Shown here in pieces: positions 1-64,000 of a DNA stretch of 64,000 bases (positions are counted from its first letter, which is position 1; every line of letters starts with the position of its first letter). This stretch comes from Synergistes jonesii (GTDB lineage: Bacteria; Synergistota; Synergistia; Synergistales; Synergistaceae), in assembly GCF_000712295.1 (NCBI RefSeq), contig NZ_JMKI01000008.1, positions 1-64,000 of the forward strand, written 5' to 3'. A model generated the notes under the pieces. It had not been told where the DNA came from and ran no database searches. It was given only the letters and a program-made list of their open reading frames with translations. A program made the translations under genes and the position numbers.

Positions 1-1039
1 TCTCCCCTTTGTATGATATGGTATTCCCCCCGCCGGCCCTTCTCGTGTCCCTTATGGAGAAAACAAGTCCGAGATCGATGCTTCTGTCAAAAGGCATGCA
101 GGCGCTACCGTCCTCATGCGGCAGCACTGCAAACCTGCGGTTATAGTCGCTGATAAAACCTTCCGCTATCATCTTATTAGCGTCAGCGATGTTTGTGATG
201 GATGAAAACCTCAATTCGGCGATGAGCCTGTCCTGAAATGTATTCCAGAGCCTTTCTATACGTCCCTTGGCCTGAGGGCTGTGCGCCGTTATCTGCTTTA
301 TACCAAGCTCATACAGCGCCTTGCCGAAGTTTGACAGCGGCAGCTCCGTTCCGCTCAAAATCTCATCGTCGGTCAACTCCTTGGGCGAACGGAATATAGT
401 ATGGCGGTCGCTGTATATGGACAGAGGCAATCCATATGCAAGCATCCCTTGTTCCAGCGCCGCGGCATAGCCGCGCATACATTCAGTTTCAGTAAAGAAC
501 GCCCCTGTAACGACCCCTGTCGCATCGTCTATATATGCGTGCAAAGTTGCATATCCGTGTTCTTCACCAAACCACTTGTGTCTGCTTGCATCGGTCTGCC
601 ACATAATACCGGCGGTCGTCTTCCTTGGACACGGCCGGTGCTGTTTTGCTTTATGCTTCACTGCCTTCTTGCTCTTTATACCAGCTCCTTTAAGCACACG
701 GAACACCGAAGAACGGCTCACAGACATTCCCTCCGCTTCGTTCAGGCGTTCAGTGAAATGAGAGAAATTATAGTCAAAATACTTCCACTCAAACAGCTCA
801 ACAATCCTCGTTTTGACCTCATCTGAAAGAGCGTGCCTTGGCTTCCGTCCCGCGTTTCCATGCACCATCCCCCTTGCACCGTTTCTGGCAAAGCTGGCTT
901 TTAGCCTTATGATTTGTCTTATAGAAATACCAGGCTGTTCAGATGCCTCACCATTAGTCACTAAGCCTGATGACGCGGCTCCTATAATCCTTACCCTTCT
1001 CGCTTCATCGTTTGTCATACTCATCATGATCTGCCTCAT
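1..1039 (-). CDS. DDE transposase (ISNCY/IS1202 group), C-terminus beyond window
   Basis: The frame is open from an ATG at 1039 to the left edge, giving about 346 residues with no stop. Residues 10-60 look like a helix-turn-helix (DEARRVRIIG, then SIRQIIRLK), followed by a second DNA-binding part at about 100-125 (SVSRSSVFRVLKGAG). The integrase-like core starts near residue 145. The acidic triad can be read as D150 (WQTDASRHKWF), D211 (YSDRHTIF) and E262 (AKGRIERLWNTFQDRL), the spacing expected of an RNaseH-fold transposase. The gene seems intact as far as it can be seen. The nearest cellular gene is 350 bp away in the opposite direction. Assignment to the IS1202 group rests on the general pattern of the core and could be a related rve family. 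Confidence 0.8.
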   Translation of the reverse strand, partial: MRQIMMSMTNDEARRVRIIGAASSGLVTNGEASEQPGISIRQIIRLKASFARNGARGMVHGNAGRKPRHALSDEVKTRIVELFEWKYFDYNFSHFTERLNEAEGMSVSRSSVFRVLKGAGIKSKKAVKHKAKQHRPCPRKTTAGIMWQTDASRHKWFGEEHGYATLHAYIDDATGVVTGAFFTETECMRGYAAALEQGMLAYGLPLSIYSDRHTIFRSPKELTDDEILSGTELPLSNFGKALYELGIKQITAHSPQAKGRIERLWNTFQDRLIAELRFSSITNIADANKMIAEGFISDYNRRFAVLPHEDGSACMPFDRSIDLGLVFSIRDTRRAGGGNTISYKGE

Positions 1040-1040
1040 A

Positions 1041-1084
1041 GTGACATTATCTCAGAACGATTAGAGGGTGACATTATCACAGAA
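1041..1084. repeat. Two direct copies of a 17-bp IS-end motif
   Basis: GTGACATTATCTCAGAA (1041-1057) and GTGACATTATCACAGAA (1068-1084) differ at one base and are spaced 27 bp start to start. They sit directly upstream of the transposase start at the expected end of the element, so they are probably transposase-binding repeats; they may also let transposase control its own promoter. Confidence 0.65.
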
Positions 1085-1086
1085 CA

Positions 1087-1390
1087 ACAACAGACTCCAA
1101 ATATTTTTCTTGCAATTACGCGTCGATGATATTAAACTCTTCTTACTTTACGACGTCGTTACACGGAAGGGACGTGAGACGAAAATTGAAAAAAAGCACT
1201 GGTGTCTGGTGTGTCAGACATGGAGCGAAACTCCGAAACTTCTGCATCTCTTTTATTCCCCGAACGACTTCCGGCATGACAGCCTTTGCCGCCAATTACG
1301 CGGCTAATTATTCCTGCGGCGGATATCTCCGCAGATGATACGCGCGTCTCTCTTCTTGCATATTTAATAATACGTTGGGGGGAACGTGTC
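1087..1390. other. Intergenic region between IS end and ABC transporter, with a TGTCTG dyad
   Basis: No convincing gene. It holds the inverted repeat TGTCTG-GTGTGT-CAGACA (1203-1220), which could be an operator or a small hairpin for the ABC operon downstream. An AT-rich stretch near 1358-1374 may hold the promoter. Some of this DNA may have been separated from its original upstream neighbour by the IS insertion. Confidence 0.35.
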
Positions 1391-2179
1391 ATGAATACTG
1401 TAAACAAACCGCTTATTGTAATTGAGAATCTCTGCAAGAGCTACGAGGATGCCGAGGTTCTTAAAAATATCAGCTTCACGATCCGCGAGGGCGACCTTGC
1501 GTCGATAATAGGACCTTCCGGCTGCGGAAAGTCAACTTTTCTGCGCTGCATAAACTGCCTTGAGCTGATGGATTCCGGCTCCGTCACGGTGGCCGGCGTC
1601 ACGGTGTCGCGCACAAAGGGGGAGACTCCGTCCGACTCTTTGATGCAGAAGGTCCACGCGCTTCGCACCGAGGTCGGTATGGTCTTTCAGAGCTACAACT
1701 TATTTCCGAACAAGAATCTGCTGCAGAACACGATACTCGCTCCGATGGTCGTTAAGCATATGGACAGGGAAGAAGCTGAGGAGCTGGGATTGAGAATGCT
1801 CGAAAAGGTCGGGCTTAAGGGGCTCGCGCTCAAATATCCGTCGACGCTCTCCGGCGGCCAGAGCCAGCGCGCGGCGATAGCGAGGGCGCTCGCGATGAAT
1901 CCGCGCGTGATGCTATACGACGAGCCGACGTCGGCGCTCGATCCAGAACTCGTCGGCGAAGTCCTGCAGGTAATGAAGGACCTCGACTCGGAGGGTATGA
2001 CTCAGATAATCGTAACTCACGAGATGAAGTTCGCGAAGGACGCATCCGACTACATAATATTCATGGACAAGGGCGAAATCGTCGAATACGAAGACGGCGA
2101 CATACTCTTCGCCCATCCGAAAAACGACAGGACGCGCGCGTTCCTGCGCCACTTCGTAAACGCGGGGGTGACGTGCTGA
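1391..2179 (+). CDS. Polar amino-acid ABC transporter, ATP-binding protein
   Basis: A 262-residue cytoplasmic ATPase that powers amino-acid import. Walker [10 protein letters not shown] is at residues 41-49, the signature [14 protein letters not shown] lies mid-protein, and Walker [15 protein letters not shown] follows, then the switch His in VTHEMKF. Length and motifs fit the GlnQ/HisP/ArtP (PAAT) family. The frame is open further upstream, but ATG 1391 is chosen because a GGGGGG run lies 8 bases before it and the protein then begins at the family's normal position. The next gene overlaps its stop by one base (TGATG), so the two are surely translated together. The substrate is not visible; general polar amino acids are likely. 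Confidence 0.93.
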
Positions 2180-3747
2180 TGAAAAAATATATAGTTATTT
2201 TCGCGCTTATTGCGGCGATCTTCGCCTCGCCGACGGCGCTCTTCGGCAACGAAGCCGCCGGAGAAAAGATTCTGCGCTGGGGGGGCGACTCCGAGGGCGG
2301 TTTCCCCTACATGTTCCCCGACCCGCAGGACCCGAAGAAGCTCATCGGCTTCGAGGTCGACATCGTCGACGCGCTCGCGAAGGAGATGGGGCGCAGACCG
2401 ATTTACGTCAACAACGCGTGGGACAACCTCATCCCCGGACTCGACCGCAACCTTTACGACATCGCGATAAACGGGCTGGAAGTCACGCCGGAGCACGAGG
2501 AACAGATAAACTTCTCTATCCCCTATTACAAGACATACCTGCAGCTCGCGGTGCGACGCAGGGACAACTCCGTAAAAAAGCTTGACGACCTCAAGGGAAA
2601 AACGGTCGGCACGCTGAAGGAGAGCTACGCGCAGCAGGTGCTCGAAGAAGTCGGAGATATAAAGATACGCACCTACATCGTAGAGGCGAACACCTACGAG
2701 GACCTCGCGAACGGGCGCCTGGACGCCGCCTTCTTCGACCAGCCGATAGCGCTCTACTCCGCCGGCTTCAACCCCGAGATAAAATTCGTTGGGCCTCCCG
2801 TCGGAGAGCTCAAATACGCGATCGCGTTGCGCAAGAAGGACAAGGAGCTTCTCGCCGAGGTGAACCGCGCGATAGTGGCTCTGCGCGACAGCGGCAAGCT
2901 GCGCGAGATATACGACAGATGGAACCTCTGGACGCCGGTCATGGCGGCCGAATTCAACGACTTCGACCCGCCGAAGGTTGAGCCGGAGCGTTACAACGAG
3001 TGGGCCGAATCGCACCGCCCCGCGCTGACCTTCCATAAGCGCATGAACCGCTACATGGAAGTCATGCCGCTCTTCGCGAAGGGCGCTCTCGTCACGATGG
3101 AGGTCTCCGTCGTCGCGATGATAATAGCTATCTCGCTCGGCCTCGTGCTCGCGGTAACGCGCGTATTCGCGCCGGCGTGGATCGCGTTCGCCGCCACTCT
3201 CTACGTGGAAATAGTGCGGGGCACGCCCGTACTGATACAGCTCTTCTTCATCTTCTACGGGCTGCCCTCCGTCGGAATAAAGTTCTCGCCCTTCTGGGCC
3301 GGCGCCATCGGCCTCGGGCTGAACTACGCGGCGTACGAGGCTGAAATATACAGGGCGGGGCTATTCGCCATACCGCGCACTCAGTGGGAGTCGGCGCTCG
3401 CTCTCGGCATGACGAGATGGCAGGCGATGCGCGAGGTGATCCTTCCGCAGGCCGTGCGCGTCGTCATACCGCCGATAACGAACGACTTCATCTCTCTGCT
3501 GAAGGATTCCTCACTTGTTTCGATAATCACGATGGTCGATCTGACGAAGGTCTACGGCCAGGTATCGGCGACCTATTACGACTACTTCGGGCCGGGCATC
3601 ATCGTCGCGGTCATCTATCTGCTGCTCGGGCTGCCCTTCGTCCGCTTCGCACATCACACGGAAAAGCGTCTCGCCGAGGTCGAAAAAGAAGGCAGACATG
3701 GACGCAGGGAAAATATTTACCGAAGCAGCACAAGATACGTCAGATAG
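2179..3747 (+). CDS. Fused amino-acid-binding protein and ABC permease
   Basis: A 522-residue membrane protein joining two functions that are often separate. Residues 1-22 are a signal peptide ending near LFGNEA. Residues about 30-265 form an SBP_bac_3 solute-binding domain (GFEVDIVDALAKEMG, LKGKTVGTLKESYAQ). From about 292 to 515 there is an HisM/GlnP-type permease with several membrane helices and the ATPase-contact EAA loop (ESALALGMTRWQAMREVILP). Such SBP-permease fusions are known from GlnP of Firmicutes. The binding domain would be tethered at the outer face. ATG 2179 overlaps the ATPase stop by one base; a GTG two codons earlier is possible. A terminator follows at 3766. Pairs with the ATPase gene just upstream; no separate binding protein is needed. 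Confidence 0.9.
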   Translation: MKKYIVIFALIAAIFASPTALFGNEAAGEKILRWGGDSEGGFPYMFPDPQDPKKLIGFEVDIVDALAKEMGRRPIYVNNAWDNLIPGLDRNLYDIAINGLEVTPEHEEQINFSIPYYKTYLQLAVRRRDNSVKKLDDLKGKTVGTLKESYAQQVLEEVGDIKIRTYIVEANTYEDLANGRLDAAFFDQPIALYSAGFNPEIKFVGPPVGELKYAIALRKKDKELLAEVNRAIVALRDSGKLREIYDRWNLWTPVMAAEFNDFDPPKVEPERYNEWAESHRPALTFHKRMNRYMEVMPLFAKGALVTMEVSVVAMIIAISLGLVLAVTRVFAPAWIAFAATLYVEIVRGTPVLIQLFFIFYGLPSVGIKFSPFWAGAIGLGLNYAAYEAEIYRAGLFAIPRTQWESALALGMTRWQAMREVILPQAVRVVIPPITNDFISLLKDSSLVSIITMVDLTKVYGQVSATYYDYFGPGIIVAVIYLLLGLPFVRFAHHTEKRLAEVEKEGRHGRRENIYRSSTRYVR

Positions 3748-3765
3748 CGCAAATTTATGCGGAAT

Positions 3766-3797
3766 CGGCCGGAGCTTTCAGTCTTCGGCCGCTTTTT
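3766..3797 (+). terminator. Rho-independent terminator of the ABC operon
   Basis: CGGCCG (3766-3771) pairs with CGGCCG (3786-3791) around a 14-base loop, followed by CTTTTT. It lies 19 bases after the permease stop. Confidence 0.6.
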
Positions 3798-3923
3798 CCC
3801 GTCAAATCATCGGAAAATAGTTGCGGTCGTTAATAATTCCCTTGCTATCGCTTGTTTTTGTACTTCAATTAAGCTATTTACAAAGCAAGCGGCGCGGAAT
3901 GGTTTCTACGGAAGGCTAAAAAA

Positions 3924-4895
3924 ATGTATCAGCCGAAATTAAAAGCTAACACGCCGGCTAAGCCTCTTTTTCTCCGGGCACTTTCCTTTTTCAGGCTATT
4001 TTACAAGGGGAACTACAGGGCGATCGTTGAAAACAGCGACAGGCTAGTCGGGCACTACTTCATCCAGGAAAAGACCATTCGCCTGCAAAACCGAGCGGCA
4101 TGGCCCGTCAAAATGCCCAGCGTCATCGCCGATGTACCGGAAAGCCTTGTAAAAAGCGGCGCAATTCTGCCCGAAAGCGCAGAGGATTTTCTCGAATTCT
4201 ACCGCGGCATACGCGAGGGCAGACCGTGCGGGCAGAGCTTGATAACAAAGAGAAGGGGCTCAGGCGGCACGGCTTACGTCAAAGAGCGCTACGTCATCGT
4301 CGACGGCGGAGAGGGAAAGCCGCGCTTGGCGATCATCTACCTTGACGACGTAACGGCTGAACGACAGCAGATGGAACGCCTGAAGGAGTTCGCGGAGCGC
4401 GACGGACTGACCGGCGTTTACAACCGCGCGGCCGCCGAGGAAAGGATTCGCGGGGCGCTTGACGAAAGCGAAGCCGGGGCGCTGCTGATATTCGATATAG
4501 ACAACTTAAAGAGGATAAACGACACGGCCGGGCACGCGGCCGGAGACAGAGCGATAAAGCTGGCGGCGGATTCGCTTTCGTTCCACTTCCGAGGGCGGGG
4601 CGTCGTAGGGCGCCTCGGAGGAGACGAATTTATCGTATTCCTCAAAGGTCCGCACGACGACGTCATGATCTGCAATTTGCTCTCTTTCTTGACGGCCGAG
4701 CTATCTGGCGCCGGTATGGACGAATATGGAAATTTGCGCGTGACGTGCAGCGCCGGCGCCGCGTTCAAGCGGACGCGCCTCGACGACTTTGAGACGCTAT
4801 ATCATATAGCCGACGCGGCGCTCCGCCAAGCCAAGCGCAACGGCAGTAAACGCTGCGCCGTCTACGCCGGCTCCGGGGAGCTTATATTCTGCTGA
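3924..4895 (+). CDS. Diguanylate cyclase (GGDEF domain)
   Basis: A 323-residue protein that should make cyclic di-GMP from two GTP. The C-terminal half is a complete GGDEF domain: metal and nucleotide residues in FDIDNLKRIND (190-200) and an intact GGDEF at 232-236. The inhibitory I-site RxxD normally sits five residues before GGDEF; here the four residues are RGRG (223-226), so product inhibition is probably lost. The first 150 residues have no membrane helix; residues 85-145 look like a degenerate PAS-like sensor (ending IYLDDVTAERQQMERLKEF), which leads into the catalytic domain through a short coiled linker. The start ATG has GGAAGG 6-7 bases upstream. It stands alone and its output is not evident from the neighbours. 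Confidence 0.88.
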   Translation: MYQPKLKANTPAKPLFLRALSFFRLFYKGNYRAIVENSDRLVGHYFIQEKTIRLQNRAAWPVKMPSVIADVPESLVKSGAILPESAEDFLEFYRGIREGRPCGQSLITKRRGSGGTAYVKERYVIVDGGEGKPRLAIIYLDDVTAERQQMERLKEFAERDGLTGVYNRAAAEERIRGALDESEAGALLIFDIDNLKRINDTAGHAAGDRAIKLAADSLSFHFRGRGVVGRLGGDEFIVFLKGPHDDVMICNLLSFLTAELSGAGMDEYGNLRVTCSAGAAFKRTRLDDFETLYHIADAALRQAKRNGSKRCAVYAGSGELIFC

Positions 4896-5076
4896 AAATA
4901 TTTTTCAACGAAAAACCCGCCGCCGTAGTCGCAGGAGGCGGTCGTCTGCGGCGAACGTCCTCCGAGACCTTCGCGCCCTGCGCAAGGCAGAGCGACGCCG
5001 TCGGCTGCGAGGGATGCGCCGCTCTCAGGTCAGGCCGCCAAAAGTCCGACGGCCTGACATTCTAAACCTGCACGCT
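4896..5076. other. Convergent intergenic region with a hairpin
   Basis: Lies between the stops of the cyclase gene and the formiminotransferase gene. GTCAGGCCG (5029-5037) pairs perfectly with CGGCCTGAC (5050-5058). There is no T-run on either side, so it is a weak terminator candidate for the hut operon. Nothing else is seen. Confidence 0.35.
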
Positions 5077-5973
5077 TCAGTCGAGAAGCTGCGTCTCTAT
5101 TATTTGACTCATATTGAAGCCGCGCACGCGCAGCGAATGGCGCACCACCTCTTCGAGCGCGGCGAGCGGAAGGGGCCCGACCAGCTCCGCGTCGGCTATA
5201 CCAACGCCGTAGCTGTCGGCCAGCGTTTTGACCAGATCATATACCACGGGTATCGGTGTCTTTTCAAAATTGGTGAGGTTCATCGAGACTTGAACCATCT
5301 TCCTCTCTTCGAGCGCAAGGCCTATGGCGCGGCAGTAGCGGAGGCCGCCGGAGGAGAAGCGCATGCGCTTGGCGATCTCTTTGGCGACGCCTATATCGTC
5401 GGTGCGCAGGTTGACGTTGTAAGCTACAAGCGGAAAACGGACGCCTGTGACGGTCGCTCCCGATTTGGGCACGAAGGCGAAGGGGCCTTCGTCCGGACGC
5501 CACTCTTCATCGCGCATCTTTTCCGCAAGAGCTTCGTACTGCCCTTTGCGGATGTCGACGAGGTTCTGCCGCGACGGCTTCGTGGCCGCTTCTTCGTAGT
5601 AGTAGACCGGCACTCCGAGCCCGCCGAGGAACTTCCCGTATCTGCGGGATATCTCCAGCGCTTCGTCCTTCTCAACGTTACGCACCGGCACGAAGGGTAC
5701 GACGTCCACGGCGCCCTGACGCGGATGGCTGCCGTGGTGCTGAGTCATATCTATCTCTTCGACGGCCCGTCTCGTTATGTTCACGGCGCCGGCTAAGACG
5801 TCTTCCGGCTCGCCTATCCACGTGTATACGGAACGGTTGTGATCCGCGTCGGAGTCGACGTCCATTATCGTGATGGACGGCGTCGAGGTAAGCGCTTCCG
5901 TGATTCTCTTTATCTTAGCCTCGTCGCGCCCTTCGCTGACGTTAAGTTCGCAGAGCAATATTTTTTTAGCCAT
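5077..5973 (-). CDS. ftcD: Glutamate formimidoyltransferase
   Basis: A 298-residue cytosolic enzyme that moves the formimino group of N-formimino-L-glutamate to tetrahydrofolate and releases glutamate, the fourth step of this histidine route. It begins KKILLCELNVSEGRD and carries the conserved HHGSHPRQGAVDVVPFVP segment at about 80-97, with the catalytic histidine of the family in this region. In mammals this domain is fused to a cyclodeaminase; here the two are separate genes, with the cyclodeaminase ending 17 bases upstream. The start ATG has GGAAGAG before it. It is the last gene of the five-gene hut operon. No formiminoglutamase (hutG) or deiminase (hutF) is present, so this is the only visible exit from formiminoglutamate. 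Confidence 0.93.
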   Translation of the reverse strand: MAKKILLCELNVSEGRDEAKIKRITEALTSTPSITIMDVDSDADHNRSVYTWIGEPEDVLAGAVNITRRAVEEIDMTQHHGSHPRQGAVDVVPFVPVRNVEKDEALEISRRYGKFLGGLGVPVYYYEEAATKPSRQNLVDIRKGQYEALAEKMRDEEWRPDEGPFAFVPKSGATVTGVRFPLVAYNVNLRTDDIGVAKEIAKRMRFSSGGLRYCRAIGLALEERKMVQVSMNLTNFEKTPIPVVYDLVKTLADSYGVGIADAELVGPLPLAALEEVVRHSLRVRGFNMSQIIETQLLD

Positions 5974-5990
5974 ATTCTCTCTTCCTTTCT

Positions 5991-6563
5991 TTATCCGCGT
6001 TCAACGGAATTTTTAAGTTCGAGGGCCGCGGCGGCAAATTCTGCGTTGACCTCTGCGCTCTTTATCAGCGGCAGGTTGGCCTCGACGTTGAGCGCCGTAT
6101 CTACCACCGCCATCTTCGCCAGCATCACCCCGGCCTCCATGTCGGAGGCGGCCGCGGCGTTGATTTTTCCTTCAAGCTCGCGGCACAGTTCGAGTATGCG
6201 GATCGCGGCGCGCCCGTTTTCCAACGGCACGGAGGCGGCTTTTATCGCAGCCGCCTCCACCGCCGCGCGGCGCGCGCTCTTCTCCGCGTCGGTCGATTTA
6301 GGCAGCGCAAAGGCGGCCTTGATGCCGAGGTAAGACTGCGTGTCCTCCACGGCCCCTCGCTTCAGGCGCGCCGCGATATCGTCAAGCTCGTCCGCTATTT
6401 CCAGGTATCGGGCGTCGGAAAGCCCGTATCCTTTGCCCGTGGAGAGCCTCGCCACCATGCCGACAAGGCCGGCGGCCATAGCGCCGGCCACCGCCGAAGC
6501 GGAACCGCCGCCGGCGGTGACGTCTCTGCTGTCCATTATCTTTTCCATCACTTCGTAAAACAT
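5991..6563 (-). CDS. fchA: Formimidoyltetrahydrofolate cyclodeaminase
   Basis: A 190-residue enzyme of the FTCD_C family. It turns 5-formimino-tetrahydrofolate into 5,10-methenyl-tetrahydrofolate and ammonia, saving the C2 carbon of histidine as a one-carbon unit. The N-terminal VTAGGGSASAVAGAMAAGL (about 16-34) is the hallmark folate-binding glycine-rich turn of the family, and the rest is helical as expected. The start is set at ATG 6563, with AGGAG seven bases upstream; a longer in-frame reading to 6854 overlaps hutI and has no family sequence. It sits 14 bases after hutI and 17 before ftcD, clearly co-transcribed. Confidence 0.93.
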   Translation of the reverse strand: MFYEVMEKIMDSRDVTAGGGSASAVAGAMAAGLVGMVARLSTGKGYGLSDARYLEIADELDDIAARLKRGAVEDTQSYLGIKAAFALPKSTDAEKSARRAAVEAAAIKAASVPLENGRAAIRILELCRELEGKINAAAASDMEAGVMLAKMAVVDTALNVEANLPLIKSAEVNAEFAAAALELKNSVERG

Positions 6564-6577
6564 ATTTTTTACTCCTC

Positions 6578-7837
6578 TTATGCGACTATCGCGTTGTTCC
6601 GTACGCTTATTTTCCCGCTTTTTATGACCGTCTCCACCGGATTGTCTCCGAGGCGGTAGGCGATGTCTTCGTAGGTCGGTATCCCGAGGATGAGTATATC
6701 CGCCTGTTTGGCGACCTCCAGAGAACCGACTTCTTTCTCGCGCCTTAGCGCGCGGGCTCCGCCGTATGTGGCCGCCCGCAGGGCCCTCGCCGGCGACATG
6801 CGGTGCTGCCGGCAGGCGAGCGCGATTATGAACGGCATCGAGGTACACCAGCACCCCGGGCAGCAGTTCGTCGCCATGCCGAGCTCGAGGCCCGCCTCAT
6901 ACATAGGGCGCGGATCGAAAAACAGCGGATGGTTCACGGCGAAGTCTATCCCGGGGAGCACGACTCCCGCGACTCCGGATTTTGCAAGTTTCTCCAGCGC
7001 TGAAACGGGCGTGTAGTTGAGGTGGTCGGCGGAGTACATCTTCATCTCGGCGGCGAGATCCTCGCCCCCTATATAAGAATAGGCGCCGGCGTGTATCTTA
7101 GGCTCCATACCGTGTTCGCGCCCGGCTTCAAGTATTTTCCGACATTCTTCCGCCTCATAATGTCCGGCGTCGCACCAGATGTCGCAGGCTTCGGCGAGGC
7201 CGCTTTTCCCCACTTCGGGGATCATATCTTTGATCAGCATGTCCATGTATGATTCTTTAGTCATCTCGGGCGCCCATCCGTGCGCTCCCAGGAATGTCGA
7301 GGAGATGTCGATAGGGAACGCCTCCGCAAGGGCTTTGTTGATTCTCAGCTGGCGCATCTCGCCCTCAATGTTGAGGCTGTATCCGCTTTTACTTTCAAGC
7401 GTGGTCGTCCCGCTTATAACCATACGGCGCACGCGCTCCGCGGACTGTTCAAAGAGTATGTCCTCCGGGAGCCCGCGCGTCGCGGACAGGGTCACCATGA
7501 TGCCCATAGGCACCCCGCGGCGCCTCAGCTCTTCAAGGTCGTCCGTCTCCAGCCTGGCGCAGTATTCTTCCGCGCGCGTGCCTCCGAAGACTACGTGAGT
7601 GTGACAGTCGACGAAGCCGGGCATGACGACTTTGCCCGCCGCGTCCAATACGGTCGTCCTTTCGGTCATATATGGACGGACGTCCTTTTCTCCGCCTATA
7701 GCGACGATTTTATCCTTCCCGACAGCTACCCACCCGTCGGGTATAAGGCCGATCAAATCGCCGGCGTCCCGGGAACAGGTCAAAAGCTGCCCCGCATTCT
7801 TTATTATCAGATCCGCCGAAGCTCTGGGATCTTCCAT
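6578..7837 (-). CDS. hutI: Imidazolonepropionase
   Basis: A 419-residue amidohydrolase that opens 4-imidazolone-5-propionate to N-formimino-L-glutamate, the third step of histidine breakdown. The metal-binding HxH is in GFVDCHTHVVFGGTRAEEY (H79 and H81), followed by ESKSGYSLNIE, LGAHGWAPE and CDAGHYEAEE, all typical HutI positions, and GIDFAVNHP in place of the usual C-terminal GTDxNPG site. Total length fits the family. ATG 7837 has GGGAG nine bases upstream and is preferred to an upstream in-frame start. The gene follows the 2-hydroxyacid dehydrogenase after a 97-base gap that contains a strong hairpin, so its mRNA level may be set partly by processing at that hairpin. Confidence 0.95.
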   Translation of the reverse strand: MEDPRASADLIIKNAGQLLTCSRDAGDLIGLIPDGWVAVGKDKIVAIGGEKDVRPYMTERTTVLDAAGKVVMPGFVDCHTHVVFGGTRAEEYCARLETDDLEELRRRGVPMGIMVTLSATRGLPEDILFEQSAERVRRMVISGTTTLESKSGYSLNIEGEMRQLRINKALAEAFPIDISSTFLGAHGWAPEMTKESYMDMLIKDMIPEVGKSGLAEACDIWCDAGHYEAEECRKILEAGREHGMEPKIHAGAYSYIGGEDLAAEMKMYSADHLNYTPVSALEKLAKSGVAGVVLPGIDFAVNHPLFFDPRPMYEAGLELGMATNCCPGCWCTSMPFIIALACRQHRMSPARALRAATYGGARALRREKEVGSLEVAKQADILILGIPTYEDIAYRLGDNPVETVIKSGKISVRNNAIVA

Positions 7838-7866
7838 CGCGCACCACTCCCTGCCTGAATGTAAGC

Positions 7867-7899
7867 GGGCGCGGGAGGACAAAGCTCCGTCCCGCGCCC
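7867..7899 (-). other. Intercistronic stem-loop in the hut operon
   Basis: GGGCGCGGGA (7867-7876) and TCCCGCGCCC (7890-7899) form a perfect 10-bp stem with a 13-base loop between the dehydrogenase stop and hutI. There is no T-run, so it is more likely an mRNA-stabilising or Rho-sensitive element than a full terminator. Confidence 0.5.
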
Positions 7900-7934
7900 A
7901 TTTGTCAGCTTTAGTTAGCCGCCCGCGGCGCGAA

Positions 7935-8906
7935 TCAAACTGACGCTATGTCTTTTAGCTCTTCTCCGCGGAGCACTTTTACTACATTTTCCGCAGTGCG
8001 GGTCTTGAGCTCCTTAAAAGACTCAACGGAGAGATAAGAAACGTGCGGCGTCACCGCTATCCCGGGGCAGTGAAATATAGGCTCGTCGAAAGAGGGAGGC
8101 TCGACCGCTACGACGTCTACTATCGCGCCGGAAATAATATGATTAGTCACAGCTTCTACAAGGTCTTTTTCTCTGACGATTTTGCCGCGGGCCGTGTTTA
8201 TGAGGAGCGCGTCCGGCTTCATCCTGCTCAGCTGCTCTATTCCTATCATTCCTTCGGTCTCTGAGGTCAGCCTCGCATGTACGCTTACATAGTCCGCTTC
8301 CCCGAGCCCCTCCTCTAAGGAGTCGTATTTCCTTACCCCCATAGAGTCCATGGCCTCCTCGTTTACATACGGGTCATAGGCCGAGACCTCCATTTTGAGC
8401 GCTTTAGCTTTAGCGGCCGCCGTCCTGCCTATCCTTCCAAGGCCGATTATGAACAGCCTGCTGCCCTGAATGCGATGGCGCAGCTTCCCGGCCGCAGGGA
8501 GCCCCCAAATCCTGTCGTTGAGCGCGCTCCCGTAACTGTCGATCGGTTTGTTGGCCCTGAGTATACAGCTCATGACATAGTCGGCAATATCGTCCGTGCA
8601 GTACCCCGGTACGAAGGCGATCGCGATGCCTCTCTTGTTTGCGCTGAGGACGTCGACCCTGTCGTATCCTCCGCCATAAACGGAGATGACTTTACATTTC
8701 TCCAGCTTTGAAATGGCGCCGGCGTCCAGTTTCACGTATATCTGGGATATTATCGCGTCGGCCAAGTACCCGAATTTGTCGAGGTCGCCGCGATAATCGT
8801 ACCCTGATTTTTTGATCGCACAGGAGGGGAAGGCCTGCTCCAGAACCCTAATCTCGTCCTCATAATCCAGCCATTCTTCGTCGATTATCCAAATCAGGGG
8901 GCCCAT
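7935..8906 (-). CDS. D-isomer-specific 2-hydroxyacid dehydrogenase in the hut operon
   Basis: A 323-residue NAD-dependent dehydrogenase of the D-2-hydroxyacid/CtBP-like family that interconverts 2-oxo acids and D-2-hydroxy acids. The nucleotide-binding GLGRIGRTAAAKAKAL begins near residue 156. The catalytic set is readable: Arg in NTARGKIV, Glu in VVAVEPP and His in TPHVSYLS. GGGAGGG precedes the start. It lies 19 bases after hutU and before hutI, so it is co-expressed with histidine breakdown though no standard hut step needs it. A reasonable guess is reduction of imidazolepyruvate, or of another 2-oxo acid made when histidine is transaminated, to dispose of reducing equivalents. The substrate cannot be told from sequence. 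Confidence 0.85.
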   Translation of the reverse strand: MGPLIWIIDEEWLDYEDEIRVLEQAFPSCAIKKSGYDYRGDLDKFGYLADAIISQIYVKLDAGAISKLEKCKVISVYGGGYDRVDVLSANKRGIAIAFVPGYCTDDIADYVMSCILRANKPIDSYGSALNDRIWGLPAAGKLRHRIQGSRLFIIGLGRIGRTAAAKAKALKMEVSAYDPYVNEEAMDSMGVRKYDSLEEGLGEADYVSVHARLTSETEGMIGIEQLSRMKPDALLINTARGKIVREKDLVEAVTNHIISGAIVDVVAVEPPSFDEPIFHCPGIAVTPHVSYLSVESFKELKTRTAENVVKVLRGEELKDIASV

Positions 8907-8925
8907 TTTTCCCTCCCCCTGCGCC

Positions 8926-10644
8926 CTACAGTTTATCGCTTCCGTCAGGCCCGAAGGTCACTTTATCCGCGGGCTGCCACCAGAGGGGGACCTTGATGCT
9001 CTCTTTGGTGAGTTTGCCGTTGCCGTTTGCCACCTCTTTGGCGGATTCATAGCCGGCCTGGGCATGGCGGACGACGCCGATCCCCGAGTCCACCGTCATC
9101 GCCACTTCGAGGCGCACGTCGGCGTCGGCCGTGCCGTCCGCTATCTGCGTCACGCCGGTGTGGACAGCTTCGCCCATCGAATAGTTGGCCTGTATGGCGA
9201 TAAGGTCGCACATGCCGCAGGCGTTGAGCAGTCCGTTGAGCATCGGCCAGTCGGAGATAAGGTCGCCGCCGTCCGGCATCCTCTCGGATTCGAATGTCGG
9301 ATTGACGATCGAGCCTGAGTCGAGGTTGTCGCGTGAGAAGGCCACGGGGCCCTTTATCTCGCCCTTTTTGATGAGCTCGTTTACAGCGAGGGCGAATTTT
9401 TTTCTTTGACCGAAGCCCATGTAGCAAATGCGCGCCGGCAGCGCTTCGATGGGAAGATGTTTGCTCGCGAGCGGTATCCAGCGTCCGACGATCGGGTCGT
9501 TTCCGAAGAGCTCCATCGCAAGTTCGTCCGTCCTCTTGAGATCCGCGGGGTCGCCGGAGATGCAGGTCCAGCGGAAGGGGCCGCGCCCCTCGCAGAAGAG
9601 TGGACGGATGTAGTCGGCCACGAAAGCTGGGAGCCTCATAGCCTCTTTCTCCGGGAAGCCGGCGTCGCGGCACTCCTTGCGGATGCTCGTGCCGTACTCG
9701 AAGACGGGAACGCCCTTATCCAAGTACTTGAGCATCACCGCGAGCTGGCGCTTCATCGTCGCGCGGGCCAGCTCCAGGTACTTATCGACGTCGGCGTTGC
9801 GGAGTTCTCTGGCCTGCGCGGGCGTATAGCCGGAAGGGATGTACGACACGGGGTCGTGGCAGGGGCACATCTCCGTCACCACGTCGGGCATAAATCCCTT
9901 TTCAAAGGCCTCTTCAAAGAGGTCGGCCGCGTTGCCGACGACCCCGAAGGAGTGCGGCGTCTTTTCGGCGACACACTTCTTCGCCCCGGCGATCGCCTCG
10001 TCGAGGGAGCCGACTATTTCGTCCAGGTAATTTTTCGCCACGCGGCGCTCAAGCGTCTCGATGTCGGCGTCTACCACGATGGCCACGCCGCCGTGCATCT
10101 TCATGGCCCACGTCTGGTTCCCGCCCATTCCGCCGGCGCCGGCGGTGAGAAGTATCCTGTTCTCCATATTTCCGCCGTAATGTTTGATGCCGACGGCGGC
10201 AAGCGTCTCAAAGGTACCCTCGATGACGCCCTGCGTCCCGATATATTCCCACGGGGCGGCCGTGTACTGCGCGAAGATAGTGAGGTTCTTCGCTTCAAGG
10301 TCGTAGAAGGTCTCCCACGAAGGACGCATGAAATTAGTCGTCGCCATCACCACGACCGGCGCGTATTTGTGCGTCTTGAACACCGCCACCGGCATGCCAG
10401 ACTGCACGACGAGCGTTTCGTCGTCTTCGAGCTCTTTAAGGCTCTTGACGATCGCGTGGTACGATTCCCAGTTGCGCGCGCATTTTCCGTTGCCTCCGTA
10501 GATGATGAGCTTCTCCGGATGTTCCGCGTTCTCCATATTGTTTTCGAGCATGCGGAGGATCGTCTCCTGCCGCCACCCCTTACACCTCAGCGTGTTTCCG
10601 CGCTGTGCCTTCACTTCATAGAGAATCTGAGCTTTTCCTGCCAT
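8926..10644 (-). CDS. hutU: Urocanate hydratase
   Basis: A 572-residue NAD-dependent enzyme that adds water to urocanate to give imidazolonepropionate, step two of the pathway. Family marks include KLIIYGGNGKCARNW (46-60), SGMPVAVFKTH (82-92), FMRPSWETFYDLEAKNLTIF, TAGAGGMGGNQTWA (167-180, NAD site) and TGVTQIADGTADADVRLE in the C-terminal part. Length is slightly above the usual 550-560. The start has AAAAGGAG eight to nine bases upstream. It is the first gene of the operon hutU-dehydrogenase-hutI-fchA-ftcD, with hutH encoded separately 5 kb away. A 225-base divergent space separates it from the YjiH gene. Confidence 0.96.
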   Translation of the reverse strand: MAGKAQILYEVKAQRGNTLRCKGWRQETILRMLENNMENAEHPEKLIIYGGNGKCARNWESYHAIVKSLKELEDDETLVVQSGMPVAVFKTHKYAPVVVMATTNFMRPSWETFYDLEAKNLTIFAQYTAAPWEYIGTQGVIEGTFETLAAVGIKHYGGNMENRILLTAGAGGMGGNQTWAMKMHGGVAIVVDADIETLERRVAKNYLDEIVGSLDEAIAGAKKCVAEKTPHSFGVVGNAADLFEEAFEKGFMPDVVTEMCPCHDPVSYIPSGYTPAQARELRNADVDKYLELARATMKRQLAVMLKYLDKGVPVFEYGTSIRKECRDAGFPEKEAMRLPAFVADYIRPLFCEGRGPFRWTCISGDPADLKRTDELAMELFGNDPIVGRWIPLASKHLPIEALPARICYMGFGQRKKFALAVNELIKKGEIKGPVAFSRDNLDSGSIVNPTFESERMPDGGDLISDWPMLNGLLNACGMCDLIAIQANYSMGEAVHTGVTQIADGTADADVRLEVAMTVDSGIGVVRHAQAGYESAKEVANGNGKLTKESIKVPLWWQPADKVTFGPDGSDKL

Positions 10645-10869
10645 AGAAATGTCTCCTTTTCGTTATTATGTCGCGCCGTGCGGACGCGTTGATTTACGTC
10701 CTCATAATAAGGAGGGCGTATCAAAGAATCGTCAGCGGGAAAAAGCGCCACGCGACCGCTTTTGATGATTGAAGAGAGGTTTTTGATAAAAAATTAATGA
10801 CGAGCGCCTACGATTCTGACGATGTTTGAGTATTCATCAATTTTATTTATGCGGGAGGGGCGCCTCAAC
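10645..10869. promoter_or_regulatory. Divergent promoter region hutU / yjiH
   Basis: A likely hutU -10 box (CATAAT on the minus strand) lies near 10661-10666. A small dyad, AAAAGCG (10741-10747) with CGCTTTT (10757-10763), lies between the two genes and could be an operator or leader hairpin. The 11-bp tandem unit found upstream of hutH is not obvious here. Confidence 0.35.
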
Positions 10870-12165
10870 ATGCCGGAAAAAAGACACAGTCCATTTAGAT
10901 TTATATGTTTCAGCGCTATAGGGATATTTATGTTCTTCGTGCCGATAAGCTTCATGGGGAAAAACAGCATCCCCGTCGATCATGTGATCAGCCTTATAAG
11001 GAAGATTCCCCATCTCGGGCCGTTCTACGTCGTGGCAGTTACGTCTTGGGGAGTCGCACGCGCAATAAAACTCAAGAAGTACGCCGCCTCTGCTACGGAG
11101 GCCTTTTTCTTCTTCACAAACCTGATAGGTACGATATTCTGCGCAATGGTCTTCTTCAACATTGGTCCCGACTGGTTTCTGGAAAAGGATATGGCGCCGT
11201 ACATCTTCAACGCCGTCGCAGTTTCGGTGACTATGCTTATCCCCATAGGCTCCATATTTCTCGCCTTCCTCGTCAACTACGGCCTCATGGAGTGCGTCGG
11301 TGAACTGATGGCCCCCATCATGCGCCCCGTATTTCACACGCCTGGACGAGCGGCCATCGACGCGGTCGCTTCCTTCGTCGGAAGCTATTCGGTGGGGTTG
11401 ATCATCACAAACAACGTCTACAGAAAAGGCGGCTACACGGCGCGCGAGGCCGCTATAATCGGCACCGGTTTTTCCACAGTGTCGGCAACTTTTATGATAA
11501 TCGTCGCAAAGACACTGGGAATCATCGAGCAGTGGAACATTTATTTCTGGGTGACGCTCGTCGTCTGCTTTGCGGTGACCGCGATCACGCTGCGCATTCC
11601 GCCGCTTTCGCGCGTCCCCGACACGCGCTATCCAGGCAGCCACAGCGAAGGGGAGGGCGTCGAACGGACGGGGAACAGATTTGCACGCGCTTGGAGTATA
11701 GGTGTGAAGTGCGGAGCCGAGGCGCCTGGCTTCTATGATATAGCGAAGGATAATTTCAAATACGGCATAGTGATGGCCTCCGGCGTAGGCGCGGCTATAA
11801 TGTTCTTCGGGGTCTCCGCTCTGCTCATTTCAAAGTACACGAATCTTTTCGACTACACAGCCTGGATATACTACCCCTTCTTCAAACTTTTCAGCCTTCC
11901 CGACGCCATGCTGGCAGCAAAAGCCGCTTCGACCTCGATAGCGGACATGTTCCTGCCGGCGATACTCTGCCGGGAATCGGAGATAATCACTCGCTTCGTC
12001 ACCGCCGTCATCTGCATATCCGAAGTGCTGTTCTTCTCCGGGATGCTTCCCTGCCTCACAGGGACCGACATTCCGCTCAGGATGCGCGACATATTCGTTA
12101 TATGGTTCGAAAGGGTCGTCTTCTCTATAGCGCTAGCGGCGCCGATAGCCTACATGCTGTTCTAA
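10870..12165 (+). CDS. YjiH family membrane protein (nucleoside-recognition/Gate domain), hut-linked
   Basis: A 431-residue polytopic membrane protein of the YjiH group (Gate domain). It has about nine to ten hydrophobic helices; diagnostic stretches are NYGLMECVGELMAPIMRP, TPGRAAIDAVASFVGSYSVG and TREAAIIGTGFSTVSATF-like sequence (AREAAIIGTGFSTVS). ATG 10870 is chosen because GGGAGGGG lies upstream; the frame extends 16 codons further without a ribosome site. It is divergent from hutU and convergent with the large regulator, so it is probably a transporter for histidine, urocanate or a product. No member with a proven substrate is known to me. A paralogue with the same motifs is at 32882-34234. 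Confidence 0.8.
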   Translation: MPEKRHSPFRFICFSAIGIFMFFVPISFMGKNSIPVDHVISLIRKIPHLGPFYVVAVTSWGVARAIKLKKYAASATEAFFFFTNLIGTIFCAMVFFNIGPDWFLEKDMAPYIFNAVAVSVTMLIPIGSIFLAFLVNYGLMECVGELMAPIMRPVFHTPGRAAIDAVASFVGSYSVGLIITNNVYRKGGYTAREAAIIGTGFSTVSATFMIIVAKTLGIIEQWNIYFWVTLVVCFAVTAITLRIPPLSRVPDTRYPGSHSEGEGVERTGNRFARAWSIGVKCGAEAPGFYDIAKDNFKYGIVMASGVGAAIMFFGVSALLISKYTNLFDYTAWIYYPFFKLFSLPDAMLAAKAASTSIADMFLPAILCRESEIITRFVTAVICISEVLFFSGMLPCLTGTDIPLRMRDIFVIWFERVVFSIALAAPIAYMLF

Positions 12166-12182
12166 CTAGCCGCGCGCTGGAG

Positions 12183-15100
12183 CTATATCCCGAAAACTTC
12201 CTTCAGCATCTTCACCCTGTGCGGGACGGGGATTTTGCTGTAAATCGCCGCGGCCTCATAGGCATATTCTCTTGCGCTCTTCTTCATTATTTTGCTGAAC
12301 TGCGGCGGCAGCTCCCCCTCTTCAAGCATCTTCGCGAGATAAGCCCTCGTCATGGCCTGCTCGGCCGTCCAGGAGCGCTTCTGTACCGGCTCCGCCAGAA
12401 GTTCTCCTATCTCAAACGAACGGTAGGCGTCGTCGTAGCGTCCCCGCTCCGCGTCGGCGATAGCCTTCAGACTGTAGAGCATTGAGCCGCAGCGGCCGCC
12501 CTGGCAGCGCTCGAATATCTCCGAGCCGCGGTCGATGTTCTCGAACATCATCTCCCTGTCGCCGAGATCGAAGGCGGCGTCGGCCAGGTGCGCGTGAAAA
12601 TGGCTGCTGCACCAGAAAAGCTTTTTCCCTTCGCAGACGGATATGCAGTGCTTGAAGCGGGCGACGGCGCGCTCGAAATCTCCCTGCCAGTGGTAATTCT
12701 CCCCTATATAACATTCGGCGGCCAGCACGCTCAGCGTATATCTCTTGCCGAGCAGCTCCTGCTCCCTGAATATCTCTATCGAACGGCGCAGCACCTTCTC
12801 CGATCTTTCATAATCGCCCATTATCTGGAAGGCTACGCCGATATAGCGCAGAGCGATGCCCATATACTTCTCGCGCTCGTCGTCGCGCGCGGCGCGGAGC
12901 ATCTCGCGCGCCGTGCGCATAAGCATTTCCGCGTTGTCCGTCTGTAAGAAGAGATGTCCCATGTTTGCAAGGCAGTGTATGTACGTGGTGCCGAAAGAGT
13001 GTTCGCGCGATAGCTTCATGGCGCGGTTGAGCAGCACTCGCGCCCTCCCGTATTCGCCCCAGCAGACGAGGTATCCTCCGCAGAGCTCCAGATAGGAAGC
13101 CTCCATCGCCAGCACCTCTTCGCGGTTGTCTTCGCGCACATTCGCGCTGATGCCTGCGAGCAGGCGGCTCATCGCCTCCATCTTCTTCTCCGTGTCCGCC
13201 CTGTCGTTGTACGGAGACGAACAGGAATAGAGGACGTCGTCCTGCACCAGGGGGAAGAGATCGTGGTTCAGCGTTATATCGAATATCATTTCGCGCAGGT
13301 GTTGTTTCAAAACGTTTTCCGGCAGTCCGGCCTTCGTATAGTGATAGCACAGCATCGAACTCAGAGCCGGATTCCACCTCTGCGGCGAATAGCGCTCGTT
13401 GAGTATCTCGGCGGCTTTCTTGTGGTACTCGCTGAGTTTGAAGCCGGGGATGGCGTCGTACACGCACTCGCGGAACATCGCATGGCTGAAGGCGACGCGC
13501 ACTCCGTAGTCGATCGCCGGCACTTCCTTGATCAGCCTTTTGCCGAGCAGCTCCTCCGCTATCGGATAGATGCGTGGAGGAGCTTCTCCCATTATTTTGG
13601 CGATGGACTGTATCGATGCACCGTCAGTAAAGACGGAGAGCACCCGTAAAAACTCGCGCTGCTTTTCCGCTATCTCCCCGAAGCGCGCAAGCATCACGCC
13701 GCCCAGCCCGCCGCCGGAAAGCTCTGCGCGCGAATTGGCGCGCAGCGTTTTTATTATCTCTGCGACGAGCAGCGGTATGCCCTCGCTCTTTTTATAAAAA
13801 TAGTCGCTCTCCTTGGATTCGATGAGGTCCCTGTCGAGAAAGCGGCTGCAGAACGAGGCGGTGTCGCTGCGGCTGAGCGGGCCGAGCGGTATGTGGAGGA
13901 ATTTTACATAGCCCCCGGCCTCTAAGCGGGAGAGCGTGCGCATCACGTAGGCGCTCTTTTCGGGGCGGCTCGTCATAAATATCGTGGAGGGAACGGAAAG
14001 GCTGGCGATAAAGACCTCGATCATCTGCAGCGAGTGAGCGTCGAACCAGTGCAGGTCTTCGAGGACTATAACGGGACGGCGTCCGGCGGCGACGCGGCAG
14101 ACGAGGTCTGCGACGGCCTTGCCTATGGCGACGGGCGTCCGATCCGATACGACGACGGAGTCGGCGTTGTAGACCGTGTGCCTGTCGCTCATAAAGTTAG
14201 GAAATACACCGGCGAGCAGCGAAATGTCGGCGCCGCTCTCTTCGATTCTGTCGTCGCCGCAGTAGAGCGCGCCCTGCGACACGAGGTTGCTCCACGAGGA
14301 ATAGGGATAGTCGAGCCCGGCTTCGTACGATCTGGTCGAGAGCGTCATATATTCCGGGGAATCCGCGGCCTGCATTATCTTGTTAAGCAGCGAGGTCTTG
14401 CCCATGCCGGCCTCCCCGTCGATGAAGAGGGCGACCGTGCGCCCGCGCGCTCTCTCGATCTGCTCAATTATCCGCCGCTGCTCATCCTTCCTTCCTACGA
14501 AGAAGGCGTCGGGCGAGTCGCTCTCCCCCTCGTCCTCCGCGGAGCCGAGAACGATCATGCGGCGGAAATATTCTTCTGCCCTGGTCGACGGCGCAAGCGC
14601 AAGCTCGTCGTGCAGCCGCCGTCTGTACTCGCGGAAGAGGGCGCTCGCCTTCGCGGCGCCGCGCCGTTTGAAGTAGAGATCCATCAACTCAAGCGTGGAA
14701 TCCTCGTCGAAGGGATCCACGGCGAGCAGCGTCTCCAGCGACGCCTCGAGGTTATCCTCATCCTGAGCGTCGTAGCATAGGGTTATGCGCGCCTTGAGCC
14801 GCTCCGTCAGCTTCTCCCTGAACTGCGATCTCGCCGTCAGCAGCCAGTTGCAGAAATCGGCGCACTCCGGCACGTCGAAGCCCTGCAACAGCTCTGCGGA
14901 GAGATTCTGCGGCAGGGGTACGAGCGGCCGGCTTACTTTATCGACGACATCCAAATCGCAGCAGCCGTCCGCTATCGAGACGTTCCTGCGGTCCGATTTT
15001 ATAAAGTCTGTGGGGAAGCAGCGCTTCAGGAGGTATAAGGCGTTGCGGAAGTTGTTGTAGGCGGAATTTTCGTCCTTGGCGCCCCAGAACGTCGAGGCAA

Positions 15101-15233
15101 GCCTTTCTCTACTGACGCGCCCCTCCACGGCGAGGTAATAAACGATGCCCTCGGCCTTCTTCAGCGGCAGCCGCAGGGGCCTGTCGTCGATCTCAATGGA
15201 CGGCGTGCCGATTACCTTGATCTTTACACTCAT
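12183..15233 (-). CDS. Large transcriptional regulator: BTAD (SARP-like) - ATPase - TPR
   Basis: A 1016-residue cytoplasmic regulator. Residues about 1-95 are a winged-helix DNA-binding region of the OmpR/SARP type (IKVIGTPSIEIDDRPLRLPL, then LASTFWG and NALYLLKRCF), and about 95-228 are a bacterial transcriptional activation domain (BTAD) ending REYRRRLHDELALAPSTRAEEYF. A STAND-type ATPase follows: Walker A DGEAGMGKTS (272-281) and Walker B PVIVLEDLHWFDAHS (387-401). The last 450 residues are TPR-like helical repeats. GAGGAG lies just before the ATG. It sits inside the histidine cluster, between yjiH and hutH, so it is probably the hut regulator. In related proteins ATP binding and a ligand on the repeats release the activator; here the ligand could be histidine or urocanate, which is inference. 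Confidence 0.88.
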   Translation of the reverse strand: MSVKIKVIGTPSIEIDDRPLRLPLKKAEGIVYYLAVEGRVSRERLASTFWGAKDENSAYNNFRNALYLLKRCFPTDFIKSDRRNVSIADGCCDLDVVDKVSRPLVPLPQNLSAELLQGFDVPECADFCNWLLTARSQFREKLTERLKARITLCYDAQDEDNLEASLETLLAVDPFDEDSTLELMDLYFKRRGAAKASALFREYRRRLHDELALAPSTRAEEYFRRMIVLGSAEDEGESDSPDAFFVGRKDEQRRIIEQIERARGRTVALFIDGEAGMGKTSLLNKIMQAADSPEYMTLSTRSYEAGLDYPYSSWSNLVSQGALYCGDDRIEESGADISLLAGVFPNFMSDRHTVYNADSVVVSDRTPVAIGKAVADLVCRVAAGRRPVIVLEDLHWFDAHSLQMIEVFIASLSVPSTIFMTSRPEKSAYVMRTLSRLEAGGYVKFLHIPLGPLSRSDTASFCSRFLDRDLIESKESDYFYKKSEGIPLLVAEIIKTLRANSRAELSGGGLGGVMLARFGEIAEKQREFLRVLSVFTDGASIQSIAKIMGEAPPRIYPIAEELLGKRLIKEVPAIDYGVRVAFSHAMFRECVYDAIPGFKLSEYHKKAAEILNERYSPQRWNPALSSMLCYHYTKAGLPENVLKQHLREMIFDITLNHDLFPLVQDDVLYSCSSPYNDRADTEKKMEAMSRLLAGISANVREDNREEVLAMEASYLELCGGYLVCWGEYGRARVLLNRAMKLSREHSFGTTYIHCLANMGHLFLQTDNAEMLMRTAREMLRAARDDEREKYMGIALRYIGVAFQIMGDYERSEKVLRRSIEIFREQELLGKRYTLSVLAAECYIGENYHWQGDFERAVARFKHCISVCEGKKLFWCSSHFHAHLADAAFDLGDREMMFENIDRGSEIFERCQGGRCGSMLYSLKAIADAERGRYDDAYRSFEIGELLAEPVQKRSWTAEQAMTRAYLAKMLEEGELPPQFSKIMKKSAREYAYEAAAIYSKIPVPHRVKMLKEVFGI

Positions 15234-15325
15234 TTATCCTCCTCACACGCGCACCTCGCTGAGGGAACAAGCGGATAGAGACCTCCGGCCGGCGGACGCC
15301 TCTGCCCGCGCGCTCCTCAGCCATT

Positions 15326-15331
15326 ATTATA
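15326..15331 (-). promoter_or_regulatory. Probable -10 box of the regulator gene
   Basis: A perfect TATAAT is read on the minus strand at 15331-15326, 93 bases before the start codon, in a 129-base gap after hutH. No good -35 box is seen. The regulator might also be reached by read-through from hutH, since no terminator is visible between them. Confidence 0.35.
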
Positions 15332-15362
15332 AACTACCTTCTAAACCGCTTTACGTCGGTCT

Positions 15363-16892
15363 TTATTTCAGTTCTCCCACCGCGGCTTCCGCAGCCTCCA
15401 CCAGTGTGCCGTCGGCTATGAGCTGCGCGGCCGCCTTCTGATCTTTATAGAGGATGCGATCCTCCTCCATGAAGTCCACTACGGCTCGGATCACGTCATA
15501 CGCCGCCTGTGTGCCGGCGCCGAGGCGCCTCTTCTCCTGCAGATCCAGCGCCTGCGCCGCGCAGATGAGCTCAATGCCCAGCACCGCCCTCACGTTTTCG
15601 AGTATCTGCGCCGCTTTACGCGCGCCTATGGTACCCATGCTGACGTGGTCCTCCTGCCCGGCGGAGGTCGGAATAGAATCGACGCTCGACGGATGGGCAA
15701 GCACCTTGTTCTCGGATACGAGCGCGGCCGCTGCATACTGCGGGACCATGAAGCCGCAGTTGATTCCGCCGTGCTTGACTAAAAACGCCGGGAGGCCGTG
15801 GTTGAGCGCAGGGTCGATCAGCTTCGCGATGCGCCGCTCGGAGACATTGGCGAACTCGCAGAGGGCGACGGAGAGCGTGTCGGAGGCTATCGCCATCGGC
15901 TCTCCGTGGAAATTTCCTCCCGAGAAAACGTCGCCCGTATCGACGAAGACTATGGGATTGTCGGTCACGGCGTTCATCTCGTTCTCGGCCACCGAAGCCA
16001 CGTAATCTATCGCGAGGCGGCTTGCGCCGTGTATCTGCGGGATGCAGCGCAGAGAGTAAGAATCCTGCATGCGGAGTTCGCCCTGCGAGGTGACGTAGCC
16101 GCTGCCGGCGAGCAGGCGGCGCATATTCTCCGCGACGTCCCGCTGTCCGGAATGCCTGCGGACCTCATGTATGCGCGGGTCGTAGGCGTTTTTGATGCCG
16201 CGCAGAGATTCGACGGTCAGCGCGCCGACGATGTCCGCGGCCTTTTTGAGCATCTGCGCGTCGGCAAGGGCATGAGCGGCGACCGAAGTCATACACTGCG
16301 TGCCGTTGATTAGGGCGAGCCCCTCCTTCGCTTTGAGTTCGATCGTGGGAATGCCGGCTTTCGCCATGGCTTCGGTGCCCTCCATCACACGGCCGCCGAA
16401 CTCCGCTTCGCCGAGGCCGATCATCGGCAGCACCATGTGCGCAAGCGGGCAGAGATCGCCGCTTGCGCCGACGGAGCCTTTCTGCGGAATCACAGGGTGG
16501 AGGCCTCTGTTCAGCATCATAATCATCGTCTCGACGACCACGGGGCGCACGCCGGAAAATCCGTTGAGCAGAGAATTCGCGCGCATCGCAAGCATCCCGC
16601 GCACGATATCCGCAGCGAACGGGTCGCCCACCCCGACCGCGTCCGCGAGTATCAGCTTTATCTGCAGGAGGTTTATCTCCTCTTCCGGAATGGCGACGTC
16701 GGAAAATTTACCGAAACCGGTGTTGATGCCATACATCGGTCTGCCGCCGGCGACAAGCTCCTCCACGAGCGCGCGGGAGCGCTTTACCTCCTCCATCGCC
16801 GCGGGACAGGCCTTGACGCGAGCGCCTTCTCTCGTGATCCGCATGAGAGCGTCGACGGTCAGGCTCTTGCCGTTCAACAATATATCGTTCAC
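15363..16892 (-). CDS. hutH: Histidine ammonia-lyase
   Basis: A 509-residue enzyme that removes ammonia from L-histidine to give trans-urocanate, the entry step of the pathway. The MIO cofactor forms from the Ala-Ser-Gly triplet at 143-145 inside GSVGASGDLCPLAHM. Other conserved parts are YGINTGFGKF (54-63), QDSYSLRCIPQIHGAS and NPIVFVDTGDVFSGGNFHGEP. The start is a GTG at 16892 with AAGGAG eight bases upstream, giving the usual family length; the frame continues 43 codons upstream but those residues are basic and without family similarity. It is followed after 129 bases by the large regulator on the same strand and is divergent from yuiF, with a striking tandem-repeat promoter between. Confidence 0.96.
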   Translation of the reverse strand: MNDILLNGKSLTVDALMRITREGARVKACPAAMEEVKRSRALVEELVAGGRPMYGINTGFGKFSDVAIPEEEINLLQIKLILADAVGVGDPFAADIVRGMLAMRANSLLNGFSGVRPVVVETMIMMLNRGLHPVIPQKGSVGASGDLCPLAHMVLPMIGLGEAEFGGRVMEGTEAMAKAGIPTIELKAKEGLALINGTQCMTSVAAHALADAQMLKKAADIVGALTVESLRGIKNAYDPRIHEVRRHSGQRDVAENMRRLLAGSGYVTSQGELRMQDSYSLRCIPQIHGASRLAIDYVASVAENEMNAVTDNPIVFVDTGDVFSGGNFHGEPMAIASDTLSVALCEFANVSERRIAKLIDPALNHGLPAFLVKHGGINCGFMVPQYAAAALVSENKVLAHPSSVDSIPTSAGQEDHVSMGTIGARKAAQILENVRAVLGIELICAAQALDLQEKRRLGAGTQAAYDVIRAVVDFMEEDRILYKDQKAAAQLIADGTLVEAAEAAVGELK

Positions 16893-17024
16893 AAAAACCG
16901 CTCCTTTTCGTCTTTTTCGCCTCCCCGCGAAGCAGACGACGTCTTCATACGACCGCCGAGTACAACGATTCCGCCGTGGTACGCGGCGTACAACACAAAG
17001 GCTGCTAAGCAATGTTATCATTTT

Positions 17025-17053
17025 ATTATAGTTACATCAAATTTACATCAAAT
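17025..17053 (-). promoter_or_regulatory. hutH promoter with two tandem 11-bp activator-like repeats
   Basis: On the minus strand ATTTGATGTAA occurs twice with no gap (17053-17043 and 17042-17032), then one base, then a perfect TATAAT (17030-17025). No -35 box is present at the normal distance; the repeats occupy it. Repeats at 11-bp spacing directly upstream of -10 are what SARP/BTAD activators bind, and such a regulator is encoded next door. The link between the two is inferred. Confidence 0.65.
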
Positions 17054-17080
17054 GGGATTTATTTTTTTTATTGCAATTTG

Positions 17081-17109
17081 ATAAATAAATAATAAATAAA
17101 GGATATACT
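17081..17109 (+). promoter_or_regulatory. yuiF promoter with the same 11+11+1 geometry
   Basis: Two 11-bp units, ATAAATAAATA (17081-17091) and ATAAATAAAGG (17092-17102), are followed by one base and TATACT (17104-17109). The layout copies the hutH promoter, but the units are simple AT-rich sequence, so chance is a real possibility. Confidence 0.45.
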
Positions 17110-17137
17110 TTACCCATAAAATTTCCGCCTCCCCGTG

Positions 17138-17165
17138 AACTGCCTAAGCTGCAGTTAGTTTTTTT
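17138..17165 (+). terminator. Attenuator-like hairpin in the yuiF leader
   Basis: AACTGC (17138-17143) pairs with GCAGTT (17151-17156) around a 7-base loop and is followed by a run of seven T ending at 17165, 40 bases before the yuiF start. It lies after the predicted promoter, so it could stop transcription early. The stem is short. Confidence 0.4.
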
Positions 17166-17205
17166 GTACCTTTTACTCAAAAAATATTCTTCGGAGGTAG
17201 CAGAA

Positions 17206-18513
17206 ATGTTATTATTGAATCCTGTGGTAATTTCGGTAATCGTCATGATAGGGCTCTGCCTTGTCAACCTTAATATTGTGCTCGCGCTGCTCTTTGCGGC
17301 GATAGCCGGCGGGTTGGCCGCCGGGATGTCCATCCCTGATACGATGGGCGTACTCATCAACGGCATGGGGGGAAATTCCGAAATGGCGCTCGCCTACTTC
17401 CTGCTGGGGTCGTTCGCCGTCGCGATAAACAAGACGGGGCTCGCGTCCGTCGCGTGCAAAAAGATAGCCGGCCTCGTCGGCGAACGCAAAATGCTGCTTA
17501 TGTTCCTGCTGGCCTTCATCGCCTGCATCTCAGGAACGGTGGTGCCCGTCCACATCGCCTTCATCCCGATACTGATTCCCCCGCTGCTCTTCCTTTTCAA
17601 CAGATTGAAAGCGGACCGCCGGCAGGCCGCCTGCGCCCTCGCCTTCGGGCTCAAGTGCCCATATATCACGCTGCCCATCGGATACGGCCTTATATTCCAG
17701 GGGATAATCGCAGCTGAGATGGGGCGCAACGGCGTAGAAATAGCAAAGGGCTCCGTCCCAGCCTTCACCTGGATAATAGGTATAGGCATGATAATAGGAC
17801 TGCTCATCGCCCTCTTCGTCTCCTACAACAGGCCGAGAAACTATGAGGATAGACCCATAATAGGCGGCACTAACGAAGATATTCCCGACGTATTCACAAA
17901 GACCCATTACCTGACGATGGTAGCCGTAGCCGCCGCCTTCGCCGCGCAGCTGTGGTCCGGCTCCATGCCGCTTGGCGCGCTTGTCGCGCTCACCGTCATG
18001 ATAGTAACGGGAGTCTTGAAATTAAAGGACATCGACGACACCTTCCTCGGCGGCCTTGAGATCATGGGGCTCATCGCTTTCGTCATGCTTATTGCGGCGG
18101 GCTACGGCAACGTGCTCCGCGAGACGAAGTCAGTGGAACATCTCGTGAACGGCGTCGTGGGGATGGTCGGCGGCAGCAGATTCTGGGGGGCGCTTCTCAT
18201 GCTTGCGGTCGGGCTGCTGGTTACGATGGGGATAGGCACGTCCTTCGGCACGGTGCCCGTCATTGCGGCTATATATTGTCCGCTGGCGATACAGCTCGGC
18301 TTCTCCGCTGGGGCGACTGCGTGCCTTATCGCGGCCGCCGGAGCTCTCGGCGACGCCGGCTCCCCAGCCTCGGATACGACGCTCGGCCCGACGGCTGGAC
18401 TGAACGCGGACGGCCAGCACAATCACATCTGGGACACGTGCGTGCCGACGTTCATCCACTACAACATCCCCATATTCATCGCGGCGATGATCGGCGCGCT
18501 GATGATCTACTAA
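17206..18513 (+). CDS. YuiF-type Na+/H+ antiporter family permease, probable histidine transporter
   Basis: A 435-residue membrane protein with about eleven to twelve hydrophobic helices, of the NhaC-like/YuiF family. Typical stretches are LALLFAAIAGGLAAGMS, AYFLLGSFAVAINKTGL, ISGTVVPVHIAFIPILIPPLL and LGDAGSPASDTTLGPTAGLNADGQ near the C-terminus. YuiF relatives are commonly assigned to histidine uptake because they co-occur with hut genes, and here the gene is divergent from hutH. The start is ATG 17206 with GGAGG eight bases upstream; 14 upstream in-frame codons overlap the leader hairpin. A strong terminator follows. Function as a histidine permease is inference from family and place. Confidence 0.85.
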   Translation: MLLLNPVVISVIVMIGLCLVNLNIVLALLFAAIAGGLAAGMSIPDTMGVLINGMGGNSEMALAYFLLGSFAVAINKTGLASVACKKIAGLVGERKMLLMFLLAFIACISGTVVPVHIAFIPILIPPLLFLFNRLKADRRQAACALAFGLKCPYITLPIGYGLIFQGIIAAEMGRNGVEIAKGSVPAFTWIIGIGMIIGLLIALFVSYNRPRNYEDRPIIGGTNEDIPDVFTKTHYLTMVAVAAAFAAQLWSGSMPLGALVALTVMIVTGVLKLKDIDDTFLGGLEIMGLIAFVMLIAAGYGNVLRETKSVEHLVNGVVGMVGGSRFWGALLMLAVGLLVTMGIGTSFGTVPVIAAIYCPLAIQLGFSAGATACLIAAAGALGDAGSPASDTTLGPTAGLNADGQHNHIWDTCVPTFIHYNIPIFIAAMIGALMIY

Positions 18514-18537
18514 AAACACAGGCATCTCAAATAGAAG

Positions 18538-18577
18538 AGGCGAGGCGCCTTCAACAAAGGGCCTCGCCTTTATTTTT
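18538..18577 (+). terminator. Rho-independent terminator after yuiF
   Basis: AGGCGAGGC (18538-18546) pairs with GCCTCGCCT (18561-18569), then TTATTTTT. A clear 9-bp GC-rich stem with a T-rich tail. Confidence 0.85.
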
Positions 18578-18640
18578 ATCGCATGATGCAAAAAAACATC
18601 AAAAAAAATCTATAATCAACGATAATCCATACTTCGCAAT

Positions 18641-18670
18641 TTGACAAATTAATTACGCTGACAGTCTAAG
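18641..18670 (+). promoter_or_regulatory. Candidate promoter of the aconitase X operon
   Basis: A perfect TTGACA (18641-18646), 18-base spacer and TCTAAG (18665-18670, 4 of 6 to consensus) lie 58 bases before the first gene. Confidence 0.45.
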
Positions 18671-18727
18671 CTCATAAGCGTTACATAGCATACGGACATA
18701 AATAAGTAACGAAAGCAGGTAATAAAT

Positions 18728-19945
18728 ATGTATTTGACAAAAGAACAGCTCGGCATGCTACACGGCGAAGAAGGGGAAGCCGTCGCATATTCCATGCGCA
18801 TTCAGGAGGGGTTGGGGCGCGTATTCGGCGCAAAGCGCATGGTCCCGATAACGCGCGCGCACGTAGCACTATCGGCGCAGGACGCGGATCTCTGGTTCGT
18901 CGAGAAGCTCGTGAACATGGGCGGCAGATGCAGGATAGCGCCGACGGTGAACCCCAGCATCGACATCGACTACCTGAACCGCCACCTGGCGGAAGTACCA
19001 GATACCGGCAAAGAAATCGTCTCAAAGACGAACGTCGCCTACAGAAAGATAGGGGCGCAGCTCACATTCGACTGTACCCCCTATCTGCAGCAAAACGTGC
19101 CGGCCTACGGCGAAGTCATCGCTTTCTCTGAGTCGAGCGCCACACCCTATGTGAATTCCGTCATCGGCGCACGCACAAACAGAGAATCTTCGCAGAGCGC
19201 CCTCTGCGCGGCCATCACCGGCCTCGTGCCGGAATACGGCCTCCTGCTCGACGAGAAGCGCAAAGCGGAAATATTCGTCGACGTAAGGGCCGACATAAAG
19301 GACGATTTTGACTATCAGCTGCTCGGATGGTGCTACCCTTTGATCTACAAAGGGCCTGAGGTCCCCGCCTTCGTCGGCATAGCGGAACGCGCGACGCCGG
19401 AAGGGTTCATGAACTTCGGCGCGCAGCTGAACACCTCTGGGGCGACCGGGCTCTATCACATAGTGGGAATCACTCCTGAGGCGCCCGATATCAAGCACGC
19501 CTTCGCAGGCAAAGAGCCGAAGAAAAAAGTCATCATAGAGCGCAGGGACCTTGACGCGGTGCGTGAGCGAATATGTGGGAAGCCGGGAAGGATAGATTTC
19601 GCGATGTTCGGCTGTCCGCACCTCTCCATACGTCAGGTGGCCGACATCGCGCGCATCTGCCGCGGCAGACGTTTCTCCGTCGACGTATGGGTGCTGACAA
19701 GCTCCCTCACGAAAGAGTTAGCGGCGCGTATGGGCTTTCTCGACATAATAAATCGCGCCGGCGGTCACATAGTCGCCGATACATGCATAGACGTGCCTCC
19801 GTGTTGGTGGCCATATTATGGCAAAAGCGCCGTAACAGATTCTCCCAAGTGCGCCTATTACAATGAAATAAGAAAAATCGACTTTAAGATCCGTCCGCTG
19901 GAACAGGCTGTCGAGGCGGCGCTGATAGGGGAGGTAAGGATATGA
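18728..19945 (+). CDS. Aconitase X catalytic (large) subunit
   Basis: A 405-residue protein of the AcnX/DUF521 family. Members of the two-subunit bacterial type are cis-3-hydroxy-L-proline dehydratases, which remove water to give pyrroline-2-carboxylate. Family landmarks: LGMLHGEEGEAVAYSMRI near the N-terminus, TVNPSIDIDY, FDCTPYLQQNVP, YGEVIAFSESSATPYVNS, FAMFGCPHLSIRQV and VADTCIDVPPCWW; the cysteines in the last motifs are candidate iron-sulfur ligands. The partner swivelling subunit overlaps the 3' end by four bases (ATGA). A TRAP transporter follows, suggesting uptake of the same compound. Archaeal relatives act on mevalonate phosphate, so another substrate cannot be excluded. Confidence 0.88.
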   Translation: MYLTKEQLGMLHGEEGEAVAYSMRIQEGLGRVFGAKRMVPITRAHVALSAQDADLWFVEKLVNMGGRCRIAPTVNPSIDIDYLNRHLAEVPDTGKEIVSKTNVAYRKIGAQLTFDCTPYLQQNVPAYGEVIAFSESSATPYVNSVIGARTNRESSQSALCAAITGLVPEYGLLLDEKRKAEIFVDVRADIKDDFDYQLLGWCYPLIYKGPEVPAFVGIAERATPEGFMNFGAQLNTSGATGLYHIVGITPEAPDIKHAFAGKEPKKKVIIERRDLDAVRERICGKPGRIDFAMFGCPHLSIRQVADIARICRGRRFSVDVWVLTSSLTKELAARMGFLDIINRAGGHIVADTCIDVPPCWWPYYGKSAVTDSPKCAYYNEIRKIDFKIRPLEQAVEAALIGEVRI

Positions 19946-20355
19946 GCGTGAAAACATTCAAATGCGAAGCGATCGCCGTCGGCAAGGGAGAGGGGCCCGC
20001 ACTCGTTTCGGACGAAGCTATATGCTTTTACCTCGTGGAACCCGACACTGGAACGATGATCGAACAAAGGCACGTTCTTGAGGGACGCTCGCTGGCGCAT
20101 ACGGCGCTCGTAGCGCACGCCGGAAAAGGCAGTTCGGTCGTACAGATGGACGGGCTCTTTAAAATCGCCATGAAAGGCAAGGCGCCGGCGGCAGTAATCC
20201 TGAGAAATCCAGATCCGGTATTCGTCTCCGCGCTCTTAGTAATGGAAATTCCATCCGTCTACAATGTGGACGAGGAATTCTATTCGTATGTGCGAGACGG
20301 CGATTCAGTAGTCGTAGACGCTGATGGCGGAACTATAACCGTCGAAAGGCGCTAA
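19942..20355 (+). CDS. Aconitase X swivelling-domain (small) subunit
   Basis: A 137-residue DUF126 protein, the separate swivelling subunit that closes over the active site of aconitase X. It begins KTFKCEAIAVGKGEGPALVS and includes EGRSLAHTALVAHAGKGSS at about 52-70, where the family has its GKG/S-rich loop. It overlaps the large subunit by four bases, which implies equal translation. In type I enzymes the same domain is fused to the catalytic chain, so the split supports the two-subunit type. A 131-base gap separates it from the TRAP genes. Confidence 0.87.
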   Translation: MSVKTFKCEAIAVGKGEGPALVSDEAICFYLVEPDTGTMIEQRHVLEGRSLAHTALVAHAGKGSSVVQMDGLFKIAMKGKAPAAVILRNPDPVFVSALLVMEIPSVYNVDEEFYSYVRDGDSVVVDADGGTITVERR

Positions 20356-20486
20356 TCTCAGATATTCGAAAGAGGGAAAGGAGGGATCGGAAAGAAGGTA
20401 ACAGCATAATCTGAGCGACGGACGTATGCGCATTTTGCACTAACGATCAGCTTACTGACCTACTAAGAAGGAGAGAAATATTTATC

Positions 20487-21473
20487 ATGAGAAAACTTAT
20501 TGCTCTAACGGTGTTTATTGCAGTCATGGCGGCGGGCGCAGCGTCCGCCGCTCCGGAGTACACGATCAAGGTCGGCTCAATAGTATCCGAAACCCATGCC
20601 GACATGCTCGCTATGAATAAGATATTTAAGCCGCAGGTCGAGGAGCTCTCAAAGGGCAAGATCAAGGTGGAACTTTACCCCAACGCGCAGCTCGGCGGCG
20701 ACCGCGAGCTCTGCGAGGGCGTGCAGATGGGAACGATTCAGATGGCCTTGCCTGCGAGCTCCGCCCTTGCCGGCTTCGACAAGAGAGTTCAAGTCCTTGA
20801 CCTGCCCTATCTTTTTACCAGTAGAAAAACAGCGTTCGAAGCTCTTGACGGCATTCTCGGGAACAAACTGAATCAGTATCTGTTGTCCAAGGGCTTCGTC
20901 GTCCTCGGTTATCAGGAAAACGGCATGCGCCACGTGACCAACAGCAAGCGCCCCATCAAGAGCCCGGCGGACCTCAAGGGGCTGAAGATCCGCACGATGG
21001 AAAACCCGATGCACATCGCCTTCTTCAAAGAGCTGGGAGCCAACCCCACTCCGATGAGCTGGGGCGAGCTTTACACCGCTCTGCAGCAGGGCACGGTCGA
21101 CGCGCAGGAGAACCCCTATGCGATGATAGTGGACGGTAAATTTTACGAGGTGCAGAAATACGTATCAGAGACGGGACATGTCTTCTCGGTGACGATGCTT
21201 ATCGCCAATAAAAAATTCATGGACAAGCTTCCCCCCGACCTGCGCGAGATCATAGTAAAGGCCTCTCACGATTTCGCCGTCGAGCAGCGCAAAACAATAG
21301 CCGGGATGGAAAACGGCTTCAAAAACGAATGTATCAAAGCCGGAATGCAGGTCAACCCGCTCACGCCGGAAGAGAAAAAGCCCTTCGTAGAAGCCACGAA
21401 GAAAGTCTACGGGCAGTTTGAAAAAGACCTCGGCAAAGAAATCATGGACATAGCGAGAAAAGTCCAGAAATAA
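20487..21473 (+). CDS. dctP: TRAP transporter substrate-binding protein (DctP family)
   Basis: A 328-residue secreted binding protein. Residues 1-22 are a signal peptide ending ASA, followed by PEYTIKVGSIVSE. The DctP signature is complete: AQLGGDRELCEGVQMGTIQM, LPYLFTSRKTAFEAL and LKGLKIRTMENPMHIAFFKELGANPTPM. The arginine in KIRTM normally binds the ligand's carboxylate, so the substrate is an organic or amino acid. TLQQGTVDAQENP follows as usual (ALQQGTVDAQENP). GAAGGAG is upstream. Position behind aconitase X suggests hydroxyproline or a related acid as ligand; this is inferred. Confidence 0.92.
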   Translation: MRKLIALTVFIAVMAAGAASAAPEYTIKVGSIVSETHADMLAMNKIFKPQVEELSKGKIKVELYPNAQLGGDRELCEGVQMGTIQMALPASSALAGFDKRVQVLDLPYLFTSRKTAFEALDGILGNKLNQYLLSKGFVVLGYQENGMRHVTNSKRPIKSPADLKGLKIRTMENPMHIAFFKELGANPTPMSWGELYTALQQGTVDAQENPYAMIVDGKFYEVQKYVSETGHVFSVTMLIANKKFMDKLPPDLREIIVKASHDFAVEQRKTIAGMENGFKNECIKAGMQVNPLTPEEKKPFVEATKKVYGQFEKDLGKEIMDIARKVQK

Positions 21474-21549
21474 CACTTTAGCGTCAGCGGCCTATATGCG
21501 CGTCCTCCGTCAGGGGGGCGCGCGTAAGGCGTTATGGGAGGTTCGTCTT

Positions 21550-22062
21550 ATGACCGTTAAGAAATTCCTTGACAACTTTGAAGAATATTTTTGCGTGTGG
21601 ACGATGGCAATAATGACCGTTCTCGTCTTTATCCAAGTCGTTATGAGATATATTTTCTCGAACTCCCTCTCGTGGAGCGAAGAGCTTGCGCGCTTTATCT
21701 TCCTCTGGCTCTCCTGGATAGGCGCGAGCTACGCGGTAAAGGAGCGCAGCCATTTCCGCGTCGAAATGTTCGCCAATATGATGAAGGGCGAAAAGCGCAG
21801 GATTTTTGAATACTTCATACTGATAATATGGTTCGCCTTCAGCTTCGTTCTGGCGTGGCTGGGCAGCGAGCTCGTCCTCTTCATCCACGAATCCGAGCAG
21901 GCGTCGGCCGCTATGGACATCCCCATGACGTGGCCCTACGCCTCAGTGCCGGTAGGCTGCGCGCTGATGTGCGTCCGCCTGATGATCGAAATGTACAAGA
22001 TATATAAGGGAGCGCCTGTAGGCGCCGAAGCGAAGCGGCAGGAACTCGAGGAGATGGTATAA
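21550..22062 (+). CDS. dctQ: TRAP transporter small permease (DctQ)
   Basis: A 170-residue membrane protein with four helices, the small subunit of a TRAP transporter. FIQVVMRYIFSNSLSWSEEL (about 27-46) and FLWLSWIGASYAVKERSHF are the usual DctQ motifs. ATG 21550 is preferred because GGGAGG precedes it by eight bases; 18 further in-frame codons upstream lack a ribosome site. Its stop is directly followed by the start of dctM with no gap, so the two are coupled. It lies 76 bases after dctP. Confidence 0.92.
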   Translation: MTVKKFLDNFEEYFCVWTMAIMTVLVFIQVVMRYIFSNSLSWSEELARFIFLWLSWIGASYAVKERSHFRVEMFANMMKGEKRRIFEYFILIIWFAFSFVLAWLGSELVLFIHESEQASAAMDIPMTWPYASVPVGCALMCVRLMIEMYKIYKGAPVGAEAKRQELEEMV

Positions 22063-23343
22063 ATGGAAGCGCTTATTCTTTTCTCTCTGCTCATCATAAC
22101 GATAGGGCTCAGCATCCCCATCGGCATCACCCTCGGCCTCTCCACCGGCGTCGCTATGTGGCTCACGTCGGACATACCGATGACGATGCTCGCGCAGAAA
22201 TCGGTGACCGGTCTCGACTCCTTCCCGCTCCTTGCGATCCCCTTCTTCATCTTAGCCGGAGCGCTGATGTGCAACGGAGGCATCTCGCGCCGCTTAGTCA
22301 ACCTGGCGGAGAGCTTAGTCGGCTACATCACCGGCGGGCTGGCGATGGTGACGGTGCTCGCCTGCATGTTCTTCGCGGCGATCTCCGGCTCCGGCCCGGC
22401 GACGGTCTCCGCTATCGGCTCCTTCATGATCCCCTCGATGAAAGAGCGCAAATACGACGCCGGCTTCGCCGCGGCCATCACGGCGGCGGCGGGGACGATA
22501 GGCGTCATCATACCGCCCTCCATCCCCTTCGTCATCTACTGCATAGTCGCCCAGTGCTCGATCGGCGACATGTTCATCGCCGGCATCGTCCCGGGCGTCA
22601 TTATAGGCGCCGCGCTGATGCTCGTATGCTACTGCACGGCGAAAAAACACAACTACCTGAGCGTCTCCGAACGCCCGAAATTCTCTACCGTCGTCAAGGC
22701 CTTCAGAGAAGCCTTCTGGGCGCTGCTCGTCCCCGTGATAATCCTGGGCGGCATCTACGGGGGGATATTCACGCCGACGGAAGCGGCGGTCGTAGCCGTC
22801 GTCTACTCCGTAGTCATAGGCAAATTCGTCTACAAAGAACTCGACGGCAAAACCCTCTACGAATGCCTGCGCACGACGGGGCTGATAAACGGCGCCACGG
22901 AATTTATGATAGGGCTCTCGATGGCCTTCGCGAGCTACCTTGCGATGGCCCAGATCCCGGCCCACATAGCCGCCTGGATGACCGGCCTCGCGCACAGCCC
23001 GATCATACTGATGATGGTGATAAACGTATTCCTGCTGATACTGGGCTGCTTCGTCGACAACATAGCGGCCGTGATAATCCTCACGCCGATACTGCTGCCT
23101 GTCGTCAAGACGATAGGCATGGACCCGATACACTTCGGGCTCATCATCACGGTCAACCTGGCGTGCGGCTTCATCTCGCCGCCGTACGGAATAAACCTTT
23201 TCGTCGCGTCCGCGATATCGGGCGAAAGCATAGAGGACATCTCGAAGGCCATCCTGCCGTCCTTCATCGCGATGGTCCTCTGCCTGCTGCTATTCACATA
23301 CTTCCCGATATTCACGATGGGGCTGCTGGACCTGCTGAGATAG
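22063..23343 (+). CDS. dctM: TRAP transporter large permease (DctM)
   Basis: A 426-residue membrane protein with about twelve helices that moves substrate with sodium ions. Characteristic parts are AGALMCNGGISRRLVNLAES, FAAISGSGPATVSAIGS, AAAGTIGVIIPPSIPFVIY, GGIYGGIFTPTEAAVVAV and VNLACGFISPPYGINLFV. It starts on the base after the dctQ stop. It is the last gene of the aconitase X/TRAP cluster; no clear terminator is seen after it. Confidence 0.94.
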   Translation: MEALILFSLLIITIGLSIPIGITLGLSTGVAMWLTSDIPMTMLAQKSVTGLDSFPLLAIPFFILAGALMCNGGISRRLVNLAESLVGYITGGLAMVTVLACMFFAAISGSGPATVSAIGSFMIPSMKERKYDAGFAAAITAAAGTIGVIIPPSIPFVIYCIVAQCSIGDMFIAGIVPGVIIGAALMLVCYCTAKKHNYLSVSERPKFSTVVKAFREAFWALLVPVIILGGIYGGIFTPTEAAVVAVVYSVVIGKFVYKELDGKTLYECLRTTGLINGATEFMIGLSMAFASYLAMAQIPAHIAAWMTGLAHSPIILMMVINVFLLILGCFVDNIAAVIILTPILLPVVKTIGMDPIHFGLIITVNLACGFISPPYGINLFVASAISGESIEDISKAILPSFIAMVLCLLLFTYFPIFTMGLLDLLR

Positions 23344-23553
23344 CCGCCCACAAGAGGAGCTGCCGCGCCAGACAAAAGATGGGCCTGTAACGGCCCCTAT
23401 TCCTACGTAAATTTTGTGGAAAAAGGATCACAGTATACAGCCGCACCTTCCGCCTTGCAAGCGATTAGGATTTTCGCAAAAGCATAGTGGACAACGTACG
23501 TAATTTAAAGGGCACTGGATCCGAGTGCAAGGCGGCCGCCTTAATAGATGTCA
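23344..23553. other. Non-coding gap with short dyads
   Basis: No gene is recognised. It holds the 14-bp palindrome AAGGCGGCCGCCTT (23529-23542), and a 10-bp inverted pair CCGCCTTGCA (23450-23459) / TGCAAGGCGG (23526-23535). These may together form a terminator-like structure between dctM and recD2. Confidence 0.3.
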
Positions 23554-23703
23554 TTAGAAGCGACCCTTTTCAGTAGCCGCCACGAAAGGCTCGTCGGCGA
23601 TATTCGGGGAGCTTATTGCAGGCGCGTTAACATCAAACACCGCCTGGCGTACGAAGTAAATGGTGGGCGCAAAGCTGTAAAAATCATCAGTATGTGCTCC
23701 CAT
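23554..23703 (-). CDS. Possible 49-residue protein coupled to recD2
   Basis: The ATG overlaps the recD2 stop (TAATG), so ribosomes could re-start here. The 49 residues begin MGAHTDDFYSFAPTIYFVRQ and end VAATEKGRF. There is no membrane segment and no family I recognise. It could be a real small protein, a remnant of a larger gene, or chance. Codon use is less GC-rich than that of recD2. Confidence 0.3.
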   Translation of the reverse strand: MGAHTDDFYSFAPTIYFVRQAVFDVNAPAISSPNIADEPFVAATEKGRF

Positions 23704-26144
23704 TACGGTTTCTGATCCATACAGCCTCGTGGCGGACGAGCCGGAGCGCGATGCGAATTTTCTTTCTCTCCATCCTCCGCCTCTTCGAACATGCGTTCAA
23801 GCTCGTCGTCGTCGGGGGCGAAGTCGAAGGGAGGCTTTTCCGGCGCTCGGCTGCGGTTTTTCAGACGCTCGGCGAGGCGCGTGTATCTCGTCCGCGTTTT
23901 GTCGTTTTCGACCGCTATGCGCAGCGCTTTTTTCTGCCCGACTATCACGACTAATTTTTTGCCGCGCGTTATAGCCGTGTAAAGCAGGTTTCTTTGAAGC
24001 ATTACGTAGTGCTGAGTGAGCAGCGGGATGACGACGGCCGGATACTCGGAGCCCTGCGATTTGTGTATCGAAACGGCGTAAGCGTGGACGAGCTCTTCGA
24101 GTTCGGCGAATTCGTAGTTCACGAAGCCGGAGTCCATTTTCACGGTGACGCGCGCTTCCTCGCCGTCCACCTTCGTTATCGTACCGATGTCGCCGTTGTA
24201 GACGTCTTTGTCGTAGTTGTTTTTTATCTGCATCACCTTGTCGCCCTCTTTGAAGACACGCTCAAGGCGCTGCACCGATGCCCCCCGCCCCCTGTTCAGG
24301 ATTTTCTGCAGTTCTATGTTGAGACGTTTCGTTCCAAGCATTCCGTTGTGCATCGGAGCCAGCACCTGTATGTCGTCCACGGGGTCGAAGTTGAAACGTT
24401 TTGGGATGTTTTCGGAGACAAGTTTTTTTATCGTCCGCAGCACCTTCGCGTCGAGCAGCTCTTTGTACTCCTCTTCGCCGAGGCTTTTATCGACCGCTGG
24501 CTCTATGAAATAAAAATCTGAAATCTCGCCTCGCTGATTCTCCGGCAGAAGGGGCATGAGCCCGCTGTTGACGCGGTGGGCGTTGACTATTATGCGGCTC
24601 TCGCGCCCCTGACGGAATATCTCGCGCAGTTCTACGACGGGGCAGACGCCGGAATCGATGAGGTCTTTCAGCACATTGCCCGGCGAAACCGACGGCAGTT
24701 GGTTGACGTCGCCGACGAATATCAGAGACGCCCCTTTCGGCACGGCCTTCAGCAAATGGTGGAAGAGTATCTGATCCACCATCGACGCCTCGTCGACGAT
24801 CAAAAGGTCGCAGGAGAGAGGGTTGCCCTCGTTGCGCATGAAGAAGCCGTTCGCACCCGGCGAGGAAGCGCTCTCGAACGGATGCGAGCCGCTGCCGGTG
24901 TATTCGAGAAGCCTATGGATAGTTTTCGCCTCGTGTCCGGTCGCCTCGGCCATCCTCTTCGCGGCGCGTCCGGTAGGCGCGGCAAGCATCACGTTGAAGC
25001 CGCCCTCCTCGCGCAGGCGGAGCACGGCGCGGATTATCGTCGTTTTGCCGGTTCCGGGGCCGCCCGTTATGACCATAACTTTCGAGCCTACCGCCGTCCT
25101 TATCGCTTCGCGCTGCGCTTCGGCGAGAGTTATCCCCATCTCGCGCTCAAGCCACGGCAGAGCCTCGTCGCAGTTGACGAATTGGCCGTTGTAAGGCTCG
25201 TCTATCAGCGAAAGCAGTTTTTTCGCCGACGCCGTCTCGGCGTAATGAAATGCCGGCAGATAGACGGCATCCCGCTCCATGCCGCTCTCGTCGGTGTATT
25301 TTTCTACCGTGATATGCCCCGCGATCCTCGCCTGCTCTATCCCCTCGCGCGCCATTTCGGCGCCGACGAGCAGAGTCTGAGCGGTATGGGTCGCGAGCAT
25401 TTCGGCCGGCACGAAGACGTGTCCCTCCGCCGTGAGCTGGTTAAGCGCGTAGTGGACTCCGGCGCGGACGCGAAGCGGCGAGTCCTGCGCGATGCCTAAT
25501 TTGCGCGCTATCTTGTCCGCTATCGTGAAGCCTATACCGGCGACGTCCTGCGCCATGCGGTAGGGATTTTCCTTCAGCGCCGCTATCGTGCCCTCTCCAT
25601 ACTGGCGGAATATGCGCATCGCGTAGCCCGCCCCTATGCCGTAGCCCTGCAGGAAGACCATCACTTCCCTTATCTCGCGTCGCTCGCGCCAGGACTGGGC
25701 GATCTCTTGGGCTTTTTTCGCGCTTATACCGCGGATATGCGTAAGGCGTTCAGGCTCCTCGTCGAGCACGGAAATGGTGTCCCCGCCGAACTCTTCGACG
25801 ATTTTTTTCGCGGTCGACGGGCCTATGCCGCGTATCAGCCCCGAGGCGAGGAATTTTTCTATCCCCTCCGTCGTCGCCGGAATGGCCGGCTCGCATTTCG
25901 TCGCGTGCAGCTGCATGCCGTAGCGCGGATTTTTCTCCCAGCGTCCCGTGACCGAGAGCATCTCTCCCGGCGCCGGCTCGGCCATACAGCCGACAACGGT
26001 GATAAGGTCCGCGTGGTCGCGCACACTCAAGCGGAGAACGGTATAGCCGTTCTCCGCATTGTGGTATGTAAGGCGCTCCACCTGCCCATTCAACTCTATT
26101 TCGGGAAGGGGAGCTGATTTGACAGTGTTTTCTTTATCGGACAA
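23703..26144 (-). CDS. recD2: ATP-dependent RecD2-type DNA helicase
   Basis: An 813-residue superfamily 1B helicase that unwinds DNA 5' to 3'. The N-terminal OB-like region begins ELNGQVERLTYHNAENGYTV, followed by helix-hairpin-helix repeats (LIRGIGPSTAKKIVEEFG; ITHIRGIS-like LTHIRGISAKKAQEI) that mark RecD2 rather than RecBCD-linked RecD. Motor motifs are Walker A ITGGPGTGKTTIIRAV, Walker B LLIVDEASMVDQ and the C-terminal YAVSIHKSQGSEYPAVVIPL. No recB or recC is nearby, which fits RecD2. It stands upstream of a possible coupled 49-residue gene and 8 bases after the start side of an amidohydrolase gene (26153), so it is likely in one operon with it and pepA. Confidence 0.93.
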   Translation of the reverse strand: MSDKENTVKSAPLPEIELNGQVERLTYHNAENGYTVLRLSVRDHADLITVVGCMAEPAPGEMLSVTGRWEKNPRYGMQLHATKCEPAIPATTEGIEKFLASGLIRGIGPSTAKKIVEEFGGDTISVLDEEPERLTHIRGISAKKAQEIAQSWRERREIREVMVFLQGYGIGAGYAMRIFRQYGEGTIAALKENPYRMAQDVAGIGFTIADKIARKLGIAQDSPLRVRAGVHYALNQLTAEGHVFVPAEMLATHTAQTLLVGAEMAREGIEQARIAGHITVEKYTDESGMERDAVYLPAFHYAETASAKKLLSLIDEPYNGQFVNCDEALPWLEREMGITLAEAQREAIRTAVGSKVMVITGGPGTGKTTIIRAVLRLREEGGFNVMLAAPTGRAAKRMAEATGHEAKTIHRLLEYTGSGSHPFESASSPGANGFFMRNEGNPLSCDLLIVDEASMVDQILFHHLLKAVPKGASLIFVGDVNQLPSVSPGNVLKDLIDSGVCPVVELREIFRQGRESRIIVNAHRVNSGLMPLLPENQRGEISDFYFIEPAVDKSLGEEEYKELLDAKVLRTIKKLVSENIPKRFNFDPVDDIQVLAPMHNGMLGTKRLNIELQKILNRGRGASVQRLERVFKEGDKVMQIKNNYDKDVYNGDIGTITKVDGEEARVTVKMDSGFVNYEFAELEELVHAYAVSIHKSQGSEYPAVVIPLLTQHYVMLQRNLLYTAITRGKKLVVIVGQKKALRIAVENDKTRTRYTRLAERLKNRSRAPEKPPFDFAPDDDELERMFEEAEDGEKENSHRAPARPPRGCMDQKP

Positions 26145-26152
26145 GCTTTATC

Positions 26153-27778
26153 CTATTTTATGAATCTGATCCTGCCGTCGACCACCGTAAGGCCGTTTTC
26201 CACGTTCAGCAGGTCGTTCTCCGACACCGTGAACGGATCGTTCATGAACGCAGCCATGTCCGCGGCCTTGCCGGGTTCGAGCGTGCCGCGCCACGGCAGT
26301 TCCCCGCAGATGTTCGCTCCGCCGCTCGTGTAGAGCGAAAAGGCTTCCACCCTGTCGAGGCGCTGCGACGGCATCCAGCCGTGCTCCGGCTTGTCGTTCA
26401 GATCCTGGCGCAGTATCGCTGCGCGTATGCCGATGAACGGGTCGAGCGACTCCGAAGGAGCGTCCGAGCCTGCGCCGACCGGAATGCCCGCGTTGATCAG
26501 AGACTTCCACGCATAGCTCCAGCGTGCGCGCTCGGCGTCGAGGCGATGCATTACGATCGGCCAGTCGGAGGTGACGAACGCCGGCTGTATGTCGGCCATC
26601 ACGCCGAGAGAAGCCATACGCGCGTAAAGGTCCGCGCCTCCGACCTGACAGTGGACTATCCTGTGCGCCATATCGGCGTTATCCGCGTCCTTCGCCGCTT
26701 CGACCGCGTTCAGACAGCGCTCTATCGCTCCGTCGCCGATCGCGTAAAACGCGACCTGCATGCCCGCCTCCTGCGCCCTTCTGACGAGTTTGTTCATCTC
26801 TCCCTGAGAGTGGGAGTAGACTCCGCGGTTTCCCGGGTCGTCGGAGTATTCTTCGCGAAGCGCCGCCGTGCGCGCGCCGAGCGTGCCGTCGACATGTATC
26901 TTTAACGGGCCGGAACGGAAGTAGCGCCCGCTTCTTTTATTGTTTCCGCTTTCGATGAAGGAGGCGAGCTCGTCGCCGTCGCGGAGGCACCACTGATGGG
27001 ATATGCGCAGCGGAATCTTTTCCTCCGATTCGATGGACTCGTAGAGATCGAAAATTTCCTGAACGCTGCCGGCTATCTCGAGGTCGTCCGTCTGCACGGA
27101 GGTTATCCCGTGGCTGACGAGCTTGTCGGCCGCTATCGAATACCAGCGGCGCAGCGATTCTTTCGAATGGGGCGGGAGTTTCATCCTGACCCAGTTCACC
27201 GCGGTTTCGCTGATTATCCCGTTCGGTACGCCCTTCGCATCCGTCTCGATGACGCCTCCGGCGATACGGAAGCCCGGCACTATGTTCAGCGTTTCCAGCG
27301 CCCTGCTGTTCAGCGCCGCGATGTGGCCGCAGGAACGTTCAAAAAAGAGCGGCAGCTCCGTCGAGATTCCGTCAAGGTCGCCTCTGTCGGGGAAGCGGTT
27401 CTCGTCCATGTTGTTCTGATTCCAGCCGCGGGCGTAGAACCAGCCGTTCTGAGGCACTGGATTTTCGCTGAGGAATTTTTTAGCGGACGAGACGAGTTCG
27501 TCGATCGAACGCGCGCCGCTGAGGTCGAGCGTCTCGAGGCTGCGCCCCGCCGCGATCAGGTGGATATGCGTGTCGGTGAAGCCGGGCAGCACATAGCGCC
27601 CCTTCATGTCGAGCACTACGGTCTTCGTATCGCAGCGCGCAAGAATCTCTTTGTCGGTGCCGAGCGCCTCTACCACTCCACCGCGCGAGAAAACCGCCTG
27701 CGCGCGGCCGGGATAGGCCATCGGATAGATGACTCCGTTTATAAGCGCAAGTGAATCTCTTCTTCTGTTCTCTGCCAT
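26153..27778 (-). CDS. Amidohydrolase, YtcJ-like (Amidohydro_3)
   Basis: A 541-residue metal-dependent hydrolase. VLPGFTDTHIHLIAAGRSLETLDLSG (split here: GFTDTHIHLIAAGRS near residue 75) holds the HxH metal pair, ARGWNQNNMDENRFPDR is the typical YtcJ stretch, and AGSDAPSESLDPF near 440 holds the C-terminal metal aspartate. Members cleave N-acyl or amide bonds; the substrate is unknown. There is no signal peptide, so it is cytosolic. It lies 4 bases after pepA and 9 before recD2 on the same strand. Closeness to an aminopeptidase suggests a role in peptide or amino-acid derivative breakdown, but this is only context. Confidence 0.87.
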   Translation of the reverse strand: MAENRRRDSLALINGVIYPMAYPGRAQAVFSRGGVVEALGTDKEILARCDTKTVVLDMKGRYVLPGFTDTHIHLIAAGRSLETLDLSGARSIDELVSSAKKFLSENPVPQNGWFYARGWNQNNMDENRFPDRGDLDGISTELPLFFERSCGHIAALNSRALETLNIVPGFRIAGGVIETDAKGVPNGIISETAVNWVRMKLPPHSKESLRRWYSIAADKLVSHGITSVQTDDLEIAGSVQEIFDLYESIESEEKIPLRISHQWCLRDGDELASFIESGNNKRSGRYFRSGPLKIHVDGTLGARTAALREEYSDDPGNRGVYSHSQGEMNKLVRRAQEAGMQVAFYAIGDGAIERCLNAVEAAKDADNADMAHRIVHCQVGGADLYARMASLGVMADIQPAFVTSDWPIVMHRLDAERARWSYAWKSLINAGIPVGAGSDAPSESLDPFIGIRAAILRQDLNDKPEHGWMPSQRLDRVEAFSLYTSGGANICGELPWRGTLEPGKAADMAAFMNDPFTVSENDLLNVENGLTVVDGRIRFIK

Positions 27779-27781
27779 CTT

Positions 27782-29245
27782 TTACAATTCCGCTACAAGC
27801 TCCGCAAGCGTTCGCGCTCCATATCCAGATTCCCCTTTAACGTAGTAACTGTACGGCGATTTTACGAAATCGACGGCGGCCATGTCTATATGAGCCCATG
27901 GAATGCCCTTCTCGACGAACTCTTCGAGAAACATCGCCGCCGTTATCGCCCCGCCGTAACGTCCCGCGCCGTTGACGAGGTCGGCTACAGGCGATTTGAG
28001 CAGTTTGCGGAGGTTCGGGTCGTCCATCGGCAGCTTCCACATACGTTCCCCGCAGGCCTTAGCCGCGCCTAGGACCTTACCGCCGAATTCTTCGTCGTTG
28101 GTGAAAAGCCCCGCCGAGGTCGAGCCGAGCGCCACGGCGCAGGCCCCCGTCAGCGTCGCTATGTCGACTATCATGTCCGGCTTCAGCTCCGACGCATAGC
28201 TCAGCGCGTCGGCCAAGGTCATCCTTCCTTCGCAGTCCGTGTTGAAGACTTCTATCGTTTTGCCGTTGCGCGCGCGGACTATGTCGTCCGGCCTGTACGA
28301 AGAGCCGCCGGGCATATTCTCCGCCGCGGCAACGATGGCGCTGACCTTCCAAGGAAGAGCGAGCTTCACTATCGCGCGCATGGCGCCGAGCACGGCGCAG
28401 GCGCCGCTCTTGTCGCCCTTCATCGTCAGCATGTATTCCGCGGGCTTGATATCGAGCCCGCCGCTGTCGAAGGTGAGCCCCTTGCCTACGAGGACGATGT
28501 GCCCCTTGGCGCCGTCTTTCGGCGCGTATGTGAGACGGACGAAGCGCGGCGGATTCGCCGACCCCTTGCCTACCGCGTAATAAGCGCCCATCCTTTCCTC
28601 CTCTATTCTTTTTTCGTCCCATATCTCGCAGTCGATGCCGAGCTCCTCCGCGAGCGCCTTCGCCCTTTCGGCAAAGGCGACGGGGGTTATCACGTTGCCC
28701 GGCTCGTTCGCCAGGTCGCGAGCCCACATCTGAGCCTCGGCCATCGCCGCGCCGAGCGCCGCGCCCTTTTCGCTGCCGCCCGCTATCACGATATCTTCGA
28801 CGGGAGCGAACTTGTCTTTTTCGTCCTTTTTGATGTACTTGTCGAAGCGGTAAGAGGCGAGAGAGGCTCCTTCGGCGACGGCGCGCGATCGGCTCTCGTC
28901 GGAGGCGTCCGCCATCGTTATCGACAGCGACGGCAGCCCTTTGCCGGCCGCGGCGCGCGCGATGCGGAAGGAAGCTTCGCGAAGGGCGTCGAGAGTGCTT
29001 TCTTCCTCGTTGCCAGTGCCGGCGAGCACGACGCAGCGGACGTTCTTCTCCGCCACAGGGATCACGAGGGTAGAGCCGGCTTCCGCTTTAAATTTTTCGT
29101 TTACCGCTACGCGGCGGCAGAAATCGCGCGTATCCCCGCGCAGCGGGTCGAGAGGGAGCGTCTCCGCTTCTCCCTGCTGAAGGATTATGCCTATCGCGGC
29201 GAGCGCCTCTGCGTCGAAATCTTCGTTTTGAATTCTTATCGTCAT
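27782..29245 (-). CDS. pepA: Leucyl aminopeptidase (M17 family)
   Basis: A 487-residue cytosolic peptidase that frees N-terminal residues from peptides. The C-terminal catalytic half has the two-metal motifs VGKGLTFDSGGLDIKP, MKGDKSGACAVLGAM and the M17 signature NTDCEGRMTLADALSY. The N-terminal half is the usual divergent domain. ATG 29245 has GGAGG seven bases upstream; a start 12 codons earlier has none. It leads the operon pepA-amidohydrolase-recD2 and is divergent from threonine dehydratase, which suits an organism that lives on peptides. Confidence 0.94.
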   Translation of the reverse strand: MTIRIQNEDFDAEALAAIGIILQQGEAETLPLDPLRGDTRDFCRRVAVNEKFKAEAGSTLVIPVAEKNVRCVVLAGTGNEEESTLDALREASFRIARAAAGKGLPSLSITMADASDESRSRAVAEGASLASYRFDKYIKKDEKDKFAPVEDIVIAGGSEKGAALGAAMAEAQMWARDLANEPGNVITPVAFAERAKALAEELGIDCEIWDEKRIEEERMGAYYAVGKGSANPPRFVRLTYAPKDGAKGHIVLVGKGLTFDSGGLDIKPAEYMLTMKGDKSGACAVLGAMRAIVKLALPWKVSAIVAAAENMPGGSSYRPDDIVRARNGKTIEVFNTDCEGRMTLADALSYASELKPDMIVDIATLTGACAVALGSTSAGLFTNDEEFGGKVLGAAKACGERMWKLPMDDPNLRKLLKSPVADLVNGAGRYGGAITAAMFLEEFVEKGIPWAHIDMAAVDFVKSPYSYYVKGESGYGARTLAELVAEL

Positions 29246-29548
29246 CCAATTTCCTCCAAATCCGTCAAGTCCATGATTCATCCGCTCAAACCAAATTCAC
29301 ATTTAATTATCTCACATTTCTGGCCTTTTTTGCACGTTATCCGAAGAATTTTTAAAATTTACGGCAATAAAATCCAGTCTTTTTACGCACTTTCGATTCG
29401 ACGCGAACGAGCCTTGCAAACTTCTCTGGGAAAGCGCGCTTCGGCGCCCCTTTATAAAAAATTTGCAGCAGCCCGCAGGCTTTACCATAAAAAGTATATT
29501 TTTATGGTAATATTATTAAACAAACCAAAGCGTTATGGAGGCGAAGCG
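29246..29548. other. Divergent intergenic region pepA / threonine dehydratase
   Basis: Promoters for both directions should lie here. The part next to pepA is AT-rich (29280-29380). The main visible signal is the long inverted repeat at 29482-29510, listed separately. No gene is seen. Confidence 0.5.
29482..29510. promoter_or_regulatory. 29-bp perfect inverted repeat, operator candidate for threonine dehydratase
   Basis: TTACCATAAAAA (29482-29493) and TTTTTATGGTAA (29499-29510) are exact inverted copies around GTATA. TATTAT (29511-29516) directly after could be a -10 box, so a bound protein would block or position RNA polymerase. The repeat ends 38 bases before the start codon and before the ribosome site. 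Confidence 0.6.
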
Positions 29549-30532
29549 ATGGATAAACTTCCCTTTGACCCGACCATCACCGACGTGCTCAAGGCCTATA
29601 AGTTTTTAAAAGAGCGCGTGAGGCACACGCCTGCCGAATATTCGCGACAGCTCAGCGAAAGGGCGGGCGCGCCGGTCTATTTGAAGCTTGAGAACCTTCA
29701 GATCTGCGGATCGTTCAAGGTGCGCGGGGCCCTTTACAAGATGAACACGTTGACGCCGTCCGAGCGCGCGCTCGGCGTCGTGACCTGTTCGAGCGGCAAC
29801 CACGGACAGGGCGTCGCGATGGCTGCGAAGGAACTCGGCGTCAAGACGAAGATCTTCGTGCCGAAGGATTGTCCCGAAACAAAAAAGGCCGCGATAAAAT
29901 GGCTCGGCGGAGAATTCGTCGAGCTGATAGTCACCGAGGGCGATTACGATTTCGCCGAGAAGGAGTCGCACGAATATTCGGCGAAGCAGGGCATGACGTA
30001 CGTATCGTCGTTCGAAGATCCTACCGTCATCGCAGGCCAGGGCACGGCGGCGTTCGAAATGTTCACGGACGTCCCGGATATAGAGCTGCTTCTCGTTCCG
30101 GCCGGCGGCGGCGGGCTGCTGAACGGAACGGCGATAGCGGCGAAGGCCCTCAATCCGAACGTCGAAATCTGGGGCGTTCAAAGCGAAGCGTCGAACCCCT
30201 GGGTCGTCTCGTGGCGGGACGGAATAGTCAAGGAAGTGACCTACGCGGAATCGATCGCGGACGGGCTGTACGGCGGAATCCCGCAGAGCACGCTCACTCT
30301 CGCCAAGACGCGCGTGAAGGGGATACTCGAAGTGACGGAAAAAGATTTGGCGCGCGCGATAGCGTTCATGTTCCGCGAACAGCGCTACGTCATCGAGGGC
30401 GCCGGCATAGCCGGGATCGCGGCCGCGCTAGCCGGCAGGGCTCCGATAAACGGAAGGAAGACCGGCATAGTCGTCTCCGGAGGCAATATCGACGACGCCA
30501 AGCTGTCGAAGATTCTCGCCGAATACAAATAG
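29549..30532 (+). CDS. Threonine/serine dehydratase, short catabolic type
   Basis: A 327-residue PLP enzyme that converts threonine (or serine) to 2-oxobutyrate (or pyruvate) and ammonia. The PLP lysine is K57 in QICGSFKVRGA, SSGNHGQGVAMAAKEL binds substrate, and PAGGGGLLNGTA holds the PLP phosphate. There is no C-terminal ACT regulatory domain, so it is the TdcB-like degradative form and not the isoleucine-pathway IlvA. ATG 29549 with GGAGG seven bases upstream is chosen over a much longer open frame that only overlaps pepA. A large inverted repeat lies just upstream and a terminator just downstream, so it is a single-gene unit. Confidence 0.92.
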   Translation: MDKLPFDPTITDVLKAYKFLKERVRHTPAEYSRQLSERAGAPVYLKLENLQICGSFKVRGALYKMNTLTPSERALGVVTCSSGNHGQGVAMAAKELGVKTKIFVPKDCPETKKAAIKWLGGEFVELIVTEGDYDFAEKESHEYSAKQGMTYVSSFEDPTVIAGQGTAAFEMFTDVPDIELLLVPAGGGGLLNGTAIAAKALNPNVEIWGVQSEASNPWVVSWRDGIVKEVTYAESIADGLYGGIPQSTLTLAKTRVKGILEVTEKDLARAIAFMFREQRYVIEGAGIAGIAAALAGRAPINGRKTGIVVSGGNIDDAKLSKILAEYK

Positions 30533-30556
30533 GGAAACGTTCTGCGGAAAAATTTT

Positions 30557-30594
30557 TGCGGGGCGCGCCGATGAAGCGCGTCCCGCAGCTTTTA
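30557..30594 (+). terminator. Terminator between threonine dehydratase and the convergent gene
   Basis: TGCGGGGCGCG (30557-30567) pairs with CGCGTCCCGCA (30577-30587) with one G-T pair, then GCTTTTAT. It serves the plus-strand gene ending at 30532. Confidence 0.75.
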
Positions 30595-30598
30595 TCCG

Positions 30599-31285
30599 CT
30601 ATCTGTCGGCCTTTTCGATCCCCATCGCGGGAAGCGGAGGGACCTTCAGCTCCGGAGCCGGGCCGAGGACTTCCTTGGTCGCGTCGAGCTCCATATCGAA
30701 GAGCGCCTGCGTCACTCGCATCTGAGTAAGGTCGTCGGTCTCGTAGCTTATCGAGCAGCGCCTGTAGCCGAACTTCTCGGCGAAAAACGAAATGTTCGAC
30801 TTTTCAAGCCCGCAGTGTCTCTGAAACGCGCGGTGAAGCGACTGGATGAAATCCGCTTCGTTGAAGAAGGGATCCTCGTCGATCAGCATAAGCACCTTGC
30901 ATTCGTCGACGAGCACGTCTCCGTCCCAGATGTCGCAAAGCGTCAGGCCGGCCATCAGCCCGGGGAATTTACGAAGCAGAGGGAGCACCGAATGCTCTAA
31001 CTGTTCCGAATAGGCGAAGACCATCGTAAAGCCCAGCTCCGTCGTCTCGTTGCGCTGGGGGTCGATCATGTTCTGCCTCGCCATCGTCCCGATGTTGCCG
31101 CTCTTGAAGCTGCGAAGATATAAAAATTCGCTCTTCATCTCGAACGCGAGCCCGGCGACCCCCCCGAGCAGCGGATTGTAGAGCCCGTTGACGGAGACCG
31201 GCGAAAAATCTCTGCCGTAAGGAACCCACGGCGCTATGTCAAGGTCGATGTTTTGATCCCAGTAAGGAAGTATCGAAGAAATCAT
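30599..31285 (-). CDS. Protein of unknown function, 228 residues
   Basis: I do not recognise this family. ATG 31285 has GGAGG upstream (about 11 bases) and replaces a longer reading whose first 34 residues look random. There is no signal peptide or membrane helix. The body contains GRDFSPVSVNGLYNPLLGG, EFLYLRSFKSGNIGTMARQN, FTMVFAYSEQLEHSVLPLLR and FADKFGYRR-like sequence (FAEKFGYRRCSISYETDD). Mixed alpha/beta composition, acidic and no clear catalytic motif. The codon use matches the neighbours, so it is a resident gene. It lies 77 bases after the DUF2400 gene on the same strand and may share its transcript. Confidence 0.75.
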   Translation of the reverse strand: MISSILPYWDQNIDLDIAPWVPYGRDFSPVSVNGLYNPLLGGVAGLAFEMKSEFLYLRSFKSGNIGTMARQNMIDPQRNETTELGFTMVFAYSEQLEHSVLPLLRKFPGLMAGLTLCDIWDGDVLVDECKVLMLIDEDPFFNEADFIQSLHRAFQRHCGLEKSNISFFAEKFGYRRCSISYETDDLTQMRVTQALFDMELDATKEVLGPAPELKVPPLPAMGIEKADR

Positions 31286-31362
31286 CCCTGCCGCAGCCTC
31301 CTTTTCGTTTTGTGAAATTATAGCATCACAGCGCGGCCAGGTAAACAGCAAGCGGCGCCGCG

Positions 31363-32184
31363 TCAGCGCCCCCTGCCGCAGTGCCACTTTTCGAAGAGCT
31401 CTTCCACCGTCATCTCTTCGCGAATGCCGTAACGCGTCAGAGAAAAATCATATTTCACCGGATCCTCCGCGCAGAGCTCCCTGAAATTTTCCGTTATCTC
31501 GGCGGCCGCCCTGCCGTTCGCGCTCTTCAGCGAGCAGAGGCCGAGCGTCGACGCTATGTTGAAGAGGTGCGTATCGAGCGGGACGATCAGGTCGGCGGGA
31601 GAGATTTCCCGCCAGCCGCCCGGGTCGACGTCGTCGTGCCGCACCATCCAGCGCAGATAGAGCGCCATGCGCTTACAGGCGCTGCCCTTCGACGGACGAG
31701 GCAGGAGGAAGGAATTCTCGCAGCCGGCGTAGGCGTTCATCGCGCCGGCGAAATTTTCCATCGCACCGTAAATATCGCCGCGCCACCCCGAGAGAAACAG
31801 TTTTTCCAGGGAGCCGTATTCGCGCAGTGCGCCGCCTATCGCGCCCAGAAAGCCGCAGATGGAAGCGCAGTCGGTGAACCTGTGCACGAAGCCTGCGAGT
31901 TTCTCTTCGTATTCGCCGCGCCCGCTCCGCTTCAGATATTCGGCGGGATGCTCTCCTAAAGCCTCAAGGACGCGCCGCACGCTCCTCAATATCTGCGCCA
32001 CCCTGCCGTAGGCGAGGGCCGAGGCGATCAGCCCGACGACTTCGCGGTCCGCCGCGCTTTCGTAGCCGTACAGGAATTGCAGCGGGTCCGGCGAAACATA
32101 GATACGCCTGTTGTAATCCCCGTAAATTTTTTCAAATATCGGCCTGCTCGCCGCCCTCGCCTCGGCGCTCTCCAGAGGCCTCAT
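31363..32184 (-). CDS. DUF2400 / TIGR02757 family protein
   Basis: A 273-residue cytosolic protein of a conserved family without proven function. Diagnostic parts are DPLQFLYGY, EVVGLIASALAYGRVAQILRSVRRVLE, LPRPSKGSACKRMALYLRWMVR and PLDTHLFNIASTLGL. The family is thought to be related to helix-hairpin-helix DNA glycosylases by its helical pattern, but I cannot confirm this from the sequence. ATG 32184 starts two bases after the stop of the flavin reductase gene, so translation is probably coupled; a longer frame upstream only overlaps that gene. Confidence 0.82.
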   Translation of the reverse strand: MRPLESAEARAASRPIFEKIYGDYNRRIYVSPDPLQFLYGYESAADREVVGLIASALAYGRVAQILRSVRRVLEALGEHPAEYLKRSGRGEYEEKLAGFVHRFTDCASICGFLGAIGGALREYGSLEKLFLSGWRGDIYGAMENFAGAMNAYAGCENSFLLPRPSKGSACKRMALYLRWMVRHDDVDPGGWREISPADLIVPLDTHLFNIASTLGLCSLKSANGRAAAEITENFRELCAEDPVKYDFSLTRYGIREEMTVEELFEKWHCGRGR

Positions 32185-32186
32185 GA

Positions 32187-32711
32187 CTATTTGAGCGCGT
32201 TGAAGCCGAAAGTAGGCGCCGTCTTTGGCGACTTGCCCTTCTTGATGCTGTGGTATTCGCCGTAGGTCAGAAGAGGCGCTTCTTTGAAGAATACCGACTC
32301 GCGCACCTCGCCGACGAAAAGGATGTGGCTCGGCATGTCGACCGTGCGCACGACTTTCGCGTCGAACGCCGCGGCGCACCAGTCTTCGACGAGCGGTGTG
32401 CCTCCCTCGGACATCCTGTATTTGACGTTCGCGAATTTGTCTATGTCGCGCCCCGATTTGAAGCCGAACTGGCCGATGAAAGTCATCGGCACGTCGCGCT
32501 CAAGCACGGAAACGGAAAAGACCCCGCTCTTCGAGATCAGCTCCGTCGTAAGGTTAGCCTTGTTGAGGCAGGTAGCTACGCACAGAGGCTCCGAGGTTAT
32601 CTGCATCACAGTGTTTGCGATCTGCCCGTTCAGCCTGCCGTCAAGGTTAGTGCTGACTACATACATGCCGTAGGTCAGCGAAAACATTGCCTTCATATCG
32701 ATGTTCGCCAT
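32187..32711 (-). CDS. Flavin reductase domain protein (FMN-binding split barrel)
   Basis: A 174-residue protein of the flavin reductase-like/FMN-binding group. It begins MANIDMKAMFSLTYGMYVVS, then NGQIANTVMQITSEPLCVATCLNK, the stretch where FMN phosphate is held, and SGVFSVSVLERD. In strict anaerobes such proteins serve as the flavin part of oxygen or NO reduction partners, or as NAD(P)H:FMN reductases; there is no rubredoxin domain fused here. ATG 32711 with AAAGGAG seven bases upstream is chosen over a GTG three codons earlier that falls inside that ribosome site. It precedes the DUF2400 gene by two bases. Confidence 0.87.
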   Translation of the reverse strand: MANIDMKAMFSLTYGMYVVSTNLDGRLNGQIANTVMQITSEPLCVATCLNKANLTTELISKSGVFSVSVLERDVPMTFIGQFGFKSGRDIDKFANVKYRMSEGGTPLVEDWCAAAFDAKVVRTVDMPSHILFVGEVRESVFFKEAPLLTYGEYHSIKKGKSPKTAPTFGFNALK

Positions 32712-32840
32712 ATCGCCCACTCCTTTGTCATGTTATAGAGATATTTTATTTAAAGTCGCTATAAGCATCATAACCAAATCGGCGCGGTTGTCAAGCGGAA
32801 GTTATTGCAATATTGCAGGGCGCAGAAGGCCGGGAAATTA

Positions 32841-32868
32841 CACTGGGGCCGCCGCGGCGGCCCCAGTG
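32841..32868. terminator. 28-bp perfect palindrome after the second yjiH gene
   Basis: CACTGGGGCCGCCG and CGGCGGCCCCAGTG are exact inverted halves meeting at 32854/32855. It starts just after the stop of the minus-strand gene at 32882. The T-run is poor, so termination may need help from Rho. Confidence 0.55.
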
Positions 32869-32881
32869 CGTTTAGGGCTTC

Positions 32882-34234
32882 TCAGCAGAAAAGCCAGGCG
32901 AAGGGCGCGAGCAGGAAGACGCTGAGCACGGCCCTTATGACATAGATTCCCGTCAGCTTCCAGAAGGAAAGGGGAATCGAAGACTGAAGGATAAGCACTC
33001 CGACTTCGGTCATGTAGATGAGGCCGGTGCCGGAGATGCAGGCGCACATGAATTTCGCGGCCACCGCCGTGCGCCCCGAGCCGACGACCGCCGCGAGGAA
33101 CTGGTCGGCGTACGCGAGGATGAAGGCCGGAGCGACTTCCTTCGCCTCGGGTATCTTCATGAGCTGCAGGCACCAGGCGAACGGCGCCGAGAGTATCTGG
33201 AAGACTGGCGTGTTGTTGGCGATGATCAAAACGATAGTCCCCCAAGATACTACGAGCGGCATCGTGCTGACGACGAGCGAGACGAAGGTCTTGACTCCGG
33301 AATCGATCGTCATGGAGGCCGTCTGCTTCGCCGAGCGCTCGACCGCTAGCCTTAGGGCCCAGTCGCCGAGCGAATAGCCTTCGGGGATGTCGTCGCCGAC
33401 GCGGCGCTTGCCGGCCTTGCCGGAGAAGGTGTCGGGCATAGACGAAAGCGGCCAGATGCGCGGCATGATTAGCGCAAGAATAAATGTCACCGCGTAAATT
33501 GCGGCCATGATCTGGAAGTACATGTTCGGCAGGCCGACGAAATCGGCCATTACGTAGATGTAGGCGATGCTGATTACCGAGAATGCCGTCGTGATTATCG
33601 AGGCTTCCCTGTCCGAGTAATAGCCCTCGTCGTGCACCTTAGTCGTTATGACGACCGCGACGGAGCAGCTTCCGACCCACGACGCGAGGCAGTCGACCGC
33701 GGCGCGCCCGGGGAGCCTGAAGAGCGGCTTCATGATCGGACGCGCGTAGGTGCCGACGTATTCCATGAGCCCGTAGTCTGTGAGCAGAGGCACGACCCCG
33801 GCCAGGACGATGAATATGACGAGCAGCGCCGGCGCCAGCAGGATGCCGGGCGTCCCGCCGTTGTCCATGTTCCATATGACTTCAGGGCCGATCTTGAAGT
33901 ATATCAGGATGTAAAGCGCCGCGCCGAGCAGGCGGGAAATAAGCCAGAATGGTTTGACTATCAGCAGTCCCCCCCAGAACGGATCCTTAACTATTTTTTC
34001 CGGCTTCGCGACCGTCGCCCAGAGCGAAACGAGCGCGGATATCACGACGAGGACCATCGCGATGCCCGGCAGGACCGGCTTCAATACCGCCTTGCCCCAG
34101 TCGATGACGATGCCCAAGATCGTGTTGAGGCTGCCCTTCATCGGTATGGGCAGCAGGAACACGAGCGCGCCGATGAGGGATGGGATCAAAAAGTGCATGA
34201 CCTGCGCCGATGTGTAACTCTCTTTTTTTGCCAT
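32882..34234 (-). CDS. YjiH family membrane protein, second copy
   Basis: A 450-residue polytopic protein of the same Gate-domain family as the one at 10870. Shared landmarks are TDYGLMEYVGTYARPIMKPLF, LPGRAAVDCLASWVGSCSVA and SDREASIITTAFSVISIAY, with the same arrangement of helices. Residues 285-315 form a cytosolic loop. The C-terminal half has a conserved GSGRTAVAAKFMCACISGTG motif. Unlike the first copy it has no catabolic genes beside it: a flavin reductase is downstream and a GlcD-like oxidase upstream. It is probably a transporter of a different small molecule. Confidence 0.82.
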   Translation of the reverse strand: MAKKESYTSAQVMHFLIPSLIGALVFLLPIPMKGSLNTILGIVIDWGKAVLKPVLPGIAMVLVVISALVSLWATVAKPEKIVKDPFWGGLLIVKPFWLISRLLGAALYILIYFKIGPEVIWNMDNGGTPGILLAPALLVIFIVLAGVVPLLTDYGLMEYVGTYARPIMKPLFRLPGRAAVDCLASWVGSCSVAVVITTKVHDEGYYSDREASIITTAFSVISIAYIYVMADFVGLPNMYFQIMAAIYAVTFILALIMPRIWPLSSMPDTFSGKAGKRRVGDDIPEGYSLGDWALRLAVERSAKQTASMTIDSGVKTFVSLVVSTMPLVVSWGTIVLIIANNTPVFQILSAPFAWCLQLMKIPEAKEVAPAFILAYADQFLAAVVGSGRTAVAAKFMCACISGTGLIYMTEVGVLILQSSIPLSFWKLTGIYVIRAVLSVFLLAPFAWLFC

Positions 34235-34316
34235 TTCAGCAGATTCCTTTCGTATTGGATTTTGTTTATAATTGACGCGGCCGGAGATTTTTTCCTCCTT
34301 TCACTTCCGCCGCATT

Positions 34317-35738
34317 TTATAAATCGAATATTTTTCCCGGGTTCATGATGTTGTTCGGATCCAGCGCCTTCTTTATCTTCTTCATAAGTTCAAGATTTTC
34401 GCGGGGGCAGAGCTCTGCGAAATATTTTTTGCGCTTGCTGCCTATCCCGTGCTCGCCGCTTATCACGCCGCCGAGCTCGGCCGTCATCCGGAAGAGCTCC
34501 CACTCTATCTCCGTCTCAACGCTCTGCCAGCGCTCCATCATCATATCGGTCGGCTTCAGAAAGGTCGGATGTAGGTTGCCGTCTCCGGCGTGACCGAAGT
34601 TAGCCGCGCGGACGCCGAAGCGGCGCTCCATTTCTTTGAGGCCGCGCGCTATGTCGGGGATCTTGGATATCGGCACGACTATGTCCTCGTCTGTCTGCAC
34701 GGGGTCCGTCACGCGCAGGGCCTCGTCGATGTTCCTGCGGACGGCCCATATCCTTTCGCGCGTGAAGCGCGTGTCCGCGACGTATATCTCCGACGCGCCG
34801 CCTGCCTTCAGCAGTTCGCCGGCGCGTTCGATATCGTTGTCGAGCGCGTCCTGGTCGCTCCCGTCCACTTCGACGAGCAGCACCGCGCCGACGCCTTCCG
34901 TAGGCAGCTCCTCGTTCAGAAATTCGCAGGCTTTGACGTAGCAGTACGCATCTATGTACTCTATCGACGACGGGATGAGCCCTCCGCGCGCCATCATACG
35001 CGGCACGGCCGCGATCGCGCCCGCCGTGTCGGCAAAGAGCGCGAGCAGCGCCGCGCGGTTTCTCATCAGAGGCTGAAGGCGCAGGATTATCTTCGTGACG
35101 TAGCCGAGCGTGCCCTCGGAGCCGACGAAGAGCTCCTTCAGCGAGTAGCCGGAGACGTCCTTCATCAGCTTGCCTCCGAGCGTCAGTATCTCGCCCGTCG
35201 GCAGCACGACCTCCAGCCCCAGCACGTAGCGCATCGTTACGCCGTACTTGACCGCATTGCCGCCCCCGGCGTTTTCGGCGACGTTGCCGCCTATGTGGCA
35301 AGAGAGCACGCTCATCGGATAGCCGGTATAGGCGAGCCCCTTCTCCGCCGCCGCGGCGTTTATTTCGCTCGTTATCACGCCGGGCTCCGTCACGACGGCC
35401 ATATTCTCTTCGTCTATCTCTATTATGCGGTTGAGCCTCTCGTCCGATATCACGATGCCGCCGCGCAGCGCGAGGGCGCCGCCAGAGAGCCCCGTGCCGC
35501 CGCCGCGCGGCGTGACGGGAATCTTGTATTTGTTCGCGGTTTGCAAAATCTCCGACACTTCGCGGGCCGACGAGGGAGCGACGACGACGTCCGGCATGAA
35601 GCGCTCCTCCGGCCTGAGGGTCGTCGTCTCGTCGCGCGAACAGGCTTCGCGCTTCTCCTCCGTCGTCCAGACGTGGGAGGCGCCCGCTATCTCCGCGAGC
35701 TCCAAGATTATTTTTTCCGTTACCGCGCCGTAGCCCAT
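34317..35738 (-). CDS. FAD-linked oxidase, GlcD/D-lactate dehydrogenase type (copy 1)
   Basis: A 473-residue flavoprotein of the GlcD/Dld2 group that oxidises D-2-hydroxy acids such as glycolate or D-lactate. The FAD-binding PCMH domain has VTPRGGGTGLSGGALAL near residue 75-91 and the C-terminal domain has ANFGHAGDGNLHPTFLKP and ISGEHGIGSKRKKYF. ATG 35738 has AGGGTGG seven bases upstream; another ATG 11 codons earlier has none. No glcE or glcF partner is near, so electrons may go to an electron-transfer flavoprotein or another carrier. A paralogue is at 39873-41303. It shares a divergent promoter region with the TauE gene. Confidence 0.9.
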   Translation of the reverse strand: MGYGAVTEKIILELAEIAGASHVWTTEEKREACSRDETTTLRPEERFMPDVVVAPSSAREVSEILQTANKYKIPVTPRGGGTGLSGGALALRGGIVISDERLNRIIEIDEENMAVVTEPGVITSEINAAAAEKGLAYTGYPMSVLSCHIGGNVAENAGGGNAVKYGVTMRYVLGLEVVLPTGEILTLGGKLMKDVSGYSLKELFVGSEGTLGYVTKIILRLQPLMRNRAALLALFADTAGAIAAVPRMMARGGLIPSSIEYIDAYCYVKACEFLNEELPTEGVGAVLLVEVDGSDQDALDNDIERAGELLKAGGASEIYVADTRFTRERIWAVRRNIDEALRVTDPVQTDEDIVVPISKIPDIARGLKEMERRFGVRAANFGHAGDGNLHPTFLKPTDMMMERWQSVETEIEWELFRMTAELGGVISGEHGIGSKRKKYFAELCPRENLELMKKIKKALDPNNIMNPGKIFDL

Positions 35739-35795
35739 GAAAAAGCCACCCTTCTTTTCATAGTTTAACATTTCGGCGTTTTCATCTGTTAGATT

Positions 35796-35807
35796 ATATT
35801 ATAATAT
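35796..35807. promoter_or_regulatory. Two-way -10 region between glcD copy 1 and tauE
   Basis: ATATTATAATAT is a 12-bp palindrome holding TATAAT on both strands, in the middle of the 109-base divergent gap. It could serve as -10 for either gene. Confidence 0.4.
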
Positions 35808-35847
35808 TCGCAGTTTGAATTAGTGATTTTGCGAGGTCGTTGCCTTT

Positions 35848-36627
35848 ATGAACGGATTTTTTGAAATATCGAAGCTCTCTCTGATCTTTCTCTGCTTTCT
35901 CGTCTTCGTCGCGGGCTTCGTAGACGCGTCGGCCGGAGGCGGAGGGCTCATTTCGCTTCCGGCGTACTTCTTCACGGGCATGCCGGCACACCTCGCGCTC
36001 GGCTGTAATAAATTTTCCGGCTTCTGCGGCGGCGTCTTTTCCGTAATGAAATTCTGGCGCGGCGGGGCCGTAAGGCTGCGCGCGGCCCTCGTGGCCGCGG
36101 CCGGCTCCTTCATCGGTTCCGTGGGCGGCTCGATGACCGCCCTCGTGCTGCCGGAGCACGTTATAAAGACGATGGTGCTGACCATTCTACCCTGCGCGGC
36201 GGCGATAATATTACTTAAGAGGGAGATGGGCGACGAGGACCGCTCGCGTTCGCTCGGGCGCGGCAAAGCCGACGCGCTTTCGCTGGCGATCGGGCTTCTG
36301 ATAGGCTTTTACGACGGAGTCTTCGGCCCCGGCACAGGGACCTTCGCGATAATGGCCTTCTCCGCCCTGATGGGCTTCGACCTGAGGACGGCGTCGGGCA
36401 ACGCGAAAATTTTAAATCTCGCCTCCAACGCCGCGTCGGCGATCACTTTCGCGGCCGCGGGAAATATTTTGTACGGCATCGCTCTTCCCGCCGCGCTCTG
36501 CGGCATAGCGGGGAATTTCGCCGGCGCCCATATGGCTCTGACGAAAGGCTCGAAGTTCATCCGCCCGATGATGCTCTGCGTGCTTGCGCTGCTGATGCTC
36601 AAAATCCTCTGGGACCTGCTGTCGTAG
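35848..36627 (+). CDS. TauE/SafE (TSUP) family membrane protein
   Basis: A 259-residue membrane protein with about eight helices in two similar halves. The family signature in the first half is GFVDASAGGGGLISLPAYF (about 27-45), and the second half repeats it as GFYDGVFGPGTGTFAIMAF (about 154-172). GHLALGCNK-like sequence (HLALGCNKFSGFCGG) follows the first motif. Members move sulfite, sulfoacetate, or other organic anions; the substrate here is unknown. GAGGT lies upstream of the ATG. It stands alone, divergent from a hydroxyacid oxidase. Confidence 0.9.
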   Translation: MNGFFEISKLSLIFLCFLVFVAGFVDASAGGGGLISLPAYFFTGMPAHLALGCNKFSGFCGGVFSVMKFWRGGAVRLRAALVAAAGSFIGSVGGSMTALVLPEHVIKTMVLTILPCAAAIILLKREMGDEDRSRSLGRGKADALSLAIGLLIGFYDGVFGPGTGTFAIMAFSALMGFDLRTASGNAKILNLASNAASAITFAAAGNILYGIALPAALCGIAGNFAGAHMALTKGSKFIRPMMLCVLALLMLKILWDLLS

Positions 36628-36639
36628 GACAAGAAACAG

Positions 36640-36673
36640 GCGCCGAAAGGAGCGCGGCGCTCCCCTTCGGCGC
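36640..36673. terminator. Hairpin between convergent tauE and aminotransferase genes
   Basis: GCGCCGAA (36640-36647) pairs with TTCGGCGC (36666-36673), with an inner GGAGCG/CGCTCC stem. There is no T-run, so it is a probable but not certain two-way terminator. Confidence 0.45.
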
Positions 36674-36692
36674 TTCGGCCAAAGAAAGATTT

Positions 36693-37871
36693 TTACAGGC
36701 TCTCGACGGCCTTTTTGATTCTCGCAAGCCCTTCTTCAACGTAATCGTAAGCGCGGCAGTAGGCGATGCGGATGTGCCCAGGCATCCCGAAGACTTCGCC
36801 GGGGACGGTCGAAACTCCGGCTTCCTCAAGCAGCCACGAGCAGAATTTAAAGCCGTCCATGCCGAGCGCCGCGATCTTCGGGAAGGCGTAGAACGCCCCG
36901 GCCGGCGTCGCGGCTTCGAAGCCTTTTATATCGTTCAGCCATCTGACTACCATATCGCGGCGGCGGCGGTACTCCGCTATCATCGCTTCGACGTCGGCGT
37001 CCGCGCCCGCGAAGGCCTCGACTACGCCGGCCTGAGCGAAGGAGTTGGCGCAGGTCGTAAGATTCTGGTGGCACTTGTTCACGTACGGGCGCATATCCTC
37101 GGGGGCAACGACCCAGCCGATGCGCCAGCCCGTCATCGACCACGTCTTCGACGCGGCCGAGATCGTGACTGTGCGCTCGGCCATGCCGGGCAGGCTCGCG
37201 ATGCTGACGTGCCCGCCGTCGTAGACGAATTTTTCATAGCATTCGTCGGAGATTACCCAGATGTCTCTTTCTACGGCCACGGCGGCGATCTCTTCGAGAT
37301 CCTCTTTAGTGAGCACGGCGCCGCTCGGGTTGTTGGGCGAATTTAAAAGGACGGCCGAGGTCTTCGGCGTGATCGCGGCGGCGATATCGTCGACACGGAC
37401 ACGGAAGCCGTTCTCCATCTTCGTAGGCACGGCGACGAGCTTCGCGTTCGATATCGCTATCTCGTCGGCGTAGGCCGAGAAGTAGGGGGCGGGGACGATG
37501 ACCTCGTCCCCCGGCTCGAAGAGCGTCAGAAAGGAGGCTGTAAGGGCTTCCATCGCACCGTTCGTGATAACGACATTTTTATCGGCGTCGACGTCCATAC
37601 CGTTCTCGCGGCGGTATTTCTCGGCGACCGCACAGCGAAGGTCGTAGGCCCCCGCCATGTCCGTGTAATGGACGTTGCCCTCTTCGATCGCCTTTATCGC
37701 CGCGTCCTTCGCGCACTTAGGCGAATCGAAATCCGGCCGGCCTATCTCCATATGGATTATGCTCCTCCCCTCCTCCTCCATCTCGCCGGCGCGCGTCAAA
37801 ATCTCGCGTATGCCGCCAGACATCTTTATCGAAGCCATGCGGCCGTTGGGAAACTTTTTCTTTGTCGCCAT
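36693..37871 (-). CDS. PLP-dependent class I/II aminotransferase
   Basis: A 392-residue fold-type I aminotransferase of the aspartate/aromatic group. The PLP lysine is K242 in ISAASKTWSMTGWRIGW, LLNSPNNPSG (about 175-184) binds PLP and carboxylate, and SDECYEKFVYDG follows. The N-terminal IHMEIGRPDFDSP matches the AspC subgroup I-gamma. The exact amino acid cannot be told. The ATG comes right after the glgB stop (TAGATG), with GAGGAAA as ribosome site, so it is translated with glgB although no metabolic link is obvious. Confidence 0.92.
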   Translation of the reverse strand: MATKKKFPNGRMASIKMSGGIREILTRAGEMEEEGRSIIHMEIGRPDFDSPKCAKDAAIKAIEEGNVHYTDMAGAYDLRCAVAEKYRRENGMDVDADKNVVITNGAMEALTASFLTLFEPGDEVIVPAPYFSAYADEIAISNAKLVAVPTKMENGFRVRVDDIAAAITPKTSAVLLNSPNNPSGAVLTKEDLEEIAAVAVERDIWVISDECYEKFVYDGGHVSIASLPGMAERTVTISAASKTWSMTGWRIGWVVAPEDMRPYVNKCHQNLTTCANSFAQAGVVEAFAGADADVEAMIAEYRRRRDMVVRWLNDIKGFEAATPAGAFYAFPKIAALGMDGFKFCSWLLEEAGVSTVPGEVFGMPGHIRIAYCRAYDYVEEGLARIKKAVESL

Positions 37872-39812
37872 CTATTTTTCCTCCTGTTCGGATATTGTTT
37901 CCGCTTCGCCGCTCACAAATATCAGAAAGCCGAGCGGCGGCAGCGTCATCTCCGCCGAATAATCCCTGCCGTGGAAGGGAACTTTTTCCGCCCGCACTCC
38001 GCCCATGTTGCCGCAGCCGGAGCCTCCGTAGATTTCCGCGTCGCTGTTCAGCGCCTCGCGCCAGAAGCCTCCGCGCGGCAGCCCGATTCTGTAGCCGACG
38101 CGCACGACCGGCGTAAAATTCGCGGCGGCGACGATAAGCTCCCCTTCGCTTTCGCCGCGGCGTATAAATGATACCACTCCGGAGTCTCTGTCGCTGCAGT
38201 CGATCCACTCGAAGCCCTCCGGCCGCTGGTCGAACCGCCACAACGCCGCGTGAGCTTTGTAAAAATTGTTTGCGTCGGAAAACCATTTGGCAATGCCCGC
38301 GTGGCGCGCGTCCCCGAGCTGCTGCCAGTCAAGCGCCCTGTCGTGGCACCATTCGCGGCTCTGCCCGAACTCGCCGCCCATGAAGAGCAGCTTTTTGCCC
38401 GGATGGCAGAGCATCCAGCCGAGCGCGAGGCGCAGATTAGCGGCCTTCTGCCATTCGTCGCCGGGCATCTTCTCGAAGAGGGAGCGCTTGCCGTAGACGA
38501 CCTCGTCGTGCGAAAAGGGCAGCACGAAATTTTCCGAGTAGGCGTACCACATGCCGAACGTGAGCTTGTCGTGCGCATATTTTCTGTAGACGGGATCCTG
38601 CGAGATGTACGAGATAAAGTCGTTCATCCAGCCCATGTTCCATTTATAGCCGAAGCCCAAACCGCCGAGCCACACGGGCTTAGTGACGGCCGGCCACGAC
38701 GTCGACTCCTCCGCGGTGACCGATATTCCTTCAAAATCTTCGTAAAGCGCGCTGTTGAGCTCGTGCAGGAAGTCTATCGCTTCGAGGTTTTCCTTGCCGC
38801 CGTATCTATTGGGCAGCCATTCGCCGCCGCGGCGCGAATAATCGAGATAGAGCATCGAAGCGACGGCGTCGACCCGTATGCCGTCGGCGTGATAGCGCTC
38901 CAGCCAGTAGTGGGCCGAGGATATCAGAAAGCAGCGCACCTCGCTGCGTCCGTAGTTGAATATAGCGCTCTTCCAGTCGGGATGGAAGCCGCGGCGGCCG
39001 TCCTCGTGCTCGTAGAGGGCCGTGCCGTCGAATCTGTAGAGCCCGAACGAATCCGTCGGGAAGTGCGACGGCACCCAGTCGAGAATCACGCCGACGCCGC
39101 GCCTGTGCAGCGCGTCGATGAGGCACATGAGCTCCTCGGGGCTTCCGTAGCGCGAAGTCGGCGCAAAATATCCCGTCGTCTGGTAGCCCCACGAGCCGTA
39201 AAAGGGATGCTCCATCACGGGCATGAATTCAACGTGAGTGAAGCCGTTCGCGGCGAGATAATCCGGCAGCTGTTCCGCCAACTCCCGCCACGATAAAAAA
39301 GAATCGTCCGCCCTTCTCCGCCACGAACCGGCGTGCATCTCGTATATCGACTGGGGCGCGTCGACCGAGTTCTTGGCGGCGCGCATCATCATCCATTCGG
39401 CGTCGCGCCACTCATACGAAGGAGAGGCGACGACGGACGCCGTAGCCGGCATCTTCTCCGACGCGAAAGCCAAGGGGTCGCTTTTTTCAATGAGATCGCC
39501 GGAGGCCGTCCTTATCACGAATTTATAGCGGCAGCCCTCCGCGACGTTCGGCACGAAGCCTTCCCAAATCCCTGAGGAATCCCAGCGCGGAGAGAGCGGA
39601 TGGCTTTCGCGGCGCCACGAATTGAAGTCTCCCATAATGAAGGCCGCGGCCGCGGCCGGCGCCCAAACGGCGAAGAGCGTCCCAGACGCGCCTTCGTGCT
39701 TCGCGAGGTGCGCGCCGAGAAACTCGTATATCCTCCTGTGCGTGCCCTCGCGGAAAAGATAAATGTCTTCCTCGCCGGCGAGAGAAACTCCGTGTATAAT
39801 CTTCTCCGTCAT
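37872..39812 (-). CDS. glgB: 1,4-alpha-glucan branching enzyme
   Basis: A 646-residue GH13 enzyme that makes alpha-1,6 branches in glycogen. Residues about 30-130 are the CBM48 domain (FAVWAPAAAAAFIMGDFNSW). The catalytic barrel has VGVILDWVPSHFPTD, the nucleophile D315 in GIRVDAVASMLYLDYSR and the acid E368 in VTAEESTSWP; LPFSHDEVVYGK follows. Length fits the short-N-terminal type. GGGAGG precedes the start. No other glycogen gene (glgA, glgC, glgP) is in the window. Divergent from the second GlcD-like gene, with a dyad in the 60-base gap. Confidence 0.95.
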   Translation of the reverse strand: MTEKIIHGVSLAGEEDIYLFREGTHRRIYEFLGAHLAKHEGASGTLFAVWAPAAAAAFIMGDFNSWRRESHPLSPRWDSSGIWEGFVPNVAEGCRYKFVIRTASGDLIEKSDPLAFASEKMPATASVVASPSYEWRDAEWMMMRAAKNSVDAPQSIYEMHAGSWRRRADDSFLSWRELAEQLPDYLAANGFTHVEFMPVMEHPFYGSWGYQTTGYFAPTSRYGSPEELMCLIDALHRRGVGVILDWVPSHFPTDSFGLYRFDGTALYEHEDGRRGFHPDWKSAIFNYGRSEVRCFLISSAHYWLERYHADGIRVDAVASMLYLDYSRRGGEWLPNRYGGKENLEAIDFLHELNSALYEDFEGISVTAEESTSWPAVTKPVWLGGLGFGYKWNMGWMNDFISYISQDPVYRKYAHDKLTFGMWYAYSENFVLPFSHDEVVYGKRSLFEKMPGDEWQKAANLRLALGWMLCHPGKKLLFMGGEFGQSREWCHDRALDWQQLGDARHAGIAKWFSDANNFYKAHAALWRFDQRPEGFEWIDCSDRDSGVVSFIRRGESEGELIVAAANFTPVVRVGYRIGLPRGGFWREALNSDAEIYGGSGCGNMGGVRAEKVPFHGRDYSAEMTLPPLGFLIFVSGEAETISEQEEK

Positions 39813-39814
39813 CT

Positions 39815-39851
39815 TATCGCCTCCCGCAATAATATGATATTATAGGCGATA
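39815..39851. promoter_or_regulatory. Nested dyad between glgB and glcD copy 2
   Basis: TATCGCC (39815-39821) and GGCGATA (39845-39851) flank TAATAT-G-ATATTA (39830-39842). The whole gap between the two divergent genes is only 60 bases, so a protein bound here would act on both. Confidence 0.35.
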
Positions 39852-39872
39852 GCTGCTTTCGGAGGAAAGAAA

Positions 39873-41303
39873 ATGACCGATCTCTTTTCATACAATAAAA
39901 TAACCGCGGAAATCGCGGAGGAAATAAGAAAAAAAATAGGCGCAAACAACGTCAGCACCGACGAAGAAAAGCTTGAAAGCTATTCTCACGACGAAGTGCC
40001 GCAGAGCAACTACGGCAGAAAATATATAGCCGAGCTCCTCGTATTCCCGGAAAGCACGCAGCACGTCTCGGAAATCATGAAAATAGCGCACGACGAAAGG
40101 ATACCGGTGACGCCGCGCGGCGCCGGAACGGGGCTGTCGAGCGGAGCTCTTCCCGTTTTCGGCGGCATCGTGATGAGCTTCGAGAAGATGAACCGCATAA
40201 TAGAGCTCGACGAGGACAACCTTACGATAACCGTCGAGCCCGGCGTCGTCACCGCCGAGATAAGCAGGATGGCCTCACGTCACGATCTGCTGTACGCCGG
40301 GGACCCGTGCAGCGGCGACGCCTCCTTCATCGGGGGCAACATCGCGGAAAACGCCGGCGGCAACAAGGTGATAAAATACGGAGCGACAGGGGCTCAGCTG
40401 CTCGCGCTGGAAGCAGTACTCGCGGACGGCAGCGTGACGTGGTTCGGCGGCAAAAGGCGCAAGGACGTCACGGGGCTGGACTTCGTGCACCTTATGGCCG
40501 GCTCCGAAGGGATACTCGCCGTGATAACCAAAGCTGTGCTGAAGCTCCTGCCTCTGCCGCGCCATTCGGTCGACCTTCTTGCGGCCTTCCCCGACGCGCG
40601 GAGCGCTATAAATTTCGTCCCGCGCATCGTGACCGAGGGCGGATTGATACCGGCGTCCGTTGAATTCATGGACGACAAGGCGCTGAAGCTCGTTGAAAAA
40701 TATCTGAACGCCAGCGTGCCGGCGGGAGACGCCGGCGCGGCTCTGATAATCCAGCTCGAGGGCAACGACGAGGAGCGCCTCGAAGAGCAGTTCGAAGCGA
40801 TAGGCAAACTGTCGCAGAGGCACGGCGCCTACGAGGTCTACGTCGCCGACACGCGCAGCACGAAGGAGCGCATCTGGCAGGCGCGCAAAGGCGTGCCTGA
40901 GGCCCTCTCCGCCTTCTACAGCCGCTACACGAAGGAGGACCTCGTCGTCCCGACCGCCTCGGTGCCGAAGCTGCTGGAAATGTTGCGCGGCGAAACCGAA
41001 CCCTACGGCCTTGAATATATAACCTACGGGCACGCCGGCGACGGAAACATGCACTGCACGATAGTCTGCCCCGAATGCGACAACTGGCACGACCGCCTGC
41101 ACGCCGCGCAGCAGCGCATCTATGCGAAGCTGATAAAGATGGGCGGCACCTTATCAGGGGAGCACGGCATAGGCTACAAGCGCAGGGGCTATATGAAATT
41201 CTTCCTTGACGACGCGCAGATAGAGCTCATAAAAAGGGTGAAGCTCGCCTTCGACCCGCAGAACATTTTAAACCCCGGCAAGCTCGTAGATTGGGGGAAA
41301 TGA
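39873..41303 (+). CDS. FAD-linked oxidase, GlcD/D-lactate dehydrogenase type (copy 2)
   Basis: A 476-residue flavoprotein similar along its whole length to the gene at 34317. It has VTPRGAGTGLSSGALPVFGG in the FAD-binding domain, IAENAGGNKVIKYGATG, and C-terminal ITYGHAGDGNMHCTIVCPE and LSGEHGIGYKRRGYM. It should oxidise a 2-hydroxy acid. The start has GGAGG eight bases upstream. No GlcE/GlcF partner is beside it. Two such oxidases in 6 kb imply different substrates or conditions; sequence alone does not tell which. Confidence 0.9.
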   Translation: MTDLFSYNKITAEIAEEIRKKIGANNVSTDEEKLESYSHDEVPQSNYGRKYIAELLVFPESTQHVSEIMKIAHDERIPVTPRGAGTGLSSGALPVFGGIVMSFEKMNRIIELDEDNLTITVEPGVVTAEISRMASRHDLLYAGDPCSGDASFIGGNIAENAGGNKVIKYGATGAQLLALEAVLADGSVTWFGGKRRKDVTGLDFVHLMAGSEGILAVITKAVLKLLPLPRHSVDLLAAFPDARSAINFVPRIVTEGGLIPASVEFMDDKALKLVEKYLNASVPAGDAGAALIIQLEGNDEERLEEQFEAIGKLSQRHGAYEVYVADTRSTKERIWQARKGVPEALSAFYSRYTKEDLVVPTASVPKLLEMLRGETEPYGLEYITYGHAGDGNMHCTIVCPECDNWHDRLHAAQQRIYAKLIKMGGTLSGEHGIGYKRRGYMKFFLDDAQIELIKRVKLAFDPQNILNPGKLVDWGK

Positions 41304-41394
41304 CACGGGAAATAAAATTTAGAAGCCATAAATAAAATAAACCGTTTCCTCACGCGACGAAAAACGCGCCGCGGGAGATTTTCCGACCGGCGGC

Positions 41395-42855
41395 CTAAAC
41401 CAGCGCGAGGCGCTCCTTCAGCGCGAGCAGCGCTTCGGTCTTCCCGGTTGTGACCATAAGCGTGTCCCCCTCTTTGATCAGCGTCTTTCCCGTCGGCGCT
41501 ATAGTGCTCTCGCCGCGCTTTATAAGCATTATGCGCACGCTCTCGGGGAATTTCATATCGCTGACCGCCATCCCTACCGCTTTCGAGCCCCTTACCACGC
41601 GCAGCTCGTAGAGAGTGCCCTGTATATCCTCCTCGTAGTCGGTAAAGCTGCGCGAGACGAGGGTCTTGTCCTCCTTGTCGAGCTGTCCGAGCATCGACGC
41701 GACGGGCGTCAGCATCGAGCCCTGTATGATGACCGAGGTCAGGGAGATGAAAAAGACCATGTTGAAGATCGTGTCCGCGTTCTGAATCCCCTCCGTCAGA
41801 GCGTAGGTCGCAAATACTATCGACGACGCCCCGCGCAGCCCGACCCACGAGACGAAGAGTTTCGCCTTCAGCGGATATTTGAAGCCGGAGAGCGTTATGA
41901 AGACCGCCGCCGGGCGGATCAGGAACATCAGCGCGGCGGACATGACAAGCGCCGGCAGCCAGACCGCGCGCAGCTGCGAGGGAAATACGAGAAGGCCGAG
42001 CGTCACGAACACGAGTATCTGCATCAGCCACGAAAAGCCGTCGAAGAAGCGCACAAGCGACGTCTTATGGACGAGCTTGACGTTTCCCATGACCATCGCC
42101 GCGATGTAGACGCCGAGCAGCCCGTTGCCGCGCATAAGCTGCACCGCCGCGAAGACGAACGAGGCGATCGTCGCCGCGACGACGGGATAAAGGCCGTCGC
42201 TGTTGAGCCTGATGCGGTTTATAAGCAGCGCTCCGGCAAAGCCGAAGGCGAAGCCGAGCCCGGCGCCTACAGCGAGTTGCATCACGAACATCAGCGCGTA
42301 TCCAAAAAAGCCGCCGCCGTCGGACTTCATAAGGCTGATTATCGTTATCGTCAGCATGTAGGCCGCGGGGTCGTTGCTGCTGCTCTCAAGCTCGAGCAGC
42401 GGCGCAAGCGGCGCTTTTAGGTTCATGTTGTTGGAGCGCAGTATGGAAAAGACCGAGGCCGCGTCCGTGCAGGAAACGACGGAGCCCAGCAAAAGCCCTT
42501 GCATAAGAGTGAGCCCGAGAAGGAAATGTGCCGCAACGCCGACGAGAATGGCCGTTATCATCACGCCGGCCGTCGAGAGCAGCGCGCCAGGCAGCAACAC
42601 CTCTCTCGCCGACTTCCAACTCGTCGCCATGCCTCCGGCAAAAATGATATAGCAGAGCGCGAAATTCCCTATCGAGCTCGCTGCGCTGGCGTTGTCGAAA
42701 TAAATTCCGCCAGCGCCCTCTGAGCCCATTATCATGCCGGCAAAAATGAAAAAGACGAGGACGGGGATGCCGGCCTTAGTGATAAGACGGCTGAAGGCGA
42801 TGCAGAAGAGCAGTATCGCGGAAACAAAAACTATAAGGACGTTTGCGTTCTCCAA
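41395..42855 (-). CDS. Potassium/proton or sodium/proton antiporter, NhaP2/CvrA type
   Basis: A 486-residue protein. Residues 1-385 are a CPA1/CPA2-type exchanger with about twelve helices; LLGSVVSCTDAASVFSILRS (about 140-160) holds the ion-binding Asp, and SWVGLRGASSIVFATYAL is the second conserved stretch. From about 405 a cytosolic TrkA-C domain follows (LRVVRGSKAVGMAVSDM, KEGDTLMVTTG), as in CvrA, where it senses nucleotides or ions. The start is TTG 42855, with AAGGAGG ten bases upstream; no in-frame ATG is better placed. It lies 61 bases after the start side of the MATE gene, on the same strand. Confidence 0.9.
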   Translation of the reverse strand: MENANVLIVFVSAILLFCIAFSRLITKAGIPVLVFFIFAGMIMGSEGAGGIYFDNASAASSIGNFALCYIIFAGGMATSWKSAREVLLPGALLSTAGVMITAILVGVAAHFLLGLTLMQGLLLGSVVSCTDAASVFSILRSNNMNLKAPLAPLLELESSSNDPAAYMLTITIISLMKSDGGGFFGYALMFVMQLAVGAGLGFAFGFAGALLINRIRLNSDGLYPVVAATIASFVFAAVQLMRGNGLLGVYIAAMVMGNVKLVHKTSLVRFFDGFSWLMQILVFVTLGLLVFPSQLRAVWLPALVMSAALMFLIRPAAVFITLSGFKYPLKAKLFVSWVGLRGASSIVFATYALTEGIQNADTIFNMVFFISLTSVIIQGSMLTPVASMLGQLDKEDKTLVSRSFTDYEEDIQGTLYELRVVRGSKAVGMAVSDMKFPESVRIMLIKRGESTIAPTGKTLIKEGDTLMVTTGKTEALLALKERLALV

Positions 42856-42916
42856 AAAAATCGGCCTCCTTTTACGAAATCGTGACGACGGACGTTGCGC
42901 AGAAGCACGCGCCGAG

Positions 42917-44293
42917 CTACCGCTGCAATTTGTGCGGCAAAAGCTTGTGCCGCGCGATCCATCTGAAGCAGAGCACGTGGGCGCCGGCCGTAAGCATCCA
43001 GGAGACGGGATAAGAAAGATAGACCGTCGTGACGCTGCGGAAGGCGTCGATCTGGAAGGCGGCCGCGACCCAGGCGATGCGCAGCACGCAGGAGCCGATC
43101 AGCGAAACGGTCATAGGCAGCACCGAGTAGCCGACGCCGCGGATCGCGCCGACCATATCGTCCATAACGCCGCAGAGCGTATAGGTGCCGCAGAGTATCC
43201 AGATACGCGACATGCCGGCCTCTATCACATTTTCGCTCGTCGAATATATACCGAGCAGCGTCCTGCCAAAAATGATGCAGAGCGCGCCCATTACCCCGCC
43301 GACGGTCACGCTGCAGAGCAGTCCGCGCTTCAGCACCTTGTAAATCCTTCCGATGCGCCCAGCTCCGTAGTTCTGGCTCGTGAAGGAGAGAATCGCCTGA
43401 TAAAAAGCGTTCTGCGCGAAATAAACGTAAAGCTCTATGTTCATAGCGGCCGAATTCCCCGCCATCACGACGGCGCCGAAGGAATTCACCGACGACTGGA
43501 TCACCACGTTCGATATGGAAAAGACGACGCCCTGCAGCCCGGCCGGAACGCCTATCTTCATTATCTGGATCAACTTGTCGGGGCTCACCTTCAGCTCGGA
43601 GGGCACGAGGCGGATCGCGCCCTTCTCGCGCAGCAGGCAGCGCACGACGAGCAGCGCGGAAACGCACTGCGATATGACGGTCGCTATCGCCACACCGGCG
43701 ACGTCGAGGCGCAGGTTGATGACGAAGAAAAGATTCAAAAGCACGTTGACCGCCCCGGCGGCGACAAGATAAAAGAGGGGGCGCCTCGTGTCCCCCACCG
43801 CGCGCAGCACGGCGCTGCCGAAGTTGTAGACCATCAGCGCCGGCATGCTGAGAAAATAAATGACGAGGTAGAGCGTAGCAAGCCCGAGCACCTCCTCCGG
43901 AGTCCGCATCAGGATGAGCAGGCTGCGCGCGCAGGACATGCCGACGACCATCAAGATAAGGCCGCCGCCGAGCCCGAGGAGCATCGACGTGTGGACGGTG
44001 CGTTTGAGCTCCTCTTCATCCTTGGCTCCGTAATAGCGCGCGGCCAGCACGTTGGTCCCTATCGAGAGCCCGATGAAAAGGTTCGTAAGCATACCTACCA
44101 GCGAACCGTTGGAGCCGACCGCGGCGAGAGAATTGTCTCCAGCGAAGCGCCCCACGACGACGACGTCCGCCGTGTTGAAGAGCAGCTGCAGCACTCCAGA
44201 AAAGACCAGCGGGATCGCGAAAAGCAGCATCTTCGGCAGTATAAGGCCTTTGCACATGTCTATCTCATACTTTTTGTTACTCTGCGTCAACAT
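42917..44293 (-). CDS. MATE family efflux transporter
   Basis: A 458-residue membrane protein with twelve helices in two halves, exporting drugs or metabolites with Na+ or H+. It opens YEIDMCKGLILPKMLLFAIP, then VVVGRFAGDNSLAAVGSNGS, the family's best known stretch. The start is uncertain. ATG 44293 gives the usual length but has only a distant GGAG. Longer frames begin at 44347 and 44371 and would add a peptide with CEGCGEE that looks like half a zinc ribbon. No ribosome site is clear for any of them; a leaderless message is possible. Confidence 0.9.
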   Translation of the reverse strand: MLTQSNKKYEIDMCKGLILPKMLLFAIPLVFSGVLQLLFNTADVVVVGRFAGDNSLAAVGSNGSLVGMLTNLFIGLSIGTNVLAARYYGAKDEEELKRTVHTSMLLGLGGGLILMVVGMSCARSLLILMRTPEEVLGLATLYLVIYFLSMPALMVYNFGSAVLRAVGDTRRPLFYLVAAGAVNVLLNLFFVINLRLDVAGVAIATVISQCVSALLVVRCLLREKGAIRLVPSELKVSPDKLIQIMKIGVPAGLQGVVFSISNVVIQSSVNSFGAVVMAGNSAAMNIELYVYFAQNAFYQAILSFTSQNYGAGRIGRIYKVLKRGLLCSVTVGGVMGALCIIFGRTLLGIYSTSENVIEAGMSRIWILCGTYTLCGVMDDMVGAIRGVGYSVLPMTVSLIGSCVLRIAWVAAAFQIDAFRSVTTVYLSYPVSWMLTAGAHVLCFRWIARHKLLPHKLQR

Positions 44294-44625
44294 GGCGCCG
44301 CCTGTCAGCTCCTCTCCGCAGCCTTCGCAAAATTTGCCTCCGTCCATTCTAACATACGCCGGCGTTATCACAAAAAGCTTGACGCCGCGTCAGGGCACGA
44401 AAGAATTGCGCGCTAATCGGCGCGGAGGCGAGGCGGCGCATTTCAGCGGGCGAAAGGCACGAAGGAGCGCCGCCTTCATTTTCCCGCCTCAGCGCGCGCT
44501 CCCTTGTCTGAATCAGAAGGTCTGTTGTATTTGTTCCGCTTGGGCGGCCTCATCGTTCCGCCGGAGGGGGGAGCCGCATCGATCGCGCTCCTCTCCGCGC
44601 GTCGACCGGCAAGCGCTTGTTGGCG
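44294..44625. other. Intergenic region upstream of MATE gene
   Basis: GC-rich, with short open frames on both strands that have no ribosome site or family features. Low-grade repeats of GGCGGCGC type are present, as at 44430-44480. I see no gene or strong regulatory signal. The promoter of the MATE gene probably lies close to 44360-44390. Confidence 0.4.
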
Positions 44626-44772
44626 TTATCGAAAAAACGCCGCCACAGCGCCTTCCTCGGCCGGTGAAGCGCCCGCCTGGATAAGAAAAATTCCAATCAA
44701 AAACGCCGCGGCGAATGCGCTGTAAGCAGCACTGCTGCACGCGGCGGCGATCATAAGCTTTTTATTTTTCAT
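44626..44772 (-). CDS. Small single-pass membrane protein, third gene of the Ldt operon
   Basis: A 48-residue reading frame that begins MKNKKLMIAAACSSAAYSAF and has one hydrophobic segment of about 23 residues (7-32), ending with an acidic-polar tail. The ATG lies inside the last codons of the preceding small gene (11-base overlap), which argues for coupled translation. It could be a small inner-membrane protein or a secreted peptide with a signal anchor. No family is recognised. Real-gene status rests on the overlap and the clear hydrophobic profile. Confidence 0.5.
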   Translation of the reverse strand: MKNKKLMIAAACSSAAYSAFAAAFLIGIFLIQAGASPAEEGAVAAFFR

Positions 44773-44992
44773 AGCCGAGTTCTTTTTTAGTCTTCTCTAT
44801 ATCAGCCCTCGTTTCCTTGATCCAGCGATCGAGAGTCTCCGGCTTGATCCTTTTCGATTTCGGGTCGTTGAGCAGCGTGTCGAGCTTCTTTTCCTGAATC
44901 TTCAGCCATTCGACCTTCGCCTCGCGGAACTGTATGTCGGCCACGGCGTTGCCGCGCTCGCCGTCGTCTTCTTTGATAAAGGCCCTGCTCAT
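44762..44992 (-). CDS. Small charged, helical protein, second gene of the Ldt operon
   Basis: A 76-residue, highly charged protein. Residues 18-75 are predicted all-helical and coiled-coil-like (REAKVEWLKIQEKKLDTLL, then TRADIEKTKKELGYEK). There is no signal peptide. ATG 44992 overlaps the stop of the L,D-transpeptidase gene by one base (TGATG), so it must be translated with it. No family is recognised. Possible roles are a partner or regulator of the transpeptidase, though they would sit on opposite sides of the membrane; this is unresolved. Confidence 0.7.
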   Translation of the reverse strand: MSRAFIKEDDGERGNAVADIQFREAKVEWLKIQEKKLDTLLNDPKSKRIKPETLDRWIKETRADIEKTKKELGYEK

Positions 44993-45522
44993 CAGATCGT
45001 CTCCTTCGAGAAGGGGATGCCGTCCCCTTCGACGATCACCAGCTTCATCTTCGGCTTGACGTAAGTGACGAGCTCGTTGATATCCCTGTTCTTCAGGCGG
45101 ATGCAGCCGTGCGTCGCCCTGCGCCCGACGGAGCCGGGGTTGTTCGTGCCGTGTATCGCTATCTGCCATTTGTTGTAGAAGGATATCAGCTTCGAGCCGT
45201 AAACTCCATCGGAGGGCTCCCCCTCTTCGTTGAACCACGCGGGATCGTATATGAGCTTGCTGGCGTCCTGTATCACGCGGTAGATGGTGAAGGTCCCGGT
45301 CGGTGTGATGAGGTCCATGCGCGACGTCTTGACCTTGCCGAGCCCGCGGCCGATCGACACCGGCCAGCTCTTCACCGTCTCCCCGCCGCGGTAAAGCGTC
45401 AGCTTCAGCTTCTCTTTATTGATTCTGATCCAGTATTCGCCGTTCTGCGGAGACCAAGCGGCGAAAGAGGGCGCCGCGCAGAGCAGCAATGCAAGGAGCG
45501 GCAGCACAAAAATCTTTTTCAT
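44992..45522 (-). CDS. L,D-transpeptidase (ErfK/YbiS/YcfS/YnhG family), secreted
   Basis: A 176-residue exported enzyme that makes 3-3 peptidoglycan cross-links or attaches proteins to peptidoglycan. Residues 1-21 form a signal peptide (MKKIFVLPLLALLLCAAPSF). The YkuD domain runs to the end; its catalytic set is the conserved HGTNNPGSVGRRATHGCIRL region, with the nucleophile cysteine in HGCIRL. ATG 45522 is preferred, with GGAGTG about six bases upstream; the frame extends 15 codons more. It heads a three-gene overlapping unit with two tiny proteins. Confidence 0.9.
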   Translation of the reverse strand: MKKIFVLPLLALLLCAAPSFAAWSPQNGEYWIRINKEKLKLTLYRGGETVKSWPVSIGRGLGKVKTSRMDLITPTGTFTIYRVIQDASKLIYDPAWFNEEGEPSDGVYGSKLISFYNKWQIAIHGTNNPGSVGRRATHGCIRLKNRDINELVTYVKPKMKLVIVEGDGIPFSKETI

Positions 45523-45864
45523 AAGGAACACTCCAATTTCTGTGTAACTCGGTATATTATAATACAAAGAGTTCGTATTTGTACTATATACTTTTTTAAA
45601 AATACGAATATCCCAACGCGCGGTAAAACGACAAATTTTGAAAAGGCCGACATATTCGGCAACAACGGCTACGCGCAGTACTTCCGCGCGCTTCCTTATG
45701 GAGCTGGAGGGGAGGAGTTAAGCCGAAGCTTGCTTCGAATCGACAAGGGCGGGGCTCAATCAAGGTGCCCCGCCCTCACGATGCTGCTTTCACTTTCTTT
45801 AGATTTTCCTGCTACTCTGTGTCGAAAGGGGGCGGTTTCTTTTCGCAAGACCTGCCGCCGCCCT
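45523..45864. promoter_or_regulatory. Regulatory gap upstream of the Ldt operon with dyads and a hairpin
   Basis: A perfect TATAAT on the minus strand lies near 45557-45562. TTCGTATTT (45572-45580) and AAATACGAA (45600-45608) are an exact inverted pair and could be an operator. Nearer the next gene, GGGCGGGGC (45747-45755) and GCCCCGCCC (45767-45775) form a strong hairpin, probably the terminator of the minus-strand gene at 45865. No gene is seen. Confidence 0.5.
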
Positions 45865-46077
45865 TTATCCGAGGAGCTTTGACGCGACAAGCGCCGCCGC
45901 CAGCGCGACGCTCAGAGAGAGGAGCAGCGCGCGGCTGAAGCTCTCGGCTTTCCTGACGTCGCTCTCGGAGTACTCCGCCGCGGCGCTCTCGTATCCGTTC
46001 CGCACCCTGCTTTCGCGAAGGTCCTGCTCATAGCGGCAGCTTCTAATTTCGATCGGCGTCCTTAATCTCAGTTCCAT
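45865..46077 (-). CDS. Small tail-anchored membrane protein
   Basis: A 70-residue protein. It starts MELRLRTPIEIRSCRYEQDL, has a polar middle rich in Arg, Glu and Ser, and ends in a hydrophobic helix of about 20 residues (LLLSLSVALAAALVASKLLG). This is the layout of a tail-anchored protein with its body in the cytosol. ATG 46077 has AAAGGAGG eight bases upstream, one of the best ribosome sites in the window; a longer frame to 46137 lacks one. It is divergent from the Lrp/AsnC regulator. No family is recognised. Confidence 0.65.
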   Translation of the reverse strand: MELRLRTPIEIRSCRYEQDLRESRVRNGYESAAAEYSESDVRKAESFSRALLLSLSVALAAALVASKLLG

Positions 46078-46221
46078 TTTTACTTCCTCCTTTGTTTTAT
46101 TATCTTTTACAGCTATAATTTTACAGAGCTTCGCCAAAATGCAAAGCTCAGAGTCTTTTTACTTTGCGCTTTTTGCTTGAGAAATAGAAGTAAACGGGCG
46201 AATTCGCTTCAGTTTTTATTT

Positions 46222-46249
46222 TTGGATTTCCGATGATTTTTGGTACAAT
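46222..46249 (+). promoter_or_regulatory. Promoter of the Lrp/AsnC gene
   Basis: TTGGAT (46222-46227), a 16-base spacer and TACAAT (46244-46249) lie 38 bases before the start codon. Confidence 0.5.
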
Positions 46250-46287
46250 ATCCTGCAAATTATCTGACTGAGAAAGGAAGGGTATCA

Positions 46288-46746
46288 ATGCAGACGCCGG
46301 ACGAGACAAACGTAAAAATACTTGAAGAGCTCTTTGGGAACGCGAGAGCCACCTTCACGGAAATAGGGAGAAAGGTCGGTCTCACCGGCACCGCGGTGCG
46401 GGACCGCGTAAGGCAGATGGAAGAGGACGATATAATCTGCGGCTACAGGCCGGTGATAAACTACGCGAACATCGGATACCCGATAAGGGCCCTCGTAATA
46501 ATAAGGCAGAATCCCGCGCGCCCCGTCTCCGAAGAACAGTGCCACAGGGTCATCAGCATCAGCGGCGGCATAGCGCGCACCTATGAAGTAACTGGAGAGA
46601 CCGACTTCATCGTCGAGGCGGTATTCAAATCGATGGAGGATATCAAAAAAATGCTGATGGATTTCGTCAAGATAGATCTGATTACAGTGACCTACATAGT
46701 TCTCAGCACATCCGAAAGCATGCCGCGGCTTATAAGAAAAAAATAA
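46288..46746 (+). CDS. Lrp/AsnC family transcriptional regulator
   Basis: A 152-residue DNA-binding protein. Residues 1-60 are the helix-turn-helix (DETNVKILEELFGNARATF, then IGRKVGLTGTAVRDRVRQME) and 65-150 are the RAM/ligand-binding domain (IGYPIRALVIIRQNP, TYEVTGETDFIVEAVF). Such proteins sense amino acids and regulate amino-acid transport and breakdown. ATG 46288 has AAGGAAGGG about six bases upstream; a longer frame to 46240 crosses the promoter. The target is unknown; the divergent small membrane protein is the nearest candidate. Confidence 0.92.
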   Translation: MQTPDETNVKILEELFGNARATFTEIGRKVGLTGTAVRDRVRQMEEDDIICGYRPVINYANIGYPIRALVIIRQNPARPVSEEQCHRVISISGGIARTYEVTGETDFIVEAVFKSMEDIKKMLMDFVKIDLITVTYIVLSTSESMPRLIRKK

Positions 46747-46775
46747 GGACGGAACTCCGCACCCCGCAAATGTAG

Positions 46776-46808
46776 GGCGGCGCAGCATATCCTCCTGCGC
46801 CGCCTTTT
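46776..46808 (+). terminator. Rho-independent terminator of the Lrp/AsnC gene
   Basis: GGCGGCGCAG (46776-46785) pairs exactly with CTGCGCCGCC (46795-46804), then TTTT. Stem 10 bp, loop 9 bases. Confidence 0.85.
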
Positions 46809-46841
46809 GAATCGATTTTTCGATTTTCAAAAAATCTTAAG

Positions 46842-47723
46842 CTACGCTTTGCCCTGAGAACGAAGATATTCCAGACTGTGGCTGAACATATAATCGATCG
46901 GCGGTTCGACGCCGAGCCACAGCCGCATCTGCTCCGCCGCCTGGTACGCGTTCATCCAGAGGCCCGAGAGCGTCGTACAGCCGCGCGCCGCCGCTTCGCG
47001 CAGCAGCTTCGTCTCCGCGGGCACGTAGACGACGTCGGCCACTATGTGCCGCGGGTCGAGCATTCCCGGGTCGAACAGCGTCTCATCGGCGTTCGGATAC
47101 ATGCCGACTTTCGTCGCGTGTATCACGACGTCGTACTTTTCAAGCGCCGACGCTATGCTCTTTTCCGTCATCTCTCCGATCGTGCAGACCGACGGGAAAT
47201 GTCTGTCAACGCGGCTGAAAAGGGTTTCCGCGCAGAAGTAATCTCTGGCGATACAGAGCGACTTTATATCTTTGGCTCCCTCCATTGCGAGAGCGCAGGC
47301 TATTGCGGTACCGGCCCCACCCGCGCCGAGAAGCAGGTAGCGGTGTTCCGGTATGCTCAGCCTGAGCTGATTTTTCAGCGAAAGGACGAAGCCGGTCCCG
47401 TCGGTGTTGTAACCTATCTTTCTGCCGTTTTCGAAGACTATGGTGTTGACCACTTCGGTAAATCGCGCGGAATCGGCCAGCCCGTCGAGGTACTTGTGCA
47501 CCTGGGTCTTGAAGGGCATCGTCACACCGGAGCCCGCGTAGTGGAAGTTCTCAAGGTTCGCTACGACGGGCTCGAGCTGATCCATTTCAAGCTCGAGCGG
47601 AACGTACAGCGCGTCTATGCCGAGCTTCTGATAGACGCTGTTTTGCATGAATGGCGCAGCGCTCTGCGAAAGAGGCTTTCCGAGCAGCCCGAAAAATTTT
47701 GTGTCTACCGTCGTATTGAACAT
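46842..47723 (-). CDS. aroE: Shikimate/quinate 5-dehydrogenase in a TRAP operon
   Basis: A 293-residue NAD(P)-dependent dehydrogenase. The N-terminal substrate domain has LLGKPLSQSAAPFMQNSVY and VTMPFKTQVHKYLDGL (catalytic Lys); the partner Asp is in IGYNTDGTGFVLSL. The nucleotide site is YLLLGAGGAGTAIACALAM. ATG 47723 with AAAGGAG seven bases upstream is chosen. It is the last gene of dctQ-dctM-dctP-aroE, 57 bases after dctP. In this place it more likely oxidises imported quinate or shikimate than makes shikimate for aromatic amino acids; the cofactor and direction are not provable from sequence. Confidence 0.88.
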   Translation of the reverse strand: MFNTTVDTKFFGLLGKPLSQSAAPFMQNSVYQKLGIDALYVPLELEMDQLEPVVANLENFHYAGSGVTMPFKTQVHKYLDGLADSARFTEVVNTIVFENGRKIGYNTDGTGFVLSLKNQLRLSIPEHRYLLLGAGGAGTAIACALAMEGAKDIKSLCIARDYFCAETLFSRVDRHFPSVCTIGEMTEKSIASALEKYDVVIHATKVGMYPNADETLFDPGMLDPRHIVADVVYVPAETKLLREAAARGCTTLSGLWMNAYQAAEQMRLWLGVEPPIDYMFSHSLEYLRSQGKA

Positions 47724-47780
47724 ACGGAAACTCCTTTCTTCCGACGCGGCGCACGCGGGACGCGCTTCTTCAAGCCGCAA

Positions 47781-48800
47781 TTATTTACCCTCGAGCGCCT
47801 TGATCAGGGCATCGACGACGTCCTTCCCTATATCGCCGCTTATCTTGGCGTAAACGGGCTGCGAGGCCTTGATCACGTCGTCGTAGAACGCGTTGTTGTA
47901 GGTGAGATTCGTCATGCCTCCCTTGACGAGCTTGTCGCGGCATTCAGAGTCTATCTTGGCGAGGCTCGGCGCTATTTCCTCCGTGGCGGCCTTCACAGCG
48001 TCGCGAATCGCTTTCTGATAGGCTGGGGCGAGCGATTCGAATTTTTTCCTGTTCATCAGGAACTGATTCATATATAGTAGCTGCTTGACGTTGACGAGAT
48101 ACTTCTGGACTTCCTGGAAGTTCGAGCTGAGGTTCGTGTCGTTCGCGTTTTCCTGAGCCTGCACGACGCCCTGCTGAAGACTCATGTAAAGCTCCGTGAA
48201 GGGCAGAGGCGTCGGGTTGGCTCCGAGGCCCTTCCAAAAGGCAAGGTGATTCGGGGAATTCATCGTACGAATTTTGATTCCCTTAAAATCGCCTACCTTA
48301 TCGATCTTCTTGTTGGAGGTCATAACGCGGTACGTGGCGCCCTGCAGCACGCCGAGGCAGATCATTCTTGAAGCGGCGTACTTCTTGTCCATGAGTTTGG
48401 TAAATTCCGAGGCGTTAAGCGCCCTGTCGATCGTCTTTGCGTCGTACTTGGCGAAGACGAGCGGCAGGTCGTAGACGGCCACCGCGGGGACGATCGTCGT
48501 GGTCTGTCCCGGCTGGCAGGAGACTATGTCGATGTCGCCGGCGAGCATCTGAGTCTGAAGCTCGCTGTCGACGCCGAGCTGGCTGTTGCCGAAATAATCG
48601 ATTTTAAGCTTACCGCCGGTGATCTTCTCCACCTGCTTGCAGAAAGCTATGCCCCAGAGGTCGCCGGCAGCTCCGAGCGCGGCTCCATTGCCATAGCGCA
48701 GCGTCTCCGGCTTCAGATCGTCGTAGGCCCCGGCCGAGGCAACGCCGGAGATGGCGAATGCCAACAGCAGTGCGTAAATTATGACGGACAGTTTTTTCAT
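47781..48800 (-). CDS. dctP: TRAP transporter substrate-binding protein, second system
   Basis: A 339-residue secreted binding protein. Residues 1-23 are a signal peptide (MKKLSVIIYALLLAFAISGV, then ASA). DctP landmarks: GNSQLGVDSELQTQMLAGDID, DLPLVFAKYDAKTI, FKGIKIRTMNSPNHLAFWKG and SLQQGVVQAQENAND. The arginine in KIRTMNSP is the usual carboxylate anchor. ATG 48800 is chosen, after a GGAGG. It follows dctM after 37 bases and precedes the dehydrogenase gene. The ligand is probably a carboxylated cyclohexane compound such as quinate or shikimate, judging only from that neighbour. Confidence 0.92.
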   Translation of the reverse strand: MKKLSVIIYALLLAFAISGVASAGAYDDLKPETLRYGNGAALGAAGDLWGIAFCKQVEKITGGKLKIDYFGNSQLGVDSELQTQMLAGDIDIVSCQPGQTTTIVPAVAVYDLPLVFAKYDAKTIDRALNASEFTKLMDKKYAASRMICLGVLQGATYRVMTSNKKIDKVGDFKGIKIRTMNSPNHLAFWKGLGANPTPLPFTELYMSLQQGVVQAQENANDTNLSSNFQEVQKYLVNVKQLLYMNQFLMNRKKFESLAPAYQKAIRDAVKAATEEIAPSLAKIDSECRDKLVKGGMTNLTYNNAFYDDVIKASQPVYAKISGDIGKDVVDALIKALEGK

Positions 48801-48837
48801 TATTATTCCTCCTGATTCAATATGATTTTTTTGTTTA

Positions 48838-50136
48838 TCAAAACCCGCGCTGTAGCAGCGCAAGGCTCAGCCACGGAACATAAGTGATGCCGAACAGCGC
48901 GATCGCGAAAGCGATGATGAACGGCATCGCTTTTTTTGCGACGGTCATGGGCGGCGTATCCGCCAGAGTGCCGGCGACGAAGAGATCGAGCCCGAACGGC
49001 GGGGTCGCGAGCCCTATCGAGAGACAGCAGACCATCACGACTCCGAAATGCACCGGATGAATGCCGAGCGTCTTGACTATCGGCAGAAGGATGGGCGCGA
49101 GGATGACGATCGCCGGCCCCGTATCCATCACCATCCCCATCAGCAGGAAGACGATGACTATTATGAACATCACCGTGCCCGCCGAGCTGAAATTGCCGAG
49201 CACGAAGTCGGATACAATTGCCGGGGCCTTCAGCAGCGTCAGCACGCGCCCGAAGGCTATCGCGAAGGCGAGGACGAAGCAAAGCGGCGCGTAGGTCTTC
49301 ACGGCGCCCTTAAGGAAGGGAAGAATCGAAGAAAAAGTTATCGTTTTATAAACGAATAGAGAGACGATCAGCGAGTAAAAGACGGATATGCAGGCCGCCT
49401 CAGTCGGCGTAACGACGCCGCCATAGATGCCGCCCAGAACTATGATCGGCGACATAAGCGCGGGAAAGCTGTCTTTGGCGAGCTTCCAAAACCCCTGCCC
49501 TCTAAGCTCCGCCAGCTTGAAGTTGATCTTTTTCCTGTCCTCCCCCCTCCTACCGCAGTAATAGACAGCGTAGGCCATGAGCGCTAAGCCGATAGCGAAG
49601 CCCGGCAGGACTCCGCCGAGGAAGAGTGCGCTCGTCGAGACCCCGGTCGCGAGAGAATAGAGGACGAAGGGGATGGACGGCGGGATGATCACGCCGAGCC
49701 CTCCGGCCGTCGCCACCATGCCGGCGGAAAAAGTTTTGTCGTAGCCGAGCTCTACGAGAAAGGGGATCGCCATGGCGCCTACGGCCGCGGTCGTCGCCGG
49801 CCCCGAGCCTGAGATCGCCCCGTAAAAGAGGCAGGTCAGTATGACGGCGCAGGGAAGACCGCCGGTAAACCCTCCGACAAAATACGCGAAGACGTTGAAG
49901 AGCTTGCGCGAAATGCCGCCCTCAGCCATGATGACGCCTGCCAGGATGAAGAGCGGCACCGCTATGATGGGCGTGGTGTCGGCTCCGGAAAAGCTGTTGG
50001 TGATGAGCTGGTTGACCGAGCTGCCCATCGTCGTTCCCAGCAGACGCGGAATCACCGTGCTCAGCACCATGCTCATCGCGATGGGCATGCCGAGGACGAG
50101 CGCAGCTGCGAAAACTATAAATATCAACGCGGACAT
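48838..50136 (-). CDS. dctM: TRAP transporter large permease, second system
   Basis: A 432-residue membrane protein with about twelve helices. Typical DctM parts: LGMPIAMSMVLSTVIPRLLG, VPLFILAGVIMAEGGISRKL, FYGAISGSGPATTAAVGAM, GGLGVIIPPSIPFVLYSLAT, GGIYGGVVTPTEAACISVFY and SIGLATPPFGLDLFVAGTL. The start overlaps the dctQ stop by one base (TAATG). Compared with the system at 22063 the gene order differs: here the permeases come first and the binding protein last. Confidence 0.94.
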   Translation of the reverse strand: MSALIFIVFAAALVLGMPIAMSMVLSTVIPRLLGTTMGSSVNQLITNSFSGADTTPIIAVPLFILAGVIMAEGGISRKLFNVFAYFVGGFTGGLPCAVILTCLFYGAISGSGPATTAAVGAMAIPFLVELGYDKTFSAGMVATAGGLGVIIPPSIPFVLYSLATGVSTSALFLGGVLPGFAIGLALMAYAVYYCGRRGEDRKKINFKLAELRGQGFWKLAKDSFPALMSPIIVLGGIYGGVVTPTEAACISVFYSLIVSLFVYKTITFSSILPFLKGAVKTYAPLCFVLAFAIAFGRVLTLLKAPAIVSDFVLGNFSSAGTVMFIIVIVFLLMGMVMDTGPAIVILAPILLPIVKTLGIHPVHFGVVMVCCLSIGLATPPFGLDLFVAGTLADTPPMTVAKKAMPFIIAFAIALFGITYVPWLSLALLQRGF

Positions 50137-50723
50137 TATTCCCTCTCCTCCCTTACGGCAGCGCCGTAATTTTTGTTATCCTGCGCGGCCAGCTCTACCT
50201 CCGCCCGCGCCTCCTTGATCGTGGCTTCGATCGTCGTTTCTCCCTTGTCTTTAAAATGACGCACGCCGTTGACGAGCGACTGCACGGTGCGGACGGCTGC
50301 CAGCGCGAAGCCGATCACCGCGCACATATACATGATCCACATCGGTATCTGCATCGCGGAAGATATTTCGCCGGTAACGTTTTTAATGTTGTCGACGACC
50401 AGCAGCGAATGGCGGAAAAAGACCGCGAAGAGGGCGAGCATGACGGCGTCGCAGAGTATCTTCACAGAATTGCTGATAGCGGCGGGAAGCATATCCATCA
50501 CTATGCCGACGCGCAACATGCTGCCCCTCCTGATCGTATAGCCGAGAGAAATAAAGACGCTCCATACGTAGCAGTAGCGGCAGAACTCTTCCGGCCAGCT
50601 CATGGAACTGTTGAATACGTAGCGCGCGAATATCTGCGCGAGCATGACCGCCGATATTGCCACAAGCAAAACGACCATTATGGATTCTTCAAGACTTTCA
50701 TCCAGCCACTTCAATACCTTCAA
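50136..50723 (-). CDS. dctQ: TRAP transporter small permease, second system
   Basis: A 195-residue membrane protein with four helices. AQIFARYVFNSSMSWPEEFC (about 29-48) is the DctQ motif. The C-terminal 35 residues are charged and cytosolic. The start is TTG 50723 with a strong GGAGGG seven bases upstream; no ATG is nearby in frame. It is the first gene of the quinate/shikimate-type TRAP operon, and the 470 bases upstream are AT-rich and probably carry its control region. Confidence 0.92.
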   Translation of the reverse strand: MKVLKWLDESLEESIMVVLLVAISAVMLAQIFARYVFNSSMSWPEEFCRYCYVWSVFISLGYTIRRGSMLRVGIVMDMLPAAISNSVKILCDAVMLALFAVFFRHSLLVVDNIKNVTGEISSAMQIPMWIMYMCAVIGFALAAVRTVQSLVNGVRHFKDKGETTIEATIKEARAEVELAAQDNKNYGAAVREERE

Positions 50724-51194
50724 AAAAATCCCTCCTGACTGCTAAACAACTGCTTGAGCGCAGGGCTCCTTTTAATTTGTTAATTCGAATGGCGACAGTC
50801 CCGGCGAAAAATTCCCATATTTGCTTCCGCCGCTTTTTGTACAATGTCAACTCCTTTTTATAATTCAAAAATTTTATTCCGCTATACGGAATTAATATCT
50901 AATTACCGGAAACATCTATACAATAACCGCGAATTGGAAGTCTGTCAATATACCAAATACAAAAGAATATATTTTTATTCATTCAAAAATATGAATCTGA
51001 TAATAAAACGTTTATGTTTCGCTTTCAAATGAGCAGAAAAGAGCGCCGCTCCTTTGCTAAACGGGGGAAAATATTCATTATCCGTTTTTCTGACGTTTTA
51101 GAAGTTTTAGAAAAAAAGGAGGCAGTCAAAGCTAAGGCAAAAGTTTACAATAAATATATTTTCTCCAATGCCATATTTCAAGGAGGTGAAAAAA
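50724..51194. promoter_or_regulatory. AT-rich divergent control region of the second TRAP operon
   Basis: This gap is much more AT-rich than the genes around it. It holds TTGTACAA (50837-50844), a palindrome of the type GntR regulators bind, next to TTGACA on the minus strand (50850-50845), and the 17-bp dyad ATTCCG-CTATA-CGGAAT (50876-50892). A GntR-family gene lies 330 bases beyond. A 62-residue AT-rich open frame inside it (50844-51032) has no ribosome site and is not called. Confidence 0.45.
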
Positions 51195-51479
51195 ATGATC
51201 GTAATATATGGAAGCGCGCAGTGCCCAAAGACGCTGAAGCTCCTCGGCGGATGCAAAGAAAAAAACATCGGCGCCGAATTCAGGGACATCTCGGCGTCGC
51301 TGAAAGATCTTGCGGAATTCATCGCGATACGCGACGGCGACGCGGCTTTCGCGGCCGCGAAGAAGGCGGGGCGGCTCGGCATCCCCTGCGTGCTGCTTGA
51401 AGACGGCGGGATATTCGACGGAGGGGAAGAGCCCTTCAGCCTTCCGGCCGTAATGAAAAAAATAACGGGGGAAAAATAA
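51195..51479 (+). CDS. Glutaredoxin-related protein with CPKT motif
   Basis: A 94-residue thioredoxin-fold protein. It starts MIVIYGSAQCPKTLKLLGG: the family's redox motif CPxC is CPKT here, with the second cysteine replaced by threonine, so it may work as a monothiol enzyme or only bind glutathione-like thiols. The cis-proline is in LGIPCVLLEDGG and a cysteine follows it. ATG 51195 has AAGGAGG seven to eight bases upstream; the frame extends nine codons more. It lies between the second TRAP operon and the GntR gene. A role is not evident. Confidence 0.82.
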   Translation: MIVIYGSAQCPKTLKLLGGCKEKNIGAEFRDISASLKDLAEFIAIRDGDAAFAAAKKAGRLGIPCVLLEDGGIFDGGEEPFSLPAVMKKITGEK

Positions 51480-51523
51480 AAAAGCCGGTTATGTTGTTTT
51501 CCGCGCGGCGGCCAATTTTGGTG

Positions 51524-52198
51524 TCAGAAATTTTCCCGCTTCTGCTTGAACATGTCGACGATCACGGAGAAATGGCCGCGGATGCATTCGAGCGCCTTTT
51601 TAGCATCCGAGTTCCATAGGGCGTCGATCAGTTCCTTATGTTCGTGCAAAATGACGGCGGTATCGCGCCGCGGGTAGACGGAGTGCATGACAAGGCGCAT
51701 CATGTCGTCGCTTATCTTCTGCCACATCATATTAATGGAGAGCAACTTCATCGAGTGGACTATCGCGGCGTGGAACTCCATGTCGTGCTTCATGAAATCC
51801 ACCGGCGAATCCTTCGAAGCCTCCATATCTTCGTAGGCCGCGGCCAGCTGGCCGGCAAGAATCTGCGTATGCCCCCCTTCTATCGCTTTTTTTATCGCGA
51901 AGGGTTCCATCATCTCGCGAAGCGTGAAGAGTTCGAGTATTTTCGAAATGGTTATCTCGGAGACCACCGCACGGCGGCGCTCCTCCCAATCTACCCACCC
52001 TTCTTGAGAGAGCCGTTTCAAAGCTTCGCGCACGGGCGTGCGGCTGACTCCGAATTCATCGGCGATCGTGCGCTCCATCAGGATGCTTGCCGGCATTAAT
52101 TCGCCGTTTATTATTTTGTTTTTTATCGCTTCGTAGACAGAGCTGGAGAGATTCTGTTCCCTCTTTTGCCCGTTATTGAACGGAAGCGATTCCATCAT
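51524..52198 (-). CDS. GntR family regulator, FCD (FadR) subfamily
   Basis: A 224-residue DNA-binding protein. Residues 15-85 are the winged helix (LSSSVYEAIKNKIINGELM, then FGVSRTPVREALKRLSQEGW). Residues 95-215 are the FCD domain, with the metal/ligand-binding Asp and His residues in DMEFHAAIV, LHEHKELIDAL and IRGHFSVIV. FCD regulators usually respond to small carboxylic acids. GAGGGTG lies upstream of the ATG. It is near, though not inside, the second TRAP operon, and is its most likely regulator by place and family. Confidence 0.92.
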   Translation of the reverse strand: MMESLPFNNGQKREQNLSSSVYEAIKNKIINGELMPASILMERTIADEFGVSRTPVREALKRLSQEGWVDWEERRRAVVSEITISKILELFTLREMMEPFAIKKAIEGGHTQILAGQLAAAYEDMEASKDSPVDFMKHDMEFHAAIVHSMKLLSINMMWQKISDDMMRLVMHSVYPRRDTAVILHEHKELIDALWNSDAKKALECIRGHFSVIVDMFKQKRENF

Positions 52199-52361
52199 AA
52201 CAACACACCCTCGTCAGCAAGATTCGCACGGCGGACGCGCAAAAGAAGAGCACGCCGCCGAGTTATGCTGATAATTGCGGTCGTATAGCGCCCGCTGAAA
52301 TATATTATCATAATTTTCACATTTTTGCGGCGCACGGCAAGCCGTCGCCGGCGCTGAGAAT

Positions 52362-53267
52362 TTACGCCGAGGCTTCCTTCCCGGCGGCCGCGCAGGCTAC
52401 TGCTGCCATTACGATAGCACAGCCGGCGATCTCGAAGCCTGTTGGGGACAGCCCGAGAGAGAGCGGCGTTATTACCAGCGCAAAAGCAATTTCGAGCGTT
52501 AAAACGAGGCTCACGAGAGGCGCCGGGATAACTCTCAGCGCGCCGAGCAACAGGCCGAAACCGCATAGCCCAGCCCCGAAAGCGGAGTACTGCATCAGTG
52601 CAAAAACCGCGCAGTTCATCGCAGCGAGGTCGTCCCAACCAACAAAAACAGATTTTGCTATGATAAGCATAGCGCCGCCGAAGAGATAGACGTAAAAGAG
52701 CTGCAGGGACGGATTGCTATCTCCGTCTCTCAATACCTTGCGCGATAGCAGCATCTGTCCGGAGAGCCCCAAAAGGGAGACAATACCCCACAGCAGCCCT
52801 GGCACGGAGAGCGGCGGCGTTTCGCCGCCTGAAGCGAAAAATCCGACATAGAGACCTCCTATTATCAGAAAGCCGGCCGCGAGTTGCTTCCGTGATGGTT
52901 TTTCTCCTGTTATGAAATACGAGCCGGTCATAACAGCGATAGGAAACGTATAGTTAAGCATCAGAGCCTGCGGCACAGAGAGATATTGACAGGAGAGCAT
53001 GAACCCCCAGGCGTTCATTACAACGGTCAGAAAGCCGAGCAGCAGGTACACGCGCATGAGCGGCCGCCCGATCCTGTACCACCCGTGACCGACCCTGTAC
53101 CTGAGCCACAGGGACATTAGCAATACAATGACGACCGCGCGGTAGCACATCACAGAAGTCATGCTGACTCCCTGTGTGCCGACGAACTTAGCGAGCGGCC
53201 CCATGCCGCCCCACAGCATCGCCGTACCAAGTGCCATTAAAACGCCGCGCGCATAGTTGTTTTTCAT
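52362..53267 (-). CDS. EamA/DMT family transporter
   Basis: A 301-residue membrane protein with ten helices from two EamA repeats. It begins GVLMALGTAMLWGGMGPLAKF, the usual first-helix pattern, and the first repeat ends with VPQALMLNYTFPIAVMTGSY; the second ends LVSLVLTLEIAFALVITPLS. Members export amino acids, nucleotides or related metabolites. AAGGAA lies before the ATG. It is separated from GntR by 163 bases and from a doubtful small gene by 12 bases. Confidence 0.92.
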   Translation of the reverse strand: MKNNYARGVLMALGTAMLWGGMGPLAKFVGTQGVSMTSVMCYRAVVIVLLMSLWLRYRVGHGWYRIGRPLMRVYLLLGFLTVVMNAWGFMLSCQYLSVPQALMLNYTFPIAVMTGSYFITGEKPSRKQLAAGFLIIGGLYVGFFASGGETPPLSVPGLLWGIVSLLGLSGQMLLSRKVLRDGDSNPSLQLFYVYLFGGAMLIIAKSVFVGWDDLAAMNCAVFALMQYSAFGAGLCGFGLLLGALRVIPAPLVSLVLTLEIAFALVITPLSLGLSPTGFEIAGCAIVMAAVACAAAGKEASA

Positions 53268-53279
53268 TTCAGCATTCCT

Positions 53280-53504
53280 TCAGCCGTTACATCGCTGCTC
53301 AGCGGTGTTCTCCAAAGCTAAGAACTCCTTCTGAGTATTTTGTCTGCAAACTTCGTCCCGCCGTATTCTGACTGCTGTTTTAAATTTTTCAGCGCCATTT
53401 CGGTCGCCGTTTTTTTGCAAATCCGCCGCGCCGCCGTCAAGGTAATTCTTCACGGCCCTTGAAAAGCACATAACCGGCCTTTTCGCCCTTTCGGCGCAGC
53501 TCAC
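53280..53504 (-). CDS. Possible 74-residue protein coupled to the macro-domain gene
   Basis: A GTG start overlaps the macro-domain stop in a GTGA four-base arrangement, a common sign of coupling. The protein is polar, with four cysteines spread along it and no hydrophobic helix. It ends 12 bases before the DMT transporter start. No family is recognised and no ribosome site is separate from the overlap, so it may be a chance frame or the remnant of a gene. Confidence 0.3.
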
Positions 53505-54046
53505 CGCCGCAACTTCTCTTCCAAAGCGGAAAGCGCGGCGTCGTAATATGATTTCGTCCTCTCATCGAAGAGCACCCAGAGCACCTCGTCGAACGCGTCC
53601 GGCTCTTCGCTCAGAAACGAACTGACCGCGTCCACCGCCGTTTCGGCCGCCTTGCCGACCGGATAGGAGTAGACTCCGGTCGATATCGAAGGAAAAGCTA
53701 TCGAGCGGACGCCGTTTTCCATCGCGACTTTAAGCGAGTTGCGGTAGCACGACGCAAGGAGCTCCGGCTCGCCGTGCGTCCCGCCGTGCCACACTGGACC
53801 GACCGTGTGTATGACGTATTTGCATGGCAGCCTGTAAGCGCCCGTGATCTTCGCCTCTCCGGTCTCGCAGCCGTTCAGCGTGCGGCACTCGGCAAGCAGC
53901 TCCTCCCCCGCCGCCCTGTGTATCGCGCCGTCGACGCCGCCCCCTCCGAGCAGCGTCCTGTTCGCCGCGTTGACGATCGCGTCGACCGAATCGATCTTTG
54001 TGATGTCTCCAAGAAGCGTCCTGATTATCGTATTCTTCTGCTTCAT
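53501..54046 (-). CDS. Macro-domain protein, O-acetyl-ADP-ribose deacetylase type
   Basis: A 181-residue cytosolic protein that binds ADP-ribose and probably removes it or its acetyl form. The MacroD-type motif is [20 protein letters not shown] (19-40 region), followed by [16 protein letters not shown], the Gly-rich ADP-ribose loop [20 protein letters not shown] and the second loop [16 protein letters not shown]. Length fits YmdB/MacroD proteins. ATG 54046 with GGAGG about eight bases upstream is chosen; nine upstream codons lack a ribosome site. Confidence 0.93.
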
Positions 54047-54653
54047 GATGCCGTACCTCCTTCGACGGACCACTAACGGCCCGTACCATTAATGTATTCG
54101 CGCCGCGCCTCTTCTGAGCGCTCCCTCGCCGATTTAAATGGAAAACTATACAAACGGCGGCGCTTAAGCGTACTTTTATCAGTCGGGTCCCCCGAAAGGG
54201 AAACCGCTATTCCAGCCGCTGGCCCCTCGCCGCGGCCGCGCGCGTCAGGCAATCCGCATACTGCGGCAGACGCCGCCGGGGAAGCTCTTTTCCTTATAAA
54301 GTATACAGCGCCGCCGGCAATTTTTCCGCGACGTTTTGCGAAATTTCCGCGACGCTTTTTGCCGATGGGAAGTTGAAAGGCGAGCGGTGCGTCGGATGAT
54401 CCCGACGTGCGCCCCGCTCATTTCCTACTATACGACCGGGTTGGCCCAGCCGTCATATGCTGCTACAATTTGTTATCATCCCCCGCTCAAAGAACGCTGT
54501 GTGAATCTCGAACTCTCCATAATTACTGCGCACCGTTTTCGCCTTGGTTCCATTTCGGTAGTTATCCGAATCTGAACGTTCAGATTTATCGGACTTGCCC
54601 CCGCTTGTGCGAGAGAGAGTGCGCGATCGGCGTAAATACAAAACCATATAAAT
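54047..54653. other. Long non-coding gap with an 18-bp palindrome
   Basis: No gene is supported; short frames on both strands lack ribosome sites. The main signal is AATCTGAACGTTCAGATT (54569-54586), a perfect 18-bp palindrome, with TCCG/CGGA as outer flanks. The promoter of the macro-domain gene must be in its left part. An unrecognised small RNA is possible. Confidence 0.45.
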
Positions 54654-54679
54654 AAAAGCCTTGATTTCTCAAGGCTTTT
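54654..54679 (-). terminator. Terminator after lysS
   Basis: AAAAGCCTTG (54654-54663) pairs exactly with CAAGGCTTTT (54670-54679) around a 6-base loop. Symmetric, with T-rich ends on both strands, and 9 bases after the lysS stop. Confidence 0.85.
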
Positions 54680-54687
54680 AAGTTACA

Positions 54688-56214
54688 TCACTCCAGCGGC
54701 TTCATCGTCGGGAAGAGTATCACATCGCGGATGCTCTTTGAGTCGGTCAGAAGCATCACGCAGCGGTCGACGCCGATTCCCATGCCGCCGGTCGGCGGAA
54801 GGCCGTATTCGAGCGCGTTGACGAAGTCTTCATCGAAGGGGTGCGATTCTTCGTCGCCTTCTTCCTTCTTGCGCGCCTGCTCCATGAAGCGCTCGCGCTG
54901 GTCGAGCGGGTCGTTGAGCTCGCTGAAGGCGTTGGCGAATTCCCATCCGTTGATGTAGAGCTCGAAGCGGTCGGTGAGCTCCGGATTTTCCCTGTTGCGC
55001 TTCGAAAGCGGCGATATGACCGTCGGATGGCCAAGGACGAACGTCGGCTGTATTAGCTTTTCTTCGACGTACTCTTCGAAAAAGAGCGGCATGATCTCAA
55101 AGCGCGACATCTTCGGCGTCACTTCGAGCCCGCGCAGCGCGGCCTGGCGGCGCGCCTCTTCGTCGGTTATATTCATGAAGTCTACGCCCGTTTCCTCGCT
55201 GACGAGCTCCGCCATCGTCGCGCGGCGGAAGGGCGGCGTCAGGTCTATCTCCGTCCCCTGATAATTTATCACGCGGCTGCCGAGCTCGTCGGCGCACGCG
55301 ACGAGTATCTCTTCTGCAAGGTCCATCATGTCGGCGTAGTTGGCGTAGGCCCAGTAGACCTCCATCGACGTGAATTCCGGGTTATGGCGCTGGTCCATGC
55401 CCTCGTTGCGAAACTGCTGCCCTATCTCGTAGACGCGCCCGAGCATGCCGACGATGAGGCGCTTCAGGTGCAGCTCGGTAGCGATGCGCAGGTACATGTC
55501 TATATCGAGCGCGTTGTGGTGCGTGACGAAGGGGCGCGCGTTCGCTCCGCCGGCTATCGTCGAGAGTATCGGCGTCGCCACTTCCAGCGAGCCGTGCGCG
55601 TCGAGCACTCGGCGGAAGGTCTGTATTATCTTAGTGCGCCTGCGGAAGACCTCGCGCACTTCGGGGTTGGCGATAAGGTCCGCGTAACGGCGGCGGTAGC
55701 GCACCTCCATGTCCTTGAGGCCGTGATATTTTTCCGGCATCGGGCGCAGGGCCTTCGAAAGAAGCGTGTAGCCGCGGACGGAGAGCGTGAGCTCGCCGCG
55801 CTGCGTGCGGAAGGGGATTCCGACAATGCCGATGAAGTCGCCGGCGTCGACCCATTTTTTGAAGAAGTTGTAATCCTTTTCGCCGAGCACGTCGAACTGG
55901 AAGCAGAGCTGCAGGCGGTCGCGTTCGTCCTCGAAGGTCGCGAAGGCGGTCTTTCCATGTCGGCGCAGCACGATTATGCGCCCCGCGGTCTGAATCTCTT
56001 CCGTCGCCCACTCCTCAGGCTTCAGATAATCGAAATGCTCCCTTACGTAGCCGAGCGTCCGCTTCACTTCATAGCGATCCTGCTCGTAGGGGTCGTACCC
56101 CTCTTCGCTGCGCAGACGCAGCAGTTTATCTTTGCGCTGACGGAAAATTTCTTCCTCCGGCATCGTATTCTGTTCCTTTGCGTTGTTCTTCTGTTCCTCT
56201 GCCAACTTGATCAC
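54688..56214 (-). CDS. lysS: Lysyl-tRNA synthetase, class II
   Basis: A 508-residue enzyme that loads lysine on its tRNA. The N-terminal OB-fold runs from about 60 to 160 ([20 protein letters not shown]). Class II motif 2 is [20 protein letters not shown] and motif 3 is [19 protein letters not shown]. The open frame starts at GTG 56214 with a weak AGGA; ATG 56163 ([14 protein letters not shown]) has AAAGGA and starts at a position common in the family, so it may be the true start. It is the last gene of the operon miaB-comEA-comEC-coaX-dus-lysS and is followed by a strong terminator. Confidence 0.96.
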
Positions 56215-56227
56215 ATCCTGCGTTAAT

Positions 56228-57247
56228 TTAATTCAAAGACGCATCGGCGCCGTTAATCTCTTCTTCTTTTTCCCCGCCCTGCGGCGAACTTTCAAAACTG
56301 AATCCGGCAAGCAGCGCCTCCATTTCGCCCCAGCTCGCCGCCGCGGCTCCGGCCCTGCGCAGCCGCGGGGCCCCTTCGAAGCCCCTGAAAAGTGCGCCGA
56401 GCATCCTCCTCGCCGTCATAAGCGCTAGCCTTTCCCCCTCTGTTCCGCATATGCCTCCGCATAGCCTCAGCAGAAGCTCCTTCTGGGCTTCCGGCGAAGG
56501 ACTTCGCAGCTCCTCCGGAACCTCCGCGCCGAGCGCCGCGAGCGTGCGCGGGATGAGCAGGGCGTCGCGAAGCGCTCCGCGGGCGGCGAGCGCCGCCGCA
56601 CAGCCCCCGTCAAGATAGGCGGTAAGGTCCTCCGGCGCGTAGCAGTCGCCGCTGCCGCCTATCCGCCCGGGAAAGGCCCGCGCCGCTCCGCATACCTCCG
56701 CGCACGACGCTCTGCCTTCATACCTCTGCGCCGGCGTGCGCCCGTGGACGAATATGAAATCCGCTCCAGCTTCGAAGAGCCTCGCGCAGAAATCTTCGGT
56801 AGTATCGCCGGAATCCCTCGGTATAAGGCGCACCTTCGCCCACACCGGGATTCCGAATCGCTTAAGCCCCTTTACAATCGCCGCGGCCTCCCCGGCTTTT
56901 TCGAGCAGCTTCGCGCCGGCGCCCTTTTTCGTCACCTTCGGCATCGGGCAGGCCATGTTTACCTCGAGCGCGGCGAACTCTCTCATTTCCAGCGCTATCT
57001 CGGCGCCGGCGGAGAGGTCGTCCGCCGAGGAACCGAAAAGCTGCAGCGCGCAGGGAGCCTCGTCGTCGCCGCCGTAGAGCAGCTCCTTAGTCTTGCGCCC
57101 TTTGTATTTCAGCCCCAGCGCGCTCACCATCTCAGTGTGGACGAGCCCGGCTCCGAGGGCGCGGTGAAAGCGTCTAAAAGACGCGAAGGTTATGCCGGCG
57201 AGAGGCGCCAGCCATATCTGATTGTCGACCTCCACGCCGCCGACCAT
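56228..57247 (-). CDS. dus: tRNA-dihydrouridine synthase
   Basis: A 339-residue FMN enzyme that reduces uridine to dihydrouridine in tRNA. It begins [19 protein letters not shown], holds the proton-donor cysteine in [20 protein letters not shown] and has [15 protein letters not shown]. The start is uncertain: ATG 57247 gives a normal N-terminus but no ribosome site, while GTG 57298 overlaps coaX by 14 bases and adds 17 residues. Residues after 300 are less conserved. It stands 37 bases after coaX and 13 before lysS. Confidence 0.9.
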
Positions 57248-57284
57248 GCGCGGGAAGCCGGGCGGCGCGAAAAATCCCCTCCCG

Positions 57285-58055
57285 CTACTTTCCGGCACAG
57301 TTTCTCTCGTAGTAAATGCGCAGCCCGTCGAGCGTCAGCCATTGGTCGACGCTGTCGATGCAGCCGGAGTGCTTCGCGATTATCGGAGCGTGCCCGCCGG
57401 TCGCGACGACGCGGCACTTCGTACCGAGCTCTTTCGATATGCCCTCTATAACTTTCTCGACCATGCCGACAGTGCCGTAGACGATACCGGACTGTATAGC
57501 CTCTATAGTGTTCCCGCCTATGACGCTCGCGGGCGCCGCGAGCTCTATCTGGGGCAGTTTCGCGGTGCGCGCGAAGAGCGATTCCATGCCGAGTTCCATA
57601 CCGGGCGCTATGACGCCGCCCACATACGCGCCCTCCTGCGATATGACGTCGAAGGTTATCGCGGTGCCGAGGTCGACGATTATCAGCGGGACCCCGTATT
57701 TTTCGATGCCGGAGACGGCGTTCAGCAGGCGGTCGGCCCCCAGCCCCGTCGGGTTTTTCATTTTGATTTTGAGCCCCGTGTCCATCCTCGTCGAGACCCT
57801 CAGGCAGTCGACGCCTATATATTCGCGCACGCCTTCGCGGAACGTCTCGTCGAGAGAGGGCACGACGCTGCCGAATACCGCGCCCTTTATATCCTCCTTC
57901 GCGATTCCGGCGGAGGACAAAAGCCCAAGAAGCATGAAGCCCACTTCGTCGGAAGTCTGCTTCTTAGACGTGAGACGCCACTCCTTCAAAAGTTCCCTGC
58001 CGTCGTAAATCCCCATTACCGTATTCGTGTTTCCAATGTCAAAGACGAGGAGCAT
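57285..58055 (-). CDS. coaX: Type III pantothenate kinase
   Basis: A 256-residue enzyme that phosphorylates pantothenate in the first step of coenzyme A synthesis. Motifs: LVFDIGNTNTVMGIYDG (ATP phosphate loop, residues 3-19), PTGLGADRLLNAVSGIEKY (pantothenate side) and LIIVDLGTAITFDVI. It needs no feedback site. Length is normal. It follows comEC after 45 bases and precedes dus closely. Confidence 0.95.
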   Translation of the reverse strand: MLLVFDIGNTNTVMGIYDGRELLKEWRLTSKKQTSDEVGFMLLGLLSSAGIAKEDIKGAVFGSVVPSLDETFREGVREYIGVDCLRVSTRMDTGLKIKMKNPTGLGADRLLNAVSGIEKYGVPLIIVDLGTAITFDVISQEGAYVGGVIAPGMELGMESLFARTAKLPQIELAAPASVIGGNTIEAIQSGIVYGTVGMVEKVIEGISKELGTKCRVVATGGHAPIIAKHSGCIDSVDQWLTLDGLRIYYERNCAGK

Positions 58056-58100
58056 CTACCTATACCTCCGCTCAGCCTCGGCGTCAATTTTAATATTTTA

Positions 58101-59588
58101 CTACATCGTGGCCGAGTATAGCATAAAAAGCAGGAAAAATACGGAAAGCAGGAGTGCTCTTTGCAAACCTGAGCCGCACCTTAGCGCGCAGGCGGCGGAA
58201 AAAATAACGACGGAGGCGGAAAAAAGAGCGGGATTGAAAAGCGCCGCGCCGGAGAATAAAGAGGCACCGGCGTCGATAAAATTCTGAAGCGCTTCAAGGA
58301 TGCTTTCCGATGCGGCCGACGCGATCCATGCGCCGGGCAGTTCAAACAAAGGAGGAATCGAAAGAATCAAAACAAGGGGAAAGATAACGCCGAAGGCCGG
58401 CACGAGGGCGGCGTTGAGCGCGAGCCCCGCAAGAGGCGCTTCGCCGAAAACCGAGGCGATAAACGGCGCCGTGACGAACCACAGCAGCACCGGCACGCAT
58501 ACCGCGCGGCAGAGGCTGGAGCGAAAGAGGGGCACTGATGCGGAAACGAAGAGCGCGCCGGCTACCGAGAGGCGCCAGCCGAGCGCGTAAAAGCTCCAGG
58601 GGTTGGCGAGCAGCAGCAACGCCGACGCGGCGCTCACGTTGTTGAAGGCGGAGGAGGGACGCCCGACCACGGCGGATAAAAGCATTATCTGTATCATCAG
58701 CGCGGAGCGCACGCCGCCGACCGGCAGTCCGGAAACAAGCAGGTAAAGCCATATCGACGCGGAGGCCGCGGCAAAGCGCAACATGCCGCGCAGCGGCAGA
58801 AGCGAGAGAATCAGCCCAGCGATTATCCACACGTGCAGCCCCGAGACCGCAAGCAGATGAGACGTTCCGGCGCGCTTGTGCAGCTCCTCGATCGCGGCGT
58901 CGTCCCTTCTGCCGACCGTGAAGGCGGCCATATAGGCCGACGTAAGCGGCGCCAGCCGCTCGTCGATAAGCTCGGCGAGCGCGGCGCGCCATCGCGCGAT
59001 GCGCTTCGGCGGCGATATTTCCCTTATCTCGAAAAGGACTATCTTCTTGACGGCTCCGCGGGAGTGCCAGTAGCGTTCCTCGTCGAAGCCGCCATTCTTT
59101 TTCGCGCGCTTGAAATCGAAGAGAGCGCCGCGCAGATAGACGCCGCTGCCTTCGCGCGGCAAATAGTTCCCCCTCAGATAGCCGGCGAACCTTCCGTAGC
59201 TCGTGCCGATCAGCAGCGCGCTGTCGTATCTGCGCCTGCGGACGGAGAGCACGGAGCCGCGCGTCTCGACGCTCCCCGGCAGCACGGCCTTTCTGTTCAT
59301 CAAATAAAGGGAATAACCACAGGCAAGAGAGGAAATGAGCATTACAGTCAAAAACACCGGAAAAAAGCCGCGGCGCGCCTCTCGCGTGCAAAGCATAAGC
59401 GCCGCCGCCGAAATCAGCAGGCCTGCGGCGGCCGCCGCAGGAGCGGCGAAAAATTCATCCAGATAAATCGAAAGGGCAAGGGAGAGAAGAATAAAAAAGG
59501 CCGGCGCCTCGGAGAGAGGCGACCGCGGCGGGCTTGCGGAAAACGCCGTGCTTTGGATATTTTCCGTGGACTCTCCTTCAGTTTCCAA
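58101..59588 (-). CDS. comEC: ComEC/Rec2-type DNA-uptake membrane protein without lactamase domain
   Basis: A 495-residue membrane protein with about nine to ten helices, the channel for single-stranded DNA in competence. The ComEC core motif HLLAVSGLHVWIIAGLIL lies near residue 228-247, with an N-terminal DUF4131-like OB region (SVLSVRRRRYDSALLIGTS). Full-length ComEC proteins have about 700-800 residues because a metallo-beta-lactamase domain follows; here the protein stops after the last helix, and the next gene (coaX) starts 45 bases on. The start is TTG 59588, which overlaps comEA by 11 bases. The short form may be a natural variant of the lineage. Confidence 0.88.
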   Translation of the reverse strand: METEGESTENIQSTAFSASPPRSPLSEAPAFFILLSLALSIYLDEFFAAPAAAAAGLLISAAALMLCTREARRGFFPVFLTVMLISSLACGYSLYLMNRKAVLPGSVETRGSVLSVRRRRYDSALLIGTSYGRFAGYLRGNYLPREGSGVYLRGALFDFKRAKKNGGFDEERYWHSRGAVKKIVLFEIREISPPKRIARWRAALAELIDERLAPLTSAYMAAFTVGRRDDAAIEELHKRAGTSHLLAVSGLHVWIIAGLILSLLPLRGMLRFAAASASIWLYLLVSGLPVGGVRSALMIQIMLLSAVVGRPSSAFNNVSAASALLLLANPWSFYALGWRLSVAGALFVSASVPLFRSSLCRAVCVPVLLWFVTAPFIASVFGEAPLAGLALNAALVPAFGVIFPLVLILSIPPLFELPGAWIASAASESILEALQNFIDAGASLFSGAALFNPALFSASVVIFSAACALRCGSGLQRALLLSVFFLLFMLYSATM

Positions 59589-60255
59589 CCGTGATCTGAT
59601 CCTTTATCATCTCATATCTCTTCGCGCCGATGCCGCCGATGTTCATAACGTCCTCCACCCTGGCGAATTTCCCGTTTTTCGTTCTGTAGTCGATTATCAT
59701 TTGGGCAGTTTTCTCGCCGACGCCGTTTATCGTTCTGAGCTCCGACTTGCCTGCCGTGTTAATATTCACCTTCACGGCGGCGATTGCCTGCCGCTGTGAG
59801 CCGTAGCTCTGCGCGGGAGCCGCGGCGCTCTGGCTCTGAAGCTCTCCCTTGCGCAGGAACTTCACGTGCTCGCCGTCCTCAAGTTTCGCGGCCAAATTCA
59901 CGGCCTCCCGGTCGGCGCCGTCGGCAAAGCCGCCGGCCGCGGAGAGCGCCTCGTAGACGCGCGCGCCCGGCGAGACCTCGTAGACCCCAGGCCTTTTTAC
60001 CGCGCCCGTAACGTAGACCATCCAGCGAGATTCGCCTTCGCCGCCGGCGGAGATAGACTTGACGCGCCGCGGCTCGCTCCTCTCGGCCTCCTGCGGAGGC
60101 GTGACTTTAAGAGGCTCTTCCATCTCCGGCGGCGACGATTGCCCGGCAGTCTCCCTTCCGAACTGCCCTTTGAAGGTCGAGAGCAGCACAAAGGCGAGCG
60201 CGAAACATAAAACGCCGGCCGCTACGAAGACTTTTCCCGAATTGCGCCGGTCCAT
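59578..60255 (-). CDS. comEA: ComEA-type DNA receptor with SLBB and helix-hairpin-helix domains
   Basis: A 225-residue membrane-anchored protein that catches DNA outside the cell membrane. Residues 8-27 are the anchor helix. Residues 75-135 are an SLBB domain (MVYVTGAVKRPGVYEVSPGA) and 160-223 are two HhH motifs (VNINTAGKSELRTINGVGEK, then MNIGGIGAKRYEMI). A Gln/Ser/Ala linker joins the two. It is followed directly by comEC. The start is 4 bases after the miaB stop. Confidence 0.93.
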   Translation of the reverse strand: MDRRNSGKVFVAAGVLCFALAFVLLSTFKGQFGRETAGQSSPPEMEEPLKVTPPQEAERSEPRRVKSISAGGEGESRWMVYVTGAVKRPGVYEVSPGARVYEALSAAGGFADGADREAVNLAAKLEDGEHVKFLRKGELQSQSAAAPAQSYGSQRQAIAAVKVNINTAGKSELRTINGVGEKTAQMIIDYRTKNGKFARVEDVMNIGGIGAKRYEMIKDQITVGN

Positions 60256-60259
60256 CGAT

Positions 60260-61579
60260 TTAGATCCTTTCTCCTTCGAGCGACCAGTGGCTCGCGCGCG
60301 TGACGCGCACCGCTATTACCCTGCCGAAGTCGCTCTCGTCGCCGTCGAGAATCACGACCTTGTCGCTCATCGTGCGTCCCTGAATCTTTCCTTCGCCGCG
60401 CGGCGCGAAGCCATCCGCCAAAATCTCGAAACACGAGCCGACATAGCGCTCGTTCGCCTCCTTAGCTATCCGCGACTGCAACGCGTTTATCTCGTTGAGG
60501 CGCTCCGCTTTCACTCTGTCATCTATCTGCCGTTCCATAATCGCGGCGCGCGTCCCCTCGCGCGGAGAATAGGCCGCCGTGTGAACTATGTCGAATCTCG
60601 CCTCTTTGAGCAGGTTATATGAATCGCGGAACTCTTCGTCCGTTTCCCCCGGGAAGCCGACGATAAGATCCGTCGTCAGGCTGACGTCGGGCAGCGCGGC
60701 GCGGATTCTTTCGATCAGCGCGAGGTACTGCTCAGACGTGTAGCCGCGGTTCATCTCATGAAGAATCCTGTCGTTGCCGGATTGTACCGGTAGATTTATC
60801 GCACGGCATATATCCGCCCTCTCCGCCATCACTTCAAGTATATCCTCGTCGAAATCCTTCGGGTGCGACGTCGCGAAGCGCAGGCGCAGGAGCCCCTGCT
60901 GCCCGGCGGCCGCGCTTAGCAGCGACGAAAAGCGGCTGCCGTCCCCCAGGTCCTTGCCGTAAGCGTCCACGTTCTGCCCGAGCAGCGTGATCTCCTTCGC
61001 CCCGCCGTCGATAAGGGCGCGCGTCTCGGCGAGTATCTCCGACGAAGCGCGCGACTGAAGCCGTCCGCGCACATAGGGGACGATGCAGTAAGAGCAGAAG
61101 CGGTCGCAGCCGTAGCTGATCGTCACATAAGCTTTGAAGGGGTTGCTCCGCGCTGTCGGCGCGACCTCAAGGTCCGTGAGGGCCCGCGGGTCGTCGTCCA
61201 TGAAAAAGCGCGGCGGCCTCTCCGGCGAAAGTTCCGTCGCCGCCTGAGGCACGAGGCCGAGATGCCGCGGCCCGGCGACGAGGCGCACGCAGGAAAATTT
61301 CTTCGCCACTCCGCGTCCTATCCTCTGGGCCATGCAGCCGACCAGGACGACGGCCGGCGACCTCTTCCTCCTATAGAGCGAATCGTAGCGCCCGATCTCG
61401 CTCGCGGCCTTTTGCTCCGCCTTCTCGCGTATGCTGCACGTCACCAGGATGACGACATCCGCGTCGGCGTCGGACGTTTCCTCCCACCCGTTGTGCAGCA
61501 TCGCCGTGCGCAGTCGGTCGCCGTCGTAAGAATTCATCTGGCATCCAAATACCCTGATTGCAAATCTATGCAAAAACAT
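60260..61579 (-). CDS. miaB: tRNA-2-methylthio-N6-dimethylallyladenosine synthase
   Basis: A 439-residue radical-SAM enzyme that adds a methylthio group to A37 of tRNAs. The N-terminal iron-sulfur domain has VFGCQMNSYDGDRL and VTCSIREKAEQK; the radical-SAM cluster is held by ISYGCDRFCSYCIVPYVRGR; a TRAM domain covers the last 65 residues. The ATG at 61579 has AAGGAG only two bases upstream; TTG 61573 sits at a better distance and may be used. It heads the six-gene operon down to lysS and is divergent from the secreted protein. Confidence 0.95.
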   Translation of the reverse strand: MFLHRFAIRVFGCQMNSYDGDRLRTAMLHNGWEETSDADADVVILVTCSIREKAEQKAASEIGRYDSLYRRKRSPAVVLVGCMAQRIGRGVAKKFSCVRLVAGPRHLGLVPQAATELSPERPPRFFMDDDPRALTDLEVAPTARSNPFKAYVTISYGCDRFCSYCIVPYVRGRLQSRASSEILAETRALIDGGAKEITLLGQNVDAYGKDLGDGSRFSSLLSAAAGQQGLLRLRFATSHPKDFDEDILEVMAERADICRAINLPVQSGNDRILHEMNRGYTSEQYLALIERIRAALPDVSLTTDLIVGFPGETDEEFRDSYNLLKEARFDIVHTAAYSPREGTRAAIMERQIDDRVKAERLNEINALQSRIAKEANERYVGSCFEILADGFAPRGEGKIQGRTMSDKVVILDGDESDFGRVIAVRVTRASHWSLEGERI

Positions 61580-61687
61580 ATCTCCTTCAGCTTCTTTCTG
61601 CCGCTATTATATGTGATTATCCCGTTATCGCCAAACGCCGCGGCAAGAGTTATACTAACACAAATGAAAAACATCGGAGGCATTTTG

Positions 61688-62146
61688 ATGAAGATGAGAA
61701 AAATTATCGCAGCGGCCGCCGCGACGGCGCTGCTCAGCGCCGGGGCCCCAGCGGCCGCCGCGCTGCCCGACATAGAAGGCTGGCGGAACGGCGAGATTCG
61801 CGAGACGAAGTTGGAAGCGATCTCCGGCAGCAAGGGAACGTGGACCGAACGCGACTACCGCACTAGCGGCGGCGCGCGCCTTCACGCGGTGCTGATGCAG
61901 GGAGCCGGCCCCAAGGGCTGGGAGATAACGCAGACGAACGCCGAAGACGGCGAAATATCCGGCGGTGAAAGCGCCGAAAACCTGACTATCGCAGGCCGTC
62001 CCGCTCTGCTCGAATTCCGCCCCGTCCTCGGCCGCAGCATAACAGTCAAACTCGACGCCGAAAACGTCCTGACGCTCGAATCGAAAAACGCCGAAAAAGA
62101 AGAAATCATCGCAGCCGCAGAGATCATCGTGAAAAAAATGAGATAG
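61688..62146 (+). CDS. Exported protein of unknown function
   Basis: A 152-residue protein with a signal peptide at 1-25 (MKMRKIIAAAAATALLSAGA, cleavage near AAA-LPD). The mature part is about 127 residues, acidic, with beta-rich segments such as TERDYRTSGGARLHAVLMQG, and ends in a charged helix (EKEEIIAAAEIIVKKMR). The start ATG 61688 has GGAGG seven bases upstream and is preferred to a longer frame. I do not recognise the family. Divergent from miaB and convergent with the methyltransferase. Confidence 0.75.
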   Translation: MKMRKIIAAAAATALLSAGAPAAAALPDIEGWRNGEIRETKLEAISGSKGTWTERDYRTSGGARLHAVLMQGAGPKGWEITQTNAEDGEISGGESAENLTIAGRPALLEFRPVLGRSITVKLDAENVLTLESKNAEKEEIIAAAEIIVKKMR

Positions 62147-62207
62147 CAGTGGAAAGAGCGCAATCGCCTTCATCAGGACCGGCCTCGTTATGAGAGAAAT
62201 GGCTTTT

Positions 62208-62891
62208 CTACTTTCGGCAACAGAAAGAGGCCATTGCGTTTACCACTGTGAGTCGGACCTCGTCATACATAGCTTCGAGCCTACCGCGCAGGCTGCCCTT
62301 TGTCTCAAAAGGCGGGGTAAAAGATCCCTTCGGCACGAACAGATGCTTTGCCGTAAAGTCAGTCCTTCTCTTTTCTCCGCTGACGTAAAAACAGCCGCCG
62401 AACAATCCGCCCTTTTTAAGCACACGGAAAGTCTCACGGTATGCGGCTTCTTTGTCGGGGAATGCGTGAAAACCGTTCAGGGAAAGGACTATATCAAAGA
62501 CTTCGTCCTCAAACGGCAGTTCCCCGACGTCACCCTGCACGAAGCGGACATTGCTCACGCCTATCGCCTCCGCTCTCCTTTCGGCATTCCTCATCATGTC
62601 CGGCGAATAGTCAAGGCAGGTTATATCCGCGCTGGAAAGCCCTTTATAGACGGGTATAGTCAGCACGCCGGTGCCGACCGGGACCTCGAGCATTTTCCCC
62701 GAAAAGTCGTCCGGCACGCATGAAAGCGCCGCTCTTATCCATTCAGCATTGGTCTCTTTATTAAACCCCCACATCAATCTGCTCATAAGTTTTCCAGACA
62801 GAGTAGAATAGGTAATATAACCGTCATATATATTGGCAAAGTCGCCGCCCAGCTCTTTATATGCTTCTCTGATCTGTTCTTGTCTTTCCAT
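62208..62891 (-). CDS. Class I SAM-dependent methyltransferase
   Basis: A 227-residue methyltransferase. SAM-binding motif I is MLEVPVGTGVLTIPVYKGL, motif II is ITCLDYSPDMMRNAERRAEA, and VRFVQGDVGELPFEDEVFDI follows, as in UbiE/MenG-like enzymes. The substrate is unknown. ATG 62891 has AAAAGGAG seven bases upstream; 24 upstream in-frame codons overlap the promoter and are rejected. It stands alone behind a perfect -35 box and an operator-like dyad, so it appears to be individually controlled. Confidence 0.9.
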   Translation of the reverse strand: MERQEQIREAYKELGGDFANIYDGYITYSTLSGKLMSRLMWGFNKETNAEWIRAALSCVPDDFSGKMLEVPVGTGVLTIPVYKGLSSADITCLDYSPDMMRNAERRAEAIGVSNVRFVQGDVGELPFEDEVFDIVLSLNGFHAFPDKEAAYRETFRVLKKGGLFGGCFYVSGEKRRTDFTAKHLFVPKGSFTPPFETKGSLRGRLEAMYDEVRLTVVNAMASFCCRK

Positions 62892-62909
62892 ACCGTCACG
62901 CTCCTTTTG

Positions 62910-62963
62910 GTTAGCAATAGCTAACTCTATAAAACTTGTAACACGTCTGCATTTTTTTGTCAA
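62910..62963 (-). promoter_or_regulatory. Promoter and operator-like dyad of the methyltransferase
   Basis: On the minus strand TTGACA (62963-62958), a 17-base spacer and TACAAG (62940-62935) form a promoter. GTTAGC-AATA-GCTAAC (62910-62925), a perfect dyad, lies between the promoter and the ribosome site, where a repressor would block elongation or a MerR/TetR-type protein could bind. Confidence 0.6.
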
Positions 62964-63116
62964 TGCCGGGGGCGCTTTTTGAAAAAGGTTTTGAGAAAGG
63001 CTTTTGAGAAGTCTTTCGCAGAACTGCTCGCAGACATTAAAGCTGAAAACAGCCAGGCGGCGATACTTGTCTATTTATAGATGCCGGTCGTCCGCAACAG
63101 ATTGAAAATTAAAAGT

Positions 63117-63153
63117 AAAAAAAAAGAGAGGAAGGACTTCCATCCTTCCTCTC
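63117..63153 (-). terminator. Terminator of the rRNA operon
   Basis: GAGAGGAAGGA and TCCTTCCTCTC (63126-63136 and 63143-63153 on the plus strand) form an 11-bp perfect stem with a 6-base loop, followed on the minus strand by nine T. It lies 11 bases after the 5S 3' end. Confidence 0.92.
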
Positions 63154-63163
63154 ATTCAAATTA

Positions 63164-63278
63164 CACCGGCGCCGACCTGCTCTCCCACGGATACCCTCCG
63201 CAGTACCATCGGCGATGGGGCGCTTAACTGCCGGGTTCGGCATGGGACCGGGTGTCTCCGCCCCTCCATTGGCACCGG
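63164..63278 (-). rRNA. rrf: 5S ribosomal RNA
   Basis: About 115 bases. The minus strand contains the conserved loop CCATGCCGAACCCGGCAGTT and the CCGGTGCC/GGCGCCGG terminal helix. Downstream of 23S by about 40 bases, with no tRNA between. Ends are set by the terminal helix and may be off by 1-3 bases. Confidence 0.93.
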
Positions 63279-63319
63279 AAGCTTATATGCCTTATGCTTT
63301 AAGGCTTATAAAGGATTTA

Positions 63320-64000
<681 letters not shown>

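Follow-up and report, generated by a model that had tools for sequence, protein, structure and literature searches.

A predicted AfsR-like regulator and candidate tandem-heptad operators at the histidine-utilization locus of Synergistes jonesii

SARP regulators have been described, in the literature we found, as activators of antibiotic genes in actinomycetes. Their promoters follow a rule in which 11- or 22-bp repeats lie 8 bp from the -10 box, and for AfsR from Streptomyces coelicolor, a large SARP of the STAND family (structures 8k60 and 8hvr), the repeats extend from -40 to -19 with critical contacts at T-38 and T-27, the NOD and TPR parts of the protein being inhibitory until ATP binds (PMC10936776). 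PimR/SARP-LAL regulators share with the protein described here an N-terminal SARP domain and heptameric direct repeats with 4-bp spacers (PMC5930380); they differ in that the PimR heptad is CGGCAAG, often in three copies, and in that PimR controls polyene biosynthesis.

The pathway considered here, histidine breakdown, is controlled by HutC in Pseudomonas and by HutP in Bacillus. The latter is an RNA-binding antiterminator without a SARP domain. HutC is a GntR-type repressor (PMC12772324, PMC12977541) and also has no SARP domain. HisR and CodY of Synergistetes are likewise amino-acid regulators (PMC9413887, PMC9318921), but their sites are palindromic and the proteins are of the TrpR and GAF-wHTH types; HisR acts on biosynthesis, and the term "hut" is absent from the text of the CodY paper (PMC9318921). 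YuiF has been called a histidine permease (PMC9413887). We found no description of SARP control of histidine breakdown in the open-access literature searched, and within that literature the arrangement reported below is SARP-like in geometry and new in pathway and lineage.

Genes of the locus and architecture of the regulator

The features of the window, the 64-kb stretch of S. jonesii DNA that was analyzed, are collected in Table 1. The identities of hutH, the yuiF-like permease and the 1016-residue regulator were as named or implied by the initial annotation, and the genes predicted to be served are, as it had proposed, those of histidine use, to which hutU and a Gate-domain transporter can be added.

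Table 1. Genes and candidate operator/promoter elements in the window
Feature	Position	Strand	Description
hutU, urocanate hydratase	8926..10644	-	TIGR01228 hutU equivalog, above cutoff
Candidate hutU operator/promoter	10704..10736	-	GCTGACG N4 TTTGATA N9 TATTAT; same position and spacing in G016, G022, G007, G013, G165, G168
Candidate Gate-transporter operator/promoter	10782..10814	+	TTTGATA N4 ATTAATG N9 TACGAT
Gate-domain membrane protein, probable transporter	10822..12165	+	Pfam PF07670; real start probably downstream of 10822
1016-aa regulator	12183..15233	-	Predicted OmpR-type winged helix and BTAD (1-235), STAND ATPase (AAA_16, 245-415), TPR; Pfam BTAD, AAA_16, TPR
hutH, histidine ammonia-lyase	15363..16895	-	TIGR01225 hutH equivalog, 663 bits, above cutoff
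Candidate hutH operator/promoter	17020..17052	-	TTTGATG (17052-17046) N4 TTTGATG (17041-17035) N9 TAAAAT (-10, 17025-17020); best model match in the window; heptads conserved in G016, G022
Candidate yuiF operator/promoter	17077..17109	+	TTTGATA (17077-17083) N4 AATAATA (17088-17094, degenerate) N9 TATACT (17104-17109)
yuiF-like permease (Na+/H+ antiporter family)	17206..18513	+	Pfam PF03553, PF13726
Possible acnX/TRAP-transporter operon operator	18640..18672	+	TTTGACA N4 AATTACG N9 TAAGCT; 15.8 bits

Pfam placed a BTAD domain in the regulator above cutoff, a match found in 22 of 22 relatives, followed by AAA_16 (61 bits) and by TPR_12 at residues 757-824, which is the NOD/AAA ATPase and TPR order of a large SARP. 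Neither the receiver domain of OmpR-type response regulators nor the GntR/UTRA domains of HutC-type repressors were present among its Pfam matches. Trans_reg_C also gave no Pfam sequence match in the regulator, a point in favor of the repeats being bound by another OmpR-type protein, a two-component response regulator, with the neighboring BTAD gene incidental. Response regulators of the OmpR family, too, recognize direct repeats at a spacing of about 11 bp. Against such a protein stands the fold predicted for the regulator itself, since the AlphaFold2 model of residues 1-240 (pLDDT 92.4) has a helical BTAD domain after its winged helix, as in AfsR. In a Foldseek comparison with this model the best matches were AfsR (8k60/8hvr) and EmbR (2fez), over about 250 columns and with E values down to 4e-9, and AfsR bound to its promoter and EmbR were the sole solved structures confidently matched. 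The model points to an N-terminal OmpR-type winged-helix DNA-binding domain in the regulator. The composite sites described below, moreover, lie genome-wide beside BTAD genes and rarely elsewhere, and we consider binding by a different OmpR-type protein quite improbable.

The likeness to SARPs was seen only by fold comparison, as a sequence search of PDB chains with the regulator returned no SARP, and its BTAD relatives in named genomes were distant, matched mainly in the ATPase region and included no named ortholog. The regulator resembles AfsR in its layout of winged helix and BTAD, ATPase and TPR, and in having, a short way upstream of the -10 box, a pair of repeats spaced by 11 bp. It differs from AfsR in its 18-20% identity over the N-terminal domain, in its heptad (TTTGAYR), in its predicted targets, which are catabolic and transport genes where AfsR acts in antibiotic regulation, and in its host, which is not an actinobacterium. 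With respect to the repeats, a spacing of 11 bp was best here and the gap to the -10 box, by heptad count, was 9 bp as against 8 bp for AfsR and the SARP rule. The secondary-metabolism role of the AfsR-type class was not found, the predicted targets being hutH, hutU and transporters; this difference concerns role and not structural membership. EmbR of Mycobacterium tuberculosis shares the winged helix and BTAD fold. It has a C-terminal FHA domain where this regulator has the STAND ATPase and TPR parts.

In one relative, G016, the regulator ortholog (L066 13114-15169) is interrupted after about residue 211 by an IS3-like element with two transposase-like ORFs (13819-14262 and 14256-15128). The remaining regulator ORF of 219 aa has the DNA-binding and BTAD domains alone, the layout of a small SARP. 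This interruption counts against the mode of regulation proposed below.

Tandem heptads upstream of the hut genes and their conservation

On the minus strand upstream of hutH two copies of ATTTGATGTAA (17053-17043 and 17042-17032) are followed by C and then TATAAT (17030-17025), and on the plus strand upstream of yuiF ATAAATAAATA (17081-17091) and ATAAATAAAGG (17092-17102) are followed by A and then TATACT (17104-17109). These letters and distances are present as first described, when a common geometry of 11+11+1 was proposed for both promoters. The hutH pair is the sole exact adjacent 11+11 tandem in the window, and such a tandem arose in 2 of 3000 dinucleotide shuffles of the hutH/yuiF intergenic region. 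The two yuiF units are identical at 9 of 11 positions, and a pair this good was obtained in 109 of 3000 shuffles; taken alone the yuiF-side pair is marginal, and the frequency of such AT-rich 11-mers speaks for the repeats having arisen by chance in an AT-rich intergenic region, or by strand slippage.

Conservation argues otherwise. Regulator orthologs in G022 and G016, which represent two other genera, are 68% and 73% identical, respectively, and both adjoin hutH. TTTGATG-N4-TTTGATG is present upstream of hutH in both, and the sequence around it has diverged. Across 53 genomes of the family the exact pattern gave 3 matches, all upstream of hutH beside an orthologous regulator, and the reversed-pattern control gave none. 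Because the exact pattern sits only at three regulator-linked hutH genes and the reversed pattern nowhere, the hutH repeat is, judged by this comparison, a real and maintained element. As the heptads persist in other genera amid diverging flanks and spacers, a chance origin of the hutH heptads is refuted, and we give chance or slippage as an account of the repeats very little credence.

On the hutH side the heptads were the only conserved part. The 11+11+1 spacing to TATAAT was not conserved in G016 and G022, in which AGTAGG occupies that place, and the paralog promoters described below use 9 bp; TATAAT, one base past the 11-mers, was ruled out as the hutH -10 box on these two counts. Applying the 9-bp spacing shifts the -10 box by 5 bp, from TATAAT to TAAAAT, two choices that are nearly equal within the window alone (23.7 vs 24.2). 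On the yuiF side TATACT is retained as the -10 box. The match in geometry between the two promoters thus stands when both are read as heptad-N4-heptad-N9-(-10), which is the frame they share, and does not stand as 11+11+1. The reading of the yuiF operator as two AT-rich 11-mers was also replaced, these units not being kept in G016, whereas the TTTGATA heptad is kept in both G016 and G022. The yuiF site of the window is weak (12.2 bits vs 14.1 for an overlapping offset at 17066), yet it is supported by sequence from another family, in which G165 and G168 have clearer yuiF sites. The second yuiF heptad of this genome, AATAATA, may be chance sequence.

The hutU operator was recognizable in seven genomes from two families, examples being GCTGACG-ATTC-TTTGATA-N9-TATTAT in the window and GTTGATG-GTTC-CTTGATA-N9-TATACT in G168. 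Among the collected hut sites, which were partly picked by the model described below, the 9-bp spacer was almost without information, and the invariant positions were the heptad cores and, in the -10 box, the A and the final T. In G007, G165 and G168 the sites found were directed at hutU and transporters only, and none directed at hutH was detected. The Gate promoter of G016 has the same heptads and spacer as the window, with TATATT. In G022 (L067 12742-12759) the Gate-side heptads TTTGATG N4 TTTAATG are kept and the Gate gene and its -10 box are gone from the locus, so these heptads look like the relic of a lost promoter.

An operon of acnX and TRAP-transporter genes (18728-23343) lies downstream of yuiF in the window. 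A second TRAP operon of G022, near its hut cluster (L105 13230-16301), bears a strong operator-like TTTGATG N4 TATGACG N9 TAAAAT, and because of this site the TRAP substrate may belong to the same regulon as the hut genes.

Further histidine-lyase loci were seen. A second hutH paralog, hutH2 (G000:C51:34904, L077; relatives L078, L079, L080, L083 and L084), carries a strong sigma-70-like promoter that is immediately followed by a conserved leader, TTGTAGCGCAAAGATTTAGGATTGAAAAGTATTAAAGTG, and an Rfam search of the hutH2 leaders found no family. Opposite-strand sites near hutH2 in G016, G022 and G030 were set aside as incidental, because G000 lacks them and their place is within the conserved leader, which a good sigma-70-like promoter precedes. 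HAL-like proteins split over two neighboring ORFs of half size, oriented divergently to BTAD paralogs, were observed at G016:C1:2042355-2043935 and 2062926-2064488, G030:C1:1951066-1952746 and G022:C12:25866-27453.

A promoter rule from paralogs and its specificity

The family holds several paralogous BTAD-ATPase-TPR regulators, many of which adjoin catabolic operons, and their intergenic regions carry similar tandems, among them TTTGACG-N4-ATTGACG-N9-TAAAAT (G000 and G030; TAGAAT in G016) and TTTTATA-N4-TTTTATG-N9-TATACT. The rule taken from them is a TTTGAYR-like heptad, 4 bp, a second such heptad, 9 bp and a -10 box. As the 9-bp spacing was spotted by eye in eight paralog sites with the hutH site already known, the rule was tested on promoters outside training (hutU, Gate, and the G007, G013, G165, G168, G011 and G067 sites) with a model of the two heptads and the -10 box trained on 8 non-hut promoters. 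In a scan of the whole window the hutH site scored highest at 24.2 bits, the next being 15.8. When the 28 intergenic regions of the window were ranked, hutH/yuiF came first, acnX second and hutU/Gate third, with region scores reached in 0, 4 and 8 of 2000 shuffles, respectively.

Spacings of 1-20 bp to the -10 box were then compared on a set whose members were selected for gene and strand, not for score. A spacing of 9 was the best of the 20 for hutH in G000 and G022, for hutU in G000, G022, G007 and G013, and for Gate in G000 and G016. It ranked second for G016 hutU, fourth or fifth for yuiF and sixth for G016 hutH, where a spacing of 6 (TAGGAT) outscored it, and in the same set it failed for hutH in G007. 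In ten segments, of which the N9 scan itself had supplied some, spacing 9 averaged 17.3 bits vs at most 10.8 for other spacings, and a heptad spacing of 11 averaged 17.3 vs at most 10.0 otherwise.

The strict pattern WTTGAYG-N4-WTTGAYG-N9-TANNNT had 6 matches in the 53 genomes (113.5 Mb) and none in the reversed control. Five lie beside BTAD genes and one precedes a G067 hutH by 72 bp; three of the six had been used in training, but not the BTAD-linked sites of G011 and the window hutH. A relaxed pattern applied to 8 genomes gave 14 matches vs 1 in the reversed control. One of the 14 lies within rplA; the other 13 are accounted for by hut promoters, BTAD genes, one HAL-like gene and the TRAP operon adjoining the G022 hut region. 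All four relaxed matches in G165 and G168, of a distant family, are hutU and yuiF promoters of BTAD-linked hut clusters, and both G007 matches are in its hut cluster, one before hutU and the other before a sodium:amino-acid symporter divergent from hutH.

This distribution also bears on whether the sites might belong to CodY or HisR. Both regulators are reported in Synergistetes (PMC9318921, PMC9413887) and the AT-rich sequence resembles parts of CodY arms; however, their motifs are palindromic, where the hut sites are direct repeats at 11 bp with a fixed spacing to the -10 box, and hut-type sites are few per genome rather than in 8-13% of genes. Ownership by either regulator appears barely credible to us.

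A survey of the motif upstream of other BTAD genes vs control regions was not significant (p = 0.11), in part because some of the control segments were hutH promoters themselves carrying the motif, and one motif for all BTAD regulators was unsupported. At L086, L087 and L094, upstream of BTAD paralogs, TTTGACA and TTTGACR occur at 22-bp spacing, directed towards the regulator gene, which suggests that these paralogs may be autoregulated.

Proposed mode of regulation and its meaning

The initial proposal that the repeats are tied to a nearby BTAD regulator is borne out in that the heptads track an adjacent BTAD (SARP-domain) gene whose product has an N terminus with the predicted AfsR/EmbR fold. 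Local activation of the hut genes by an AfsR-like STAND/SARP protein, acting through the adjoining heptad operators, seems to us very probable, a view in which we infer the binding, activation over repression, and the ligand. The repeats would be the operator of the neighboring large SARP (OmpR-like winged helix and BTAD, STAND ATPase, TPR), two protomers of which would sit side by side on the two heptads, 11 bp apart and on one helix face, at the place of the -35 box. With the downstream heptad ending 9 bp before the -10 box, the regulator would replace a poor -35 contact and recruit RNA polymerase. Using TAAAAT as the -10 box would, by analogy, put the TTT of each heptad near the AfsR-critical T-38 and T-27, and with TATAAT they would be displaced by half a turn of the helix. 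The local targets would be hutH, hutU, the Gate transporter, yuiF and possibly the acnX/TRAP operon. As in AfsR and MalT, the ATPase and TPR part may hold the DNA-binding part inactive until release by ligand and ATP, histidine or urocanate being the natural guess for the ligand.

Activation is what the SARP family and the promoter geometry would lead one to infer. Since the heptads reach into the -35 zone, a protein sitting on them could also stand in the way of polymerase, and the same operator might serve to repress the hut genes in a HutC-like manner, with relief by histidine or urocanate. Repression by promoter blocking seems improbable to us, however, as a fixed 9-bp spacing to the -10 box together with the lack of any detectable sigma-70 -35/-10 pair is typical of activator-dependent promoters, and AfsR at the matching place activates (PMC10936776).

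Beyond this locus, we lean slightly towards the view that AfsR-like STAND/SARP proteins act as a set of local regulators of amino-acid and related catabolism in the order, with one promoter code, paralog-specific heptads (TTTGATG for hut; WTTGACG or TTTTAYR for others) and an inducer sensed by the TPR part. If that is true, regulator-operon pairs could be matched by sequence across the group. The hut pathway would offer obvious candidate ligands for large SARPs, histidine and urocanate, which would make the question of STAND/TPR sensing directly testable. If local activation of the hut genes is right, the promoter code would be simple enough for regulon prediction, and the SARP mode of activation would serve nutrient use in general in a lineage far from the actinomycetes.
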